From assembly GCA_034044135.1 (NCBI GenBank), contig CP139021.1, positions 4,913,635-4,977,634 on the forward strand: a DNA stretch of 64,000 bases, in the 5' to 3' direction. Made by a program: the position numbers and the translations under genes. Shown piece by piece: positions 1-64,000 of this stretch. Source of the stretch: Flammeovirgaceae bacterium SG7u.111. GTDB taxonomy: Bacteria; Bacteroidota; Bacteroidia; Cytophagales; Flammeovirgaceae. Position 1 is the stretch's first letter; every line of letters begins with the position of its first letter. The notes below the pieces were generated by a model, which was given only the letters and a program-made list of their open reading frames with translations, was not told where the DNA came from and made no database searches.

Positions 1-1
1 A

Positions 2-703
2 GTTGCCATGCGCACGGAGAAGCTGAAAGCAATGAACGAGGAACTAGACCTATTTCTATACAGATCTGCACAAGATTTCCGCCAACCACTCACCACCCTC
101 AAAGGGTTAAACTCTTTGGCAGTCGTTGCCCTCAAAGATGAATTTTCCCGCTCTCTATTCGAAAAAGTAGGGGAAACTGCCTCACAAATGGAGAAGGTAC
201 TCCAAAAGTTTTCAATACTCCACGAGGTACTATCTCTCAGCGATAAGCCCAATTTGGTAAATTCAGAAACAGTACTGTTTCATGCGAAAGACAATCTTGA
301 AGATCGTCTCACCCAAATCAATATTGAAAGTGAAATTTCTAAAAACAATGGCAGTTTCAAGTCATACGCCCAACTTATCGAACATATCATCTTCATCTTG
401 CTCGAAAATGCACTAGACTTTGTTAATCCCCATTCTCCAGAAGCACCGTCTATAAAAGTGATGTTGCAACAATCTGCCAGCGAAATGCTAATAAAGGTCA
501 GCGACAACGGAGTAGGTATACAAGAATCCGTTCAGCCACGTATTTTTGAAATGTACTTTAGGGCCAACGAACACTCAAAAGGCAAAGGCTTAGGCTTGTA
601 CATAGCAAAAAAAGCGGTTGAAGCACTTGAAGGCTCCATCACATTCGAGAGTAAACTAGGAGTAGGCACTACTTTTACAGTAAGTTTACCAAGCTTTAAT
701 TAA
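2..703 (+). CDS. Sensor histidine kinase, C-terminal part, phospho-His replaced by Gln
   Basis: The frame is open to the left window edge, so only the coiled-coil end, the dimerisation/phosphotransfer region and the ATPase domain are present. The first visible Met (base 8) lies inside a stretch that aligns with residues well inside the next kinase (RTEKL..NEELDLFLYRS versus RTEKL..NKELDFFLYRS), so it is not the start. The HATPase part has an N box (ENALDF), a G1 box (DNGVGI) and a G2 box (GKGLGLYIAKK). The H box reads SAQDFRQP where the neighbour reads SSHDFRRP: codon 71-73 is CAA (Gln) at the position of the phospho-accepting His. Known: this His is needed for autophosphorylation. Inferred: the protein is catalytically degenerate, acts only as a heterodimer partner, or has lost function. 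It lies 198 nt upstream of its paralogue and is probably a tandem duplicate. Confidence 0.85.
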   Translation, partial: VAMRTEKLKAMNEELDLFLYRSAQDFRQPLTTLKGLNSLAVVALKDEFSRSLFEKVGETASQMEKVLQKFSILHEVLSLSDKPNLVNSETVLFHAKDNLEDRLTQINIESEISKNNGSFKSYAQLIEHIIFILLENALDFVNPHSPEAPSIKVMLQQSASEMLIKVSDNGVGIQESVQPRIFEMYFRANEHSKGKGLGLYIAKKAVEALEGSITFESKLGVGTTFTVSLPSFN

Positions 704-901
704 AAGTATGCTTAAGTTTCATCTATTTTGCTGCAAATGCTAAGGCTTTTCTACCCACTCAATTTTATTGTTTGGGATAAAGGAAGAATAAACAATGCTT
801 TAATCTACTTTTGCATTAAAATAATTGCATATTCTTTATTTTAAACTTAACTTTTATTTTTGATGCTTTAACTCCTAAAAATACCAACTAGAAACTACAC
901 T

Positions 902-3900
902 TTGGGTAATAACAAACTCATACTCCAATCAATCAAGCTGTATATTACGATAGCCCTCAGCATAACAGCCCAACGTGGACTTGCCCAAAAAGAGCTTTCC
1001 TATTATGCAGAATATCTATCTATTTCAGAAAAGCAGCCACTCAGCCATATTCGAGCTATTTACAAAGACAGTCTTGGTTTTATGTGGTTCGGCTCAGAAG
1101 ATGGGTTGATTAAATATGACGGACTTAGCTGCGATAATTATGCCTACCGAGAGGGAGAAGGAAAAAGCCTAACTTCAGCACATATTATCTCTATAACAAG
1201 TAGTAAAGGGGCAAATTTCTGGATTTCTACCTTAGGCGAAGGTATAAGCTATTACCACTACCACGAAGATAGGTTCGAACATTTTAGACATAATCCAACC
1301 AACCCAAACTCACTAATAAGTGATTATGTCTGGTATGTTTTTGAAGACAGTAAACAGAACCTCTGGATTGGGACAGACAAGGGAATAGATTACAAGCCGG
1401 CAGCTCAAGATTCTATTTTCCACCTTACAGCTACTCTAGCTTTTGGGAGTTCACCCAAGTTGAAATATCAGCAATTTAAGGAAGACCAAGAAGGAAATAT
1501 TTGGGTAGCTACCAGCAACGGAACTGGTTTTTTCCCAAACGGGAATCATGAAAAGTTCATGATGTTTCGGAAAGAAAATATAGACTCCCAAGCCAATTTT
1601 ACAACTCATATTTACATAGACCGAGAGAACACTGTTTGGATAGGCACTTTGGATGGACTTGGTAGGTTTGATTGGGCTGATAGCACTTTTATTTTTCAAA
1701 AAGAAAATGGCAAGCCTTTGATCGAAACTGCTTATCAAAATGTCCAGTATGTTGCTAGTTATGGACAAGACAATCTTCTCCTTTCTATCAACAAAGTAGG
1801 ACTACTCATCGTAGATAAAAAAGGGACAATTATTAAGAAACTCAACGATGACATAGGAGTAAAAACAAACTTTCAGTCATCTGAATTTAGAACTGTGTAT
1901 TCAGATGAATCCGATTTTATATGGGTGAGTGACTTTCATAAGACAATTGCTTTATTTACCCCAAATTACTATAAAGTAAACCTTCTCTCTCACAACCTAA
2001 AAGATAAAAACTCACTTCCTCACAACAACGTATGGGATATACTTGAAGATTCAAAAGGAAATATTTGGATTTCTACTAACGGGGGAGGTATTTCTTACTT
2101 TGACAGAAAAAACAATACGTTTACCAACTATAAAGATATACCTACAAACCGGCTTGCCCATACCCTCATTTTGGAGGAGGGCAAAGGTCTTTGGGTAGGC
2201 TCCTGGGGCAGGGGCATCACCTATTTTGACTTCAAAACAAAATCTACAAAAGTCCTGCTCAGCGACCAAAAAGATAATACAACCCTAAAAAACAACCAAG
2301 TTTATTACCTCCTGAAAGATCATAAAGGGCGGATGTGGGCTTCTACTTTTGGCGATGGAATAAGTGTACTGGACAGTGGTTCAACTAGCTTTCGACACTA
2401 CCAAAATGACCCTTCAAACCCAAATAGTATTAGTAAAAACAAGGTACGTTTTATATTTGAAGATAGCAAAAATAGACTATGGTTTGGCACAGAGGGAGGA
2501 GGACTTAACCTTTACAACGAAGAAAAAGATGTATTCATCCGCTTCCAAGCCTCCTCAAAGCCCGACTCGCTTTCAAGCAACAATGTGATTACGATTTTCG
2601 AAGATTCAAAAGGACGAATTTGGTTGGGAACATTAGGAGGAGGGCTAAATCTTTTTGATGTAAATAAAGCTTCATTCAAACATTTTGGACAAGCTTATGG
2701 GCTTGTGAGCAGTACCGTTTCCTCTATAAACGAAGATGATGAAGGAAACCTTTGGCTAGGCACCTCTTGGGGGCTTTACAAATTTGACCCGGAAAGAGAA
2801 GAATTCAGTAAATACGACAAGTCAAATGGCTTACAAGGAAATTTGTTCAATTTCGGCACTACCCTAAAGACTAAAAGGGGGGAATTATTTTTTGGTGGAT
2901 CAAATGGACTCAACTATTTTTTACCAAACCAAATCACTAAAAACACGAGAGTCCCCCAAGTGTATGTTACCGAAATTTATTTGTTCAACAAAAAAATGGA
3001 AGTAGGTGATAGCATAGGGCTTCTCTCTCAAAATGCCAATACTGTCAAAGCTATTTCTTTAGAGCCTGGCCAGTCCATCTTCACTATAAAATTTGCCGCA
3101 TTAAACTACCTCCACCCTGGCAAAAACCAATACGCTTACATACTAGAAGGGCTTGAGGAAGAGTGGAATTATGTGGGGAATAAAAACGAGGCAACCTATA
3201 CGCAGCTAGAGCCTGGGAAGTATACTTTCAAAGTAAAAGCCTCTAACAACGATGGTGTTTGGTTAGAAACTCCAACCTCACTTATTATCTATGTGCCCCC
3301 CCCATGGTGGAAAAGCAAATGGTTTATAAGCATAAGTATTTTCACCTTTGTTGCAGTATTAGTTTTTCTTTACAAACAGAGGATCATGAACCTCAATAGG
3401 CAACGCATGCAGATGGAGGCTAAAGTAAAAGAACGCACGTTAGAACTAAATACGGCCTACAAAAAAATAAAAGAAAAAAATGAGGAAGTAAATAGTCAGT
3501 CAGAAGAATTACATCAGCAAGCAGAAGAGCTAAGAATCACCAACGAGCAAATCACTTCGCTCAATGCAGCTTTGGAAAACAAGGTGAAAGAAAGAACAGA
3601 AAAACTGAGCAAGACGAACAAAGAACTTGATTTCTTCCTCTATCGCTCTTCCCACGATTTCCGCCGACCGCTCACCACGCTTATGGGCATCAGTTCCATG
3701 GCAAAGATCTACATCAAAGAAGAATTCTCCATCTCCCTCTTCGATAAGGTACAGGACACTGCCGAAAAAATGGATATAATGCTTCAAAAGCTCACCATGA
3801 TCCACGACATCAACAACATGAACGAGCTTTCAAAAGCAGTAGATTTTGAAAAAATACTAAAAGATATAGGAGAGCAAATTAGCGACCTTAAGAAAAAGAC

Positions 3901-4285
3901 GAATACCGAACTCAACTTCGTAGCGGAAACTCCCATCAACTTTTTTTCTAAGCTCCATTTCATCGAAATCATCTTATCTAACCTTATCGAAAACAGTATT
4001 TACTTCAGTGGGCATCCATTCAACCCTAACCCCAAGATAGATATCATGATTTCCCAAGCTCAAGATGGACTAAGCATAAAGGTGGTTGACAATGGCGTAG
4101 GCATCCCCCCCGATTCGTTGCCCAATATTTATGATATTTACTTCAGGGGAAATGAAAACTCCCCAGGCAATGGGTTAGGCTTGTTTGTGGTCAAAAAAGC
4201 GGTGGAACGCCTTGAAGGAAGCATCCATTGCGAATCGACAACAGGCAAGGGAACTACGTTTACCATTGTTATTCCCGGGGCTTAG
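902..4285 (+). CDS. Reg_prop/Y_Y_Y sensor histidine kinase without receiver or HTH
   Basis: This 1127-residue membrane sensor kinase begins with a signal-like hydrophobic segment (about residues 8-28). A long periplasmic part follows, built of Reg_prop propeller blades (repeated WxGT/WFGSxxGL motifs, about 45-680), then a Y_Y_Y domain (about 720-800), one membrane helix (about 806-826) and a coiled coil. The HisKA region has His918 in SSHDFRRP, and the HATPase domain carries ENSIYF, DNGVGIP and GNGLGLFVVKK. The same sensor layout occurs in hybrid two-component regulators of Bacteroidota glycan loci, but those continue into receiver and AraC HTH domains; this protein ends after the ATPase. The start must be TTG at 902: an in-frame stop lies at 869-871, there is no ATG between, and the next Met is inside the propeller. 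A cognate response regulator is not in the window. It may sense an oligosaccharide; the ligand is unknown. Confidence 0.9.
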   Translation: MGNNKLILQSIKLYITIALSITAQRGLAQKELSYYAEYLSISEKQPLSHIRAIYKDSLGFMWFGSEDGLIKYDGLSCDNYAYREGEGKSLTSAHIISITSSKGANFWISTLGEGISYYHYHEDRFEHFRHNPTNPNSLISDYVWYVFEDSKQNLWIGTDKGIDYKPAAQDSIFHLTATLAFGSSPKLKYQQFKEDQEGNIWVATSNGTGFFPNGNHEKFMMFRKENIDSQANFTTHIYIDRENTVWIGTLDGLGRFDWADSTFIFQKENGKPLIETAYQNVQYVASYGQDNLLLSINKVGLLIVDKKGTIIKKLNDDIGVKTNFQSSEFRTVYSDESDFIWVSDFHKTIALFTPNYYKVNLLSHNLKDKNSLPHNNVWDILEDSKGNIWISTNGGGISYFDRKNNTFTNYKDIPTNRLAHTLILEEGKGLWVGSWGRGITYFDFKTKSTKVLLSDQKDNTTLKNNQVYYLLKDHKGRMWASTFGDGISVLDSGSTSFRHYQNDPSNPNSISKNKVRFIFEDSKNRLWFGTEGGGLNLYNEEKDVFIRFQASSKPDSLSSNNVITIFEDSKGRIWLGTLGGGLNLFDVNKASFKHFGQAYGLVSSTVSSINEDDEGNLWLGTSWGLYKFDPEREEFSKYDKSNGLQGNLFNFGTTLKTKRGELFFGGSNGLNYFLPNQITKNTRVPQVYVTEIYLFNKKMEVGDSIGLLSQNANTVKAISLEPGQSIFTIKFAALNYLHPGKNQYAYILEGLEEEWNYVGNKNEATYTQLEPGKYTFKVKASNNDGVWLETPTSLIIYVPPPWWKSKWFISISIFTFVAVLVFLYKQRIMNLNRQRMQMEAKVKERTLELNTAYKKIKEKNEEVNSQSEELHQQAEELRITNEQITSLNAALENKVKERTEKLSKTNKELDFFLYRSSHDFRRPLTTLMGISSMAKIYIKEEFSISLFDKVQDTAEKMDIMLQKLTMIHDINNMNELSKAVDFEKILKDIGEQISDLKKKTNTELNFVAETPINFFSKLHFIEIILSNLIENSIYFSGHPFNPNPKIDIMISQAQDGLSIKVVDNGVGIPPDSLPNIYDIYFRGNENSPGNGLGLFVVKKAVERLEGSIHCESTTGKGTTFTIVIPGA

Positions 4286-4349
4286 AGCGGTAAAAAGTCA
4301 ACTTCTACTTATCAGATAGGTATAGAATACAATTTCCCAACAACTATAC

Positions 4350-5720
4350 ATGAAGATGAAAAAACTAATTACCTTAAATCTCCTTGTGAGCTTACTTTTT
4401 GTTATCAACAATTGCAACTCCAAAGTAGAAGACCAAGCCAGCCAGCAACTCAGCAAAGAAGAACTCACCGAAGAAATAGAATTTTACCTTAAAGACAAAC
4501 TGCTCCATATTTGGTATCCTCGCATGGTAGACAAAGAAAACGGAGGGTATTACACCAATTTCAACAGTGACTGGACGCTGATGGAAACACAACCCAAAAT
4601 GATAGTGAGCCAAGCTCGTGGCTTATGGACAGCGAGCAAAGCTGCCGAACTATTTCCCGACGACCCTCGCTACCTCGACGCTGCCCATTATGGTTTTACC
4701 GGCCTCCGAGATACTATGTGGGATTACCAGAAAGGCGGCTTTCATTTCTTTGCCCCAAACCCCAACGAAGCCCCATCTGCTATCAAGCAGTCTTACGGCA
4801 TTGCTTTTGGTATTTATGGACTGGCGGCTTACTACAAGCTCACCAGCAACCCCGAAGCCCTTGAGCTAGCAAAAAAAGCTTTCTTCTGGTTAGATGAACA
4901 TGCCCACGACGCTGAACACGGAGGTTATTATGATATACTTACTAGAGAAGGGTTAAGCGCTCTTTCCCCTGATTTCAACCCCGAACTGTTAGGTCGTTAT
5001 GGGGAAATTGCCAACTACAAAGATTATAACTCCAGTATCCATATCCTCGAAGCCTTTGCCGAACTCTATGTTGTGTGGAAAGATGAGCTCTTGAAAGATC
5101 GGCTAAGAGAAATGTTGCTGATCACCCGAGACAAAATCATTGGTGAGAAAGGATACATGAGCCTGTATTTTGAAAAAGACTGGACCGCTATTTCTTTCCA
5201 GCAAGAAAGCGATAGCGTGATCAAACAAAACTTTTGGCTCGACCATGTCACTTTTGGGCATGATATAGAAACAGCTTACTTACTGTTAGAAGCAGCGGAA
5301 GTACTTGGCGAAGAAGTAGAAGAAACAGAGCATTTTACTAAAAAAATGGTGGACTTAGCTTTGGAAAATGGGTTTGATGAAGAATATAAAGGCGTATTTG
5401 ACGGGGGAAATTATTTCCAAGACGAGGACAAACCACAGATCACCAAAGGCAGCAAAAACTGGTGGTCGCAAGCGGAAGCCTTAAATACCTTACTGATTTT
5501 TGCCAAGCATTACCCTGACGAGCCTGTGTACATGGAAGCCTTCCAAAACATGTGGGCATTTTGCAAAGAATACGCCATAGATAAAGAAAACGGAGGTTGG
5601 TACGAAGAGACAATAGATGTAACTCCAAGTTCGAAAAACAAGAAGAAAGGCCATGTGTGGAAATCGAACTACCATACGGGGCGCTCCCTCATGAATTGTT
5701 ATAAAATGCTCCATCAATAA
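4350..5720 (+). CDS. N-acylglucosamine 2-epimerase (AGE) family lipoprotein
   Basis: This 456-residue protein belongs to the AGE / cellobiose 2-epimerase (alpha/alpha)6-barrel family. Family-like segments include GGYYTNFNSDW, QARGLWTASKAAE, the Gly/Tyr-rich GGFHFFAPN and the C-terminal HVWKSNYHTGRSLMNCY with its basic and His residues near the expected active site. AGE enzymes epimerise C2 of N-acetylglucosamine or of the reducing sugar in beta-1,4 disaccharides. What stands out is an N-terminal lipoprotein signal ending at a Cys near residue 22 (VINNC), because described family members are normally cytoplasmic. The ATG at 4350 gives the full signal. It lies 64 nt after the sensor kinase gene on the same strand, so co-transcription is possible. 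The exact substrate cannot be told from sequence. Confidence 0.85.
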   Translation: MKMKKLITLNLLVSLLFVINNCNSKVEDQASQQLSKEELTEEIEFYLKDKLLHIWYPRMVDKENGGYYTNFNSDWTLMETQPKMIVSQARGLWTASKAAELFPDDPRYLDAAHYGFTGLRDTMWDYQKGGFHFFAPNPNEAPSAIKQSYGIAFGIYGLAAYYKLTSNPEALELAKKAFFWLDEHAHDAEHGGYYDILTREGLSALSPDFNPELLGRYGEIANYKDYNSSIHILEAFAELYVVWKDELLKDRLREMLLITRDKIIGEKGYMSLYFEKDWTAISFQQESDSVIKQNFWLDHVTFGHDIETAYLLLEAAEVLGEEVEETEHFTKKMVDLALENGFDEEYKGVFDGGNYFQDEDKPQITKGSKNWWSQAEALNTLLIFAKHYPDEPVYMEAFQNMWAFCKEYAIDKENGGWYEETIDVTPSSKNKKKGHVWKSNYHTGRSLMNCYKMLHQ

Positions 5721-5796
5721 AAATAAAAAAAGAGTGATTTATCCCAAAACTGAAAAGAGGAGAAACTTATCTGACTTTCTCAGGTGTTAAAGAGCT

Positions 5797-6303
5797 ATGA
5801 AATTAATCAAAAGCAAAAAATATATACTGGGGCTGGGCTTGGTTGCCCTGCCCATTTTCTTTTTACCCTACAAACAGCTTGCCTACCAAGTATTCCTGCA
5901 CACATCTATCTATGAGCATACCGTCCCCCTCATCCCCCCTCAGGAAGTCAGCTTGAAACAGGATATCATTTTAGATATCCGAAGCCCTAAAGAATTCGGC
6001 GTAAGCCACTTGCCTTATGCACAATTTGTTGATTACGATAGCTTTGATGTTTCCAAGCTCCCATCCATTGAAAAAGACAAAAAGATCGTGGTCTATTGCT
6101 CGGTGGGCTACCGAAGCGAGCGGATAGGGGAAAAGCTGCAAGAAGCAGGCTACACCAATGTCCATAACCTAGAGGGCGGTATCTTCCAATGGGTAAATCA
6201 AGAACTGGAAGTAGTAGACTCAGCTGGGAGCACCCAAAATATCCACCCATTCAGCAAAGACTGGGGCTTTTGGCTCAGAAATGGCAATCAGGTGATGGAG
6301 TGA
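5797..6303 (+). CDS. Membrane-anchored rhodanese-like domain protein
   Basis: This 168-residue protein has an N-terminal hydrophobic segment (about residues 9-25) and one rhodanese domain (about 45-140). The sequence shows the structural motif LDIRSPKEF and the active-site loop beginning at Cys101 (CSVGYRS), followed by the typical GYTNVHNLEGGIFQW segment. Rhodaneses move sulfane sulfur through a persulfide on the loop Cys. The CxxGYRS loop is common in single-domain bacterial rhodaneses of unknown acceptor. The topology places the domain outside the cytoplasm, or anchors it to the inner membrane. It lies 76 nt after the epimerase gene; no functional link is evident. Confidence 0.88.
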   Translation: MKLIKSKKYILGLGLVALPIFFLPYKQLAYQVFLHTSIYEHTVPLIPPQEVSLKQDIILDIRSPKEFGVSHLPYAQFVDYDSFDVSKLPSIEKDKKIVVYCSVGYRSERIGEKLQEAGYTNVHNLEGGIFQWVNQELEVVDSAGSTQNIHPFSKDWGFWLRNGNQVME

Positions 6304-6450
6304 GGTTGAATGCCTCCTTCATAAAGTTATTCCTTCGAAAGCGGTACATCCCTCCTATTCCAACAGGTTACGCTCACTTTTGAAAAACGCTCATTTACCT
6401 ATAACTTTGATTACAGAAAAGTAGATATTACCAAAATCAATAAGGGAAAT

Positions 6451-7215
6451 ATGTCGATTACAAAAGAAGCCGAACTAATCGGCATGAAGAAGATCAGTGA
6501 AGTTGTTGGGACTACCTTAAGACGCATGAGAGAATATGCTCAAGTCGGTATGTCCACAAAGGAACTAGACGAATATGGTGGCTCTATTCTAAAAAGTTAT
6601 GGGGCAAAGTCTGCTCCTTACGAAACCTATAACTTTCCTGGCTATTCTTGCATCAGTGTGAATAAAGAAGCGGCTCATGGCATCCCTTCTGACAAAACAA
6701 TTCTAAAAGAAGGGGATTTGATTAACATAGATGTCTCGGCCGAGCTCAATGGTTTTTGGTCTGACAACGGAGGCTCTTTCGTTTTGGGGGAAGATATCCA
6801 TAACCACCAACCGCTTGTCGATGCCTCCAAACAAATTTTGCGCAAGGCTATTGATAACATCAGAGGTGGAATTAAAATCGCCGATATAGGACACCTGATA
6901 GAAACGAACGCAAGAAAAGCAGGTTTTAAGGTTATCAAAAACTTAGCTGGTCATGGCGTTGGCAGAAGCTTACACGAAGCACCTGAAGACATCCTGAACT
7001 ACAAGGTACGAAGCAACCGAGAAAGATTTAAGAAAAACACAACCGTAGCAATAGAAACCTTTATTTCAACAGGCTCGACTATCGCAGTTGAAAAAAAGGA
7101 TGGCTGGACCTTGGTTGGAAACCTTGGAGGTTATGTAGCCCAACACGAACAAACCATCCTTATAACAGATTCCAGCCCAGTTATTTTAACCAAGTCAAAT
7201 GAGATTTGGGATTAG
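6451..7215 (+). CDS. map: Methionine aminopeptidase, type I
   Basis: This 254-residue cytosolic metalloprotease would remove the initiator Met from nascent proteins. All expected metal ligands are visible: Asp94 (NIDVSAELNG), Asp105 (WSDNGG), His168 (GHGVGRSLHE), Glu202 (AIETFIST) and Glu233 (AQHEQT). The substrate-side His76 is in AAHGIP. The length fits type Ia enzymes without an N-terminal zinc-finger extension. The ATG at 6451 follows a purine-rich stretch (AAGGGAAAT). Bacteroidota often carry more than one copy, and the usual housekeeping copy sits in the secY/infA ribosomal region, so this isolated gene is probably an accessory paralogue; that is an inference. Confidence 0.93.
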   Translation: MSITKEAELIGMKKISEVVGTTLRRMREYAQVGMSTKELDEYGGSILKSYGAKSAPYETYNFPGYSCISVNKEAAHGIPSDKTILKEGDLINIDVSAELNGFWSDNGGSFVLGEDIHNHQPLVDASKQILRKAIDNIRGGIKIADIGHLIETNARKAGFKVIKNLAGHGVGRSLHEAPEDILNYKVRSNRERFKKNTTVAIETFISTGSTIAVEKKDGWTLVGNLGGYVAQHEQTILITDSSPVILTKSNEIWD

Positions 7216-7241
7216 AAGACCCAAATGAGTCACCTGACCTC

Positions 7242-7306
7242 AGTTTCGGCTAAAGCCGATTATATATCTATCGTTACGGGGCTTAAAAACCCGTCTAGTG
7301 AAAAAA
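7242..7306 (+). repeat. Dispersed half copy of palindromic family A
   Basis: The sequence holds a short hairpin, CGGCTAAAGCCG, and a second hairpin arm CGGGGCTTAAAAACCCG, followed by CTAGTGAAAAA. This is the same order seen in the elements flanking the IS200-like transposase (19471-19725 and 20163-20403). Only the left half of the full element is present here, just after the methionine aminopeptidase gene. Confidence 0.8.
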
Positions 7307-7412
7307 CTCAATAAAAGTTGGAAAAGCTAACAGTAGATCAGTAGAAATTATTTTGTCCATCAGTAGATGAATGGAAGGGCTTAACAACCTACCCTTACCT
7401 CAATGGAATTAA

Positions 7413-7832
7413 GATTGCTTTTATGGCAAAAAAGCAACGAATAATTTTAAATATGATGAATTAAAAAGTTGCTTAGGAGAATGTAAAGGACAAGTATTTT
7501 ATTATGAACTTTTGAGGCTGGATAATGAGCTTGTAAGAGTTCATACCGAAAGAGTTATTTGCGAAAAATGTAAAAACAGCCCACTTATTTCAGCAACTCC
7601 TTCCGTTATAGATCTCTATATTGGAGTTGAAGAACAAGACCATGCTAAAAAAGAGGTTATAAATTCCCTACTTTAAAAGCAGATATTGCAATACGCTATA
7701 TGAGAGAAGATATACCATCTGGCAACTTTATGAAGAAAAAGTAAGGGGTAATGCTAATCCCCAAAAGATATAGGCAGATTACTATCAGAAGCTCTAGTTC
7801 CGCCATCAATAATTAAAATGGAAACAAAATAA
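7413..7832 (+). pseudogene. Decayed gene of unknown function with several frameshifts
   Basis: Three successive reading frames give protein-like sequence that fits end to end. The first runs 7413-7676 (YDELKSCLGECKGQ..., with a CEKCKNS segment) and stops at TAA. The second continues from about 7676 to 7744 (KADIAIRYMREDIPSGNF). The third covers about 7760-7832 (PKDIGRLLSEALVPPS). Each join can be repaired by a one-base change in a homopolymer run (TTT/AAAA near 7674, AAAAA near 7737, CCCC/AAAA near 7760). No start codon is visible, because an in-frame stop precedes base 7413. The family was not recognised. The following 277 nt to the next gene are AT-rich and show nothing else. Confidence 0.45.
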
Positions 7833-8109
7833 AGCAAGATATTTTTTATTGATAGTCCCTTCTTTTCTAACTCCTACCCTACTGCCAATCATTTCAAATC
7901 AAAAGGCAAGCCTCAAGCTCTACAAGTAATTAGCATAAGTATTGAATAAATTTATATATATGCAATATTATATATACATTCAACCGTTACATGTAAAGGT
8001 CATCTATTCTTATTCTAAAGAGTAGTACAAGATAATTTTATTCTTGATAGACCTTTTTGATTTCACATTACAGTAACTATTTTTTTTAAATTTTCAACCA
8101 ATAAAAAGT

Positions 8110-8963
8110 ATGTTTAATTCATTCAAATTATTTTTATTAACATTCTCAGCAATATTGGCTGTATCTTTTTTTTCGTCTTGTAGCGAAGAGTTTGAAGCCC
8201 CTAGCACTGAGGGTATGTCGGCAAGTATTGATGGAAAGCTGTGGAGCCCAACTATTATGCCGCAACCATTAATAATGGCTTTACCAACATTACAGGTCGG
8301 ACGGATGACGGTCAGGTCATCACAATTACCCTATCAGATGATAATACAGGAGTGTATACACTCGAACAATCATCAGTTCATGTAGCAGCCTACACAGAGC
8401 AAATAGGAGCAAATGCACATACCACCAATGGTTCGGCAACTGCAGGCGGCACTGTTGAGATAACAGCAATAGATAAAACCGAGGGTTGGATTAGTGGCAC
8501 ATTCTCTTTTACACTTGTTCGCGCTATTGATAACAGTACTGTAAGTGTTACGAATGGCACAATAAATAAAGTACTGATTGGAACAGCTAGTGGAGGGGGA
8601 TCTAACAGCTTTTCTTTAAAGGTGGATGGTACGGACTGGACAGCTACTTCTGCTATTGCCTATGTAGCACTCGGTACTCTCCAAATCTCTGCTACCAGCA
8701 ATGATAATAACAAGACATTTAGTCTTTCCATGCCTCCTACAATAACTCCAGGAACATATGATATAGAGTCATTTGGGGATTATTCAGCCCAATACAATAT
8801 TGGCACTTCCGTATTTTTAACTGCAGATCAGGGTAAACTTATCATAAGTAAGCATGACATACAGAACCGTACCATTGAGGGAACATTTAATTTCGAAGCA
8901 TCTGAGCTTATAGGTTCTAATACAGCAAGTATTACGGAAGGCAGCTTCTCTGTGAATTACTAA
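8110..8963 (+). pseudogene. DUF6252-type lipoprotein, interrupted by a one-base frameshift
   Basis: Frame one starts at ATG 8110 with a lipoprotein signal (VSFFSSC, Cys near residue 24) and reads MSASIDGKLWSP. It then leaves the coding frame. The coding sense continues in another frame from about 8247 to 8963 (NYYAATINNGFTNITG...). Adding one C to the CCC at 8247-8249 would give a continuous IDGKLWSPNYYAATINNG, the usual opening of a DUF6252 repeat. The protein would be about 284 residues with two DUF6252-like repeats; the second starts at VDGTDWTATS. These are secreted or surface lipoproteins of unknown function in Bacteroidota. The break may be real, a phase switch or a sequencing error. 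A separate translation from GTG 8241 is formally possible but would give a protein without a signal. Confidence 0.8.
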
Positions 8964-9035
8964 TTAAGATTACGCTATGCCTATGATTAGCTAAGATTTT
9001 ATCAACACCCCGTCCCTAAATTTAGGGTAAACCTT

Positions 9036-9070
9036 AAGGCCACTGAAGAAAAGCTTCGGTGGCCTTCTTT
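9036..9070 (+). terminator. Rho-independent terminator after the DUF6252 gene
   Basis: A hairpin with arms AAGGCCACTGAAG and CTTCGGTGGCCTT (one mismatch, short AAAAG-type loop) is followed by TTCTTT. It lies 72 nt after the plus-strand DUF6252 frame and before the convergent AraC gene. Confidence 0.85.
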
Positions 9071-9169
9071 ATGATAACCGTGAGGATGATTAAAAACAGA
9101 GTTTGGGCTAAAAAACTACCTAACAGCTCATATCTTGCTATCAATAAGCTTTATTAGACTAAGTTAACT

Positions 9170-10024
9170 CTACTGCTTATACCTCGCCACGTACCCGTAT
9201 TTCTTTCGGTATTTGTGCGGGGTTTCTTGTTTGAACTTGTTGAACTGTTTGTGGAAAAAAGGAAGGGATTCGTAGCCGCAGGCAAAACCTACTTGTGAAA
9301 CGGATCGATCTGTATCAATAAGCATTTTTGCCGCCATGTTGATGCGGTATTCGTTGAGGAAGGTGAAAAACGGTCGGCCCATCATCTTGCTGAAAAAGCG
9401 GGAAAAGGATTGCTCCGACATATTTACCAAGTCCGCCAGCTCTTTCACTTGGATTTTCCTATGGTATTCTGTTTCTACAAAGTCGTGGATTTTGCCCATT
9501 CTGTCCCCGTACTCGTTGGGCAAATCGTCTAAAAAGCTGGCATCTGAAAGCGTTTTGCTTGGAATTTCCGTCAAGTTCAGGAGCAGTTCCAGCAGTTTTA
9601 CATAAAGCTCGTATCCCGATAGGTGGTCAAGCTCTATGAGTTTGGGAATGAATTTCCCCACATGTTCTCCCTCGAAAATAATTCCTCTGGAAGCCTTTCG
9701 GAACATATCAAAGAGCGTTTCCATTTCCGGCACTTTGGCAAAAATGCCTTTGTTCCATTGCACCACCATCGAACGGGATGCGGTATTTTCCTCCCGATGA
9801 CTTTTCCAACAATGGGGAAGATTGGAGCGCAACAATACCAACTCTCCTTTTTCGTACGGTCCCACAAAATCGCCGATAAACTTCGTGCCGCTGCTTTCCA
9901 AAATATAGGTCAGCTCGTATTGGGGGTGGAAATGCCAAGGTGCGTCAAAATGGTCGTTGGAGTATTCAAACACCAAGATCGAATTTCTTTTCCCAAGCCT
10001 GATTGCTTCTAGTTCCGGCTTCAT
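9170..10024 (-). CDS. AraC-family transcriptional regulator with cupin sensor domain
   Basis: This 284-residue regulator has an N-terminal cupin-like sensing domain (about residues 20-110, with HFHPQYELTYI and LPHCWKSH) and a C-terminal double-HTH AraC domain (about 185-280). The recognition region has ELADLVNMSEQSFSRFFSKMMGRPF and the second helix pair GFACGYESLPFFHKQFNKFK, typical of the family. Such regulators commonly control sugar catabolism genes by sensing a metabolite. It is transcribed away from the P450 block across a 687-nt gap, so control of that block is a reasonable guess. The ATG at 10024 is the only plausible start. The effector is unknown. Confidence 0.9.
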   Translation of the reverse strand: MKPELEAIRLGKRNSILVFEYSNDHFDAPWHFHPQYELTYILESSGTKFIGDFVGPYEKGELVLLRSNLPHCWKSHREENTASRSMVVQWNKGIFAKVPEMETLFDMFRKASRGIIFEGEHVGKFIPKLIELDHLSGYELYVKLLELLLNLTEIPSKTLSDASFLDDLPNEYGDRMGKIHDFVETEYHRKIQVKELADLVNMSEQSFSRFFSKMMGRPFFTFLNEYRINMAAKMLIDTDRSVSQVGFACGYESLPFFHKQFNKFKQETPHKYRKKYGYVARYKQ

Positions 10025-10203
10025 AAATACTCTTTTTTGTTACTGATAAAGATATAAATTTTCCTTAACAAACAGAATAGTTTACTTTTTTATCAAAAAA
10101 GGAAAAGTTACGCCCCATATTATTTCTCATTATTGCAAAATGTGTTCTTTACGAATCTGCTTAATAAAGTGCATTATGGAAAGAGTTTAAGGTTTCTTTC
10201 AAG

Positions 10204-10303
10204 AGTTTATAAGATAGAAATTAGAGGTTAGACAAAATGGGAAATAGCTTAAAATAAATATCGAGTTGCTTTTTCCAGCTTCTATCCTCCAACCTCTAGC
10301 TTC
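10204..10303. repeat. Inverted pair of 7-nt-period repeats (family B, copy 1)
   Basis: The left arm (10204-10231) is made of consecutive heptads such as AAATTAG and AGGTTAG. The right arm (10275-10302) is made of heptads such as CTATCCT and CCAACCT, which are the reverse complement of the same RRGNTRG pattern. About 43 nt separate the arms. The same arrangement recurs at 39946-40195. The rest of the 10025-10711 spacer holds only a doubtful 48-codon frame. Confidence 0.75.
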
Positions 10304-10711
10304 TGTGTGTTACTTTAATCCAATTGGAAACCGAGTTATCAAGAAATTCATAAAGAATATAAAAACTACCAAAGATGTAATTCTTCGCAAATGGAAGGCT
10401 TCAATAGCACAACTGGAGAATGAATGGTAGTAACTATTAAGTACTATTACTAAAATAAACCATCAACAAAACCAGAGTGAATATGGAGCTGGAAGTAGTT
10501 AACATCGAGGGGCAAACCGAGCACTGCAAAGCCATTTCTTTTGCCCAACCGTCCCTGCACAAAAATTACACATTCAAAAACCATCCTTCTGTATGTGAGC
10601 TCTGGCCAAAAAGAGATCATTTCCACTAAAGAGCTCAACTAATCACAAACTGATAACAAGGTTTGTTACAACTCATTCCAAAAAGACATTATCAATCAAA
10701 ATCATAAAAGC

Positions 10712-11872
10712 ATGAAAAAAAGCACGCTATCAGACCCATTTAAAGAGGCCAGAGAGGGCAAAGGTATTGGCGAGATGAATGATCAGGATGATCCGGTAAA
10801 AATGGTACTTGGGCATAAAGATGTCCGCAAATGTGCTCATAACTGGAAAACCTTCCAGTCGGGCGGAGAAGAAATCGGTAGAATTGTTGTGCCTTCAGAA
10901 GTACATATTAGAGATGTTAGGCAAATCCCTTTTGAAGTTGACCCACCAGAACATAAAGGATACAGAGCGCTAGTTGAGCCATGGTTCAAGCGTCCATTAG
11001 AAGAAGAATATCAGTCAAAATTGACTGACATTGTAAATGGGGTGGTTGAGGAAGCCCTCACAAAAGGAAGCTTGGAAGTAGTTGAAGAATTCTCCTTGAA
11101 ACTACAATCCAGAGCGTTGACACTTTTACTAAACATTCCATATGAAGAGTCGGAGCTATGGATTTCGTGGGGCACGCACGTATTCAGAAGTGAAGACACT
11201 GCCTTGGATGGCGATAAAGCCAATATATTATACGATTACATTGATGCGCAAATAGACAAAGCGATAGCCAACCCTGGCGAAGACTTATACTCTGTATTGC
11301 TAGCTTCTGAAGCGAACGGTAAAAAAATGACCAAAGAAGAGGTGAAAGGCGTGTTGATATTAACTTTTGCCGGTGGTAGGGATACCGTTATTAATGCAGT
11401 AACCAATTCTATCGCCTATTTTGCAGACCATCCTCAGTCCTTACAACGCTTGCGCGATGAACCTGAAATAATGAACACGGCCATTGAGGAACTGATTCGT
11501 TATTTCTCACCCCTCACCCAAATGGGACGTGTAGCTACCGAAGACACGCAAGTTTGCGAACACGCTGTAAAAGCGCAAAGTAGAATATCCATGTGTTGGG
11601 CTTCTGCCAATAGAGATGAACGTGTTTTTGAAAAACCCGATGAAGTCGTTTTAGACCGAAAAGTAAACCCGCATGTAGGTTTTGGTTTTGGCACGCACAA
11701 CTGCTTAGGCGCAACTCATGCACGTCAAATAATGAAAATCTTATTGACAACCCTTACTGAAAAGGTAGGTTCTATGGAAATTCTCGATTGCAAAGAAAAC
11801 ATAGAAGACCTTGACGAATTTAAACGGAAAGTAGGCTTTGACAACATTCAAGTAAAATTCAATAGACTATAA
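10712..11872 (+). CDS. Cytochrome P450, predicted sugar O-demethylase
   Basis: This 386-residue soluble bacterial P450 has the I-helix oxygen-activation motif AGGRDT (near residue 220), the K-helix ExxR (EELIR) and the heme-binding loop FGFGTHNCLG with Cys331 as the axial thiolate. No membrane anchor is present. A [2Fe-2S] ferredoxin and a ferredoxin reductase follow in the same direction, giving a complete class I electron chain. Known: in marine Bacteroidota such as Zobellia and Formosa, P450/ferredoxin/reductase sets oxidatively demethylate 6-O-methyl-D-galactose from red-algal porphyran, giving galactose and formaldehyde. Inferred: this enzyme has a similar role, because formaldehyde- and formate-processing candidates follow. 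The actual methylated sugar cannot be read from sequence. Confidence 0.92.
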   Translation: MKKSTLSDPFKEAREGKGIGEMNDQDDPVKMVLGHKDVRKCAHNWKTFQSGGEEIGRIVVPSEVHIRDVRQIPFEVDPPEHKGYRALVEPWFKRPLEEEYQSKLTDIVNGVVEEALTKGSLEVVEEFSLKLQSRALTLLLNIPYEESELWISWGTHVFRSEDTALDGDKANILYDYIDAQIDKAIANPGEDLYSVLLASEANGKKMTKEEVKGVLILTFAGGRDTVINAVTNSIAYFADHPQSLQRLRDEPEIMNTAIEELIRYFSPLTQMGRVATEDTQVCEHAVKAQSRISMCWASANRDERVFEKPDEVVLDRKVNPHVGFGFGTHNCLGATHARQIMKILLTTLTEKVGSMEILDCKENIEDLDEFKRKVGFDNIQVKFNRL

Positions 11873-11929
11873 ACTAAATAATCGAGTGTTTTAATAGTGC
11901 TCATTATTTTGCTTTTCAGATATTACTGA

Positions 11930-12070
11930 CGGTTGCTAGCGGTCCGCCGCTGCGGTTGCGGGTTACGGGTTACGGGTTACGGGTTTTAATAATGCTGGTT
12001 ATAACTAGGTAATAAGTTGATTGACTGTTTTTTTTAAAACTAGCAACCAGTAACGAGTAACAAGCAACAA
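11930..12070. repeat. Inverted pair of 7-nt-period repeats (family C)
   Basis: The left arm has GGGTTAC repeated three times exactly at 11960-11980, preceded by CGGTTGC and followed by a partial unit. The right arm at 12043-12070 has four heptads of the form GYAACNA (for example GTAACGA), the reverse complement of the left pattern. The pair fills most of the 288-nt gap between the P450 and ferredoxin genes. A short one-armed relative (TGGTTGC, TAGTTAC) is at 20836-20849. Confidence 0.75.
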
Positions 12071-12160
12071 TTGAGCATAGTAGTAAATCATCAACAAAGG
12101 CTTTATTTAGAAAGTGCAAAAACTTAGTTTACCGAGTACTAAACATAAATCAATAGAAAA

Positions 12161-12469
12161 ATGGCAAAAATAACATTCATAACCAGCAACAACAAAACCA
12201 TAGAAACTGAAGCAACTTCTGGAAGCGTAATGGAAGTAGCGGTTAAAAACAAAGTAAAAGGAATTGATGGCGATTGTGGTGGCGTTTGCTCTTGTGCTAC
12301 CTGTCATGTACATGTAAAGGAGGAATTCTGGAATGCTGTTGGAGAACCAAGCGAACTTGAAGCGGATATGCTGGAGTTTGACGATAATGTAAGTGAATAT
12401 AGCCGTTTAGCATGCCAACTTAAAGTTGATGAAGTTCCTGACGGGTTGATTTTAAAAGTTGCAAAGTAA
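12161..12469 (+). CDS. [2Fe-2S] ferredoxin, putidaredoxin/adrenodoxin type
   Basis: This 102-residue cytosolic electron carrier has the cluster ligands Cys39, Cys45 and Cys48 (CGGVCSCATC, Cx5Cx2C spacing) and Cys85 (ACQLKV), as in adrenodoxin-like ferredoxins. An extra Cys43 lies inside the loop. The HVHV segment after the third ligand is typical of P450 partners. It lies between the P450 and the reductase genes, and its stop codon is 4 nt before the reductase ATG. Its inferred role is one-electron transfer from the reductase to the P450. Confidence 0.94.
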   Translation: MAKITFITSNNKTIETEATSGSVMEVAVKNKVKGIDGDCGGVCSCATCHVHVKEEFWNAVGEPSELEADMLEFDDNVSEYSRLACQLKVDEVPDGLILKVAK

Positions 12470-12473
12470 TCAC

Positions 12474-13718
12474 ATGACAGTAACAAAGAATCAAGTATGC
12501 GCTGTTGTAGGTGCAAGTCATGCTGGAATAAACTTAGCTTTTTCCCTACGAAGAGAAGGCTGGGAAGGGGAAATCATTCTTTATGATATTGATAAAGAAT
12601 TCCCTTATCATCGTCCTCCATTGTCAAAAGCCTATCTGACAAGTGAAGAAGGTACGGAGCAAAGTTTATTGTTCCCAAAGGAAAACTATGACGATGAAAA
12701 CATCACGCTAAAACTGGGTATTGCTGTAAAAGGCATCGACCGTAGCAGCAAAATCATTTCATTAAGTGATAATTCGACCCAATCTTATGATAAGTTGGTT
12801 ATTGCCACTGGTGCACGTCCGTTCATACCGCCAATAAAGGGGATAGATGCCGCCCAAAGCGTGTTTCCAATGCGTACTGCCGAAGACTCGGTAAACATTA
12901 GAAAAGCATTTAACTCTTCCGATAAAAAGCGTGTGGTAGTGATTGGCGGTGGCTACATTGGGTTAGAAACCGCAGCGTCCCTTAAAAAGTTAGGCGCTCA
13001 AGTGGTTGTGCTGGAGCGTGAAGAACGTATTTTAGCTAGAGTCACCGCTCCAGTAATGTCTGAATTCTTTACAGGATTGCATCAAAACAATGGGGTTGAA
13101 ATATGCACTAGCAAAAATGTGATTGCTATTGAAAAGCAAGGCGATTGTAACGTAGTAGTTTGTGACGATGGCACTAGGTATGAAGCCGATGTAATTGTAG
13201 TTGGTGTAGGTATTAGAATCAATACCGAATTGGCACAAGAGGCAGGCTTAACCATTGAAAATGGTATTAAGGTAGATGAAACCGCCCGAACCAATGATGA
13301 AAACATTTATGCCATTGGGGACTGCACCTATCATTACAATCCTCATTACAAAACCAATGTACGATTAGAATCTGTTCAGAACGCTGTAGACCAAGCAAAA
13401 ACTGCTGCAAAGGCAATTTGCGGACAAGAGGGTGTAGTGTATGATAGCATCCCTTGGTTTTGGTCGGACCAGTTTGATGTAAAGCTTCAAATAGTCGGGC
13501 TTTCAAATGGGTACAATGACATTGTTGTGAGAAAAGAAGAAGCCGAAAATAGTTTCTCCACTTGGTACTTTAAAGACGATGAGTTACTCGCTGTTGATGC
13601 CGTAAATTTTGCAAAAGCCTATATGTTGGGCACACGCTTTATAAAAAGTGGTCAAGTGCTCGATAAGAATAAACTGGCAGACACAGCCATTCCTTTCAAA
13701 CCAAACAATTTTGTATAA
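12474..13718 (+). CDS. FAD-dependent NAD(P)H ferredoxin reductase
   Basis: This 414-residue flavoprotein is of the putidaredoxin-reductase type. It has an N-terminal FAD-binding fold (VVGASHAGINLAFSLR), a central NAD(P)H-binding fold (VIGGGYIGLETAASLKKLG) followed by an acidic strand end (VLERE) that favours NADH, and the second FAD motif NIYAIGDC. It would pass electrons from NAD(P)H to the adjacent ferredoxin for the P450. ATG 12474 is chosen: a TTG 15 nt earlier would overlap the ferredoxin gene, while ATG sits 4 nt after its stop. The next gene begins 15 nt downstream, consistent with an operon. Confidence 0.94.
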   Translation: MTVTKNQVCAVVGASHAGINLAFSLRREGWEGEIILYDIDKEFPYHRPPLSKAYLTSEEGTEQSLLFPKENYDDENITLKLGIAVKGIDRSSKIISLSDNSTQSYDKLVIATGARPFIPPIKGIDAAQSVFPMRTAEDSVNIRKAFNSSDKKRVVVIGGGYIGLETAASLKKLGAQVVVLEREERILARVTAPVMSEFFTGLHQNNGVEICTSKNVIAIEKQGDCNVVVCDDGTRYEADVIVVGVGIRINTELAQEAGLTIENGIKVDETARTNDENIYAIGDCTYHYNPHYKTNVRLESVQNAVDQAKTAAKAICGQEGVVYDSIPWFWSDQFDVKLQIVGLSNGYNDIVVRKEEAENSFSTWYFKDDELLAVDAVNFAKAYMLGTRFIKSGQVLDKNKLADTAIPFKPNNFV

Positions 13719-13733
13719 AAAAGACCTTAAAAA

Positions 13734-14852
13734 ATGCCCATACAATCTAAATCAGCAATAGCTACTGGAGACGGAAAGTTCATAATTGACACCGTTACCA
13801 TTGCAGACCCCAAAGAAGACGAGATTATAGTAAAAGTAAAAGCAGCTGGGCTTTGCCATACCGACCACGATTCTTTAAACTGGGGAAAGCCCATCGTCCT
13901 TGGACATGAAGGAGCTGGAATAGTTGAAAAAGTGGGTAGTGCAGTCACAGATTTCAACCCTGGAGATGCCGTGATCTTGAACTGGGCAACTCCTTGCATG
14001 AAATGTTTCCAATGCCAAGAAGGCAACCAGCACATCTGCGAAAACAACTCACCTGTAACTGCTGGAGGCAATGGTTTTACCCCTGGCCATGCACATTTGG
14101 AAGGAACAAAGTGGAATAATAAAGCCATTGAACGCTCATTCAACATTGGTACTATTGCCGAATATGCTTTGGTAAAAGAATCGGCTTGTGTGAAGTTGGA
14201 AAGCAAAGACCTCTCTATGGCCTCAGCAAGTATCATTAGCTGCGGAGTGATGACGGGCTATGGCTCGGTAGTCAACTCGGCACAACTGACGGCAGGAAGC
14301 TCGGCAGTGGTATTGGGAACAGGAGGTGTAGGGCTAAACGTGATCCAAGGAGCAAGAATCTCTGGTGCAGCCAAAATCATTGCCATAGACATCAACGAAA
14401 AGCGATTGGAAATGGCGAAGCAGTTTGGCGCTACCCACACCATTTTGGCTGATAGAGACGATAAAGGCTTGATGCAAGCAGCGGAAAAAGTAAAAGAAAT
14501 GACAGGAGGAAGGGGCGCTGACTATGCCTTTGAATGTACCGCCGTTCCGGCTTTGGGCGCTGCACCGCTTGCCATGGTCAGAAATGCAGGAACTGCCGTG
14601 CAAGTGAGTGGTATCGAAGAGACCATCACTATCGATATGAACCTCTTCGAATGGGATAAAATCTATATCAACCCCTTGTATGGAAAATGTCGCCCACAGA
14701 TAGATTTCCCCAAACTAGTAGACCTCTACGACAAAGGCGAGCTCATGCTAGACGAGATGATTACCCGAACCTATCCTTTGGAAAGCCTCCAGCAAGCTTT
14801 TGACGATATGTTGGCTGGAAAGAATGCGAAAGGTGTAATTGTGTTTGAGTAG
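13734..14852 (+). CDS. Zinc-dependent alcohol dehydrogenase, candidate formaldehyde dehydrogenase
   Basis: This 372-residue medium-chain dehydrogenase is close to class III (formaldehyde-active) alcohol dehydrogenases. The catalytic zinc ligands are Cys41 (GLCHTD), His58 with Glu59 (GHEGAG) and Cys170 (ISCGVMTG). The structural zinc ligands are Cys88, Cys91, Cys94 and Cys102. The nucleotide fold has GTGGVGLNVIQGA and an acidic strand end (IAIDINEKR), which points to NAD. It lies directly after the P450 electron chain. Inferred role: oxidation of formaldehyde (free or as a thiol adduct) made by O-demethylation. The thiol cofactor, if any, is not shown by the window. Oxidation or reduction of another alcohol or aldehyde remains possible. 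Confidence 0.9.
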   Translation: MPIQSKSAIATGDGKFIIDTVTIADPKEDEIIVKVKAAGLCHTDHDSLNWGKPIVLGHEGAGIVEKVGSAVTDFNPGDAVILNWATPCMKCFQCQEGNQHICENNSPVTAGGNGFTPGHAHLEGTKWNNKAIERSFNIGTIAEYALVKESACVKLESKDLSMASASIISCGVMTGYGSVVNSAQLTAGSSAVVLGTGGVGLNVIQGARISGAAKIIAIDINEKRLEMAKQFGATHTILADRDDKGLMQAAEKVKEMTGGRGADYAFECTAVPALGAAPLAMVRNAGTAVQVSGIEETITIDMNLFEWDKIYINPLYGKCRPQIDFPKLVDLYDKGELMLDEMITRTYPLESLQQAFDDMLAGKNAKGVIVFE

Positions 14853-14877
14853 TCTTTTTTTGAAAATATATCAGAGA

Positions 14878-15103
14878 TTATCACGGTTTTTGACAGTAAA
14901 GGCATTTCCAACTATCAATAACGCACATAGTTTCGGCTGAAGCCGAATAGGTATGGTGTTATTCAACGGGCTTTAGCCCGTTGCTAGTGATAAAAGAATC
15001 AATAGGCGGGGCTTTTAAGCCCCGTTTGGAAGTAAAAACGATGTTGGCTTTAGCCTAAACTAACTTTTAGCCCAAAAAATCTATACAAATCAAACCGTGA
15101 TAA
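14878..15103. repeat. Palindromic family A cluster enclosed by a 12-bp inverted repeat
   Basis: TTATCACGGTTT (14878-14889) and its exact reverse complement AAACCGTGATAA (15092-15103) enclose a family A element (14929-15061). Inside are CGGCTGAAGCCG, a near-perfect AACGGGCTTTAGCCCGTT (14965-14982), CGGGGCTTTTAAGCCCCG (15007-15024) and an inverted end GGCTTTAGCCTAAACT (15046-15061). The block fills most of the 340-nt space between the dehydrogenase and esterase genes and could form strong RNA hairpins in a read-through transcript. Confidence 0.85.
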
Positions 15104-15192
15104 ACCCTATTGAAAAAGATAAAAACTTGTAACTCGCAGGGCGAACCGTTGAAACCTGCAACCGTCTGCAAAAGCTAAAAATTAAAATACCA

Positions 15193-15996
15193 ATGACTAA
15201 ATCAATATTCAACACAACAGAGCTTTCCAATCCTCAATTTGAAATGGATGGGCTTCGATTCATCACCGTGAAATCGAAAAACCTGAAGGGCAGAGGCGAT
15301 ATTTGTGTATTTGTCCCCAAAGGAGAACAGTTGGAAAACCTACCCATAGTCACCCTCTTACATGGCGTGTACGGAAGTGCGTGGGTCTGGGCTTTTTTGG
15401 GTGGGGCGCATAAAACAGCTCAACGCTTGATTGAAGAAGGTAAAATCAAACCGATGGTATTAGCGATGCCTTCCGATGGTCTTTGGGGCGATGGATCGGG
15501 CTATATGGCACACGACGGCAAAGACTTTGAAAAATGGATTGCCGAAGATGTACCCACTGCCGTGAAGGAAAATATTCCTCAAGTTTCGGAAAAGTCTCAA
15601 CTATTTATCTCAGGGCTTTCCATGGGAGGCTTTGGCGCACTGAAAGTTGGGTCGAAGTATGGAAAGCAATATGCAGGCATTTCCGCCCACAGTTCCATCA
15701 CCGAAGTGGGACAAATGGAATTGTTTGTTGAAGAGCCCTTGTCGGCTTACAAGCAAAAAGTGAGGGCAAACGAAGATGCCTTTACCAGCATTTTGGAAAA
15801 CAGGGATAGCCTCCCTCCTCTCCGCTTCGATTGCGGCAATACCGATGAGCTGATCGATTACAACAGAACCTTGCACCAGCAACTAGTGGAAAAGAAAATA
15901 GACCATAGCTACGAAGAATTTGAAGGTGGACACCAATGGGAATATTGGCAAGAACATTTGGTGGATACGCTGTTGTTTTTTGATAAGATTAAGTGA
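15193..15996 (+). CDS. Alpha/beta hydrolase, esterase D / S-formylthiol hydrolase-like
   Basis: This 267-residue alpha/beta hydrolase resembles the esterase D group, which contains S-formylglutathione hydrolases. The nucleophile is Ser143 in GLSMGGFGA. An oxyanion region is visible in LLHGVYGSAWVW, and the C-terminal His lies in EGGHQWEYW; the acid is probably the Asp in CGNTDELID. No signal peptide is seen, so it is cytosolic. Placed between the alcohol dehydrogenase and a formate-dehydrogenase-like gene, it could hydrolyse a formyl-thiol intermediate to formate. A role as a generic carbohydrate or acyl esterase is the main alternative. Confidence 0.85.
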   Translation: MTKSIFNTTELSNPQFEMDGLRFITVKSKNLKGRGDICVFVPKGEQLENLPIVTLLHGVYGSAWVWAFLGGAHKTAQRLIEEGKIKPMVLAMPSDGLWGDGSGYMAHDGKDFEKWIAEDVPTAVKENIPQVSEKSQLFISGLSMGGFGALKVGSKYGKQYAGISAHSSITEVGQMELFVEEPLSAYKQKVRANEDAFTSILENRDSLPPLRFDCGNTDELIDYNRTLHQQLVEKKIDHSYEEFEGGHQWEYWQEHLVDTLLFFDKIK

Positions 15997-16060
15997 TGTG
16001 CTAATTATCTAATGTGCCGATATGCCGATGAAGGAATTATCCGATCATATAATGATAAAG
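15997..16060 (+). repeat. Degenerate 8-nt-period tandem repeat (family D)
   Basis: Eight consecutive octamers begin immediately after the esterase stop. They mostly follow a TNTNNNRA pattern, for example TGTGCTAA, TGTGCCGA, TATGCCGA and TTATCCGA. No inverted partner arm was found before the next gene. Confidence 0.6.
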
Positions 16061-16149
16061 TGCTGTTTCAATCTATTTCCAAATACTTTTGCGAGCTTCG
16101 CTAATTGTTCGATTTGCTAAAAGATAAACCCATTTATAACCTCTCCTTC

Positions 16150-18450
16150 ATGACTACCAAAACCAAAAGAAACATCTCTATAGTAGGTCCAGAAGAATTC
16201 ACCGACCTGAAGCTGACTCCACCAAAAGCTTATGCGGCTGGCTTGCCCGCAGTAAAAGTAGCCCTTGACCATGCCATGAAGGAAATGGGGTTAACAAAAT
16301 CGGTGGCTACACTCTCCAAGCTTAACCAAAAAGGTGGCTTCGACTGCCCCGGATGCGCCTGGCCCGACCCAGAAAAAAGGTCATCGTTGGGTGAGTTTTG
16401 TGAAAATGGGGTAAAGGCTATATCCGAAGAGGCGACAAACAAACGAGTTACCCCAGCCTTTTTCAAGCAGCATTCCATCACGGAACTTTCCAATTGGACG
16501 GATTATGAAATAGGGAAAAGCGGAAGGCTAACTGAGCCTATGATTTTGAAGCCGGGCAGCCATCATTATGAACCCATTTCTTGGGAAGACTCCTTTGAAC
16601 TAATCGGGGATTCCCTGCGCTCATTAGCCGACCCCAACGAAGCCGTGTTTTATACATCGGGCAGGTCGAGCAACGAGGCTGCTTTTCTGTACGGGCTGTT
16701 TATCCGAGCCTACGGAACGAACAACATGCCCGACTGCTCCAATATGTGCCACGAGTCCAGCGGAGCTGCCTTGGGAGAGACCTTGGGAATAGGAAAAGGC
16801 TCGGTCACCTTGGAAGATTTTTCGGATGCTGAAGTGGTGATGGTGATTGGGCAAAACCCGGGAACCAACCACCCCAGAATGCTTTCCGCTTTGCAGAAAT
16901 GCAAAGAAAATGGTGGCAAAGTAGTAACGGTCAACCCTTTGGAAGAAGCTGGTTTGGTTCGCTTCAAAAACCCGCAAGAAGTCAAAGGAGTTATAGGCAA
17001 TGGAGCTTCCATAACCGACATTTTCCTTCAGGTAAAGATCAACCAAGATGTGGCTTTACTCAAGCTGATCATCAAAAAACTGGCGAAGCTCGATGCTGAA
17101 AAAGGAGGCGTTTTTGACCATGAGTTTATCCAAAAAAATACCCAAGGAGCAGAAGCGTTATTGGCTGATTTGGAACAGTACTCGGAAGAAGAATTGCTCC
17201 AACAAACAGGCATCAGCTCAGGTAAAGTAGAAGAAACCGTTGCCCTCCTCGCCCAAAAGAAACGCATTATCATCTGCTGGGCAATGGGGCTTACACAGCA
17301 CAAAAACGGCGTTAATAATATAAAAGAATGCGTCAACCTACTTTTGCTCAAAGGAAGCATCGGAAAAAAAGGAGCTGGCACTTGCCCTGTCCGTGGGCAC
17401 AGCAATGTTCAGGGCGACCGCACCGTGGGAATTACCCACCATGCCTCGCCAAAGCTTATTGATGCTTATAAAAAAGTGTTCAATTTCGACCCTCCTACCG
17501 AAGAAGGGCTGGATGTGGCGCACTGCGTCAAAGCCATGCACGAGGGCAAAGCTAAGGTATTCATCGCCCTTGGCGGGAATTTCCTATCGGCAGCTTCCGA
17601 CACTATTTATACGGGCGAAGCACTGCAAAACTGCCAACTGACCGTTTCTATCAGCACCAAACTTAACCGAACGCATGTAGTACCGGGGCAAACTTCCCTG
17701 ATCTTGCCTACGCTTGGTCGCACCGAGCAAGATGCCAAAAATGGGCAAAATAGGTTTGTAACAGTCGAAAACAGCATGGGCAAGGTGCATCAGTCGCAGG
17801 GAAGGCTTACTCCCGCATCCGAAAAGCTAATGAGCGAACCAGAGATAGTGACAGGCATAGCCAATGCGTATTTCCAAGGCAAATCCAACATAGACTGGCT
17901 ACAACTAGGAAGCGACTACGACCTTGTAAGGGAAAAAATCTCCCAAGTGTTCCATGGTTTTGACAACTACAGCGAGCGCTCCAAAAAAGGGGGCTTTGAT
18001 CTGCCCAACCATGCCCGAATGGGCCATTTTTCAAAACTGCCCGGTGGCAAGGCACACATTTCTGTTTGTCCCCTTCCACAACACGAGCTTAGCCAATCGG
18101 ATTTCCTGCTGATGACCATCCGCTCGCACGACCAGTTCAACACGACCATCTATGGCTTAAACGATCGCTACCGAGGGATTTATAATGAAAGAAGAGTACT
18201 GCTAATGAACGAGAAAGATACCCAAAAACTCGGGCTGAAAAAGCTCGACAAAGTGGATTTGGTGAGCAACTACGACAGCAAAGAACGCCGAGCCAAAAAC
18301 TTCCTCATCATCCCCTACAGCATCCCCGAGGGCAACCTAGCTGCCTACTTCCCCGAAACTAATGTACTCATTCCCTACGACCAGTTTGCCGACAGGAGCA
18401 ACACGCCTATTAGTAAATCTGTGAGGGTAAAGGTGGAGAAGGTGGAGTAA
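16150..18450 (+). CDS. FdhF/YdeP-family molybdopterin oxidoreductase, formate-dehydrogenase-like
   Basis: This protein of about 766 residues belongs to the FdhF/YdeP-type molybdopterin oxidoreductases. It has the family's N-terminal CPGCAWPDP motif (near residue 65). Molybdenum-cofactor folds follow (VFYTSGRSSNEAA, NMCHESSGAALGE, VIGQNPGTNHPRM), with a C-terminal molydopterin dinucleotide domain (about 640-760). No Tat signal is seen, so it is cytosolic. YdeP-like proteins are formate-dehydrogenase homologues of mostly unproven activity. Following formaldehyde-processing candidates, a role in oxidising formate to CO2 is plausible. ATG 16150 is preferred over an in-frame TTG at 16105, which would add an unrelated leader. 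Maturation and electron-acceptor partners are not in the window. Confidence 0.87.
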   Translation: MTTKTKRNISIVGPEEFTDLKLTPPKAYAAGLPAVKVALDHAMKEMGLTKSVATLSKLNQKGGFDCPGCAWPDPEKRSSLGEFCENGVKAISEEATNKRVTPAFFKQHSITELSNWTDYEIGKSGRLTEPMILKPGSHHYEPISWEDSFELIGDSLRSLADPNEAVFYTSGRSSNEAAFLYGLFIRAYGTNNMPDCSNMCHESSGAALGETLGIGKGSVTLEDFSDAEVVMVIGQNPGTNHPRMLSALQKCKENGGKVVTVNPLEEAGLVRFKNPQEVKGVIGNGASITDIFLQVKINQDVALLKLIIKKLAKLDAEKGGVFDHEFIQKNTQGAEALLADLEQYSEEELLQQTGISSGKVEETVALLAQKKRIIICWAMGLTQHKNGVNNIKECVNLLLLKGSIGKKGAGTCPVRGHSNVQGDRTVGITHHASPKLIDAYKKVFNFDPPTEEGLDVAHCVKAMHEGKAKVFIALGGNFLSAASDTIYTGEALQNCQLTVSISTKLNRTHVVPGQTSLILPTLGRTEQDAKNGQNRFVTVENSMGKVHQSQGRLTPASEKLMSEPEIVTGIANAYFQGKSNIDWLQLGSDYDLVREKISQVFHGFDNYSERSKKGGFDLPNHARMGHFSKLPGGKAHISVCPLPQHELSQSDFLLMTIRSHDQFNTTIYGLNDRYRGIYNERRVLLMNEKDTQKLGLKKLDKVDLVSNYDSKERRAKNFLIIPYSIPEGNLAAYFPETNVLIPYDQFADRSNTPISKSVRVKVEKVE

Positions 18451-18524
18451 CCCAAGCTTTCCCAAGACTTATAGCAATAGTCTCTTTCATCTATATTTTC
18501 CAATAAAATTAAGAAAACACTTGC

Positions 18525-18566
18525 GTAACCGATTAGTTACACTTATATTCGTAACCAATCAGTTAC
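18525..18566. promoter_or_regulatory. Two ArsR-type operator palindromes
   Basis: GTAACCGATTAGTTAC (18525-18540) and GTAACCAATCAGTTAC (18551-18566) are two copies of the inverted repeat GTAAC-N6-GTTAC, with centres 26 bp apart. They end 8 nt before the ArsR-type repressor ATG. Position and symmetry suggest autoregulation. Confidence 0.75.
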
Positions 18567-18574
18567 ATAAAATA

Positions 18575-18898
18575 ATGAGAAGAGATGTTTTTCAAGCAAT
18601 AGCAGATCCGGTAAGGAGGGATATTATTGAATTGCTCGCAAGTGAGCCACTTAGTATAAATGCCATCGCCGAAAAATTTGATGTAAGCAGGCCTGCTATT
18701 TCAAAGCACCTGAAAATATTAAAAGAGTGTGAAATCATCGAAATTGACCAGAGAGGTAGGGAGCGGTTTTGCCAAATCCAACCCAAAAATCTAATCCCTG
18801 CTTTCCTGTGGATAGAACAATACAGAGGCCTGTGGGAAGAAAGGCTCGATTCATTTGAAGAGTATTTAATGAAATTAAAAAATCAAAAAGATAAATAA
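18575..18898 (+). CDS. ArsR/SdpR-type winged-helix repressor
   Basis: This 107-residue winged-helix regulator opens with the family's usual RDVFQAIADPVRRDIIELLA. It has a recognition helix in NAIAEKFDVSRPAISKHLKILKE and a wing (IIEIDQRGRERFCQI). There are no metal-binding Cys/His sites of the ELxCxC type, so it looks like the non-metal SdpR/YgaV-like group that is often paired with SRPBCC proteins. ATG 18575 is chosen over an in-frame TTG at 18521, because the TTG start would place the two operator palindromes inside the coding region. The next gene starts 2 nt after its stop, so the two are surely co-transcribed. Confidence 0.92.
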   Translation: MRRDVFQAIADPVRRDIIELLASEPLSINAIAEKFDVSRPAISKHLKILKECEIIEIDQRGRERFCQIQPKNLIPAFLWIEQYRGLWEERLDSFEEYLMKLKNQKDK

Positions 18899-18899
18899 T

Positions 18900-19349
18900 A
18901 TGAGCGATTTGAAAGACCGTACATTGACCCTCGAAAGAACATTCAATGCACCCCTAGCCTTAGTATGGGAAGCATGGACACAACCCGAACATATTGCACA
19001 GTGGTGGAGACCAAAAGGAATGGAAACCAAAGTCATCACACATGAATTTAAAGTGGGTGGCAAATGGGAATATGTGATGGCCATGCCCGATGGAAAAAAT
19101 TTCATTGCCGAGGGCGAATACACAGAAATAGTGGAACTGGCAAAAATAGTCTCATCCGCTAACTTCAAACCAATGACCGAAGGAGTTACACTACATGCCG
19201 CATTTGAGAAACAGGGAGAAAAAACGCTTTTCACCTTCAGTGTGGTTCACCCAACAGCGGAGTATTGCCAGCAACAAGAAAAAATGGGCTTCTACAATGG
19301 CTGGGGTTCTACGTTTGATAGATTAGCAGATTATTTAAACGCTTCATGA
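18900..19349 (+). CDS. SRPBCC (AHSA1/activator of Hsp90 ATPase-like) protein
   Basis: This 149-residue protein of the START/SRPBCC fold, AHSA1-like branch, has the family landmarks LERTFNAPLALVWEAWTQPEHIAQWWRPKG, GGKWEYVMAMPDG and the C-terminal GFYNGWGSTFDRLADYL helix. The fold has a large hydrophobic cavity for a small ligand. No enzymatic function is assigned to this branch. Its start 2 nt after the ArsR-type gene makes a classic ArsR-SRPBCC pair, so it is probably controlled through the operators upstream of the repressor. Confidence 0.92.
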   Translation: MSDLKDRTLTLERTFNAPLALVWEAWTQPEHIAQWWRPKGMETKVITHEFKVGGKWEYVMAMPDGKNFIAEGEYTEIVELAKIVSSANFKPMTEGVTLHAAFEKQGEKTLFTFSVVHPTAEYCQQQEKMGFYNGWGSTFDRLADYLNAS

Positions 19350-19397
19350 TAAAAGAACTATTGCCTTAAAATCATAAAGGCAAACCTCATTTCAAAA

Positions 19398-19420
19398 TAG
19401 GTGGGGTATTTATGCCCCGC
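19398..19420 (+). repeat. Solitary right-half hairpin of palindromic family A
   Basis: TAGGTGGGGTATTTATGCCCCGC matches the right internal hairpin of the elements at 19471-19725 and 20163-20403. It stands alone 50 nt after the SRPBCC gene. Confidence 0.7.
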
Positions 19421-19470
19421 TCCTATCCATACATGCCAAACTATAAGCTATCATTGCTCAGTATATCATT

Positions 19471-19725
19471 TAGTTTAGGCTAAAGCCGATGTGTATATCA
19501 ATCATTGCGGGGCTTGAAAACCCCGCCTAGTGAAAAATCAATTTACATGATTGATAAAAGGCAGAGCAAGAAACAGTACCCACGAATAGCGCCTTTTCCA
19601 ATTAAATCATCTTGCCTAATCAAATGCAATTCCCTACATTGTAAAAACATACCACCGTTATAATTAGGCGGGGTATTTATGCCCCGTAATATCCAAAACC
19701 CTAAATCGGGCTTTAGCCCAAACTA
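19471..19725 (+). repeat. Palindromic family A element, copy upstream of the transposase
   Basis: This 255-bp element begins TAGTTTAGGCTAAAGCC and ends GGGCTTTAGCCCAAACTA, so its termini are inverted. Inside the left end is the hairpin GCGGGG...CCCCGC followed by CTAGTGAAAAATCA. Inside the right end is TAGGCGGGGTATTTATGCC. The middle shares ACATGATTGATAA and a shared AAAAACATACCACC-type stretch with the downstream copy. It ends 5 nt before the transposase ATG. Confidence 0.88.
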
Positions 19726-19730
19726 AAAAG

Positions 19731-20165
19731 ATGTCATTCATAAAGGTTTATGTACACTTCGTATGGTCTACTAAAAACAGGATGCCGTTATTGACCAATA
19801 ACATCAGGCAAGATGTATTTAAACATATCAAAGAAAATGCTCAAACCAAAAATATCTTTATTGATTTCATCAATGGGTTTACAGACCATGTACATTGTCT
19901 AGTTTCCCTCAACGATGATATCAGCATTAGAAAAACTGCCACTCTTATAAAAGGTGAATCTTCACATTGGATCAATAAACAAAAGCTCACAAAAACCAAG
20001 TTCCAATGGCAAGACGAGTACCTCGCCATCGGTGTGGATGATGAAAAATTACCAATTGTAAGGAAGTACATTGCAAACCAAGAAGAGCATCATAAGAATG
20101 TTACCTTTGCACAAGAGTACGATCAGTTTATTAGGAGATATGGCTTTGATGTCCTCAAAAAATAG
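19731..20165 (+). mobile_element. IS200-like Y1 transposase, REP-associated type
   Basis: This 144-residue HUH/Y1 transposase shows the HUH pair in DHVHCLV (His53 and His55) and the catalytic Tyr113 in RKYIANQEEHH with the helper Gln117. The WSTKNRMP segment near the N terminus is also typical of the IS200 group. Known: single-domain relatives (REP-associated tyrosine transposases) act on short palindromes next to their gene. The coding region is exactly framed by two copies of element family A: the ATG is 5 nt after one, and the TAG stop codon is the first three bases of the other. The copies found elsewhere (7242, 14929, 19398) suggest that it mobilises, or once mobilised, these elements. 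Confidence 0.92.
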
Positions 20166-20403
20166 TTTGGGCTAAAGCTGATGTATATAACATCCGTTGC
20201 GGGGCTTAAAAACCCCGCCTAGTGAAAAATCATTTTACATGATTGATAAGGGATAAAACAAGGAACTGTACCACAAACATTATCTTTTTATTGCCAAACC
20301 AACCCCTTCTCCTTAAATTGAAAAAACATACCACCATTTATAACTAGACGGGTATTTATGCCCCGCAATTCTCAACGCAATCAATGGGCTTTAGCCCAAA
20401 CTA
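20163..20403 (+). repeat. Palindromic family A element, copy downstream of the transposase
   Basis: This 241-bp element is in direct orientation relative to the copy at 19471-19725. It begins TAGTTTGGGCTAAAGC, has the hairpin GCGGGGCTTAAAAACCCCGC and CTAGTGAAAAATCA, shares ACATGATTGATAA, then GTATTTATGCCCCGC, and ends GGGCTTTAGCCCAAACTA. Its first three bases serve as the transposase stop codon. Confidence 0.88.
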
Positions 20404-20424
20404 AAAGCAGCGCCACAATATGCA

Positions 20425-20778
20425 TCAAAACCCCTCTCTCATTTCCAATGCCTCTTCCAGCACCTCGGCTATCAGCTCGATGGGCAGGTCTTCAGCTGGA
20501 TTGATCCGCAAAATCTTCATTCGTGCCCGGTTGCCTTGTTCTAGGGCTGAATGCTCCATCAATCCTCCATCTACCCAGCCAATATACGGCTCACCTGTTT
20601 TCTTATCTTTCCAGAAATAACAAAACATCTTGCCCTTATAGCAAAAGAAAGGCATGCTGTATTTCCACGCTTCGGTAATGTTGGCATTGGAGGAGAGAAT
20701 GATCTCCCTCAATGCCAGCAAACAGCTTTTCATAGGTTCGGGTTGGCCGAGGTAATAATCGTCAATATTGCTGAGCAT
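20425..20778 (-). CDS. DUF1801 (YdhG-like) domain protein
   Basis: This 117-residue protein matches the DUF1801 group. Landmarks are IDDYYLGQPEPMKSCLLALREII at the N terminus, the aromatic core ITEAWKYSMPFFCYKGKMFCYFW and the closing IGWVDGG. These small cytosolic proteins have a compact alpha/beta fold with structural similarity to iron-chaperone and SRPBCC-like scaffolds, but no firm function. It is convergent with the transposase; a short one-armed heptad repeat lies upstream at 20836-20849. The WYL regulator set on the same strand is 134 nt further upstream, so co-transcription is possible but not shown. Confidence 0.85.
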   Translation of the reverse strand: MLSNIDDYYLGQPEPMKSCLLALREIILSSNANITEAWKYSMPFFCYKGKMFCYFWKDKKTGEPYIGWVDGGLMEHSALEQGNRARMKILRINPAEDLPIELIAEVLEEALEMREGF

Positions 20779-20911
20779 GATTTATATTTAATACACCAAA
20801 CTATTTTTCATATTACTTTTGTCAGTTTTTGCTGATGGTTGCTAGTTACCCTCATCCGCCCTAAAATAAAGGAATAGAGCAAGAAGTTGAGTAAATTAGC
20901 ATGTAGAGCGT

Positions 20912-21370
20912 TTACCTCACCCCTATAAAAATATCCACTTCTGCATTGCTAGGGTCTTGTGCTTTTGCTCCGTAGATTTCAAAATCGGCTTGATAAGCTC
21001 TATCTAGCTCCGTATCCCAAATTTTCACCCATTCGTTGTACACTGCTCCTCGGGCAAGGTCTCCTTTTGCCACAAATTTCACAAACTGGCCTCCACCAAT
21101 TGTCCGACCTTCCAGCCCTTCGGGAATTTCATCCAAGCTCGACACTTTACAACCCATCAGCACCCGGTAAGGGTTTGTATAATCGCCTTCGTAGTCGGTA
21201 TAAACCGAATAAACTTCCTCGCTGAGCTTATTAGGGATTTTTGTGGCAATACCTTCGCCCATAAACCTATTCAGCAAGTCGCCTATATCTTTTGCTGCTT
21301 GTCCATTTGCATTAGTGGTTACCGTTGAAATCCCAACTAGGTTGAATGCATCAATTTTTGTGTTTTCCAT
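20912..21370 (-). CDS. GyrI-like / AraC effector-binding domain protein
   Basis: This 152-residue protein corresponds to a free-standing effector-binding domain of the GyrI / Rob C-terminal type. Landmarks are NLVGISTVTTN at the N terminus, the paired VYSVYTDYEGDYTNPYRVLMGCKV strand, a GGGQFVKFVAKGD segment and the terminal VDIFIGVR. Such proteins bind small hydrophobic or drug-like ligands or, in GyrI, DNA gyrase. There is no DNA-binding domain. It follows a WYL-type regulator on the same strand after 53 nt, which is a common arrangement. The ligand is unknown. Confidence 0.85.
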   Translation of the reverse strand: MENTKIDAFNLVGISTVTTNANGQAAKDIGDLLNRFMGEGIATKIPNKLSEEVYSVYTDYEGDYTNPYRVLMGCKVSSLDEIPEGLEGRTIGGGQFVKFVAKGDLARGAVYNEWVKIWDTELDRAYQADFEIYGAKAQDPSNAEVDIFIGVR

Positions 21371-21423
21371 TTCTAATTTTCAGTTTTTTTTGAATGATGC
21401 TTCAAAAGTACTGATGGCTTATG

Positions 21424-22146
21424 TCAAGGGTGTGTCAGGGGTGCCCAATTATTTTCCCTACATTTCTCAAAGTATTCTTGGAGGTTCATTTTATGAGGCT
21501 CAAACTGTTCTTTTTGGATAGAAATCTTCACTATTCTATCCAACCTAAAGGTTCGGAATTCTTTCCGCATTTGGCAAAAAGCGATGAGCAGCCAATTATC
21601 TTGGGTGCTGTACAGGGCAAAAGGTTCAATAACTCTTTGAGTCTTTTCTTCTTGGAGGGAAAGGTATTCCAAATCCACTAATTTGTAAGCAGTGATGGCA
21701 GATTGGATAGCCATGAGGTAGCTGCTTGTTTTTTCGTTCTCTTCATTATCCCGAATATGTACACGTTGGGAAAGCAACTCCATTTTATCTTTTTGAGAAG
21801 AGCGCAATACTGTCTTTATTTTGAGAACAGCATTTCTATACTGCTCTTCCAAGGAAGAGTCTTTGTTCTTAATAATAAGCTGTTCAGCAGTGATAAGGGC
21901 ATTTGCCTCCTCCTCGGTGAACATAACGGGAGGCAAACGGTAGCCATTTATCAGTGAATACCCCCTCCCCTCTTCGGTAACTATTGGCATACCAGAGTTT
22001 TCCAAGGTACGGATATCTCGGTACACCGTTCGGATGCTTACCTTGTATTTTTCGGCTATTTCTTTGGCAGTAATCAATCGCTTCGATTGCAGCTGGATCA
22101 TAATTTCTGCTAACCTCTCTAGCCTTGGTTTTTCTTTTTCGGGCAT
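21424..22146 (-). CDS. YafY-type HTH/WYL transcriptional regulator
   Basis: This 240-residue regulator has an N-terminal helix-turn-helix (about residues 8-62, with RLITAKEIAEKYKVSIRTVYRDIRTLE) and a C-terminal WYL-type sensing domain (about 140-205, ending FRLDRIVKISI). The linker GMPIVTEEGRGYSLINGYRLPPVMFTEEEA is characteristic of YafY relatives. WYL domains are thought to bind a ligand, often nucleic-acid-derived. It heads a minus-strand pair with the effector-binding protein gene 53 nt downstream and probably controls it. Confidence 0.92.
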   Translation of the reverse strand: MPEKEKPRLERLAEIMIQLQSKRLITAKEIAEKYKVSIRTVYRDIRTLENSGMPIVTEEGRGYSLINGYRLPPVMFTEEEANALITAEQLIIKNKDSSLEEQYRNAVLKIKTVLRSSQKDKMELLSQRVHIRDNEENEKTSSYLMAIQSAITAYKLVDLEYLSLQEEKTQRVIEPFALYSTQDNWLLIAFCQMRKEFRTFRLDRIVKISIQKEQFEPHKMNLQEYFEKCRENNWAPLTHP

Positions 22147-22702
22147 AATAAGTTGTTTACAGTTTTATTCACAAGTAAAGATGAGAGATCCTGCTTTGAT
22201 TACTAGAATACCAGTCAAATATATATAACATAGAACAAGACTATTAGTCACAAGAAGCATGTTAATGTATGTTAAAAAAAATAGAGTAGGAATTATATTT
22301 ACATTTATTTTAACATTACATATATAAGTCTATACTTCAATTATCTATTCAAATATCCCAACAAATTATCAGGCTTTTGTTTTTTTGTTATGAGAATAGA
22401 GAAGATTAAATATTCGTTTCTATTCCGAAAATAAAATAGAACATAGCATTCTATAAACCTCAATAAATATTCACTGACATTTTATTTATAGCTTGTTTAG
22501 TAAACAACAAAAAATATCCGTTGACTATGCTATGACTCACAGGCAACATTGCTAGCCTTCCACCTTGGATGTAATTCAATTAGAACTATGCAACACAGGC
22601 TATTTGCATATTGTTTTTAGTTATTTATTAAACTGAAATTTATTTTATAAACTAATTAACTCTCAGCAAATTATACTATTATTTACATAACCATATAGTC
22701 AA
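22147..22702. other. AT-rich intergenic region, no gene seen
   Basis: A 556-nt AT-rich space lies between the divergent WYL regulator and the first of two small paralogous genes. It must carry both promoters, but no clear Bacteroidota -7/-33 pair, tRNA, hairpin or coding frame was recognised. Confidence 0.5.
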
Positions 22703-23032
22703 ATGCTATACTTAACAAACGAGCTACTAAACTTATTAGAAGAATTAGGATTTTATGTTTCGAGTATCAACGACTCATCTTTTGCCGCCCACATCGATAA
22801 CAAATCAAACAACACATATTATTTGATCTGTTCTAGAGGATATTGCCAGTTGAGTGTGCTAATTGGGGTAAACTCTTATTTGCTCATCGACAATTATAAA
22901 GTTAAAACAGAAAAAGAACTACTCCGCCTACTTATAGGAAATCAGAAATTTTCACAAGATTTTAAAAATATTGTACACTTTTTAAAAGCGTATTTGGATA
23001 AAAGTGATGAAATGAATCAAGATTTGAAATGA
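22703..23032 (+). CDS. Small protein of unknown function, paralogue 1
   Basis: This 109-residue protein matches no family I recognise. It is soluble, with an N-terminal LLNLLEELGFYVSSINDSSFAAHI segment, a beta-rich centre (YYLICSRGYCQLSVLIG) and a C-terminal helical part (LLRLLIGN...KNIVHFLKAYL). The layout 'helix, GF, strand, DSSF, strand pairs, helix' is shared with the protein at 23353, so the two form a tandem paralogous pair. ATG 22703 fits the aligned N termini. A terminator lies 12 nt after the stop, so the gene is a single transcription unit from the upstream AT-rich spacer. Confidence 0.7.
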   Translation: MLYLTNELLNLLEELGFYVSSINDSSFAAHIDNKSNNTYYLICSRGYCQLSVLIGVNSYLLIDNYKVKTEKELLRLLIGNQKFSQDFKNIVHFLKAYLDKSDEMNQDLK

Positions 23033-23043
23033 ATAGTAGAGAA

Positions 23044-23081
23044 AAAAGGGTTTAGGAGCCTAACTTTTCCTCAACCCTTTT
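23044..23081 (+). terminator. Rho-independent terminator after small paralogue 1
   Basis: The arms AAAAGGGTTTAGG and CCTCAACCCTTTT form a 13-bp stem with one mismatch and a 12-nt loop, ending in a T run. Confidence 0.8.
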
Positions 23082-23352
23082 ACTGACAACAGTGAATAAG
23101 TACAATCGCACAACAAAGTTCTGAGGTTTGTGGAATTGGATATCACCTCTTTTGGAGATATTTAAGTACTAATAAAACAATTTTAGAACTAACTATTCGA
23201 AATACGATATTCAACATGTATAATATTACAACATACAGTATTTTACCCATTAAAAAACAGTGTTCACTAAGAAAAATAGGACAACAATATTATTGCTTAT
23301 TTAGAACTTAAGCAGTTCAGTGAATTTTCAATATCACTTTTAACCTCAAAAT
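23082..23352. other. AT-rich spacer between the two small paralogues
   Basis: This 271-nt AT-rich space between a terminator and the next ATG must hold the promoter of the second small gene. No coding frame, RNA gene or repeat was seen. Confidence 0.5.
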
Positions 23353-23664
23353 ATGGAACCCAGTAGTAACAAGCTCTTAACCTTTCTAACAAGTAAAGGG
23401 TTTGAAATTCAGGAACAAACTGATGATTCGTCGTTTACCGCTTATATTTCAAAAGGTTCGGGGGAACAATTCGCTTTAAATTGCGAAAAACATGAATGCT
23501 GCCTCTATCTACTATCTAATAGAAAATCAGTCACATTAATCCCGAAAATGCCAATGACTCATATACAAGATGCCCTCATGGTATTGCTTTCCTGCAAAGG
23601 CTTTACAGAAACACATCCAAAACTCAGTGAGGAGCTTAAAGACAAAATGTATGAGATATTTTAA
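23353..23664 (+). CDS. Small protein of unknown function, paralogue 2
   Basis: This 103-residue protein aligns with the product of 22703-23032 over almost its full length: LLTFLTSKGFEIQ against LLNLLEELGFYVS, DDSSFTAYI against NDSSFAAHI, then paired strands and a C-terminal helical part with LMVLLSCKGFTE. Two adjacent cysteines (CCLYLL) lie in the strand region, where the paralogue has CQLSVLI. No signal peptide or membrane segment is seen. It is followed by a very strong terminator. The function is not known; the two genes have separate terminators and therefore probably separate promoters. Confidence 0.7.
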   Translation: MEPSSNKLLTFLTSKGFEIQEQTDDSSFTAYISKGSGEQFALNCEKHECCLYLLSNRKSVTLIPKMPMTHIQDALMVLLSCKGFTETHPKLSEELKDKMYEIF

Positions 23665-23676
23665 GTAAATGAAGAC

Positions 23677-23724
23677 AAAAAGCCGATTTTGAGAAACCTT
23701 GCGGACTCAAAATCGGCTTTTTTT
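23677..23724. terminator. Bidirectional terminator between convergent genes
   Basis: A perfect 17-bp stem (AAAAAGCCGATTTTGAG and its complement at 23706-23722) has a 12-nt loop and ends in T8 on the plus strand and a T run on the minus strand. It can end both the small-gene transcript and the 40-kb minus-strand carbohydrate locus. Confidence 0.93.
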
Positions 23725-23844
23725 GATCTTCGTGGGCAGATAACATTTCCTTATTTCTCAGAACAAGAGCTGGTAAGCTATCCGGCTATATCTGTCATTA
23801 ACAATCAAACTTGATTAATATGTCTCTGCCTCGTTTAGCCAGTT

Positions 23845-25020
23845 TTAGTTGACTTGAACCACTACTGGATTTGCTACTAAATCGGCCTGCTTTTTCAATA
23901 TTTCCAACCACTCACTTTGATTACTCGCTTGCCCGCTTTTCGTCCAAACAAAACCAGCATAGTAGGTCAGCTTTTGCTGTGCAGAATCGGTAACTACCAA
24001 CAATTGGCTTTGGTCTGGAGTATCCGTACGGAAATCAAATCCTTTCTTAACCACAGTTGGGTCAATTACAATGCCTTCACCTACAAAAGCGCTATCTATC
24101 TCTTCCCAGTGGCTGAAAACCCCTTCGCCTTCATTAATACTAACCTCCCCTTCTTGCTTATGCAAAGTGATACCGATGGTATAATTGGGGACAGGCTGCT
24201 CTGAAGAGAGACTGATCTCAAACTTTGAAAAATTAGACCCCAAATCGAGGCTAATCCTTTTGGTTTCTTTCACACCAAACTCACTCCAAGGTGCATAGTC
24301 AAGCTCAAATACTGTTCTGAGTGGTCCAGATGCTATTCTTCTATAAGCTGTAAAGTTTTTGGAAGTCAGCAAGGTATCATTTTCCCAAATGCCTATTCCA
24401 CCAGTCCCCCTACTTTTACCTACATGGTAAGGGTCATAACCTTCGCCATGATCAATATGGTAGTAGCCAACCTCTTTGGTGTTTTTAGCATACCAATCGT
24501 CTATAATGGAATAATCCACTCTTTTGAGCCAAAGGTCGATACCACTAGAAAGCGTACCTCCAGGCACTTTTTCCTCAATCATCTGTTGGGCTACAGGTCC
24601 ATATGTACGAAATGCTACCTTGTCATTTTCCCAAGTATAATCGTCCGTACGCTCAGGTACAAAACGGGAATAGGTGGTTAACTTAGGCTCAGGGCGCTCA
24701 ACGTTTTCCTCCCAGCTTATCTCATACGTTTTGCTTTCATTTCCTGCCAAACTAGCTTGAAACAACAATTCGTCAGACTCTCCATCAAAATCAATCCATT
24801 GGATGACCAAAGGATCTTTTCCACCTTTCTCTTTTACCACGAGCCCCGACTCACTATTGCCATTTAGCAGTTTTTGGAGAGCCTCCGCTTTTACAGATAC
24901 TACTTCATTTCTTTCATACTTAGAAGGGTTTTGTACCTCTACTAAAATGATATCGCTTCCTTTTTGGCAAGCCCCCAACCCGAAGGCCATTAACAATAAT
25001 GTTTGGATCAAAAATCTCAT
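23845..25020 (-). CDS. DUF4861 family lipoprotein
   Basis: This 391-residue protein has a lipoprotein signal ending at Cys18 (GLGAC). The body matches the DUF4861 group: an N-terminal NPSKYERNEVVSV segment, a central WLKRVDYSIIDDWY followed by a HIDHGEGYDPYHVG motif, GGIGIWENDTL, and the later AYRRIASGPLRTVFELDY. The conserved His/Asp/Tyr cluster in the middle could be an active site, but no reaction is established that I can name. It is frequent in Bacteroidota loci for uronate-containing polysaccharides. It is the last gene of the minus-strand locus, next to an MFS transporter and a GH88 gene, which hints at late processing of oligosaccharides. Confidence 0.8.
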   Translation of the reverse strand: MRFLIQTLLLMAFGLGACQKGSDIILVEVQNPSKYERNEVVSVKAEALQKLLNGNSESGLVVKEKGGKDPLVIQWIDFDGESDELLFQASLAGNESKTYEISWEENVERPEPKLTTYSRFVPERTDDYTWENDKVAFRTYGPVAQQMIEEKVPGGTLSSGIDLWLKRVDYSIIDDWYAKNTKEVGYYHIDHGEGYDPYHVGKSRGTGGIGIWENDTLLTSKNFTAYRRIASGPLRTVFELDYAPWSEFGVKETKRISLDLGSNFSKFEISLSSEQPVPNYTIGITLHKQEGEVSINEGEGVFSHWEEIDSAFVGEGIVIDPTVVKKGFDFRTDTPDQSQLLVVTDSAQQKLTYYAGFVWTKSGQASNQSEWLEILKKQADLVANPVVVQVN

Positions 25021-25088
25021 TTCTTCTAATTGTTTTGAAAATACAAAATATTCTTTGCAAGAAATTTACTTCTTATTCTCAAAAGAAC

Positions 25089-26423
25089 CTATTTATCACT
25101 TTTGACAAGGCTCTTTTCAAGTTCTTCAAGCGACTTACCCTTTGTCTCTGGCATAACCCTGAGCACAAAAATCAGCTGCCCTACCATCGCTATAGTAAAA
25201 AAGGTGAAGGCATAAAAACCTCCTCGCCCCATCTCTGCTACCATTGGGAACGTCCAAGTAAGCAATGCCGCCCATACCCAGTGAGTTAGGCTGCCCAATG
25301 CTTGTCCCTTTGCACGTACCGAGTTGGGGAAAACTTCTGCCAAAAACACCCAAATAACAGCTCCTTGGGAGAAAGCAAAAAAGGCAATAAACCCGACCAG
25401 ATAGATCAAAACCGCATAGCCAGTAAAGCTTTCTTGGTAAAAAGTAATGGAGGTCATCCCTAGGCATACAATCATCCCTATTGTCCCAATTTTCATTAGC
25501 GATTTCCGCCCAAACTTATCTATCACTGTCATTGCAATAATGGTAAATACCATGTTGGTAAGCCCAATGATCACTACTTGGAGCAAGGCAGTATCTTTTG
25601 CCAAACCAGTCATTTCAAATATACGAGGGGCATAATACATGATGGCGTTAATCCCCGAAAACTGGTTGAATGTGGCAAGCAAAATAGCCAACATGATAGG
25701 AAAAGAGAATTTACGTGTGAACAATTTCTCCTTCACTCCCTTCACTTCAGTTTGTAAACTATTGCTTATTTCGGTGAAAATTTCCTCCACATGGTCAGTA
25801 TTCAAATTGAAAAGCACCTGCTTAGCCTCTTCTTGTCGACCGCGCTTCATCAACCACCTCGGGCTTCTCGGGATCAAAAATAGGAAGCTGAAGAACAAGA
25901 TGGCGGGAATGGTTTCCACTCCCAGCATCCAACGCCAAGGCTCATGTTCAACAATTGAATTAATGAGGTAGTTAGAGAAAAAAGCCACAAGAATTCCGAA
26001 CACGATATTAAACTGGAACATAGCCACTAACCTTCCCCTCAGCTTTGCCGGAGCTATTTCCGAAATGTACATAGGGCCTAACACCGACGATGCGCCCACT
26101 GCCAAACCACCTAAGAAGCGGTAAAACAAAAAAGCGTGCCACGAACCTGCCAAGCCGCTTCCTAAAGCTGAAACAGCATAAAATAAAGCCAATACAATCA
26201 ACGTATCCCTTCTTCCATATTTATCGCCCAACATTCCTGAGAACAAGGCTCCGATAATAGTGGCAATAAGTGCAATGGAATTGGTGAAACCATGCCAAAA
26301 ACCATCCAATCCATAAACAACCTTGATCGATTGCTCTGCACCAGAAATTACGGCTGTATCAAACCCAAATAGCAACCCTCCGAGTGAAGCCACTAATGCG
26401 GCCAAAAACATTTTCTTTTTCAT
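25089..26423 (-). CDS. MFS sugar/proton symporter (XylE-like)
   Basis: This 444-residue inner-membrane transporter has twelve predicted helices of the sugar porter family. Landmarks are GGLLFGFDTAVISGA at the start, the loop motif GDKYGRRDTL between helices 2 and 3, RFLGGLAVGASS, the PRSPRWLM loop after helix 6, FNQFSGINAIMYYAP in helix 7 and the final PETKGKSLEE. The family moves xylose, galactose, fucose-like or related monosaccharides with protons or sodium. In this locus it probably imports a monomer released in the periplasm; which one cannot be said. It lies 40 nt downstream of the GH88 gene. Confidence 0.93.
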   Translation of the reverse strand: MKKKMFLAALVASLGGLLFGFDTAVISGAEQSIKVVYGLDGFWHGFTNSIALIATIIGALFSGMLGDKYGRRDTLIVLALFYAVSALGSGLAGSWHAFLFYRFLGGLAVGASSVLGPMYISEIAPAKLRGRLVAMFQFNIVFGILVAFFSNYLINSIVEHEPWRWMLGVETIPAILFFSFLFLIPRSPRWLMKRGRQEEAKQVLFNLNTDHVEEIFTEISNSLQTEVKGVKEKLFTRKFSFPIMLAILLATFNQFSGINAIMYYAPRIFEMTGLAKDTALLQVVIIGLTNMVFTIIAMTVIDKFGRKSLMKIGTIGMIVCLGMTSITFYQESFTGYAVLIYLVGFIAFFAFSQGAVIWVFLAEVFPNSVRAKGQALGSLTHWVWAALLTWTFPMVAEMGRGGFYAFTFFTIAMVGQLIFVLRVMPETKGKSLEELEKSLVKSDK

Positions 26424-26463
26424 ACTTACTGATTAAAAACTCCTTATAATGAGCTTGTCTTTT

Positions 26464-27684
26464 TTACAAAATTGATTTTCCTTCTGCTAATTTTTTCAAG
26501 CGAACCAATGCTTCTACGTAATAATAGTCTGCATAAATAATAGAAGCATCTATTTCAGAACCTTTTGGATGATGGCCTGTAGAATGTAGCAAGAATGAGG
26601 TGTTTTTATCTTTGCTTTGGTACTCATCGGTTGACAAGGTAGCAATCATTTTCTTGGCTTTGGTCAGGTATTCGCCAGCCAAGGCAGCATCTTCTGTGTA
26701 CCCCGCTAGTTCGATAAGCGCCGAGGCCACAACTGCCGCAGCGGAAGCATCTTTTGGTGCATTAGGGATACCTGGCGCATCAAAATCCCAGAAAGGAATC
26801 AGATCTTCTGGCAAGCGATCGAGATATACACGACTCACTTTATGGGCAAAATCCAAGAACTTAGGGTCTTTTGTTTCTCTATACGTCATTGTATAGCCAT
26901 AAATAGCCCATGCTTGACCCCTTGCCCACATAGTCTCATCTGCATAGCCTTGGTGGGTAACACCTTTTATTTTTTCCCCTGTGAGCGTATCGTAAACAAT
27001 TACATGATAGACCGAATTGTCTTCCCTAAAATGGTTTTCCATGGTAGTTTCGGCATGACTTACCGCCAAATTGTACAAAGAAGAATCGCCCCCATTTTTA
27101 GAAGCCCAAAAGAGCATTTCCAAATTGATCATGTTATCTACAATGGTATTATGAGGCCAGCCCATCTTTTCCACCATTACAGGCCAAGAGAGAATAGTGC
27201 CTACCGTTGGGTTGAACAAAGTAGCCAAGGTATCAGATGTTTTAAGGATGATATCTTTGTATTCTGCATTTTTCGTAAGGCGGTAGCCATTTCCAAAACT
27301 GCAAAAAACTTGAAACCCTAAATCGTGGTCGGCAGCTGGAGTTACTGACAAGGGAGTAAGGTAGCGGCTATATTTATCTGCTGCTTGTTTCCATTTTTCA
27401 TCTCCAGTGTATTCGTACAAGTACCACAATGTCCCCGGCCAGAAGCCGCTTGTCCAATCTTTATATTTTACCAGCTTCCAATCTGTTTCATTTGCTGCAA
27501 CATTCCGTGGTAAATATTGGCTATCAGGTAATAACTCTAATGTTTTCGATGCTTGCGCCTCACAATAAACTAGGCTCTCTTCCACTGTGCGTGCCTTCTC
27601 GGTTTCTGCTTCATTTTCTTTCACTCCACAGCTCCAAATGGACAGACACATAAACCCAATGAAAAAACTTGATTTTATCCGCAT
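26464..27684 (-). CDS. GH88 unsaturated glucuronyl hydrolase, lipoprotein
   Basis: This 406-residue (alpha/alpha)6-barrel enzyme has a lipoprotein signal ending at Cys19 (SIWSC). The two Asp residues known to be essential in GH88 are visible at Asp121 (HDLGFQ) and Asp183 (IVDNMINLE), with nearly the same spacing as in the Bacillus enzyme. WTSGFWPGTLWYLYE, the GYADETMWARGQAWAIYG segment and the terminal IIYADYYYVEAL are also family features. Known: GH88 removes delta-4,5-unsaturated uronate residues left by polysaccharide lyases, by hydrating the vinyl ether. Its presence next to four heparinase-like genes supports a uronate-containing substrate. It lies 79 nt after the lyase-like gene at 27764. 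Confidence 0.93.
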   Translation of the reverse strand: MRIKSSFFIGFMCLSIWSCGVKENEAETEKARTVEESLVYCEAQASKTLELLPDSQYLPRNVAANETDWKLVKYKDWTSGFWPGTLWYLYEYTGDEKWKQAADKYSRYLTPLSVTPAADHDLGFQVFCSFGNGYRLTKNAEYKDIILKTSDTLATLFNPTVGTILSWPVMVEKMGWPHNTIVDNMINLEMLFWASKNGGDSSLYNLAVSHAETTMENHFREDNSVYHVIVYDTLTGEKIKGVTHQGYADETMWARGQAWAIYGYTMTYRETKDPKFLDFAHKVSRVYLDRLPEDLIPFWDFDAPGIPNAPKDASAAAVVASALIELAGYTEDAALAGEYLTKAKKMIATLSTDEYQSKDKNTSFLLHSTGHHPKGSEIDASIIYADYYYVEALVRLKKLAEGKSIL

Positions 27685-27763
27685 AATATGAATATTTTAA
27701 TAATTGAAATTTGTCAATGAATATGGTTTTTAATCCTTCTTAACTCACTTTTTACATTACTCA

Positions 27764-29728
27764 TTAATTTTCAAAAACTGGCCTATAAATAACAGTTATA
27801 GATCCATCCTGAAGTTTTTTAGTAAAATCAATACCAATCCGCTTGGCATCTTTCCCACTTCTCAAATGCTCGACCGGAACAGGTTCAGGAACGATTTCCA
27901 CCTCCCCGCCTTCGCTTTCAATTTCTACTCTCACCTTCATTTTTTTATCAACACTAGTGAGCAAAATCGTTTTTGCATCTAAAATTTCGTATTTCGAAAA
28001 AGTCGATATCGCTGTCCCAAAACTCAGCGGTTCGCTAGCCGAAAATTCATCTTTGATGGTAATAGAACCCTCCCCCACTTTGCTGTTTTTCATTGTCCGC
28101 ACAAGCGTTTCCAAGCCCGGAACTTCATACGCCGCACTAATATCCATAGTGACATTATCAGAAGTTTCTGCAAATTCGGTACGAGTCACTTTTCCATGGA
28201 AAGACCTCCCATTGGACTGCAACATGTTTTCAATGCGAGGCACAGGATGCCCCCAAGAGCTCCGAGCCGGATTATCGGGAGAAAATGCGCCAGCAATGTA
28301 AGATGGTGCACCAATATCACCTGCAACTATATCATCGCCAACTACCAACACATAACTTCCCACATCGCTATGGTTATGATTTTCGGCATTGTGCCCAGCT
28401 TTTATGGCTATAGAAAATGGGGTTTCTTGCTGTCCACGGGAAATAACAATCCCATAATCATCAAAATAAGTATGCGATGGCAACTTTGTCCCAATCTCAT
28501 TATCCGTAGTATAATCATCTCCATCTTTCCAAACTATCAGGGTTTGCACACCTTCGTTAGAAATGAATTCCGATACTTTTTTAGCTCCGTAGTGTTTGGA
28601 AGCCATTGTGTAGGCAAAATTATCACTACCACTTTTCACACGAGTTACGCCGTCGGAAAATGGTGCATACAATCCCTCATGTATTTGAAAATTTTCTGGA
28701 AAATTGGCTACTCTTTTAAGCTTTTCAGGATCGTTAAACTCAAATAAGTTGATCTTTCCATCGGTGTAGTCGTCTAAAATTTCGGCAAGGTACAAGTAGT
28801 GCCCAAAGCCATAATTCCAGTAACCGGTGCCTTCGGAACAATAGCCATCTGCACCAAAGCCTGACAAGTAATACACCATGCTGTTTAAAGCACAGCCGAT
28901 CACGGCAATTCGCTCTTCCGACTTTTCTGAAGCAACAATAGTGGTAAAAATAGTACCACTTGTACAAACCGAATTCCAGTTGCTCGTGCTTCGTATCCAT
29001 TTGTTTCCTAATGTATCTTCTCCTCTGCACGATTTCAAATACGAATCCATAATCCGCCACTGAAGTTGGTCGGCGATCTTGGTTCTTAACTCTTTGGGCA
29101 ACTTATCTTCCAAAAGGGCGTCGGCAAGGGCTAACACCAAACCAAATTTCCTTGCCCCCAAGTCAATAGCAACCCGTTTTCCTTCCAGCACACTATTCTC
29201 ACTATCATCGTGATTTGGGTGCAACCACGACTTCATGGCCATGATAGAATCAGCATAAACTCCGATCTGCGAAATAAAACGCCCCTCGTTTTCAATGCAC
29301 TCACCAATGATAAATTTCTCCAGCCTGTCCATGGTCCGGTAATACCTTGGTTTATAAATCCCACGGTTTCCTTCCAAATTAGCCCGTCGGTAAATCTCAT
29401 CTGTAATAGGTACTTCTGGAGCTTTTTCTAATTCTTCAAGCGCCTCTTCAAGGTAGTTCTTTCCCGATTCACTCGCCGCAATTTTTTCCCAATGAGCACG
29501 ATCAGAAGCTGGTGGAGCGGGTTGAAACACCGTTTCGGGCACCACCTTTTTGAGCATTTCTATCTGCTTAGGAGTTGGATAAATATCCTCCCCATCCGAA
29601 GCCTCCAAATAAGCATTTATATCTAAAGGTTCAGTCTGTTCAGGATGATTTTGATTTTCACAACCGAAAACTATACATGAAAAAACAACTAGTGTTATAG
29701 CCACAACGCTTTTCTTTAGCAAATTCAT
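27764..29728 (-). CDS. Heparinase II/III-like lipoprotein, putative polysaccharide lyase
   Basis: This 654-residue protein has a lipoprotein signal (Cys23, IVFGC). It combines an N-terminal alpha-toroid (about residues 60-380) and a C-terminal beta-sandwich (about 390-650) as in heparinase II/III folds. The sandwich opens with GHNAENHNHSDVGSYVLVVG (near residue 443), containing the conserved His/Asn/Asp cluster, and continues VAGDIGAPSY. A toroid segment STSNWNSVC...GFGADGYCSEGTGYWNYG has the Asn and Tyr residues expected in the cleft. Such enzymes split uronate glycosidic bonds by beta-elimination. It stands 5 nt after the GH95 gene and before GH88. The exact PL family was not determined. 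Confidence 0.85.
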   Translation of the reverse strand: MNLLKKSVVAITLVVFSCIVFGCENQNHPEQTEPLDINAYLEASDGEDIYPTPKQIEMLKKVVPETVFQPAPPASDRAHWEKIAASESGKNYLEEALEELEKAPEVPITDEIYRRANLEGNRGIYKPRYYRTMDRLEKFIIGECIENEGRFISQIGVYADSIMAMKSWLHPNHDDSENSVLEGKRVAIDLGARKFGLVLALADALLEDKLPKELRTKIADQLQWRIMDSYLKSCRGEDTLGNKWIRSTSNWNSVCTSGTIFTTIVASEKSEERIAVIGCALNSMVYYLSGFGADGYCSEGTGYWNYGFGHYLYLAEILDDYTDGKINLFEFNDPEKLKRVANFPENFQIHEGLYAPFSDGVTRVKSGSDNFAYTMASKHYGAKKVSEFISNEGVQTLIVWKDGDDYTTDNEIGTKLPSHTYFDDYGIVISRGQQETPFSIAIKAGHNAENHNHSDVGSYVLVVGDDIVAGDIGAPSYIAGAFSPDNPARSSWGHPVPRIENMLQSNGRSFHGKVTRTEFAETSDNVTMDISAAYEVPGLETLVRTMKNSKVGEGSITIKDEFSASEPLSFGTAISTFSKYEILDAKTILLTSVDKKMKVRVEIESEGGEVEIVPEPVPVEHLRSGKDAKRIGIDFTKKLQDGSITVIYRPVFEN

Positions 29729-29733
29729 TTTTT

Positions 29734-32265
29734 TTACTTTTTAACCAACACAATACGTTGACCTGGCGTGGTATCGATATCATATAAGGCACTAAAAGGA
29801 ATTTGTACCCCTTTTAATTTTCCTTTTCCAGAAATCAATGGCTCTTTTATTTTTGGAGTTTGGAAGAATGGGTTGTCATTTTTTCCACTAGCTTCTTGCA
29901 AAGCCCCCCCACCTTCTAAAGTTAGCTCAGAATAACTACGAATCCGACATTTCCCACCCAAATTTGATGTAATCACAGCTTTAACCAATTCACCGTTTTC
30001 CCATTCCATTTCTTCTATCTCGAAACCTCCTCTTGCACGTAGCCCAGTTACTTTCCCTTCTTTCCAAACACTGGGCAAAGCAGGAAGCAAATGTATGGCG
30101 CCATCGTGGCTCTGAAGAAGCATTTCTGTTATCCCTGAGGTAAATCCAAAGTTCCCATCGATTTGGAAAGGAGGATGCGCATCCAACATATTCGCATACG
30201 TTCCGCCGCCTTTCGGCGAATCAGGTCGTCCAACTAGTTTGATTTGGTCGCCCATTAGTTTATAGGCGTGGTTTCCATCAAGCAACCGAGCCCAAAGGTT
30301 TATTTTCCAGTTCATGGACCAACCCGTTGAAGGATCGCCTCGGTAGATGAGCACGTTTTTAGCCGCTTCAAAAAGCTCAGGGTTTCTGTACGGGGAAATT
30401 TGATTAGAAGGGAATAACCCATACAAATGTGAAACATGCCGATGCTTGTCTTCTGGATCGTCCCAATCTTCCAACCATTCCTGAAGTTGTCCATGTTGCC
30501 CAATCTGCATAGGAGCAAGCTTGGAAAGAGTTTCTTCAATTTTTTGAACCAAATCGGCATCCAACTTTAAAAGCAAAGCTGCTTCCGCTGTTTTGGTCAG
30601 CATATCAAACACCAATTGGTTGTCCATAGTAGTCCCATAAGCAATATTCACCATCCTCGGATGATGCGCAGGACGGTTTTCTGGAGAGGTTGAAGGCGCA
30701 ATAACCAGCCAACCATTCTCTGGCTCGGGTGTTAAAAAACTAAGGCAAAACTCTGCCGAGCCTTTCATAGCAGGGTACACGGAGCGCAAATAATCCAAGT
30801 CTCCATTAAAAGTGTACTTTTCCCATACATGTTGGCTCAACCACAATCCACCCGTTGGCCACATACCCCAAGTAGCCCCATCTACAGGGCCACAAATCCG
30901 CCAAAGATCAGTATTGTGATGCGTTACCCATCCATCTGCACCGTACATATCTTGCGCCGTTTTCCTACCCGTTTCCGAAAGCTCTTTCACCATCTCGATG
31001 AGTGGTTCGTGCATCTCGGAAAGATTCGTCACCTCTGCTGGCCAATAATTCATTTCTGTATTGATATTGACGGTGTAGGCACTTTTCCAAGGCGGATCCA
31101 ACTGGTTACACCAAATCCCCTGCAAATTGGAAGGCTGCCCGCCCGGTTGCGAAGAGCTAATTAACAAGTACCTTCCAAACTGAAAGTACAAAGCTGTCAA
31201 CGCAGGGTCATTTCCTTGGGCAAACTGTTTGATACGAATATCTGTCGGATTTTTAATGGAATCGGTACTTCCCAAATCCAAACTCACCCTATCGAAATAG
31301 TTGCGGTAAAAAGCCGAATGGTCGCTTAGCAACTGCTGATAACTTTTCTTTTCTGCTTTTGCAATGTAGTCACTGACTCTTTGCTGAGGATCGGCACTGA
31401 CATCTTGATAATTGACAAAATTAGTAGCAATGGAAACATAAAGCATGACACTGTTCGCCCCTATTACCCTCAATGTGCTATCAGTAGAGGTCAACGAACC
31501 ACCTTCGGGCACAACTTTCAACCTCGATTGGAACTTCACCCTGCCTTTTGTAGGAACTGCATCTTTGGGTAGCCTTTTGTTTTTTCTGTCGTTGCTCGTG
31601 CCCACCATTGTTAAAACATCAGGCCCTTCAGTAGAAACCACAACCTTCGATGGAGCTGGCCTATCCATTCCAGCTGAAAAGCTTATTTTACCATTTTCAC
31701 TGGCAGTAAGCCTGATAACTATCACCTGATCGGGAAAAGAGGTAAAAACCTCTCGTTGGAAATCGACGCCATCCACCGTATAAGAAGTTTTGGCGATGGC
31801 ATTTTCAATATCCAAATCACGATAATAATTTGAAAAATCGCTGTGATCGTCAAACTCAAGCCTTAAGTTCCCCACAGTTTCGTAAGGCATACCATGCGAT
31901 GTTTTTGAGATAAAGTTGGAATTTGCCAGCTTGTGGGCATCCATATAATTTCCCTCAAAAAGTAACTGTCGGATTTCAGCCAAAGCCTCTTTCGCATCAG
32001 GATTATCGTTTCGGTGAGGACCGCCCGACCAAAGGGTGTTTTCATTCAATTGAATATTTTCTTGAGCAGGAATACCGAACACCATTGCACCCAATCTGCC
32101 ATTCCCAATGGGCAAAGCCTCGTTCCAATTGGCTGCGGGGGCATCGTACCAAAGTTTTAGCTGGCTTTCCTGTTCAACTTCAGGTTGTTTCTCACACCCA
32201 AACACGATACCCAACACAACAAGCATCGCAGCCCAGCCATTTTTTTTAGTTCTCTTAACTTTCAT
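29734..32265 (-). CDS. GH95 alpha-L-fucosidase/galactosidase, lipoprotein
   Basis: This 843-residue enzyme has a lipoprotein signal ending at Cys24 (VFGC). The N-terminal GH95 signature is clear: [27 protein letters not shown] and [10 protein letters not shown]. In the (alpha/alpha)6 barrel are [12 protein letters not shown] (near residue 400) with the Asn pair, SPENRP with the putative acid Glu (near 525), and [16 protein letters not shown] with the Asp of the base relay (near 700). GH95 enzymes are inverting exo-glycosidases acting mostly on alpha-1,2-linked L-fucose, some on L-galactose. It lies 3 nt downstream of the sulfatase gene at 32269 and is surely translated from the same message. 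Confidence 0.94.
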
Positions 32266-32268
32266 TGC

Positions 32269-34053
32269 TTATAATTTTTCAATGTACACATAGTAAGCAG
32301 GGTGAACCCGATTGTCCTCATCAAGCAGTTGGGCTTCCATGTCGTACTTTCCTGCAGGGATATTTCCTTTAAAAGTGACTTCGGCTTGCCCTTCTTCAAT
32401 GTCCATTGATTTGGAAATATTTGCCACGTACAAAAGAGCTTGGGTAAAATCACTCTTTTCTCCGGCAGGAGCTGTTTTGTCTAATTCAAGCCTTTTTTCT
32501 TGTGCTGGGAAAGTTGCATTAATGGGTAGTCCGCTTTCTCTGGGAAACCTCCTCAGGGTAATCGAATATTCTCCATCTTGTAGAAATTCAATTTTCCATT
32601 TGCCAGTAGAAACCGCTCCCTCAATTGCACCGTTTTGGTGCCAAGCGGGCGTGTACCTTCCTACTATCATATCATGTGCGCTAATTCTGCTTGGGTTTTC
32701 CTGTGGCGACCCCACCTTGATGTAGGCATATCGTTGGTCTACCCCTTCATCTATGAACGATTGCCACCAGCGTTCGTAGCCCTCTGCCAAACGTGCAGCC
32801 ACTTCAGGATGGTCATCAATTACATCTTTTTCCTGCCCCAAATCTTCGGTGATGTTGTAAAGCTTATTTCCGTCCACCAAACGCCAATCATCGTCCATCA
32901 CCGCATATTTCCTATACTTGATCAGGTTTTGCTCACGCTGCGTATCCATGTACAAGATACGGTTTTTCCACTCTACATCTTCTTCCTTTAGCAATGGTTT
33001 CAAACTGATTCCGTCCAACGGCTTTACCTCATTAAAATCAAGTCCCAACAAATCGACAAATGTTGGGAGCAAGTCGTAATGAGCCACTAGTTTATCAATG
33101 TCTTTTCCTCCCGTCAGCTCGCCATTAGGCCAGCGGATAAACAATGGTACTCGATGACCTCCATCGTATTGGCTTCCCTTGCCGCCTTTTAGCCCTGCAT
33201 TGTAGGTGCTTCGCCCAGCAGCAGTACCGTTATCGGTGGTAAAAATCAGGATCGTATTTTCTGTCAAACCAAGCTCGTCCAGTTTTTCTTCCAGCTTTTT
33301 AAAATTATCGTCGATGTTGGTGATCATCCCGTAGAATCTCCTCAACCTTGGGTGCAAATCGTCAAACTCTTTGCCTTGGTACATGTCATAATAATCTTTG
33401 GGAAGGTTATATGGCGCATGGGGTGCATTGGTGGAGAGGTAGCAAAAAAATGGCCTATCCTTGTTCTCTTCTATAAAATCCAGTGCTTCGGAAAAGAAAA
33501 CATCCGTGCAATACCCCTCGTATTTTTGCAATTCGCCATTGTGCCAATAGGTATCGTCAAAATAGTCGTTCATCCAGTAATCTGGCCCTTGCCCGATGCC
33601 TCCGCCGCCATGGCGAACGACCTCGTGAAACCCTCTATCTTCTGGACGGAATGGATAATTATCACCCAAATGCCATTTGCCATACATGGCGTTGGTGTAG
33701 CCATTTTGTGCCAGCACTTGAGGCAAAATTACCTCGTCGTCAAAAAGGAGCGAACGCCCATTAATGGTATGGTATACGTTCACCCTATTGCTGTGCCTCC
33801 CCGACATGACGGAAGCCCGAGTGGGAGCGCAGGTGGTAGAAACGTGGTAGTTGGTAAACCGCACCGCATCAGAATAAAACTTATCTATGTTAGGTGTTTT
33901 TATGTATGGATTTCCTGTGCAAGCAAGATCTCCCATTCCTTGGTCATCGGTTATGATAAAAATAATGTTAGGCTTTTTCGACTGCGCCATTAGCACATTC
34001 ACACTGCCCAACAAAGCAATTATCAATACAAAAAAATTGACTTTCATTTTCAT
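32269..34053 (-). CDS. Type I sulfatase with C-terminal beta-sandwich extension
   Basis: This 594-residue secreted sulfatase has a Sec signal (about residues 1-23, VLMAQ). The metal-binding TDDQG is at 35-39 and the formylglycine-forming motif CAPTRAS has Cys75. KWHLGDNYPFRPEDRGF follows with Lys/His residues of the S subsite. The catalytic core ends near residue 470. The last 120 residues (GRYTPAWHQNG onward) form an extra beta-rich domain that also occurs in the sulfatase at 36570. The Cys must be oxidised to formylglycine by a maturase not seen in the window. It starts 4 nt after the esterase stop. Confidence 0.94.
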   Translation of the reverse strand: MKMKVNFFVLIIALLGSVNVLMAQSKKPNIIFIITDDQGMGDLACTGNPYIKTPNIDKFYSDAVRFTNYHVSTTCAPTRASVMSGRHSNRVNVYHTINGRSLLFDDEVILPQVLAQNGYTNAMYGKWHLGDNYPFRPEDRGFHEVVRHGGGGIGQGPDYWMNDYFDDTYWHNGELQKYEGYCTDVFFSEALDFIEENKDRPFFCYLSTNAPHAPYNLPKDYYDMYQGKEFDDLHPRLRRFYGMITNIDDNFKKLEEKLDELGLTENTILIFTTDNGTAAGRSTYNAGLKGGKGSQYDGGHRVPLFIRWPNGELTGGKDIDKLVAHYDLLPTFVDLLGLDFNEVKPLDGISLKPLLKEEDVEWKNRILYMDTQREQNLIKYRKYAVMDDDWRLVDGNKLYNITEDLGQEKDVIDDHPEVAARLAEGYERWWQSFIDEGVDQRYAYIKVGSPQENPSRISAHDMIVGRYTPAWHQNGAIEGAVSTGKWKIEFLQDGEYSITLRRFPRESGLPINATFPAQEKRLELDKTAPAGEKSDFTQALLYVANISKSMDIEEGQAEVTFKGNIPAGKYDMEAQLLDEDNRVHPAYYVYIEKL

Positions 34054-34057
34054 ACAA

Positions 34058-34963
34058 TTATAATTTTGGCTCGCCTTTTAGGTATTTTAAAGAAATAAGA
34101 AATAAGTCGGTTTCTCGAACCGTCTTGTTGAAATACACCCCTTCTTTCTTCTGTTTATTAAAAAATCCGTGCCCTTCGCCTTCATAGAGAAACAGCTCGC
34201 AGCGACCGCCCGCAGCTTCCATCTTAGCATAGTAATTTTCGGCAATAGAGACTGGAATCAGATGATCTTTTGTACCCAAAAAAACGATGGTTGGCGGCAC
34301 ACCTTTTTTTATGTTATGAGCTGGAGAGATTTCTTCCCATCGCTCACCCATTCGTTCATTTTGAAAACCTTCAGGGCCATTATCGAACACGGGGTTGAAC
34401 AACACCAGCGCATTTGCTTTTGAGCTTATTTTTAAATCTTCACCTGGTTCATCCAGCCCTGGACAATTTCCACAAGCCGCTGCCAAATGCCCTCCTGCCG
34501 AACCGCCAGAAGCCACAATTTTTTTAGGATTGACATTCAACGCCTTGGCATGCTTGCGCAAAAAACGAATGGCCGACTTGGCATCGGCAACCGATTCGTA
34601 AGGCGTGGTTTTATGCCGAGATTTCACTCGGTAATCTGCCAATACGGTAATCATCCCTCGTGAGGCAAAATATTCCGCATGAGGCTCAAATTGCTTAACC
34701 GTTCCTCCGTTCCATCCTCCGCCAAAAAAGAAGACGATGGTTGGGTATTTTTTTGATTTGTTAAAGTCAGCCGGATACCTAAAAGTTAAGTCCAGTTTTA
34801 CACTATCAATTTCTTTGTAGGTAAGGTTGAAAGGCTCTGTCCGATCGATACCTGACAGCTGCTCGGCAAACGTTTGGGCTTTCAAGCTTGGTGAAAGAAG
34901 TACCAAGACAATGAAAATAACACAAGCCAAGGGTTCAATTATAGTTTTCTTTAAGTTGTTCAT
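34058..34963 (-). CDS. Alpha/beta hydrolase, predicted carbohydrate acetyl esterase
   Basis: This 301-residue secreted hydrolase has an N-terminal hydrophobic signal (about 9-29, SLKAQ). The nucleophile is Ser155 in GGSAGGHL. The oxyanion hole is in VFFFGGGWNGG, a variant of the HGGG motif. The acid Asp is in GTKDHLIPVS and the base His in GEGHGFF. The layout matches BD-FAE/acetyl-xylan-esterase-like enzymes. Placed between two sulfatase genes, it probably removes O-acetyl or similar ester groups that hinder desulfation. The spacing to both neighbours is short (24 and 4 nt). Confidence 0.88.
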   Translation of the reverse strand: MNNLKKTIIEPLACVIFIVLVLLSPSLKAQTFAEQLSGIDRTEPFNLTYKEIDSVKLDLTFRYPADFNKSKKYPTIVFFFGGGWNGGTVKQFEPHAEYFASRGMITVLADYRVKSRHKTTPYESVADAKSAIRFLRKHAKALNVNPKKIVASGGSAGGHLAAACGNCPGLDEPGEDLKISSKANALVLFNPVFDNGPEGFQNERMGERWEEISPAHNIKKGVPPTIVFLGTKDHLIPVSIAENYYAKMEAAGGRCELFLYEGEGHGFFNKQKKEGVYFNKTVRETDLFLISLKYLKGEPKL

Positions 34964-34987
34964 TTGGGTATTTATTTGTTTTCATAG

Positions 34988-36562
34988 TTAAAGTTCCATC
35001 CAAGTCACTTGCCCCCAATCCTCCTTCACGTATTCTTGCGGAGCTCCCGGCGTTGACCTTCCTTCTTGTATAATTTTGGAAATTCTTGCCTTCATCCTCT
35101 CCACCACTTCAGGATGTTCGAAGTAAAGATTAGTAGATTCCTCTGGATCATTTTCCATGTCATAAAGCTCATAAATGGCTTCTCCTTCTTTGGGCTCAAT
35201 AAGCTTGGGCTTTAGAGAACCGCCTGAGCCCCTGAGCATGTTCAGCTTCCATTTCCCTTCTCGTATGGCAAAATGTCCTGTGAACGAATGATGGATTACC
35301 GCTCTTTCAGCATCGTAAGCACCAGTACTTTCAGCTGCAATCAGCGGGTACAAACTATAGCTATCTTCCCCAGAATTTTCAGGAATAGAAGCCCCAATAA
35401 TATCTGCGATGGTTGCCAAATAGTCGGACTGGCAAACGGGAACATCTACTTTGCTGCCAGCCTTAATCGCATTGGGCCACCTCATCAGAAATGGCACTCG
35501 GTGACCTCCTTCGTATATATCTCGCTTTCCTCCTTTAAAATTCATGCAACTGAAATGCTGAAAGGTATCTCGCTGGTACGCATAATTGCTTTCCGCACCA
35601 TTGTCAGAAGAAAAAATCACCAGTGTATTCTCCTCTAGCCCATTCTCTTTCAAAGCATCTAGTACCTGCCCGACCCTAAAATCGGTTTCTTCCATAAAAT
35701 CACCGTAGTTCCCACAATCGCTTCTCCCTTGGAAATCAGGATGTGTGCAATGGGGCAAATGTGGGCTGGTCAGTGGCAAATACAAAAAGAAAGGCTTCCC
35801 ATTTTTTGCATCAGAAGCCGATTTATTGATGTACTCTACCGCTTTGGCGGCAAAAGTCTCCAACACCAGTTCATCGTTAAATGAAGGGGCAACTTCCACA
35901 TAGCCCTTGCTTCTTTCTTCCACATATGGCGGCGTCATCCGATAGGTTCTGGGAGTGACATCGTGTTTTTTCTTAGTGTATAAAACTGGAGGATCAAGCA
36001 CCCGGTCATTTTCCAAGTAGGTCAATATTCCATAATTCATGGAAGCAGCAATGCCAAAGAAATAGTCAAAACCCTTCTCGATTGGTCCGTCCGTAAAAGG
36101 CTTAGACCAATCTCGGCCTTCGCCTACTTTTCCCTCAAACTCCATTTGCAAATGCCACTTGCCCACCATGGCAGTATTATATCCATTTTCTTTGAGCAAG
36201 GAAGCAATGGTCATCCGGTCTTTTTCTATCAGGCAAGGGCCATCTGCCCTCAAAACACTTTCTTTCAAGGAGGTTCTCCAACTGTACCTGCCGGTTAAAA
36301 GGGTGTATCTAGAAGGGGTACAAACCGCATCGCTGCTATGGCCATCCGTGAATGTTACTCCTTCATTTACTAGCCTATCTATATTAGGTGTTTTGAATTT
36401 CGCATTTGGGTTCAATGCACTCACGTCGCCATACCCTTGGTCATCGGTATAAATAATCACGACATTAGGTTTCTCAACCTTGTTTGGGCTTTCAGAACAA
36501 GACACTAAAAGGCTGAAGATTGCAAAACCAGTAATAACTAAAAAATTCTTATACACGTTCAT
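34988..36562 (-). CDS. Type I sulfatase, lipoprotein (CTPSR type)
   Basis: This sulfatase of about 524 residues has a lipoprotein signal ending at Cys22 (SLLVSC). It carries YTDDQGYGD and the formylglycine motif CTPSR (Cys81) followed by LLTGRYSWR. Further active-site segments are GKWHLQMEF, PLTSPHLPH and FSSDNGAESNY, and the C-terminal part has the usual MENDPEESTNLY. ATG 36562 is chosen over an in-frame TTG 6 nt earlier. It is most like the sulfatase at 46070 (GRYNWR), so the two probably act on related positions. The gene starts 7 nt after the previous sulfatase stop. Confidence 0.94.
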   Translation of the reverse strand: MNVYKNFLVITGFAIFSLLVSCSESPNKVEKPNVVIIYTDDQGYGDVSALNPNAKFKTPNIDRLVNEGVTFTDGHSSDAVCTPSRYTLLTGRYSWRTSLKESVLRADGPCLIEKDRMTIASLLKENGYNTAMVGKWHLQMEFEGKVGEGRDWSKPFTDGPIEKGFDYFFGIAASMNYGILTYLENDRVLDPPVLYTKKKHDVTPRTYRMTPPYVEERSKGYVEVAPSFNDELVLETFAAKAVEYINKSASDAKNGKPFFLYLPLTSPHLPHCTHPDFQGRSDCGNYGDFMEETDFRVGQVLDALKENGLEENTLVIFSSDNGAESNYAYQRDTFQHFSCMNFKGGKRDIYEGGHRVPFLMRWPNAIKAGSKVDVPVCQSDYLATIADIIGASIPENSGEDSYSLYPLIAAESTGAYDAERAVIHHSFTGHFAIREGKWKLNMLRGSGGSLKPKLIEPKEGEAIYELYDMENDPEESTNLYFEHPEVVERMKARISKIIQEGRSTPGAPQEYVKEDWGQVTWMEL

Positions 36563-36569
36563 CACCAAT

Positions 36570-38393
36570 CTACAATTTTTCTACTTCCACATAATATGCC
36601 CCTATTTCAGTACCATCATCAAGTTTAAACCACGTTTGTAAATTGGTTTCACCTTGCTCTAAGTCAAGTTCAAATTCTACATATCCTTTGCCCGAATTCA
36701 CCATTTGGGAAGTCTCTACATTCTGAATTTTTATTTTTGCCTCGTTCACTTTAAATGCCTTCCCTTTTTTACTTTCACTCACACTTGTCCCCGGAATTGC
36801 AGGGCGAACCGGAGCTTCATCATTTATACCCAAACCCGATTCTTTTGGCCAACGGCGAAGTTTTAAGTTGTATCGTCCGCTTTCTGCTACCCTAACCAGC
36901 CAGTGGCCATTATCAACATACCCTGCTCTTATATGCCTTTGCGCCCAAGGGCTGTCTTTATCGGTATGCCAATCGTGACAATACAAGGTGGTGGGGTTTT
37001 CCGCTTCATGTCCCACAATGATATATGGCTGGTCGCTGTAACTTGGAGAGATTTCAGCCCACCATTCATCGTACGCTGTCTTAAATGCCGCCATTTTTTC
37101 GGGATGTTGTTCCGCTACATTGTTGCGTTGCTCTGGGTCAGTTTTCAAATCATAGAGCTCTTTTCCATCTATTAACCGCCAGTCGCCTTGCATAAAAGAG
37201 GTCCTCCGCCAAGGTTCGGGAACTTCTGTTCGCTGAGAGTTCACCACAACAAACCGGTCTTTGAACCCTTCATTGTTTCCCCCGATCAAAGGAACTAGGC
37301 TTTTACCATCGAAGGTGATCGAATCGCTCACATCCAGTTTACACAAATCGACTAGGGTTGGTAAAACATCATAATGCGCCGCTAATTCGTTAATATCTGT
37401 CCCAGTGGTGATTCCCCCATCTTTCCAATGGATATAGAGAGGGACACGGTGGCCTCCTTCGTACATACTGGCTTTTATACCACGCATTCCCGAGTTATAC
37501 CCTTTTATAACAAATCCATCTAGGCGATGCCCTTCCACTTTTGCCCCCTGCGCCGTTCCATTATCAGTCGTGAAGATCAGAATGGTGTTATCCATTAGCT
37601 CTACAGATTTCAAGTAATCGACCAATTTCCCAATGTTTTCATCGATGTTGGCAATCATTCCATAAAATGGAGCATGGTTTACGTTTTCATTGTCTTTGTA
37701 AGGAGCTGAATATTGATCTTCTACCCAATAGGGTGAGTGGGCTGCATTTGTAGGCAAGTAGCAAAAGAACGGCTTATCTTTGTTTTCCCCAATAAACCTT
37801 TTGGCATTCTCAAACCAAACGTCCGTACAGTAGCCCTCAAACTTTTTTAGCTCACCATTATGCAAATACATGTCACCAAAGTAATCGTTGTCCCAATGGT
37901 CCATAGTTTGCCCAATTCCGCCACCGCCGTGAACTAGCACTTCGTCAAAACCTTTGTCTTGTGGGCGAAACGGGTAATTATCACCCAAATGCCATTTGCC
38001 AAATATGCCGGTACTATATCCATTACTTTTAAAAATCTGAGCCATGGTAGTTTCCCTTTCCAAAATGAGCGATCGCCCATTTACGGTATGCCACACACCC
38101 GTCCTGTTGTTATGATGCCCCGTAAGAAGAGCTGCCCGGGTTGGGGCACAAGTAGGGCTTACATGATAGTCGGTAAACCGTGCACTTGCCGAGTAGAGTT
38201 CATCGATATTAGGCGTCTGGATATGTTCATTCCCATGTGCGGCAATATCTCCATACCCTTGATCATCCACCAAAATCAGAATTACATTAGGTTTTTTTTC
38301 TTCAGAGTTAGACGTTTGCTCTTTAGAATCTCCACAGGCAAATAACACAAATGGTAATAGTAGAATCACCAAATTAAACTTCTCATACTTCAT
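36570..38393 (-). CDS. Type I sulfatase with C-terminal beta-sandwich extension, lipoprotein
   Basis: This 607-residue sulfatase has a lipoprotein signal ending at Cys20 (VLFAC). It shows LVDDQGYGD and CAPTRAALLTGHH with Cys82 as the formylglycine precursor, then KWHLGDNYPFRPQDKGF and FTTDNGTAQ. Residues from about 485 (VGHEAENPTTLY onward) make the same additional beta-rich domain as in the sulfatase at 32269. The pair shares long identical stretches such as GHHGN-type spacing and VHGGGGIGQ/RHGGGGIGQ. They are paralogues and may act on similar sulfated residues. Confidence 0.94.
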   Translation of the reverse strand: MKYEKFNLVILLLPFVLFACGDSKEQTSNSEEKKPNVILILVDDQGYGDIAAHGNEHIQTPNIDELYSASARFTDYHVSPTCAPTRAALLTGHHNNRTGVWHTVNGRSLILERETTMAQIFKSNGYSTGIFGKWHLGDNYPFRPQDKGFDEVLVHGGGGIGQTMDHWDNDYFGDMYLHNGELKKFEGYCTDVWFENAKRFIGENKDKPFFCYLPTNAAHSPYWVEDQYSAPYKDNENVNHAPFYGMIANIDENIGKLVDYLKSVELMDNTILIFTTDNGTAQGAKVEGHRLDGFVIKGYNSGMRGIKASMYEGGHRVPLYIHWKDGGITTGTDINELAAHYDVLPTLVDLCKLDVSDSITFDGKSLVPLIGGNNEGFKDRFVVVNSQRTEVPEPWRRTSFMQGDWRLIDGKELYDLKTDPEQRNNVAEQHPEKMAAFKTAYDEWWAEISPSYSDQPYIIVGHEAENPTTLYCHDWHTDKDSPWAQRHIRAGYVDNGHWLVRVAESGRYNLKLRRWPKESGLGINDEAPVRPAIPGTSVSESKKGKAFKVNEAKIKIQNVETSQMVNSGKGYVEFELDLEQGETNLQTWFKLDDGTEIGAYYVEVEKL

Positions 38394-38476
38394 TTTAACA
38401 TAGTTTTTTCTTTTCCATATCCCTTACTGGCTATAGGTATGTGCCAATTAATTGCGTTCCATACTCTTTATTTTTA

Positions 38477-39937
38477 TTATTTTTCTCTTTTCCAAATAAA
38501 GCTCCCTTCCAATAACTTTTCATACTCATCCTTCAGGCGACTCTTCTCTTCATCAAACACATTGGGATATTTTGATGCCACATCGGCTGTTTCACTTTTG
38601 TCATTTTTCATGTCATAAAGCACGAAATCAGTGAGTTCAGCTTCTTTTACAAAAGCCTCGTTTCCATCGTACAGGTTATAAATTTTGGACAAGTAAGTTG
38701 TGTCGTTTTTCAACATGGCCATAATTTTCCAGTCGCCATCCCGCATGGCTACTACGTGGTCATTAAGAGCATTGTAAAAGCTCCATACCAACGGCTTGGT
38801 ACGCACAAATTCACCTTGCCCAAAAAGAGGGGTAAACGACTCTCCATCGAGCGTCCGTTGGGGCAAAGCAGCACCCGATACTTCGGCGAAAGTTGGCAAA
38901 AAGTCTAGCCCCGAAACCACCGCATCGGATGTTCCCGAAAAAGTCTCTTTTCCCATCCAATACACAATGCCAGGCACTCTAAACCCTGCTTCATTTGTCC
39001 AGAGCTTCATCCCTTTCAGCTCGCCCGGCGATCCATACGACCGCTTCGCTCTCGAATACCTGTTCAACGTTTCAGGACCGTTATCGGAACTAAATACAAT
39101 CAGAGTGTTCTCTCCGTGGTTCTTTTCCAAGTATTCGAGCAAACGTCCAACAGCTTTGTCCATATTCTCCACATTGGCAAAGTATTGGGCTTGGTTCTCC
39201 GTTTCTGAACTTGGGAGGTATTTATCTACCAACTCTTTTGGCGAAGCAATTGGCTCGTGCGGCTCGTGAAAACAGACCTGAAGATAAAATGGGTTATCGG
39301 AGTCTTTACTTTCTAACCAACTCATAGCCTCGTCCACCACAATCTGGCAACTAAACCCTTCTATTTCACCAACATCTTCTCCATTTCGGATAAAATTCTT
39401 TGGGTTCTCATGACTTGGCGCTGCATTATTATGCGTGGCAAACCAATGGTCGAAGCCAAAATGACTTGGCTTGGGCTGGGCTTCGCTGTTGAACCGAGAG
39501 TTGCAATGCCATTTCCCAGATAAACAAGTGGAATACCCCACCGTTTTGAGCATTGCCGGAATGGTTTCTTCATGTGCTTGCAAATGCACCAAATCCCTCA
39601 AGTCCTCACTCTTCTTAGGTCCGGGAATAAAATCGTACACCCCTGCCCTGTTCGGGCTTCTTCCAGTGAGCAAACCCACACGTGAAGGCGAACATACCGG
39701 AGCTGCCGAATAATAGTTGGTTAGCTTGATACCTTTGCCAGCCAAGCCGTCCAAATTTGGGGTTTGGATAGTGGTATGACCATACGATGACAAGTCTCCA
39801 TATCCCAAATCATCGCAAAGGATCACTACGATATTGGGTTGTTCGCTATTAGACTGTTCGTTTTCCTTTTTGCACGAACTAAAAAGTAGGGCAAAAAGGA
39901 AGAAGGAAATAAGTATTTGCAGTTGTTTTTTCATCAT
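38477..39937 (-). CDS. Type I sulfatase, lipoprotein (CSPSR type)
   Basis: This sulfatase of about 486 residues has a lipoprotein signal (FSSC, Cys22). LCDDLGYGD is at about 43-51 and CSPSR (Cys82) continues into VGLLTGRSPNR. GKWHCNSRF replaces the commoner KWHLG, and FSSDNGPET closes the metal site. The terminal YDMKNDKSETADVA is typical. The nearest relatives by motif are arylsulfatase A/galactose-sulfatase-like proteins. ATG 39937 is chosen because the longer frame would start at TTG. Upstream is the only large gap of the locus (311 nt, with repeats), so an internal promoter could exist here. Confidence 0.93.
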   Translation of the reverse strand: MMKKQLQILISFFLFALLFSSCKKENEQSNSEQPNIVVILCDDLGYGDLSSYGHTTIQTPNLDGLAGKGIKLTNYYSAAPVCSPSRVGLLTGRSPNRAGVYDFIPGPKKSEDLRDLVHLQAHEETIPAMLKTVGYSTCLSGKWHCNSRFNSEAQPKPSHFGFDHWFATHNNAAPSHENPKNFIRNGEDVGEIEGFSCQIVVDEAMSWLESKDSDNPFYLQVCFHEPHEPIASPKELVDKYLPSSETENQAQYFANVENMDKAVGRLLEYLEKNHGENTLIVFSSDNGPETLNRYSRAKRSYGSPGELKGMKLWTNEAGFRVPGIVYWMGKETFSGTSDAVVSGLDFLPTFAEVSGAALPQRTLDGESFTPLFGQGEFVRTKPLVWSFYNALNDHVVAMRDGDWKIMAMLKNDTTYLSKIYNLYDGNEAFVKEAELTDFVLYDMKNDKSETADVASKYPNVFDEEKSRLKDEYEKLLEGSFIWKREK

Positions 39938-39945
39938 TTTCAAAA

Positions 39946-40195
39946 GAGTTAGAGTTTAGGAGAAGTTAGAGGCTGGAGGCTAGAAGTTAGATGAACTGAC
40001 ATTTGAACTTGGGGACAATTCAAGCGGATGCTTGAAACATGATTTAGGCACGAGCGAGACGCTCGCGCCAGCATTTCTGCCTTTTTCTAGAAATCATTTT
40101 TGTCTCTAAGTTAGCGTGTCAATTCAGTTAGAAAATACCCTTTTGAGGTTTTGTTTTTTTCTAACCTCTAATTTCTAGTATCTGACCTCTTAACT
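39946..40195. repeat. Composite inverted repeat with heptad arms and inner hairpins (family B, copy 2)
   Basis: The left arm (39946-39990) has six heptads of RRGYTRG type (for example AGGCTGG) with one 3-nt phase break. The right arm (40161-40195) has five heptads of the reverse complement form (for example CTAACCT). An inner inverted pair TGAACTGACA / TGTCAATTCA borders two hairpins: TTCAAGC-GGAT-GCTTGAA (40019-40036) and GGC-A-CGAGCG-AGA-CGCTCG-C-GCC (40047-40069). It interrupts the otherwise compact minus-strand locus. Confidence 0.8.
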
Positions 40196-40248
40196 ATCAA
40201 TCTTAAAATTTTCCATTACTAAATCATCATCTAGATTCATAAAGAGCT

Positions 40249-41724
40249 TTATTCCTGATCCCAAAGTCTATAAGGATCTTCGTGTTTCACCATTTGTTCG
40301 AGCAAGGCAGCCTCCATCTCTTTGAGCTTTTCCGCATATTTAGGATTGCCCGCCAAGTTGGTCTCCATTTCGCCTTCTTTTCCATGTTCTGGCAAAAATT
40401 CGTGAGGGTTTTCCGCAAGGTTAAAAAGTTGAGTTTCCCTAACCGCTCCATCCATCACGTCGTATTTGATCAATTTCCAATCTCCTTTTTTCACCGAGCG
40501 CATTCCAGGTTTTGTTCCTCCACAATACACTCCGTACATAATATCACGAACAGTTTTTTCTTTGCCATCCAAAATAGGTTTTACGCTTTTCCCTTCTACG
40601 GTTTCAGGAATTTGAATACCTGCCAAGTCGCAGAGCGTAGGTAGGATATCCAACAAATAAACATTTCCTTCTACCCGTGCACCTGCCTTAATACCAGGCC
40701 CTTTTACAATAAATGGTACTCTCCATGTGTGTTCGTACAAGTTCTGCTTGCCCGTTAGGCCATGACGCCCAATGGCTATTCCGTGGTCCGAAGTATAGAT
40801 AATGTACGTATTTTCCAGCTCGCCCATGTCTTCCAGTTTCTTTAGCACTTTTCCTAACTGGATATCGATATTTTCAGAGCAAGCATATTCCCGCCCCAAC
40901 TCATTCCGAATAGTTTGTTCATCCCTATTTTTCCAAACTCCACGTACCCTTTCCTCATCCCTCAAGTTTGGATGGCCATGGAAAAAAGGATGGGCAGCCA
41001 AGTAATTCTCTTGTAACTGAGGTTGCTTAGGGTTTGCCGGAGGTAGGCTTGCTGTATCTTCGTGGTTCACCGCACCGTATTTTTCGAGCAGCTCAGGCGT
41101 TCCGTTGCGGACATCGTGAGGATGGGAAAAACCAAAATAAATCATAAAAGGAGCAGCTTCTTTGGTGCTGTCCCTTTCATCCAAATAAGTCAATACTTGC
41201 TTCGCATGCCAAGCACTGCCACTCTCTTCTGTACCTCCTCGTTTGGTTTTATCATGCACTACCGTAAATTGCTTGTTCGCACCGGGGTAAGAGTTTCCCT
41301 TTTTGCAGGTTCGCATGGTTTTGTACCCTGCCCTGTTAAAAATTGCCCCCATAGTCTGATCGTCGATGGGATGTGGATCGGTTCGCTTTTGGTACTGCGC
41401 ACTTGGGGGCAAATGCCAGAGGGTACGGCCACTCATGATCATGTGCCTCGAAGGAGTGCAGACAGCTCCGTTCATCGAACCCATGTGGTAGGCACTTTCG
41501 AAAACCATCCCACTCTCCACCAATTTATCGATGGTCGGCGTTTCCAAAATCGAATTTGGGTCGTAGGTTTTCAAATCAAAAGGGGACTGGTCATCAACGA
41601 CAACAAATAAAAAATTGGGACGCTTTTGCTCTTGTTGCTCTTCAACTTTCTCTTTCTTCTCACAGCCCATCAAAAAAGTAGCCGCTACTAGCAATCCCAC
41701 CAAATACTTAAAATACACTTTCAT
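40249..41724 (-). CDS. Type I sulfatase, lipoprotein (choline-sulfatase/iduronate-like)
   Basis: This 491-residue sulfatase has a lipoprotein signal ending at Cys21 (FLMGC). The metal motif is VDDQSPFD and the formylglycine motif is CTPSRHM with Cys89, preceded by the longer YHMGSMNGAV loop. YTSDHGIAIGRHGLTGKQNLYEHTWR is the Asp/His and arginine region of a group that includes heparan and iduronate sulfatases. The C terminus is short (LLEQMVKHEDPYRLWDQE). It lies 7 nt downstream of the lyase-like gene at 41732. The specificity is unknown, but the sequence differs clearly from the other sulfatases in the locus. Confidence 0.93.
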   Translation of the reverse strand: MKVYFKYLVGLLVAATFLMGCEKKEKVEEQQEQKRPNFLFVVVDDQSPFDLKTYDPNSILETPTIDKLVESGMVFESAYHMGSMNGAVCTPSRHMIMSGRTLWHLPPSAQYQKRTDPHPIDDQTMGAIFNRAGYKTMRTCKKGNSYPGANKQFTVVHDKTKRGGTEESGSAWHAKQVLTYLDERDSTKEAAPFMIYFGFSHPHDVRNGTPELLEKYGAVNHEDTASLPPANPKQPQLQENYLAAHPFFHGHPNLRDEERVRGVWKNRDEQTIRNELGREYACSENIDIQLGKVLKKLEDMGELENTYIIYTSDHGIAIGRHGLTGKQNLYEHTWRVPFIVKGPGIKAGARVEGNVYLLDILPTLCDLAGIQIPETVEGKSVKPILDGKEKTVRDIMYGVYCGGTKPGMRSVKKGDWKLIKYDVMDGAVRETQLFNLAENPHEFLPEHGKEGEMETNLAGNPKYAEKLKEMEAALLEQMVKHEDPYRLWDQE

Positions 41725-41731
41725 ACTTCTA

Positions 41732-44476
41732 TTATTTTAGTTTGATATTTCTTAATTCGCCTGCCTCAAATTGTTTCTTCTTTTTCCCATAGGAAATGGT
41801 CACCGCCACTTCGTTGTGTAGAAAAAATTCACCTTCTTTTTGTTCCAACACCACGTTTCCTTTTTCAGCTGCAACAATTGCATAGCCATTGGCTGTGAAT
41901 TGCGTTCCATTGCCCATAAATAGCACAAAATCGCCGTTCTTTTCAGTACCAACAAGTGCATAGGCCGCATCCGAAGACTTGTTTTCGTAGCTGGCAAGTG
42001 TTCCTCCGTAAGAAGAGAACACAAAGTCTTCTCGCCCAGAGTTATGGCTTACCTTCACCCCCACAAACTCTTTGCTTCCATTTTCATCTTCAAAGCCTTT
42101 TATGGATGCAATGCTTTTTCCCTCTTCGGAAGTAAAAGGCTCGTACACCGATACAAATGGATGCTCCCACGCTTCACCATGTTGGCGGGCAGTCAAGGTC
42201 AAGTAGGGTGCTTTGCTCACATCATAAGGAAGTCCACCATTTCCACGAAACGCCTTATTTGGTGGTGATTTAATAGAGAAGACTTCCCTTCCTTCAGTTC
42301 CTTTCATCCAAAGATTCATGAACACATCTGCTTCGCCTTCGGGCATATCAATTTTCCACTCCGCTTGGTAATCGTCAGAGGTTCGAATCGAATTTTTATC
42401 CCACATGTAGTCGAGTGCGTATAGGTGACCACCGGCAAATCCCATTTCTTCGCTTGGGGTCAAAGAAAGTGGATTTCCTTTCGCATCCATCACCTGCATG
42501 CTTTGCCCAAGGTTGTGGTAGTAATAATCATGGAATTTATCGCCTTTGTGCTGTTTTTTAGAGCGGAAAATATCAACATAATACCCTGTGGTTTCTCCTG
42601 TTTTCACGATGCTTACCGTTCGGTTCTGATCGCTTCGGGTTTCAGGTTCTAAAAAGAATACATCCGAATATGTGATGTTTGAATAGAAACCTTCTTTTTC
42701 TTCCGCCTTCGGGTATTCGCCCACGAGGTCGAAAGCATGGTAGCTCAACATCTCGGTATAGGAAGAAGCTCCATCGACCATCACAGTATTATGCGCAGGA
42801 AATTGGGAGTAATATTCCAAATAAATAGGCTGAAGATAACTAGCTCCTTTGCCCGGGTCGGCCCCTTGCACAAAGCCTTTTCCGTACAGCTCCATATTAA
42901 TTCCGTTGGCATGCATGTGATTTCCTAGCGAGCCGTTCAAAGAGATCATCATCCCATCTTTGCCTTGACCCATGCGCTGTACATGCCAGCTCACATTGGG
43001 CGCATAAAATGTTTGGGTGATATAATCGCCAATTGTTGCTTTTTCATAGCCAGGGTTTAACTCCAAGGGTTTGCTTGCAAAAAACGAAGAAATATTCCCT
43101 CTGACCCTGCGCTGCCTTGCAGGTTGGTCGGCTTCGGAGTTAAACAAACGGTACATGCCCGTGAACTCCTTTTCCATTTCTTTATCTCCGCTTTTTTGGG
43201 CAATGCGGATCATATCGCTCATTGCATTGGTAGAAAGCAGTCCGTAGTAAGTATCGCCAAAAGCTACAATCTGCCCATTGGGGAACAAATACTGAGGAAG
43301 CATCTTAACAGCCTTTTCCATTACAGAAGTATAGGGCAAAATATTATGATCGAACGTATTTTGGAAGTCGTTGATAAAGTGCGTAAGATCATTGGTTACA
43401 CCAATCGAATATCCCGGACATTCAGCCCATACACCATTTTCTATGTCGTAGCCGTAATCCATAAACTTAGCAAGCGACCACTGACGAGCCGAGGTTACAT
43501 TCAAAATGTAATCGATGTAATACTCACGCCCTTTCCCATCTTCATAGTTTTTGTCGTCTTGCAACACCATGGCAGCTTTCAGGATTATTTTGGCCTGATG
43601 TAAGTTCCAGTTGTTTTGGGGCACTCCATTTTTGATAATCTGATCGTTCCATTTCTTTATGGTCGCATCGTAGATCCCGATTTTATCTGAGTTGTTTTGT
43701 TCGACATATTGATGCAAAAAGTCATACAATTCGGCCGCATCGATTAGGGCATGCTCGTGAATTACCTGAAAACACGTTAGCCCTACCAAGGTTTGGATAT
43801 GCCCATTGAGCAAGTCGATAGGTTCATTGCGGTAATGCATGCCCATCATATAGGTATCGAAAATATCGAAGGCAAATTTGGCGTATCGCTCATCACCTTC
43901 CAGCCAGTAAATAAAGGCGGCATCGCGAGCAAGGGCGATTATCTTTTCATTTATTTTATGAACAATACCACCCGTATTTGCTATTTCAACCCATTCGAAT
44001 GGTTGCCCTTCCTTGGTTTTATTCGGCAAGTACATACCTCGTTCATCGTCCATATACGGCAAAATATCTTCCAGCTTGGGTTGTGCATAACTTGTAGTAT
44101 AATCACGCGAACCTGTAAATTTTACTGTAGGGACAGGTGCTTCACCATCGGCATGTGAGTAATAAATGCCATTTACATACACATTGGCAGCTTTAGTTTT
44201 CCAATACATCTGCAAGCGAGAGGGCATCCATTCCGATGAATCTACATGCTGCTCTACATACTTGTCGATGCGCTGGTGAATGCCTGCCAATACATCCTGT
44301 GCCCATTGTTCATTTTTGACAAGTTCTTCCAAACTAGCTTTCTCCTCTTGCGTGATGTATAAGCGAGGGTAACCTTGTACCAAGTCTGTAGGAAGAGGAA
44401 TTTTGGCAGCTTCCTGCGCCAAAGCCCAGCTTCCTAGCCAAGTTAAAATTAGGGTAATTGTGAGTTTTTTAATCAT
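41732..44476 (-). CDS. Large heparinase II/III-like protein, putative lyase, paralogue 1
   Basis: This 914-residue secreted protein has a Sec signal (about residues 1-20, SWALAQ). An alpha-toroid domain (about 30-450) includes MYWKTKAANVYVNG, SHADGEAPVPTVKFTGSRD and NGVPQNNWNLHQAK. The beta-sandwich (about 490-900) begins with GNHMHANGINMELY (near 517) and contains FPAHNTVMVDGAS. The His and Asn residues in these motifs match the catalytic region of heparinase II/III-type lyases. It is a paralogue of the protein at 55737 over its full length. The size and layout resemble families that include ulvan and glycosaminoglycan lyases, but the exact PL family was not determined. It lies 4 nt after the propeller gene. 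Confidence 0.86.
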   Translation of the reverse strand: MIKKLTITLILTWLGSWALAQEAAKIPLPTDLVQGYPRLYITQEEKASLEELVKNEQWAQDVLAGIHQRIDKYVEQHVDSSEWMPSRLQMYWKTKAANVYVNGIYYSHADGEAPVPTVKFTGSRDYTTSYAQPKLEDILPYMDDERGMYLPNKTKEGQPFEWVEIANTGGIVHKINEKIIALARDAAFIYWLEGDERYAKFAFDIFDTYMMGMHYRNEPIDLLNGHIQTLVGLTCFQVIHEHALIDAAELYDFLHQYVEQNNSDKIGIYDATIKKWNDQIIKNGVPQNNWNLHQAKIILKAAMVLQDDKNYEDGKGREYYIDYILNVTSARQWSLAKFMDYGYDIENGVWAECPGYSIGVTNDLTHFINDFQNTFDHNILPYTSVMEKAVKMLPQYLFPNGQIVAFGDTYYGLLSTNAMSDMIRIAQKSGDKEMEKEFTGMYRLFNSEADQPARQRRVRGNISSFFASKPLELNPGYEKATIGDYITQTFYAPNVSWHVQRMGQGKDGMMISLNGSLGNHMHANGINMELYGKGFVQGADPGKGASYLQPIYLEYYSQFPAHNTVMVDGASSYTEMLSYHAFDLVGEYPKAEEKEGFYSNITYSDVFFLEPETRSDQNRTVSIVKTGETTGYYVDIFRSKKQHKGDKFHDYYYHNLGQSMQVMDAKGNPLSLTPSEEMGFAGGHLYALDYMWDKNSIRTSDDYQAEWKIDMPEGEADVFMNLWMKGTEGREVFSIKSPPNKAFRGNGGLPYDVSKAPYLTLTARQHGEAWEHPFVSVYEPFTSEEGKSIASIKGFEDENGSKEFVGVKVSHNSGREDFVFSSYGGTLASYENKSSDAAYALVGTEKNGDFVLFMGNGTQFTANGYAIVAAEKGNVVLEQKEGEFFLHNEVAVTISYGKKKKQFEAGELRNIKLK

Positions 44477-44480
44477 GATA

Positions 44481-46064
44481 TTAATTTTTAAATGAGATTA
44501 CTACTTTATCTAGTGTCGGTTTTGATTTATTTTCGGTGCTGTCATGGATTTTAACTTCAAACTGAAAACCAAAACCTTTTGGTAAACCAGAAAGGTCCAA
44601 CTGAGCTGGAATTCTCTCTACTTGTTTGGCAAAGCCTTCTACATAGTCATACTGCTCCTTCACCACCTGCCAGTCACTCCATTGGTCAATAGCTCCATCG
44701 TTAGTAGTATCCACGCCTACACGCACTTCAACAGTTTCTACCCACGGTCCTGGGCTTGTATAATCGGTGTTCATTTGTGTAAGTAAATAAAACTGACCTT
44801 CGGCAAATACAATATCCGGATCGGGATGCCCCTGCCCAATGTTACTGCAAAAGGCAAAGGGCTGGTTGATATCGCTAGAAGTAAACCAAGCTACACTCAT
44901 GTCTTTTCTGCCATGCCCCCCTGCCGGATCAAAGTCACAAAATAAATAGTACTGACCGCCAATCGAGATTGAAGCCCAATCGCCATAGGCATTTTGCTCT
45001 GGTTCGTGAATTTCATACTTAGCAAAAGCACGGGTATCGCCTGCTTTAATTCTGTGCTGGGGTACATCTTCAGTTGCTGTTTTCCCAGGAAACCTATCAG
45101 GAGCTTCCTTATGCCAGTGCGGATGAGCATATTCAGCAAATTTTCCTGTCGGATTAGTACGTTCATCCACAGGAGGTTCCACTATTTTAAAATCATTGAT
45201 CCCGTCGGGGCTAATGGCATGAACAGCCAAGGGAGAATCCCAAGCATGGGTAGACGCATCAATAGGCGTCCAGTCTTCGGTGATGATATGAAACTTGCCA
45301 TCAAGGTCCCGAATTACGGCACAGTCGGAACCATCGGTTGGATCTTTGAACACCATTCCCATGTTTTTTCCAGGCTTGCCATCCGTAAGGTCATCATCAA
45401 TATACAGGTGCGGGTCTTGATCGTTCGGAAAGTCATAGTAGAGATAAAGCTTGCCATCTACATATTCGGCGGTAGTTGCCCAACTAGCAAATTTTTCAGA
45501 TACAGCCCCATGATGTACCCAATTTACCATATCCTTACTTTGCCAAGCGTGGTATCCACCTTTCCCGGGTTTTAAACCTCCGGGTGCATCAAACTGGTTT
45601 TCGAAAGGCGTAGTCTTTAGTTTTACATCAAATCCCGCTAGCATGGTATCCTTAGCTTGAAAGGAACCTGCCATCTGGTTTTTACTTTTTCCATACCTTC
45701 CAAACATCCAATAATTTCCATCGCCCAACTGCAAAGCTATTGGAGCGTCGCCTAGGTTCGAAGGACCAACATTACTGATCGGATTCCAGTTTAACCAATC
45801 AGGCGATTGCGACAAGGTTATAGAAGATATCGATTGCTTTTCAGGAAATGATTTGATTGTACTTTGGAAAGTAGCCTCACCTGCTGTAGGCACTGCATTT
45901 CCCTCGGTAATATCCAAATTTGATTTCCCTGCCACATTCGCCTGCCATTCTTGCTGAGAGTCAATTGACCAAACCTCTTCTTGAGGTTTAGAGCCTTTCT
46001 CACATCCAGTCATAACAATTAATAATGTTGCCATTAAAGGCAAAAACCACTTCAACAGTTTCAT
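44481..46064 (-). CDS. GH43/GH117-like beta-propeller lipoprotein, function uncertain
   Basis: This 527-residue lipoprotein (Cys21, IVMTGC) looks like a five-bladed propeller of the GH43/GH32/GH117 type. Blade-like segments include DAPIALQLGDGNYWMFG, GGYHAWQSKDMVNWVHHGA, TAEYVDGKLYLYYDFP, GSDCAVIRDLDGKFHIITEDW, DWASISIGGQYYLFCDFDPAGGHG and GHPDPDIVFAEGQFYLLTQ. Acidic residues at blade starts could be catalytic, but the canonical GH43 triad could not be assigned with certainty. A C-terminal beta-sandwich (about 420-527) follows. The arrangement suggests an exo-glycosidase on a sulfated sugar, or a new propeller family. It lies 5 nt downstream of the sulfatase gene at 46070. Confidence 0.75.
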   Translation of the reverse strand: MKLLKWFLPLMATLLIVMTGCEKGSKPQEEVWSIDSQQEWQANVAGKSNLDITEGNAVPTAGEATFQSTIKSFPEKQSISSITLSQSPDWLNWNPISNVGPSNLGDAPIALQLGDGNYWMFGRYGKSKNQMAGSFQAKDTMLAGFDVKLKTTPFENQFDAPGGLKPGKGGYHAWQSKDMVNWVHHGAVSEKFASWATTAEYVDGKLYLYYDFPNDQDPHLYIDDDLTDGKPGKNMGMVFKDPTDGSDCAVIRDLDGKFHIITEDWTPIDASTHAWDSPLAVHAISPDGINDFKIVEPPVDERTNPTGKFAEYAHPHWHKEAPDRFPGKTATEDVPQHRIKAGDTRAFAKYEIHEPEQNAYGDWASISIGGQYYLFCDFDPAGGHGRKDMSVAWFTSSDINQPFAFCSNIGQGHPDPDIVFAEGQFYLLTQMNTDYTSPGPWVETVEVRVGVDTTNDGAIDQWSDWQVVKEQYDYVEGFAKQVERIPAQLDLSGLPKGFGFQFEVKIHDSTENKSKPTLDKVVISFKN

Positions 46065-46069
46065 AATGA

Positions 46070-47590
46070 TTATTTTTCTCTACTATTCATATGCTTCTTC
46101 CAAATATCAATTTCCGCATCATTTGCTTGGGCAGCTCCAGAAGTACTTCTTCCTTTACCTACCACATTTTCTAATAACCCTACCAGCGAGTCAACTTTTT
46201 GGGGATATTGCTCAACAAGGTTGTCCACCTCCCCTATATCTTCATTTAAGTTATACAATTGTATTTCTGGAAACCCTTCTTCCATTGCTTCAACATCTTT
46301 AGGTGAAGACCAGCCTCCCGACCCTGGCGCCAGCAATAACTTCCAATTGCCCTGGCGGATTGAAAAACGCCCATTTATAGAATGGTGGACTATTTCTTTG
46401 CGTGGGTTATCTACTGGTTTTCCGTAAAGGGCACTCAAAAAGCTCTTGCTGTCCTCTGCATTGTTTTCGGGAATATCAAAAGAAAAATACGCAGCAAAAG
46501 TTGCCATCAAATCCGAAAGGCAAACCAAATGGTTTGAGGTTGAATTAGCTTTAATCTGCTTGGGCCAGCGAACAATAAAAGGTACTCTATGCCCACCATC
46601 CCACAGGTCAGCTTTCGATCCTCGCAACCAAGCACTTGGATAATGTCCCATCGATTGCAGCTTCTCAATATTTGCCGCCTTGGATGTTCCATTGTCGGCA
46701 CTAAAAATAACAATAGTATTCTCACTTAATCCATTGCGCTCTAGCGCTTCAAGGACAGCCCCAACAGAACCGTCGGTTTGGGCAACAAAGTCTCCGTACT
46801 TGCCCAAGTTTGTTTTACCAACCCACTCTTTAGCGGGCACTATGGGGGTATGGGGCGAATTTTGGGCAAAGTAGATAAAGAAAGGCTTGCCAGCTTTAGC
46901 TTCAGCCGCTTTCTGGTCGATCAGCTGAACAACTTCCTTGGTCAGTGTTGGCAACACATCAACCACATCCATCTCTTGAACTATTTCATTGTTTCGAACA
47001 ATGCTGCTCATTGCTCTTGAATGGTGGAAGCCGAAAAAAGAATCAAATCCCCGAGTAACCGGGCCATCGGGAATCATCGTCCCAATAGGTACTTCTGCCA
47101 AGTACTTACCTTTCTTTTTCTTCGGTTTCACATCTTTTAGTTCTTCGGGCACTTCATAGTGATACTCCAAATGCCACTTACCTACCAGCGCCGTGCTATA
47201 CCCTTGCTTTTGAAACAAATGCCCCAAAGTCATTCTATCAGGAGCTATCAACGGTTCTTCTCCTCCCTGAACAACCCCATTTTGCAATCGGGTGCGCCAA
47301 TTGTACCTACCGGTCAACATGGCATACCTAGATGGCGTACAAACCGATGAGCTGGTATGTGCATCGGTAAAAACCATGCCCTCAGAAGCCAATTGGTTGA
47401 GTTTTGGGGTTGGTATTTTGCTCCGTTCCGGATCAAGTGCTTCAATTTCACCATACCCCATATCATCTGCCAAAATCAGGATTACATTGGGTGCTTCATT
47501 TACATTTTTTGGTTTTGGAACACACGACCAACAAAGCCCAATACTGACATAAAATACACACAAAATGTTTCTCAAAAAGCTCAATGACAT
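46070..47590 (-). CDS. Type I sulfatase, lipoprotein (CTPSR type, second copy)
   Basis: This 506-residue sulfatase has a short hydrophobic signal with Cys23 (GLCWSC). The metal-binding region is LADDMGYGE, the formylglycine motif is CTPSR (Cys84) and it runs on into AMLTGRYNWR. GKWHLEYHYEV, AQNSPHTPI and FSADNGTSK follow. It is a close paralogue of the sulfatase at 34988 (same CTPSR-Y and GRYxWR motifs, similar GRFSIRQGNWKL segment). The last residues (AAQANDAEIDIWKKHMNS) have a helical, charged end. Its start is 41 nt after the GH172 stop. Confidence 0.94.
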   Translation of the reverse strand: MSLSFLRNILCVFYVSIGLCWSCVPKPKNVNEAPNVILILADDMGYGEIEALDPERSKIPTPKLNQLASEGMVFTDAHTSSSVCTPSRYAMLTGRYNWRTRLQNGVVQGGEEPLIAPDRMTLGHLFQKQGYSTALVGKWHLEYHYEVPEELKDVKPKKKKGKYLAEVPIGTMIPDGPVTRGFDSFFGFHHSRAMSSIVRNNEIVQEMDVVDVLPTLTKEVVQLIDQKAAEAKAGKPFFIYFAQNSPHTPIVPAKEWVGKTNLGKYGDFVAQTDGSVGAVLEALERNGLSENTIVIFSADNGTSKAANIEKLQSMGHYPSAWLRGSKADLWDGGHRVPFIVRWPKQIKANSTSNHLVCLSDLMATFAAYFSFDIPENNAEDSKSFLSALYGKPVDNPRKEIVHHSINGRFSIRQGNWKLLLAPGSGGWSSPKDVEAMEEGFPEIQLYNLNEDIGEVDNLVEQYPQKVDSLVGLLENVVGKGRSTSGAAQANDAEIDIWKKHMNSREK

Positions 47591-47631
47591 GATGATATTT
47601 TTTTATAATTCAGATTCTTACCCATCCTAAC

Positions 47632-49263
47632 TTATTCCTTTTCAGCTAACTGTGGAACATTCAATGCTTCATTTGCATCAGGCAACCTATTGGTAGTAGT
47701 GCTTGCATCACCGTACCACATCATTCCTACCCCATAGCCCATCTCACAGTCTGTCCAGCTCCAGATCTCCATATCCAATTGGAACGAGCTGCCAAAAGGC
47801 ATTCCATCCAGTGCCCTTGTCCTTGTCTCGGTACTGTAGCCTAAAGTGCTCCGTTCTTTGGAAGTTTTTCTATTCAACTTATTATAAACATTGCACCGTG
47901 GCTGGGCGTGAAAGGAATGTTCGTAAAAATCGGTGCTTCTTCCTCCCCAAGAATATCCGTAATAATCTTCTGTACCTGTGCCAAAAATGGATGGAAAATC
48001 TTCTCCATCTACCCAGATTTTCTCATCACCTTCGCCCCACCATTTTTCTACCGGGTTCATGACCGTAAGGGCATCGCCCACATATACCCCACGACCTTGT
48101 AGAGTTACATAATTCCAGTCGGAAAACGGACGAGTAGATACAGGGTACTGCCCTCGCCACGCCGCATTAAAATACAAGCTTTGTTCGGTCCAGTTATAAT
48201 CTCCCACTACTGCCCTAAGCTCAACCTCGACCTCTTTTTCACCTAGATTTTCAACAGCAATGCTTCCCATTTTTTGGTAAGGCATCACCCACCTACTGTT
48301 CATTATACCATTTTCCAATACTGTATTGTGCCAGCCCTGATAGGGGTTTAGCCCAATCCCTGTCCCAAAAAAGTCGCCAATGGGACACCAAACTGTTTGT
48401 TTTCCATCGAAACTCATTTTCAGCACAACCGACCGGGTAACCGAAGCCGAATCATAATTCGCCAACTTTAGCGAAAGCCTCCTTACAGCCGCTACACCCT
48501 GAGGAAGCTGGATAGATTTTTCTTCGGATGCCCCTAACTTCGCTTTCATCGTCACTTCTTCACCCATTAACACGTTTTCGGGGTTTAACAATTTTTTGCC
48601 CACCTTTTCTGTCAGTTGAGCTGCTGCATTAAAACCGTTAAGCGTAAAGGTTTCAACCGATGTCCCCTCTACATATTCACGATAGGTAAACTGATAAAAG
48701 AAAGGGCGACCTGTAGTAGTGATCTTGCAGCGCTTCGCATAGGGAATGGGGAAAAAAGAAACTGCGGAGCGCAAAGATTTATGGGCAAAAGGATAAGGTA
48801 TCAATCCATCGCCATTCAATAATCCTAGCATGTTACCTTGTAGCGTGGGCTCTTCAGCACCATCGAGATAGATTTTGATCTCTATATCCGCATTAGGCTT
48901 GTCTGGTTTTAAAAATGGCATCCACGTCCGTACAATTGCTCCCGGCCCTTCATGATCCATCAAGACCCATTCTTTTTGCCCATTTTCCTCTTCTATTCGA
49001 ATAAAATTATGGTCTTTCTCATTGGAGTTGAAATCGTGATTGATAAACCAACCAACGGTATCTTCTGGGGTGACCGAAGCGCGGTTATAACTACTTGCCT
49101 GCTTCAGCCTAAAATCGGTAGCTGGAAAACGGGTGATTGCATCTCTGTCTACCATTTCAGCCAATAACGACTCTATGGATACCTTTCCTTTTTCCTCCTT
49201 ACAGGAAAATAAGAAAGTACATAAAAACAAAGCACTAAGTATGATAAAATAATTGTTTTTCAT
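47632..49263 (-). CDS. GH172 (DUF2961) family glycoside hydrolase, lipoprotein
   Basis: This 543-residue lipoprotein (Cys21, LFSC) belongs to the DUF2961 group, now classified as GH172. The diagnostic segment is WWGEGDEKIWVDGEDFPSIFGTGTEDYYGYSWGG (about 404-440), with Glu residues that match the conserved acidic pair of the family. Two jelly-roll halves are suggested by repeated WVLMDHEGPGAIVRTWMP and NYVTLQGRGVYVGD segments. Known GH172 enzymes act on alpha-D-fructofuranosyl or alpha-D-arabinofuranosyl links and form homotrimers or larger rings. A furanosidase in a sulfatase- and fucosidase-rich locus suggests a furanoside side chain, or a new specificity. Confidence 0.9.
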   Translation of the reverse strand: MKNNYFIILSALFLCTFLFSCKEEKGKVSIESLLAEMVDRDAITRFPATDFRLKQASSYNRASVTPEDTVGWFINHDFNSNEKDHNFIRIEEENGQKEWVLMDHEGPGAIVRTWMPFLKPDKPNADIEIKIYLDGAEEPTLQGNMLGLLNGDGLIPYPFAHKSLRSAVSFFPIPYAKRCKITTTGRPFFYQFTYREYVEGTSVETFTLNGFNAAAQLTEKVGKKLLNPENVLMGEEVTMKAKLGASEEKSIQLPQGVAAVRRLSLKLANYDSASVTRSVVLKMSFDGKQTVWCPIGDFFGTGIGLNPYQGWHNTVLENGIMNSRWVMPYQKMGSIAVENLGEKEVEVELRAVVGDYNWTEQSLYFNAAWRGQYPVSTRPFSDWNYVTLQGRGVYVGDALTVMNPVEKWWGEGDEKIWVDGEDFPSIFGTGTEDYYGYSWGGRSTDFYEHSFHAQPRCNVYNKLNRKTSKERSTLGYSTETRTRALDGMPFGSSFQLDMEIWSWTDCEMGYGVGMMWYGDASTTTNRLPDANEALNVPQLAEKE

Positions 49264-49325
49264 TTTCTTACACGAAAGTTCATTATCGACAATTATGGTA
49301 ATCCACCATCAGCTTTCACATTTGC

Positions 49326-50978
49326 CTACCAGAAATCATTGCCCTTCTCTACCTGCATATTTTTGTAGATATCTATGTACTGCTGATCCAATTCTGGCGA
49401 ATCTTTGTACTGTTCCCTTAGTGCTGTGAGCTTTACCTTAAGGCTATCTACTACCTCGGCATACTTAGGATTGGAGTAAACGTTGTTCATTTCCATTGGG
49501 TCGTTTAAGCGATCATACAGCTCCCACTCGTCCACATCGTAATAAAAATGCGCCAGCTTAAATTCCTTGGTAACAATGCCATAATGCCTTTTTACCATGT
49601 GTACGCTGGGATATTCGTAATAGTGGTAGTAAACTGCATCTCGGTTCCATTTCTCTTTTTCCCCAACCAAAAGTGGTATGAGACTTTCGCCTTGCATATC
49701 GTCTGGTGCTTGGATATCCGCCGCTCCCAGTAAAGTTTGTGCAAAATCAAGGTTTTGAACCATCTCATTTTCTACTGAGCCAGCCTTCACTTTTTCTGGC
49801 CAACGGATAAGAAGTGGTGTCTTAAATGATTCGTCGTAAATAAATCGCTTATCGAACCAACCATGTTCGCCCAAATAAAAACCTTGGTCAGATGTATATA
49901 CCACAATCGTATTTTCAGCCAAACCACTTTCATCTAGGTATTCCAGCACTCGTCCCACATTATCATCTACTGAAGAGATACACGCCAAATAGTCTTGCAT
50001 ATAGCGTTGGTATTTCCACTGCATTTTCTCCTCCTCGGTCATCTGTGGCCAGTTTTCTTCAAAAGCTTTATTGATCGAATCCAACACTACGTCATACTCC
50101 GCTTTTTGGGCAGCATTTGCTCTCCCATATGGTCCATAAAATCCATTATCAAACTCTTCGACCACAGGTTTTACTTTGTCGCCCATTCGCTCTAATGTTT
50201 CTGGACGAATTTTGCTATCGTGGCTGTACATCATATGGGTAAGTAGGTTCATCTCTGCTGTATTGGCAGCCTCTCCACGGTTTTTGTAATCGTCAAAAAG
50301 CGTTTCTGGTAATGGAAATTCCTTTTTGGTAAACTCCTTGAATTTGTCAGGTTGAGGCCACCAAGGGCGGTGCGGAGCTTTGTGCAGGTACATCATCATA
50401 AACGGCTTTTCGTCGTCCCTTTTTTTAAGCCAATCAAGCGTCAAATCTGTAATGATGTCAGTTACATACCCCATTATTGTGGTATCTCCTCTGGGGGTAT
50501 TGAAATCGGGGTTTAGATAAAAACCTTGATCTGGCAAAATCATAAATTCATCTACACCCTTTGGGTTATTTCCGAAATGCAACTTTCCAAACATGGCTGT
50601 CTGATAGCCATTTTGCTGGAAAATCTGTGGGAAAGTAACCTGCGTGGTATCAAACGGCATCAAGTTGTCAATTTTCCCATTGATGTGGGTATGCTTTCCC
50701 GTGAGGATTGTTGCCCTAGATGGGGCACAGATGGAGTTGCTCACACAGGCATTGGTAAATAGCATGCCTTCATCCGCCAACCGATCTATATTTGGTGTTT
50801 GGATCAGCTTGTTATCATATGCACTGATAGCCTGATAAGCATGGTCATCCGACATAATGAATAGGATGTTAGGCCTACTATCCTTCACTGGAATTTCATT
50901 CTTCTGAGCGCAAGAAATCAGTGCAAAACTGATCAAGCAACAATAAAAGTATGTTTTCATCATTTTCTTATATTTCAT
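49326..50978 (-). CDS. Type I sulfatase, lipoprotein (CAPSR type, iduronate-2-sulfatase-like)
   Basis: This 550-residue sulfatase has a lipoprotein signal (Cys23, ALISC). It shows MSDDHAYQA and the formylglycine motif CAPSR (Cys84) with ATILTGKHTHING. GKLHFGN stands where others have GKWHLG, LHKAPHRPWWP supplies His residues, and YTSDQGFYLGEHGWFDKRFIYDESFKTPLLIRWP is typical of the heparan/iduronate sulfatase branch. The truncated sulfatase at the right edge has the same SDNGRFQGSHGLFDKCLLYEES arrangement, so the two are related. ATG 50978 and a second ATG 15 nt inside are both possible starts. Confidence 0.94.
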   Translation of the reverse strand: MKYKKMMKTYFYCCLISFALISCAQKNEIPVKDSRPNILFIMSDDHAYQAISAYDNKLIQTPNIDRLADEGMLFTNACVSNSICAPSRATILTGKHTHINGKIDNLMPFDTTQVTFPQIFQQNGYQTAMFGKLHFGNNPKGVDEFMILPDQGFYLNPDFNTPRGDTTIMGYVTDIITDLTLDWLKKRDDEKPFMMMYLHKAPHRPWWPQPDKFKEFTKKEFPLPETLFDDYKNRGEAANTAEMNLLTHMMYSHDSKIRPETLERMGDKVKPVVEEFDNGFYGPYGRANAAQKAEYDVVLDSINKAFEENWPQMTEEEKMQWKYQRYMQDYLACISSVDDNVGRVLEYLDESGLAENTIVVYTSDQGFYLGEHGWFDKRFIYDESFKTPLLIRWPEKVKAGSVENEMVQNLDFAQTLLGAADIQAPDDMQGESLIPLLVGEKEKWNRDAVYYHYYEYPSVHMVKRHYGIVTKEFKLAHFYYDVDEWELYDRLNDPMEMNNVYSNPKYAEVVDSLKVKLTALREQYKDSPELDQQYIDIYKNMQVEKGNDFW

Positions 50979-51103
50979 TTCTAGTTTACTTGGTTAATAT
51001 ACATGGCAAAACCCCGGAATTAAATCCTAGGCAAAGCGCACTGCAATTCCGTAATCGTTCTTCAAAGCCCAATCTGAATAGCGTTGGCTTCCCATCCATT
51101 CTA

Positions 51104-52231
51104 TCATGAAGGCCAGCCTTCATTTCGAATAATTTTCCCAACAGCCTTCATCGATGCCACATCCTGTTTGTCTATAGATCCATCGGGCAAAGGTCCCGTG
51201 TTCAACAACAGGTTTCCTCTGTATTTTTTTGCATATCGCAAATTCTCGATAATGGAATCAGCCCCCCGATGTTTTCCGTCATTCTTTTTGGTATATCCCC
51301 ATCCTGCTATGTGGGTACATATTTCGACAGGCTTACCTGAATCGAGCATCTCTTTTGTTTTCTCTTGGTTATTAGCCAACCAATGATATTCTGGAGAAAG
51401 GTAATCTTCCGTTCCTAGGTATCCCCATTTAGCAGAAATCAAACATTGGGGCTGGAGCTTTCTTATCAATTGATAGGTTTCTTCAATTCTAAATTTTTCG
51501 GTTGGACCATTTACGGGTACGCCATGCCCATCGAACCAAATGCTTGCAATAGAACCATAATTTGTAAGGAGCTCGGTCAGCTGATCATGCATGTATTCAA
51601 TATAAAGATTCAGGTCATGTTCATCACCATACTTATAATATGGCTCTTCCGTCTCGTATAATGGACGCGCCAACCCTCCCCAATTATCATTGTTTGCCGC
51701 ATGTGGATGTCTCCAGTCTCTTCCGTGTGAATAATACAGGCACAAGCCCAAACCTCTTTTATCACAAGCATTGGCCAATTCCTCCACTAAGTCACGCTTT
51801 GCAGGTGACTGTACACTGTTGAAATCGGTAGTTTTCGTATTGAATAAACAAAAACTGTCATGATGACGAGTAGTTATGTTGATATACTTCATCTCTGACT
51901 CTACTGCTAAATCTGCAATAGTTTCAGCATCAAACTTCTCTGCCGTAAATTTGTCTTTTAGTTTTTCATATTCTTTCACATGGATCTTTTCACGATATTG
52001 TACCCATTCGCCCCTGCCTAACAGGCTATATACTCCGTAATGCAAGAACAGACCGTATTTTGCATCAACAAACCATTTGGTTGCCGCATCCAATGGGCTT
52101 TCCGTATATAACTTTGCATAGTTCCCCAAATAGGATGGCACGTTTGGTTTACTACATGAGTAAAATATAGATGGCGTCATAGCTGTGCCAACTCCCATTC
52201 CTGTTAACTGAATAAACTTTCTTCGTTTCAT
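51104..52231 (-). CDS. GH29 alpha-L-fucosidase with Tat-like lipoprotein signal
   Basis: This 375-residue retaining fucosidase has the predicted nucleophile Asp234 in SIWFDGHG, and TTRHHDSFCLF with the His pair that binds fucose. KWFVDAKYGLFLHYG opens the barrel, and NTGPLPDGSI closes it. The N terminus MKRRKFIQLTGMGVG has a twin-arginine-like start followed by a lipobox-like FYSC (Cys26), which differs from the plain Sec lipoproteins around it. The protein is short for the family, with no C-terminal beta domain beyond the barrel. GH29 enzymes release alpha-1,2/3/4-linked L-fucose. It follows the beta-helix gene after 45 nt. Confidence 0.92.
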   Translation of the reverse strand: MKRRKFIQLTGMGVGTAMTPSIFYSCSKPNVPSYLGNYAKLYTESPLDAATKWFVDAKYGLFLHYGVYSLLGRGEWVQYREKIHVKEYEKLKDKFTAEKFDAETIADLAVESEMKYINITTRHHDSFCLFNTKTTDFNSVQSPAKRDLVEELANACDKRGLGLCLYYSHGRDWRHPHAANNDNWGGLARPLYETEEPYYKYGDEHDLNLYIEYMHDQLTELLTNYGSIASIWFDGHGVPVNGPTEKFRIEETYQLIRKLQPQCLISAKWGYLGTEDYLSPEYHWLANNQEKTKEMLDSGKPVEICTHIAGWGYTKKNDGKHRGADSIIENLRYAKKYRGNLLLNTGPLPDGSIDKQDVASMKAVGKIIRNEGWPS

Positions 52232-52276
52232 GTTACTGTTTTTAATAGACTATTTAATTACCTTATATTTAGTATA

Positions 52277-53695
52277 TCATTTCTTCACTACCTCTCCCTT
52301 GCTTTCCACTTTAGGATTTTCTATTCCGGGCAACAGCAAAACTTTCGCATCGGTTTGGTTATCTAGCCGGATATCGGTTGCATGTATTTTTACATTCTTC
52401 CGGAAGCTTCCATAGCCCTCTTTGGTTGAAAGCTTTATTGCCATTTCTTTGGGAATGAAATCGGGGTTGGAAGTGGTGATAATCACCTCATGACCAGTAC
52501 CATTTATTTTTGCCAACATACTATTTGCTATACCTCCCCTGCTATCCAAAATCTCCATTTCCACATAGGCATTTTTAGCATTGACGTAGGGAATACAAAA
52601 CGCCTCGGCATACTTTGCATCGGAGCTGCAATTGATCAAAGTATCGGCATTGCCCACATTAAACCCAGTTGCCACACAGCTTCGAACCTGACAATTGACC
52701 ACCTTGTCGCCCGATGTGCTTAGCCCGGTGCAAATACCTCGGCGCATCTGAAAAACAGTACAGTTTTTAACAGTGGTATTTTTGGTCGGATGCCCCTGAT
52801 ATTCTGGATACATCCGAATACCGTCTTCGCTTAGGGAAATGATCTCTCCAGGAACGATTTTACCATCAGCAGGAAGGATAGTCCCTTCAACATACCCACC
52901 CTTGTGGGCATAAAAACCCTTATCAAAACAATAGCCAGATGTTTCAGCCAAAATTTGATCGGTAGTGCGAAGCAGTCCATCCACATGGCAATCTTCAATG
53001 AGGGTATTCTCTGCACCTTGAATGAAAATGGCATGTCCCATCGCACGCATATGTACTTTGCAACCAACCAACTTCACACCCTTTGCCGGATAGCCCACAC
53101 GAATCCCGTTCATTTTCCGCACATCGCCACCTCCCAAACCATATAGGCTGCCATAACCCCAAGGACTTGAGCCAGCGGTTCTGATCTCCACATCCTTCAG
53201 CGTAATATCTGAACCCACTAGGTTGAACATCTTGTTTTTGCTTTGCCTGCCTGGCTTATCTCCATAGGTTTCCATGTACAAACCTTCCAGCACTACCTTA
53301 TTCCCAGAGATTTCAATGGCACAATACATCGAGTTTCCATCCTCACTTTTTGCTAAGTCTGTTCGGCTAAACAATTTTGTATCTACCATAAATCGCACAC
53401 CACTAAGGTCATAATGCGAGTTATCACCTGTTATCTGAATAAAGCGTATGCTCGTTGCCTCGTCAATTTGGTACGCCCCTTTTTCCAGCCTGACTTTCAC
53501 ATTGTCTTTGCTGGCATACTCTCGCAATTCGGAAAGGCTATGTATCAACGTGAAGCCATCAGCGACCACTTCAACTTTTTGCGCCTGAGCTTGGGAAGTA
53601 ATTCCAAAAAGCAGCAACGCTATTGCCATCAGAAGGCTGAAGCCTTGCCTAATAAATTTGATTTTTGCAGGTATTGATTTACAATTCATTTTCAT
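52277..53695 (-). CDS. Secreted right-handed beta-helix protein, putative polysaccharide-active enzyme
   Basis: This protein of about 472 residues has a Sec signal (about 17-39, SQAQAQ). The rest shows short repeated strand-turn units ending in polar residues (ISGNKVVLEGLYME, VGSDITLKDVEI, VGCKVHMRAMGHAIFIQGAENTLIEDCHVDG, KNTTVKNCTVFQMRRG, SGDKVVNCQVRS), as in pectate-lyase-like and GH28/GH110/GH141 beta-helices. A conserved CFDKGFYAHKGGYVEG region may line the cleft. ATG 53695 starts 1 nt after the GH97 stop; the longer frame from 53731 would overlap that gene. It could be a lyase, a fucan-active hydrolase or a non-catalytic binder; the family was not identified. Confidence 0.8.
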   Translation of the reverse strand: MKMNCKSIPAKIKFIRQGFSLLMAIALLLFGITSQAQAQKVEVVADGFTLIHSLSELREYASKDNVKVRLEKGAYQIDEATSIRFIQITGDNSHYDLSGVRFMVDTKLFSRTDLAKSEDGNSMYCAIEISGNKVVLEGLYMETYGDKPGRQSKNKMFNLVGSDITLKDVEIRTAGSSPWGYGSLYGLGGGDVRKMNGIRVGYPAKGVKLVGCKVHMRAMGHAIFIQGAENTLIEDCHVDGLLRTTDQILAETSGYCFDKGFYAHKGGYVEGTILPADGKIVPGEIISLSEDGIRMYPEYQGHPTKNTTVKNCTVFQMRRGICTGLSTSGDKVVNCQVRSCVATGFNVGNADTLINCSSDAKYAEAFCIPYVNAKNAYVEMEILDSRGGIANSMLAKINGTGHEVIITTSNPDFIPKEMAIKLSTKEGYGSFRKNVKIHATDIRLDNQTDAKVLLLPGIENPKVESKGEVVKK

Positions 53696-53696
53696 T

Positions 53697-55688
53697 CTAT
53701 TTAATTTGTTTGATATGCATGACAAACCCATTATTTGCCTTCACATCCAATATTTCCTTCGTTTTTGAGTCTACTGCCTTCTCTTTTATTTCCACCTTCG
53801 TACGAGTATTTATAGCTTCGTTATCAGTATAAAATTTAGCACTGTAGCTTGCCCCTTCTTCTAAAAAAGAAAAGTCAACTTCCACATTCTTGGCAGTTAG
53901 CCCATTTATTCCACCTACAAACCAATCACTTCCCTTTCGGCGGGCAATCACTCCTATTTCACCAATTTCAGCCGTAAGCACCCTTGTTTCATCCCAAGTG
54001 GTGGGCACATTATTGAAAAACTCAAGCTCAGGTTCGTTGCCAATAGTTCTGGTATCTCCCCACAGCGCATCCGTTTTTACAGGTGCAGCCGGAGCTCTAT
54101 CGTACCAATACAAAAACTGAAGTGGACTGAAGATGCAAACTGCCTTTGCCAACTGCGATGCATGCGAACCCATTTTTTCCACCCGCTTGTTGTAATAGCA
54201 AATGGTGTTGTCCGATGCTCCGGCGAGCGAGCGGGTAAACATGGTGATTAAAGTATGTTGGTTTGGAACCGTTTCTTCATCGCCTCTTATCCCTTCTTGG
54301 GTAAGAAAATTTGGATAGGTTCGGGAAAAGCCAGTTGGCCGATATTCATCATGAACATCCACTACCATCTGATAATCAGCAGCTTTTTTTATTGCTTCAT
54401 GCATCCAAGCCGTAGCATCTTGGTCGCCCACTCTTACAAAGCCATATTTGATACCGGCTATCCCCCACTCCTTAAACAAGGGCAATAGTTCATCCAGTTG
54501 CTTTTCTAAAGACCGTCGGTTCACATACAGCATTACGCCAACGCCTTTCTCTTTGGCATAAGCGGTAATTGCTTCCAAGTCAAATGGTCCTTTGGAGCGT
54601 TTTGGGTCGAGCGTAATGGTAGTCGCATCCGAACGGTTATCCATTTCGTTGCCATACCAACCCGCATCAAAATGCACATACTGCATGTTATGGCTTGCCA
54701 CAAAGTCGATTGCGGCTAAGCCTCCTTCCGTTGTCAATGTTCCTTCCCGCAACACCTTTCCTGACTTTATCCATGACACATCTGCAATTGCACAAGCATC
54801 GTTCAGGTTCTGGATGAGGTAGTTGTTTTCTAATAATTTGCCATGGTTTTCTGCCATCATCACCACCCTCCAAGGTGATTGGAACGGAAGTGTTTTAACC
54901 ACTTTAGGCTGCTGGCTTCTTTGCCCGGCCAATGCACCGGTAATGGTATCTTGTTTCACTGCTTCCAACTTCCCGTCAAGGCTAGATGTGATCCCAAGCT
55001 CAACATCTTGGCTTGCATTGAAACTTAGACGGGCATAATCTACCAACTTTGCTTCAGCCAAAGCTATTTTCAAATCCTCAGCAACTTCTACTACCAATGG
55101 GCGCTCGCAACCTTCTTCCAAGCTGGCCAAAGGAATCTTCCGATATTCCCCTTGTGCAGTCAGAACCTTCGGAGCTCGTTTGGGGGTTGACCAAACAGCA
55201 TGGTTTTCGGCAAACTGATACGTGATTTCTTCATCGTTAAGGCTGATTTCCCCCAAGTCATTTTGCTCGGGAATTTCGTAAGAAAAGGCAACTCCTTCGT
55301 TGTAAGCTCGGCAAATAAGGGTCAATTTCGCTGAAGCATTTTCAAGATAAATCGTAAGCTGATTGTAGTTGTCGGGAATCGTTCCTCGCTCACCAAACCT
55401 GGTCGTCCACTCATTTTCTATCGAAGATTCTTCTACTTTTTTTACTGAAAAAGGAGTGCTAAAATCTAGATCATTTGAGCTGAGTTCGAGCAAAGAAGGC
55501 AACAAAACATCCTTTCCTTTATATTGAACCGAAAATGGAATTCCGCTTTTATCAGCCTCAGCCAATTTTGGAAAAACGGTAAAGACCTTAGACCCGTCGG
55601 GCGATTTGACCACAATCTCCTCTTGCTTGTTACAGGCAAGAAAAATTACTGATATTGCCAGTAATAAAAATAGTTTTTTTACAAACAT
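53697..55688 (-). CDS. GH97 glycoside hydrolase, inverting-type motif, lipoprotein
   Basis: This 663-residue lipoprotein (Cys19, IFLAC) has the three-part GH97 layout. An N-terminal super-beta-sandwich (about 25-280) opens with VVKSPDGSKVFTVF, a TIM barrel (about 285-560) contains YVHFDAGWYG, VVDVHDEYRPTGFSRTYPNFLTQEGIRGDEE and DNTICYYN, and a beta domain closes it. At the position of the nucleophile Asp of retaining members the sequence reads GIKYGFV (near 416), with Gly in place of Asp. As far as I recall this is the state of inverting members such as SusB, which use Glu residues on nearby loops. The substrate is probably an alpha-glucoside or alpha-galactoside-like residue, in line with the family. 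Confidence 0.9.
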   Translation of the reverse strand: MFVKKLFLLLAISVIFLACNKQEEIVVKSPDGSKVFTVFPKLAEADKSGIPFSVQYKGKDVLLPSLLELSSNDLDFSTPFSVKKVEESSIENEWTTRFGERGTIPDNYNQLTIYLENASAKLTLICRAYNEGVAFSYEIPEQNDLGEISLNDEEITYQFAENHAVWSTPKRAPKVLTAQGEYRKIPLASLEEGCERPLVVEVAEDLKIALAEAKLVDYARLSFNASQDVELGITSSLDGKLEAVKQDTITGALAGQRSQQPKVVKTLPFQSPWRVVMMAENHGKLLENNYLIQNLNDACAIADVSWIKSGKVLREGTLTTEGGLAAIDFVASHNMQYVHFDAGWYGNEMDNRSDATTITLDPKRSKGPFDLEAITAYAKEKGVGVMLYVNRRSLEKQLDELLPLFKEWGIAGIKYGFVRVGDQDATAWMHEAIKKAADYQMVVDVHDEYRPTGFSRTYPNFLTQEGIRGDEETVPNQHTLITMFTRSLAGASDNTICYYNKRVEKMGSHASQLAKAVCIFSPLQFLYWYDRAPAAPVKTDALWGDTRTIGNEPELEFFNNVPTTWDETRVLTAEIGEIGVIARRKGSDWFVGGINGLTAKNVEVDFSFLEEGASYSAKFYTDNEAINTRTKVEIKEKAVDSKTKEILDVKANNGFVMHIKQIK

Positions 55689-55736
55689 GTCTTTGCTATT
55701 TATTTTTATTTTATATCATCAAAACCTCTAATCCAT

Positions 55737-58547
55737 TTATTCCGAAATAACCACTGCTTTCTTGTAAGCCTTTTCAAAGCGGAACTCCACCTGATTTGGG
55801 TTCATCCTGCTCACATTTCCTTTTCGCTCTATGTAGTTTCCGCTGTCATCATACAAGCGGACCACGGCAGGTTTGAAGTCAGGTGCAATGGGTACTTTTA
55901 CCACTACTGGCTCATCGTTTTGTACCCAAAAACCGTCCTCTTTCTTTTCTACAGAAACTGTTGCCGGCGTATTGACTGCCAAAATTTCCCAATCATCTTT
56001 TTTCAATTGGTACACTCCAGCTGCAAACAAAAAGACCGGCGTAATTTCTTCACCTTGTGTCCTTATGATCGACAGCAACCCTTTTTGGTAAAACCCTTCT
56101 TCGGAAACCACATCGCTTTCCGAAGTGGAAGCAACTATGTAATCAGCAACCAGTTCGTCAGCATGTGTCACTTTTATCTTTTGGCAGGCAGGGTTCTTTG
56201 AATCGGCGGTAAACACTACATTCTTTATCGGATTGTTCCCATTTTCCATGTGAGGGTTGAAAACGAGCGCATATGGGTTGACCCAAGCTTCTTTGTTCCT
56301 TCTCAAGATCAACGTAGGCATCTTCGCATCAAGCAGCGACTCGGGAGCCGTTCCTTTCGATAAGGCATTGCTTTTTGGACCTTTGGCAAAAAACACCTGT
56401 TGGTTTTCATCTCCCTTTATCCAAATTTTCATAAGGTTATCCGCTGCGTCCGCTTCTTCAATTCGGAACACGGCTTTTACATCCTCGCTAATATCAATCG
56501 CCTTCTTTTCCGTCAAATAATCGTATGCTTTTAGTTGCCCATTTTCTGAAGTCAGCTCCTCAGTCTCTTTCAATGCCAGTTCCTTATCCGCCCGGTCGAA
56601 AAGCTGGAAGGTATGTCCAAGATTGTGATAAAAATAGTCGTGCTTTTGGGCTGCCCTATTCGTTTTTGACCTAAACAAATCCAACACATATCCATCGCCC
56701 GATGGGGTGTTGATCAGAGCTGTCAATCTTTGCTGATCTGCATTGGTTTCTGGCTCCACAAAGGAAACTTTGGCAAATGAAACATGCTTAAAAAGTGGAC
56801 TTAGCTCACCTGATTTTGGAAAATGATTGTCCAAACTAAAAGGATGAAAACTCCGCATATTTGAATACGTCGATTTCCCATCTACCACCACCGTATTGTG
56901 CGCCGGCATTTTGGAATAATACTCTCTAAAATCTGAGCTCCAGTAGCTTCGTCCCTTGCCCATATCGGGCGCATGAACATACTTATTGGCAAACAATTCC
57001 ATGGAAACTCCATTGGCATGTGCGTGGTTGCCATACGAGCCCACCGTAGAAACCATCATCGCTTTATCCCCTGTTCCCATTCGCTGGACAAACATACTTA
57101 CATTGGGTGCATAAAAAGTGGGGCTCATTAGACCTGAAGTCTCTACTTGCTGATCGGGCGCAACCGAACTCAGTTCATCTACATAAAAATTGAGCTGAAA
57201 AAGACTTTTTGCCCTCCGTTTGTACAAGCCATTTTCTACATAAGGCTGGAGCAAAGAGGTAATGAGCTGTTCTTTTTCCTTGTCCCCGTATTTTTGATAA
57301 TTGGCTATGAGCAATTCAAAATTTTCGAAAGGAATAGTCCCATGCCCCGAATCGCCAAACCCTACATTATATCCACTTGGAAATAAGTATTGGAAACATG
57401 CCAAAGCAGCTTTTTCTATGATGGGAAAATTTGCCAATTCGTTGGCGTTGCTCACATTATCCAACAAAGCCAAAATCTCTAGCAAAGTGGTATTCACATG
57501 CATGGAATAAGAGGGAGACTCGGGCCAAATACCCGTTTCCTGATCATAAACCAGCAATGCATCTTTTATGGCGATTTGCCGAGGGGTAGAAGCCTCAAAT
57601 GTGTGCTTCAAATAATACTGCTGCCCTTTTCCGTTTGCATAGCTTTCATCCTCTTCAAGGGCAAGAGCTATATAGGTTAAGAATCTTGCCTGAAAGAGGT
57701 TCCAGTTGTTGTCGGGAATACCAAATTTGATGATCTGGTCGCCCCATTTCTGGAAAACGGCTGCCGTATTGCTCAAATCAGCCTTATTTTCCACAAAATA
57801 ATTGTACAAATAATCGTAAGACACAGCCAAATGCTGGACAGCTTTTTCATGAATCACTTCGAAAGTTGCCAAGCCCGAAATAAACCTTTGGTTAGACTCG
57901 TCCAGTACCTCTGGCGGATTGCGGTAATGCATCCCGTCGATGTAAGTGAAAAATACTGGTGCAGCGAGCTTTGCATACTTTTTATCGCCTGTAAGCCAAT
58001 ATAGGAAAGCAGCATCTTCCACTATAGATAAAATCCGTCGGTTGATGCCTTCTATTGCATGCCCCATTTCGGAAGGGTGAACCCATTGCTTTTTACCCGT
58101 TTCTTTGTGCTCTAAAAAGTACCCTCGCTCATCGTCAAAATAAGGTTCTATCTCTTCCAATGGACGAGATTTGTAATCTGTAGCCCAGTCTCTTGTACCC
58201 GAATAGCGAACCGTCGGGACGGGTGCTTCCCCATCGGAATGGGAAAAATCGCCTCCTTTTAGGTACACGTTCGAATGCTTTGTTTTCCAGTTCATTTGTA
58301 AGCGGGACACCAGCCATTTGGGATCTTTTTTGCACAGCTTTATGTACTTCGCTACATTTTCTTTCTTGCGCTCTACAAACTCTTTTTTCCAAGGCACTTC
58401 CTCAAGAGAAGTTAGAAATGCGGCTTTGGAAGCATCATTATTTAATATGCGAGGATGTTGGCTTTTTAAGCCGTTTTGCGCAGAAAGCAGCAAAGAACAG
58501 CCGATAAAAATCGAAGTCAGTAGGGTTTTGTGAATGTTTTTTTTCAT
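55737..58547 (-). CDS. Large heparinase II/III-like protein, putative lyase, paralogue 2
   Basis: This 936-residue protein has a Sec signal (about 1-24, LLLSAQ). It aligns with the protein at 41732 along its whole length: MNWKTKHSNVYLKGGDFSHSDGEAPVPTVRYSGTRD, FGIPDNNWNLFQARF, GNHAHANGVSMELF (near 504), MPAHNTVVVDGKS and FVEPETNADQQR. The toroid fills about residues 35-440 and the beta-sandwich about 470-930. The conserved His, Asn and Tyr residues match heparinase II/III catalytic regions. A likely role is cleaving a uronate-containing chain by beta-elimination. It lies between the GH97 and GH43-like genes, with 48- and 42-nt gaps. Confidence 0.86.
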   Translation of the reverse strand: MKKNIHKTLLTSIFIGCSLLLSAQNGLKSQHPRILNNDASKAAFLTSLEEVPWKKEFVERKKENVAKYIKLCKKDPKWLVSRLQMNWKTKHSNVYLKGGDFSHSDGEAPVPTVRYSGTRDWATDYKSRPLEEIEPYFDDERGYFLEHKETGKKQWVHPSEMGHAIEGINRRILSIVEDAAFLYWLTGDKKYAKLAAPVFFTYIDGMHYRNPPEVLDESNQRFISGLATFEVIHEKAVQHLAVSYDYLYNYFVENKADLSNTAAVFQKWGDQIIKFGIPDNNWNLFQARFLTYIALALEEDESYANGKGQQYYLKHTFEASTPRQIAIKDALLVYDQETGIWPESPSYSMHVNTTLLEILALLDNVSNANELANFPIIEKAALACFQYLFPSGYNVGFGDSGHGTIPFENFELLIANYQKYGDKEKEQLITSLLQPYVENGLYKRRAKSLFQLNFYVDELSSVAPDQQVETSGLMSPTFYAPNVSMFVQRMGTGDKAMMVSTVGSYGNHAHANGVSMELFANKYVHAPDMGKGRSYWSSDFREYYSKMPAHNTVVVDGKSTYSNMRSFHPFSLDNHFPKSGELSPLFKHVSFAKVSFVEPETNADQQRLTALINTPSGDGYVLDLFRSKTNRAAQKHDYFYHNLGHTFQLFDRADKELALKETEELTSENGQLKAYDYLTEKKAIDISEDVKAVFRIEEADAADNLMKIWIKGDENQQVFFAKGPKSNALSKGTAPESLLDAKMPTLILRRNKEAWVNPYALVFNPHMENGNNPIKNVVFTADSKNPACQKIKVTHADELVADYIVASTSESDVVSEEGFYQKGLLSIIRTQGEEITPVFLFAAGVYQLKKDDWEILAVNTPATVSVEKKEDGFWVQNDEPVVVKVPIAPDFKPAVVRLYDDSGNYIERKGNVSRMNPNQVEFRFEKAYKKAVVISE

Positions 58548-58589
58548 TGATATATTTTGCTTAGTTTGTTCATTGTTGATTTCCCTGTG

Positions 58590-59498
58590 TTATTTGCCGT
58601 TTAAAGTATATTCAATGGGTTGGATAGTTCCGTCTTCGTTAAATTTCATTTTTTCATAACAAGCTGATCGCTTGAAAAAAGAACCGTTGTTCACATCGCC
58701 TCGCTGATAAAAGAAGTACCATTCATCCTTAAACTCAATTGCCGACATGTGTACCGGGGCTTCCCGCTGCTCCTTGGTGATATACCCCTTAAATTCGGCG
58801 TATTCAGTTGGAAGTGGGGATTCCGCCATAAAATAGCCCGTTCTCCATCCTTTCCTCGCCATGAAATAGTAAATACCATTGCGTTTGAACACATACACAG
58901 CTTCGCTCACTTCTTCTTCGCTTAGCCTCATCCAAGGTCCATCTAGCTCAATCATATTATCCTTGAGCTTAGCGCCCAATACATGCCGCCCCTTGTCTCC
59001 AATATTCATCTTGTTGTCGCTTCCAAAAATATACGCCTGCCCGTCGTCATCCACAATCACCGTGGGATCAAAAATGGTGGTAATCTTGTCGGTGACCGCT
59101 TCTTCCCAAGGTCCAACTGGGGTTCGGCTCTTGGCTACTCCAATGTGGGTTTTGTCGTAGGGAAAATAGAAATAGTACCAACCATCTTTATAGGCGACAT
59201 CAGGGGCGTTCATTTGCCCTTGTGCCCAAGAATATTCGCGGGGTTTTAATATCACACCATGGTTTGTCCAATTCACCATGTCTTCGGTTTCTAGCACCAA
59301 ATAGTCTTGCATGGTGCTGTAGCTCACGGCAGTATCTTGATCGTGCGAACAGTAAACGTACACTTTCCCGTTGTACACCTCAGCCGTAGGATCAGCTGCA
59401 TATAAAAAATTTGGTTCGCCTAACTTTAAAATCGGGTTTTGGGAAAACGCCGGCCAACCAGCTAAAAAAGCACAAATTATTAATAGTATTTTTTTCAT
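58590..59498 (-). CDS. GH43-like five-bladed propeller glycosidase
   Basis: This secreted protein of about 302 residues has a Sec signal (MKKILLIICAFLAG...AFSQ). The GH43 layout is visible: base Asp36 in AADPTAEVYNGKVYVY, NAPDVAYKDGWYYFYFP, IFDPTVIVDDDGQAYIFG with the pKa-tuning Asp, and VSEAVYVFKRNGIYYF with the putative acid Glu. The later EAPVHMSAIEFKDEWYFFYQ completes blade five. GH43 enzymes usually release L-arabinofuranose, xylose or galactose. ATG 59498 is used; the in-frame start at 59540 is TTG and would add an unlikely leader before the signal peptide. Confidence 0.9.
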   Translation of the reverse strand: MKKILLIICAFLAGWPAFSQNPILKLGEPNFLYAADPTAEVYNGKVYVYCSHDQDTAVSYSTMQDYLVLETEDMVNWTNHGVILKPREYSWAQGQMNAPDVAYKDGWYYFYFPYDKTHIGVAKSRTPVGPWEEAVTDKITTIFDPTVIVDDDGQAYIFGSDNKMNIGDKGRHVLGAKLKDNMIELDGPWMRLSEEEVSEAVYVFKRNGIYYFMARKGWRTGYFMAESPLPTEYAEFKGYITKEQREAPVHMSAIEFKDEWYFFYQRGDVNNGSFFKRSACYEKMKFNEDGTIQPIEYTLNGK

Positions 59499-59552
59499 TT
59501 TCTCTTTAAATCCAATCCTATTTAAAACTCCTCTGGTCAAATCACTTCTAGC

Positions 59553-62500
59553 CTATTGGCCAAAGGTTTTCTCTTGTCGAATAACTTCTCCATCCTTCAG
59601 CTCTGTCACCGACGCTTTTATATTTTCTCCATCTCCCTCCAAGTCACTGATTTTCAATTCCTGCACCCGACCATCTTTTAGCTCCACCACCAGCTCATTG
59701 GCACTTTTCGCTTTCACCGATTTGATCACCGATCCACTTTCATAAGGCTCAATTACCGACAGGTACCTCGCCTCTTTTCCGTTTGACCGCACAGCCAGCG
59801 TCTTCCTTCTCGACGCTTCGTTGCCCAAAGGGAAATCGCCTCCAAGCTTAGCTTTGAAAGCCACCGCTTCCACACCCGATAGGTCAATAATCGCCGTGGC
59901 TTCTTTTTGGGTGTTTTCAGGCATTCCCGGAATAGAATTCCCCATTAATTCCCCTTCAATTTTCACGGGGCCTCCGTAATAATCCACCCCCGCAGAAGTC
60001 GGCTGAAGCATATTTTTATACTTCACAGAAAGCGATGAAACAAATACCTCTGAGCCATCTTTCAACACCAGTTTGGCATTGCCCCAAAAAATGGTATTGT
60101 TTCTAGATTTATCCACTTTCGTAGTCAAAACCAGTTCTTTTTTACCTGTGATGTCTAGTTCAATATTTTTTGCCCCTAACACCCAAGCACCTGTGCTGTC
60201 ATTTAGTAGTGTCTGATTATCGGCTTCGATACTGAACCAAACCCTTTTATTTACACCAAAAGATTCGGGAGTAGTCCCTACCATTATTTCATTTTGGGTT
60301 GGCCAAGCGTTAAACACGTCAATTTTAAGCGGGCCGTCCTCGTTTTGCCTCATGCGAGCCCCCGCATTGTCACATCCTTCGCCAAAGCACATTTCGAATG
60401 TTGACTTTGCAGTTCCAGTAGTTGTGTACCAATCGCAATCGGTAGTGAACTGCGCAGCTCCCAACGGATCGGTATTCCATTGATTATCGTGGCGTATAAA
60501 TTCTTTTTTATCAGCACTCAATTCTTTGAAACCTTTTATCTGCATCAGCCAGTCGTAGGTGCGCACGCTGTCCGATTGGAGGTAATCTGCCAACACGATG
60601 TAATCATCCATCATTACCATTAAGCGACGCTGCATGATAGGATCAGTGTATCCCGTAATCTCTCCATATGGAGGGTGGTCATCGGGTATAAATAAGCTAC
60701 GGTTTTCCGACCATGCTTTTTCCTGAACGGTCACGGGTTTGCCCCCGTACACCATGCCCATGTACGGCGGATTCATCCAGCGGGCTTCCGATTCCACTAC
60801 CGTAGCTTGCATGAGTTCCCCGGTATAAAACAGCTTCCTGAAGCTTTCCGCAGGTTCTTGCATTTTCTGATCGACCACTACCATGTTTTTATTGACAGAA
60901 GCCTGTACCAGAAATTTGTACAAATACGTATGATAACCGTACCAATACATTTCGGGATTGTAGAAACTACGACCGTAACGCATCATGCTGATCAGCTGGG
61001 TACGGTCGTAATGCCCGTGCCCTCCTCCATGAGTTCCATAATGCAATACCGCCTGGATTTGTTCACGCTGCTCCCTTCCTTGTTTTTGAGAGCGCAATTG
61101 TACAATTCCCATGTTATCGGCATAAGCAGATTTGCTGGTTTTTTCAGAGGTTGCCTCTGGTAATTCGGGTACGCCATAGAGCAAATCCCGCTTATCCCCT
61201 CGTTGGATAATGGCGGCATATTCTGGGTCTCGGTACAGGTAATAAGCCAATTCGTAATCGGCACCAGTCACTAGGGCTTCGGTAGCATCGTTCACTGCAA
61301 ACATTACACCTCGGTAATCAAGGAAATCTAGCGGAGCATCCCACATGTCTTTAATGCCAATGCTGTTGTTGTTCAGCGTTCCCCATTTCATAAAATTCAT
61401 TCCCCACAAGCCAGGCCGGTTTCTGCGGGGCAACAGCGAGTGATTAGGCCTAGTGCCCAAGGGCAATAGTTTGTCTTTAAAGTTTATTCCCCAAGGCTGG
61501 AGCGCAATGGCAACTTGGGAGAACATCCGTGAACACCACAAGTTGTAGCCAACCGCACATTCATGCCACCAGCCATCGTTCAACACACCTTGCGCCAACT
61601 GCTGGTAAATTCCTGCCGGCATGTTCAAAATATATTCTGCCAAGTGCAAATCCTGAATAGAAAGGGCGCAGTAAAATGCTCCAGACAATTCGCTCAAGTC
61701 CCAATTGCCAATTGCCCCAGCACTGTTCTGTGTTATCGCCACGTCTATGTACAGACGAAATGTATTTTCGATCTGCTGTTCATCTTCTGCTGTCAACAAA
61801 CCAGCATCTTTGATCATGTCATGCCCTCTGGCTACATTTTGAAAAAAGCCTCCCTCTTTCACAAAATTAGCTCCGCCTGCACGCAAGGTCGTTGGATAGC
61901 CATTTTCAGGATTGGAAAGTCTTTTCAAAAACAACACACATTTCTCTGCATACTCTTTTTTACCTGTTAACTGATAGGCTATTGCACAGTTGAACATGTT
62001 GTTTGCATCTCGTTCGCTATAGAGGTGCTGTCCAAACTGATGATCGCGTGTTGGCAGGGTTTTAGCAACTTCAGGAACATTCCATCGCTGGGCTTTTTCT
62101 TCGTATTCCTTAGCCTGCTCTTTCGCCCATTCGTACTTTTCCATTTTATCTCTCACTTTTTGCCATTCTCCGGCTGTAAAAAAGATATTGGGGAAAGGGA
62201 CTGCAACGGCAGTGGTAAATTCGAGCGTAGCAGCAGCAGAGCCTTTTCCATTGGGGATGGCTTTTAATACTTGATTTTCGCGAACACCTTCGGGTAATTT
62301 TGCTGGGACATCCACCACAACTTTACACTTTTTCACCTCCAAAGGCTGAAGCTCAATGACAGCGGGCGCAACCATGGCTTCCATCGATTCCCAACCGTAT
62401 TTTGCAAAATGCAACTGAACGTTTTGCTGTTGAGAAGTAGTATTCCCCACTTCAACTTCGTATTCAACTTTCCCACCTCCAGCAATTGATTTCCCCCGAA

Positions 62501-63047
62501 TGGGTGCATTTACATAAACTAACTCGCTCTTGGTAACGTTAACATTTTTGATTTTAAAAAATAACTTTTGTGCTGATTGAGCTCTAATCTCTAATTCTTT
62601 AACAGCTTGAAGAGTTGCCAATTTATGTCCCTCTGCCAGATCAAACAACTCCCATGGAATATAGACAGACTGCCAACCTGCACCTGCTATTTGCAACTTG
62701 GCCGTGCTTACAGGGTTTACGGCATCGGCATCCTGTTCAGCAACTTTAAATGTAACTTCCAACGATGCAGTAGATTCATTTTTGAGGTAAATATCAAAAG
62801 CCAGTCCTGCATATTTGCTCCAATCGGAAGCATGTCCGTAAATGGCTTTGAACCCTTTGTACGTGTGCTCGCCATCGGGGTATCTGTAGGAAATGGCCTG
62901 GTCACTTTTAAAAGAAGCCTCCCCTTTTTTCACTTTGGAAATGCCCTCCCAATCGGAAAAATCGGCTTTCCCAATACTCTCTTGTACTTGGGCATGGATA
63001 ATACCCGAACTGAGTAATAGTAATACAAGGATAATTTGTCTAGTCAT
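59553..63047 (-). CDS. Very large multidomain heparinase II/III-like protein
   Basis: This 1164-residue secreted protein has a Sec signal (about 1-19, IIHAQ). Two beta-sandwich modules follow (about 25-175, galactose-binding-like, and 180-285). Then come an alpha-toroid (about 290-620, with MFNCAIAYQLTGKKEYAEK, GNWDLSELSGAFYCALSI and DGWWHECAVGYNLW) and a heparinase-type beta-sandwich (about 650-930) beginning GTHGGGHGHYDRTQLISM (near 671). The C-terminal part (about 960-1070, SLSVKYKNMLQPTSAGVDYYGG...) resembles an NPCBM-like sugar-binding module. The many modules suggest cell-surface work on a long polymer. It is clearly separate from the pair at 41732 and 55737 in both sequence and layout. 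Confidence 0.85.
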   Translation of the reverse strand: MTRQIILVLLLLSSGIIHAQVQESIGKADFSDWEGISKVKKGEASFKSDQAISYRYPDGEHTYKGFKAIYGHASDWSKYAGLAFDIYLKNESTASLEVTFKVAEQDADAVNPVSTAKLQIAGAGWQSVYIPWELFDLAEGHKLATLQAVKELEIRAQSAQKLFFKIKNVNVTKSELVYVNAPIRGKSIAGGGKVEYEVEVGNTTSQQQNVQLHFAKYGWESMEAMVAPAVIELQPLEVKKCKVVVDVPAKLPEGVRENQVLKAIPNGKGSAAATLEFTTAVAVPFPNIFFTAGEWQKVRDKMEKYEWAKEQAKEYEEKAQRWNVPEVAKTLPTRDHQFGQHLYSERDANNMFNCAIAYQLTGKKEYAEKCVLFLKRLSNPENGYPTTLRAGGANFVKEGGFFQNVARGHDMIKDAGLLTAEDEQQIENTFRLYIDVAITQNSAGAIGNWDLSELSGAFYCALSIQDLHLAEYILNMPAGIYQQLAQGVLNDGWWHECAVGYNLWCSRMFSQVAIALQPWGINFKDKLLPLGTRPNHSLLPRRNRPGLWGMNFMKWGTLNNNSIGIKDMWDAPLDFLDYRGVMFAVNDATEALVTGADYELAYYLYRDPEYAAIIQRGDKRDLLYGVPELPEATSEKTSKSAYADNMGIVQLRSQKQGREQREQIQAVLHYGTHGGGHGHYDRTQLISMMRYGRSFYNPEMYWYGYHTYLYKFLVQASVNKNMVVVDQKMQEPAESFRKLFYTGELMQATVVESEARWMNPPYMGMVYGGKPVTVQEKAWSENRSLFIPDDHPPYGEITGYTDPIMQRRLMVMMDDYIVLADYLQSDSVRTYDWLMQIKGFKELSADKKEFIRHDNQWNTDPLGAAQFTTDCDWYTTTGTAKSTFEMCFGEGCDNAGARMRQNEDGPLKIDVFNAWPTQNEIMVGTTPESFGVNKRVWFSIEADNQTLLNDSTGAWVLGAKNIELDITGKKELVLTTKVDKSRNNTIFWGNAKLVLKDGSEVFVSSLSVKYKNMLQPTSAGVDYYGGPVKIEGELMGNSIPGMPENTQKEATAIIDLSGVEAVAFKAKLGGDFPLGNEASRRKTLAVRSNGKEARYLSVIEPYESGSVIKSVKAKSANELVVELKDGRVQELKISDLEGDGENIKASVTELKDGEVIRQEKTFGQ

Positions 63048-63159
63048 TTTAGTATTTGTGAATTTTACTTTGCTTTAAAAATAATGATTATTCCAATAAA
63101 AATAAATTGATATAGCAATTTTGCTTCGATAGTATCGTGTGCATGTTTAACCACTACTG

Positions 63160-63999
63160 TCAGGGTAAAATCTCACGATACATTTGCTCTGTCTTCTTTC
63201 TCAGCTTTTTCAGGATTTTGGCATGCTCAGGGCTGTTCGCCAAGTTATTCTGCTCAAATGGATCGTTTTCTATATCGTATAGTTCTTCGATTTGAGGGCT
63301 GTGTTCGTAGTACACAAAATACTTGTAGCGGTCTGTCCTAACCCCATGGCTTCGGTAAGATTTATTCGCTTTGATAAGCCCCTCATTAAGTTCATCCACG
63401 TTTTCCTTATAGCGCTCTTTGAACATAGCTACGAGGAAAAGATCTTCCATAAATACGGCATCTCGCCATTGGCTCATATCTTGTGTTTTATCCAAAATCC
63501 TACTAAAATCTCTCCCCTGCATACTTTTTGGTATTTCGAGCCCTGCGAATGAAAGAATAGTAGGCGCAATATCCACCGAAGAAATAAGTGCCTCTTCCCT
63601 AAATCCACGTTGGGCTACTGGCACTCTTCCATCATACACAATCAGGGGAGCTTTCACTGATTCTTCATAAAGCAAACACTTATCGAAAAGGCCATGCGAA
63701 CCTTGGAAGCGGCCATTGTCACTGGTGTAAATGATGACCGTATTTTCCAACATTCCTTTTTCCTTTAGCTTCTCCACCAACAGCCCGACTTGTTGATCTA
63801 CGCTGTAGCCTTGCGTGGCAAAGCGGCGTACCAACCTCTGGTGCATTTCAGGGGTAGATGATCGCTGCTTATGCAGATAAACACCACGGGCATTCTCTTT
63901 CACCACGTTGGGCAAGTCCTCATTTTCACCCTCCACCCAATTCTCCGGCACCGACATATCGTAATTCTTGAACTGCTCAAAATGCGGCATGTACATGTC
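63160..63999 (-). CDS. Type I sulfatase, C-terminal part, cut by the window edge
   Basis: The frame stays open to the right edge, so the N-terminal half with the formylglycine motif lies outside. The visible 279 residues hold YTSDNGRFQGSHGLFDKCLLYEESVKAPLIVYD, the second half of the metal site, together with SVDIAPTILSFAGLEIPKSMQG and the C-terminal GVRTDRYKYFVYYEHSPQIEELYDIENDPFEQNNL. These match the iduronate/heparan sulfatase branch, as in the protein at 49326. The first visible Met (63996) is internal. It lies 112 nt upstream of the large lyase-like gene and belongs to the same minus-strand series. Confidence 0.93.
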   Translation of the reverse strand, partial: DMYMPHFEQFKNYDMSVPENWVEGENEDLPNVVKENARGVYLHKQRSSTPEMHQRLVRRFATQGYSVDQQVGLLVEKLKEKGMLENTVIIYTSDNGRFQGSHGLFDKCLLYEESVKAPLIVYDGRVPVAQRGFREEALISSVDIAPTILSFAGLEIPKSMQGRDFSRILDKTQDMSQWRDAVFMEDLFLVAMFKERYKENVDELNEGLIKANKSYRSHGVRTDRYKYFVYYEHSPQIEELYDIENDPFEQNNLANSPEHAKILKKLRKKTEQMYREILP

Positions 64000-64000
64000 C

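Follow-up and report, generated by a model that had tools for sequence, protein, structure and literature searches.

A 6-O-methyl-D-galactose demethylase gene set followed by an FdhF/YdeP-family molybdoenzyme, a candidate for one-carbon disposal, in a Flammeovirgaceae bacterium

In the window, that is, the whole stretch of 64,000 nucleotides that was analysed, six ORFs follow one another on the + strand between positions 10712 and 18450, coding for a P450, a ferredoxin, a reductase, a zinc dehydrogenase, an esterase and a molybdoenzyme, the order that the initial annotation had described. Judged by homology, this block is almost certainly a unit for the use of 6-O-methyl-D-galactose (G6Me), and its host seems to be a marine bacterium living on seaweed sugars. 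On balance, we lean towards the explanation that this G6Me unit carries an added FdhF/YdeP molybdoenzyme that would dispose of the one-carbon (C1) product of demethylation. The features of the region are the following:

9170..10024, - strand: AraC-family regulator transcribed divergently from the P450; weak cupin match at its N-terminus
10712..11872, + strand: cytochrome P450 of the 6-O-methyl-D-galactose demethylase type, by identity to 6g5o
12161..12469, + strand: [2Fe-2S] ferredoxin (Fer2 match)
12474..13718, + strand: ferredoxin reductase (Pyr_redox_2 and Reductase_C; ATG at 12474, listed start TTG at 12459)
13734..14852, + strand: zinc alcohol dehydrogenase (ADH) of the FoADH/ZoADH type, by identity to 8h2a and 8h2b
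15006..15024, no strand: palindromic REP-like repeat in the gap between ADH and esterase
15193..15996, + strand: serine esterase with the PF00756 fold (Pfam and NCBIfam matches, structure model)
16150..18450, + strand: FdhF/YdeP-family molybdoenzyme (TIGR01701, 870.7 bits against a cut-off of 582.15)

The gene labels were upheld by Pfam and NCBIfam, with the exception of "esterase D-like", which proved loose. The molybdoenzyme more likely starts at ATG 16150 than at the listed TTG 16105, since homologue alignments begin at about that point. Gaps of 288, 340 and 153 bases interrupt the row, and both promoter-like sites (16 versus 19.7 in shuffles) and terminator-like sites (13 versus 11.1) occurred at chance level. 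The REP-like repeat resembles the copies surrounding an IS200-type transposase gene (19731-20165); when as many as 3 mismatches were allowed, it had 8 matches on the two strands for 0.01 expected, palindromes being counted twice.

The P450 shares 76% identity (294/386) with the solved sugar demethylase 6g5o, which scored 664 bits among PDB matches while the runner-up reached 158 bits, and it preserves the haem motif FGFGTHNCLG. Ferredoxin and reductase genes adjoin it, as expected of a 6g5o-type demethylase. These matches, together with a tree restricted to close relatives (≥70%) and built with no outgroup, bear out the earlier placement of the enzyme in the demethylase group; in that tree it is of the Flavobacteriaceae type. 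The P450s of Zobellia and Formosa convert free G6Me into galactose and formaldehyde (PMC10033563) and, by homology, the enzyme of the window would perform the same reaction with electrons delivered by its own ferredoxin and reductase.

The composition of the row was compared with the best 80 of 122 related P450 loci found, 11 of which were clipped by contig ends. Among these 80, ferredoxin and reductase were present in all, ADH and esterase in 64 each, and the order P450-ferredoxin-reductase-ADH-esterase on a single strand in 36; such co-occurrence indicates that the gene row is not due to chance. An AraC-type match was found in 52 of the same 80 loci, 21 of them at 58-66% identity and the others more distant. 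The ArsR-AHSA1 pair at 18521-19349 was rejected as a member of the unit, being above threshold in none of these 80 loci. The set of five, esterase included, was published as conserved among marine bacteria (PMC10033563). The five-gene set is an already known unit and the FdhF/YdeP extension looks new, although the neighbourhoods in Fig. S2 of Brott 2023 may include it.

This extension is the exception, the molybdoenzyme gene being found in 8 of the best 80 of 122 loci. It lies directly after the ADH-esterase pair in Flammeovirga and in the window; three Aquimarina and one Psychrosphaera also have it next to the cluster, arranged differently, so that the association of an FdhF/YdeP enzyme with the P450, pointed out in the initial annotation, recurs in other lineages. 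The molybdoenzyme tree, like the others a quick IQ-TREE run with SH-aLRT support only, requires three origins of cluster linkage, as counted on fetched, hand-picked rows after five identical rows had been removed. In the genus taken as Flammeovirga (g3), since five of its members match named Flammeovirga loci, FdhF/YdeP was present in all seven P450-bearing genomes and absent from both P450-negative ones; it lay within 10 kb of the P450 in six of the seven, the seventh being split across two contigs. In one other P450-bearing genome of the window's own family (G189), the molybdoenzyme gene was on a separate contig. Moreover, the esterase and molybdoenzyme of the window are of the Flammeovirga type in the trees, unlike its Flavobacteriaceae-type P450, which indicates that the modules stay together despite differing histories. 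Association tests gave 15/17 versus 74/182 (p = 0.00015) and 9/9 versus 55/183 (p = 0.00003), both uncorrected for kinship and genome size, and eight of the nine in the latter are the window and seven members of one genus.

These observations bear on the possibility that the molybdoenzyme is a mere neighbour, the unit stopping at the esterase and a stress or nitrogen-metabolism gene having landed behind it. The rarity of the linkage and the 153-base gap before the gene would fit this view, as would the varied neighbours of unlinked copies (chosen in 32 of the 40 fetched stretches) and four loci where the gene lies near NirB-like and other genes that resemble nitrate assimilation, as named by eye. 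However, a rough Poisson estimate, with assumed rates of 0.12 and 0.2 and random placement, put three chance linkages at 0.0003 to 0.001, and the co-presence and co-absence with the P450 within the Flammeovirga genus also argue against it. We consider a mere neighbour unlikely and regard the molybdoenzyme as probably tied in function to the demethylase unit. The idea that the subfamily is specific to P450-bearing genomes was rejected: the subfamily of the window was found in 7 of 17 P450-bearing Flavobacteriaceae versus 33 of 182 P450-negative ones, so that 33 of the 40 sampled carriers have no P450 and the subfamily is not dedicated to G6Me.

According to the favoured explanation, a cytosolic FdhF/YdeP enzyme would have been added to the G6Me unit in the window's family and a few other lineages, where its most likely role is to remove the C1 product. 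Perhaps it oxidises formate to CO2 after a maturation that does without FdhD. The enzyme bears the active-site signature of metal-dependent formate dehydrogenases (FDHs), Sec/Cys-His plus Arg: Cys200-His201 and Arg415 were invariant in 54/54 aligned rows, the former aligning with the X-His of 9t1s (X taken as Sec) and the latter with its RG motif. The N-terminal Fe-S motif of formate dehydrogenases has four cysteines. In the molybdoenzyme only Cys66, Cys69 and Cys84 are conserved, the third cysteine of the motif being absent, and the scores fell below the cut-offs of TIGR01591 (240 versus 666 bits) and of the YdeP equivalog NF007406 (650 versus 1473 bits). An AlphaFold model from 7 rows had a pLDDT of 51 and was not used.

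FDH requires a sulfido ligand, inserted by FdhD-type proteins (PMC12140954). A profile search for FdhD (PF02634) at E 0.001 found none in the window's genome, which is 98% complete, so that the formate step is no more than a candidate; none was found in the 9 genomes of the Flammeovirga genus either. FdhD was present in 0/40 Flavobacteriaceae genomes with the window's subfamily versus 13/49 with the sister FdhF/YdeP subfamily, where fdhD and the molybdoenzyme gene were no more than about 500 bases apart in 13/13, the border between the two subfamilies having been drawn by eye (59% versus 58% identity, 1051 versus 996 bits). This distribution and the altered Fe-S motif would suit an enzyme that belongs to the unit and acts on another substrate, such as an aldehyde adduct, at a molybdenum site with an oxo ligand instead of a sulfido one. 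The invariant FDH signature speaks against it, and so do relatives in Pseudomonas putida: PP_0256 and PP_4596 are formate dehydrogenases by deletion, PP_0256-fdhD also by complementation, and an fdhD mutant was reported to still release CO2 from formate (PMC10308882). A non-formate substrate is held to be improbable, and formate itself is a tentative assignment that falls short of probable.

The initial annotation had proposed a linear pathway from R-OCH3 through formaldehyde and formate to CO2, of which the P450 demethylase and the recurrent FdhF/YdeP enzyme stood and the formaldehyde dehydrogenase and esterase D did not. The ADH shares 82% identity (305/371) with 8h2a (FoADH) and 77% (285/372) with 8h2b (ZoADH); this identity, its place beside the P450 and an ADH tree assign it to their type. 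It scored below the formaldehyde dehydrogenase cut-offs of TIGR02818 (221/544 bits), TIGR03451 (252/513) and TIGR02819 (74/637) and below that of its best model, the NDMA-dependent ADH TIGR03989 (289 versus 440). In published assays, FoADH and ZoADH did not oxidise formaldehyde alone, had no dismutase activity and were inactive on formaldehyde with glutathione, mycothiol, bacillithiol, cysteine, CoA, ergothioneine and two aromatic thiols; their active site is narrow and their activity mainly aldehyde reduction (PMC10033563). The annotation had named inactivity on formaldehyde as an outcome that would refute its pathway, and close homologues of the dehydrogenase show it.

The esterase D-like assignment fared no better, the S-formylglutathione hydrolase model TIGR02821 giving 33.9 bits where 281.7 are required. 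Ser143 within GLSMGG and His247 are invariant, and no signal peptide was seen by eye. The structure model (pLDDT 94.8) had the feruloyl esterases 5vol and 7xrv as top fold matches, and CE1-type feruloyl esterases (23-25%) ranked above S-formylglutathione hydrolases (15-19%) in both E-value and identity. A linear route in which the ADH oxidises an S-hydroxymethyl-thiol formed from formaldehyde and a marine thiol, the esterase frees formate and the molybdoenzyme oxidises it is held to be quite unlikely, even though ADH-esterase-FdhF/YdeP form one row in Flammeovirga, the Zobellia ADH knockout grows badly on G6Me and its authors leave room for a further thiol (PMC10033563), and the TM-scores of the esterase model overlap (0.70-0.80 for S-formylglutathione hydrolases, 0.74-0.78 for feruloyl esterases). 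In the favoured explanation, ADH and esterase are the known auxiliary pair of the G6Me cluster.

One formaldehyde is released per G6Me demethylated. Of 50 genomes with the demethylase, only 4 gave a match to the RuMP synthase, two above the cut-off and the other two at 143 bits. A formate-dehydrogenase-like gene whose linkage recurs is a concrete lead on formaldehyde disposal. All four of these genomes also carry FdhF/YdeP, and mutual replacement of the two was rejected. A broader proposal, which we rate as quite unlikely, is that the widespread FdhF/YdeP subfamily is an FdhD-independent oxidase of formate or C1 adducts that, with an FdhD-bearing cousin, joined sugar-demethylase clusters on three or more occasions. 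Waste carbon of the P450 would then leave as CO2 and its electrons would repay the NADH spent on demethylation, making the unit self-financing. With FdhD missing, how the enzymes of this large molybdoenzyme family mature becomes a question.

Among known systems, PP_0256 and PP_4596 of P. putida and Fdh4A of Methylobacterium are soluble catalytic proteins of the same FdhF/YdeP family by the naming of PMC10308882; PP_0256 is co-transcribed with fdhD (PMC10308882), whereas the window's genome gave no match to FdhD. RuMP fixation, named for Zobellia by Brott 2022 as relayed in PMC10033563, is a sink for the same formaldehyde; the hexulose-6-phosphate synthase of this route (TIGR03128) gave at best 25.4 bits in the window's genome against a cut-off of 200, so that the route is not seen here. 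G6Me can make up as much as 28% of porphyran (PMC10033563), and a porphyranase-type (GH86-like) locus lies about 250 kb away in the same genome, not adjacent as it is for the cluster known from Zobellia galactanivorans and Formosa agariphila. The nearer sulfatase, GH95, GH29, GH97 and GH43 locus (from 23.8 kb), to which the block had initially been tied, was set aside as the substrate source, as it is on the opposite strand behind unrelated genes and no link was seen. With the Zobellia/Formosa cluster (PMC10033563), the window has in common the set of CYP, ferredoxin, reductase, ADH and esterase and, with four Zobellia loci, the order of these genes and the divergent AraC gene; it differs from that cluster by a genome with no RuMP synthase found and by the added FdhF/YdeP gene.

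The six genes described by the initial annotation were recovered in that order and on one strand by ORF listing and family profiles, within a genome of 7.7 Mb (G000, in which the window is C1:4913635-4977634). This genome shares its family with a genus taken for Flammeovirga, five members of which agree with named Flammeovirga loci in size, coordinates and scores. The features discussed here are the following:

9170-10024, opposite direction to the six genes: AraC regulator
10712-18450, + strand: P450, ferredoxin, ferredoxin reductase, zinc dehydrogenase (ADH), esterase and molybdoenzyme, in that order
15006-15024, 19401-19690 and 20199-20218, both strands: REP-like palindromes (8 matches vs 0.01 expected)
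19731-20165: IS200-type transposase gene (Y1_Tnp) with REP-like palindromes around it
23845-64000, - strand: locus with eight sulfatases, GH95, GH29, GH97, GH43 and lyase-like proteins, behind unrelated genes

The intergenic spacing was 288 bases between P450 and ferredoxin, 340 between ADH and esterase, and 153 between esterase and molybdoenzyme, counted from the likelier ATG at 16150.

The molybdoenzyme is a member of NCBIfam TIGR01701 (FdhF/YdeP; 870.7 bits, cut-off 582.15) and falls short of both the YdeP equivalog (650 vs 1473 bits) and the Fdh-alpha model (240 vs 666 bits). Its Cys200-His201 and Arg415 are invariant in 54 of 54 molybdoenzyme rows; in a formate dehydrogenase of solved structure they align with X-His (X read as selenocysteine) and Arg, respectively. 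Cys66, Cys69 and Cys84, which belong to the N-terminal Fe-S cysteines, do not vary in the same alignment; the third cysteine of the formate dehydrogenase Fe-S motif is absent. Among P. putida members of this family, PP_4596 and PP_0256-fdhD were reported as formate dehydrogenases by expression and deletion, and the latter also by complementation (PMC10308882). The proposed final step from formate to CO2 perhaps holds.

The search for a maturation factor counts against a formate dehydrogenase. Such enzymes are reported to need a sulfido ligand inserted by an FdhD-type protein (PMC12140954). Of 19 genomes searched for FdhD-NarQ (PF02634), three gave a match, namely Psychrosphaera G045 and representatives of two other genera in the window's family; none was found in the window genome, nine genomes of the Flammeovirga-like genus, Aquimarina G027 or Zobellia G016. 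Among 199 Flavobacteriaceae genomes, 33 carry FdhD, and FdhF/YdeP falls into two groups, split by eye on identity. The subfamily of the window enzyme (59-70% identical, 40 genomes) was accompanied by FdhD in 0 of 40, whereas the other was in 13 of 49, the two genes lying within about 500 bases in all 13. FdhD was not found in 76 of 89 carriers, which implies that most such enzymes mature otherwise or are not formate dehydrogenases. Since no FdhD was found, yet a P. putida fdhD mutant reportedly kept CO2 release from formate (PMC10308882) and chemical sulfuration of formate dehydrogenase is possible in vitro (PMC12140954), the molybdoenzyme would be either an FdhD-independent formate oxidase or an enzyme for another substrate.

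Among the best 80 of 122 related P450 loci, the molybdoenzyme occurred in eight: four from Flammeovirga, three from Aquimarina and one from Psychrosphaera; contig ends shorten 11 of these 80 loci. In Flammeovirga, ADH, esterase and molybdoenzyme form one row divergent from the P450, and in Aquimarina the row ADH-esterase-P450-ferredoxin-reductase is followed by an AraC fragment and then the molybdoenzyme. In Psychrosphaera B3R10 (Gammaproteobacteria), a 253-aa gene identified as FdhD and then a more distantly related FdhF/YdeP gene (43% identical; both in L077:6608-9643) immediately precede the P450. On the tree of 54 molybdoenzymes the P450-linked state needs three changes, and the starred branches force three. 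At the genome level, TIGR01701 proteins over cut-off were found in 9 of 9 P450-positive vs 55 of 183 P450-negative genomes when 192 genomes of the order were sampled, in 15 of 17 vs 74 of 182 among the 199 Flavobacteriaceae genomes, and in 7 of 7 vs 0 of 2 within the Flammeovirga-like genus, all these counts being uncorrected for kinship. Over all P450-positive genomes searched, 42 of 50 had such a protein, or 33 of 41 when the window genome and eight deliberately included linked genomes were left out. Two observations were counted against a meaningful placement: among the 15 positive Flavobacteriaceae, only G027 has both genes close on one contig, and G189, a member of the same family as the window genome, carries them on separate contigs. 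At four other loci (L220, L221, L229 and L232), FdhF/YdeP lies near a NirB-like reductase and nitrate-assimilation-looking genes, named by eye.

The genes of the cluster differ in their affinities. The window P450 grouped with nine rows from Seonamhaeicola, Tamlana, Algibacter and other Flavobacteriaceae (SH-aLRT 91, or 97 with two Marinilabiliaceae rows added), the esterase and molybdoenzyme grouped with Flammeovirga (99 each), and the ADH tree gave no decided placement. By these sequence groupings, the cluster is a mosaic. The palindromic repeat in the ADH-esterase gap (15006-15024) resembles the copies flanking the transposase gene. Because the molybdoenzyme module accompanies a P450 of different descent, we infer that the two share a task.

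Other formaldehyde sinks were also considered. RuMP synthase exceeded the cut-off in 2 of 50 P450-positive genomes, two more reaching 143 bits, and was not found in the window genome. All four also have FdhF/YdeP, so the two routes do not exclude each other. FdhF/YdeP over cut-off was lacking in eight of the 50 genomes (in one the gene is split, in another it is a fragment where the contig ends), and since none of them gave a RuMP match above 36 bits, some further sink probably exists as well.

Regarding the substrate source, SusC/SusD were not found among the 23 minus-strand proteins scanned in the sulfatase locus. The porphyranase domain PF18206 occurs in three proteins of the window genome, and the following locus lies about 250 kb upstream:

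G000:C1:4660500-4680000 (L243): porphyranase-type locus with a PF18040/PF18206 protein, SusC- and SusD-like proteins, GH2 and dehydrogenases

Its GH2 is 62% identical to the GH2 flanking ADH-esterase-P450 in Aquimarina (L048). On this gene content, L243 would be a likelier partner of the cluster than the sulfatase locus, with porphyran or agar as putative target. Among openly licensed PMC papers, none was found to connect FdhF/YdeP with porphyran or 6-O-methyl-D-galactose (G6Me), which falls short of proving novelty. In Brott 2023, 'formate dehydrogenase' appears in the main text solely within a reference title.

The middle steps fared worse. The window ADH matched PDB entries 8h2a (82.2% identity) and 8h2b (76.6%), taken for the published Formosa and Zobellia enzymes FoADH and ZoADH, the latter because 8h2b is 98% identical to a Zobellia uliginosa protein. 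Both were reported to be inactive on formaldehyde, whether it was supplied by itself or combined with glutathione, mycothiol, bacillithiol, cysteine, coenzyme A, ergothioneine or either of two aromatic thiols, and to lack dismutase activity; ADH knockout nonetheless caused a dramatic growth defect on G6Me, and the authors allow for a further, unidentified thiol (PMC10033563). The esterase scored 33.9 bits against the S-formylglutathione hydrolase model (cut-off 281.7). For its AlphaFold model (pLDDT 94.8; 48 rows), the feruloyl esterases 5vol and 7xrv came first by E-value and identity (23-25%), and S-formylglutathione hydrolases ranked later (15-19%); the TM-scores of both groups overlap, so fold alone does not decide the class. 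Published assays and family scores thus speak against the proposed conversion of formaldehyde to formate by ADH and esterase.

The P450 step of the proposed pathway, in contrast, is upheld. The single PDB match of the window P450 at E below 1e-100 was 6g5o (76.2% identity, 294/386), itself 97.7% identical to the Zobellia uliginosa P450 and presumably the Zobellia galactanivorans structure reported as solved in PMC10033563, where G6Me is demethylated by the CYP and its redox partners (Brott 2023). Among the best 80 of 122 P450 loci, ferredoxin and reductase were present in all 80, ADH and esterase in 64 each, and an AraC-type match in 52 (close, at 58-66%, in 21); the full order P450-ferredoxin-reductase-ADH-esterase on a single strand was found in 36. 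Five of the six window genes are therefore a known unit, whose recurring arrangement of CYP, redox partners, esterase and ADH was already described in PMC10033563.
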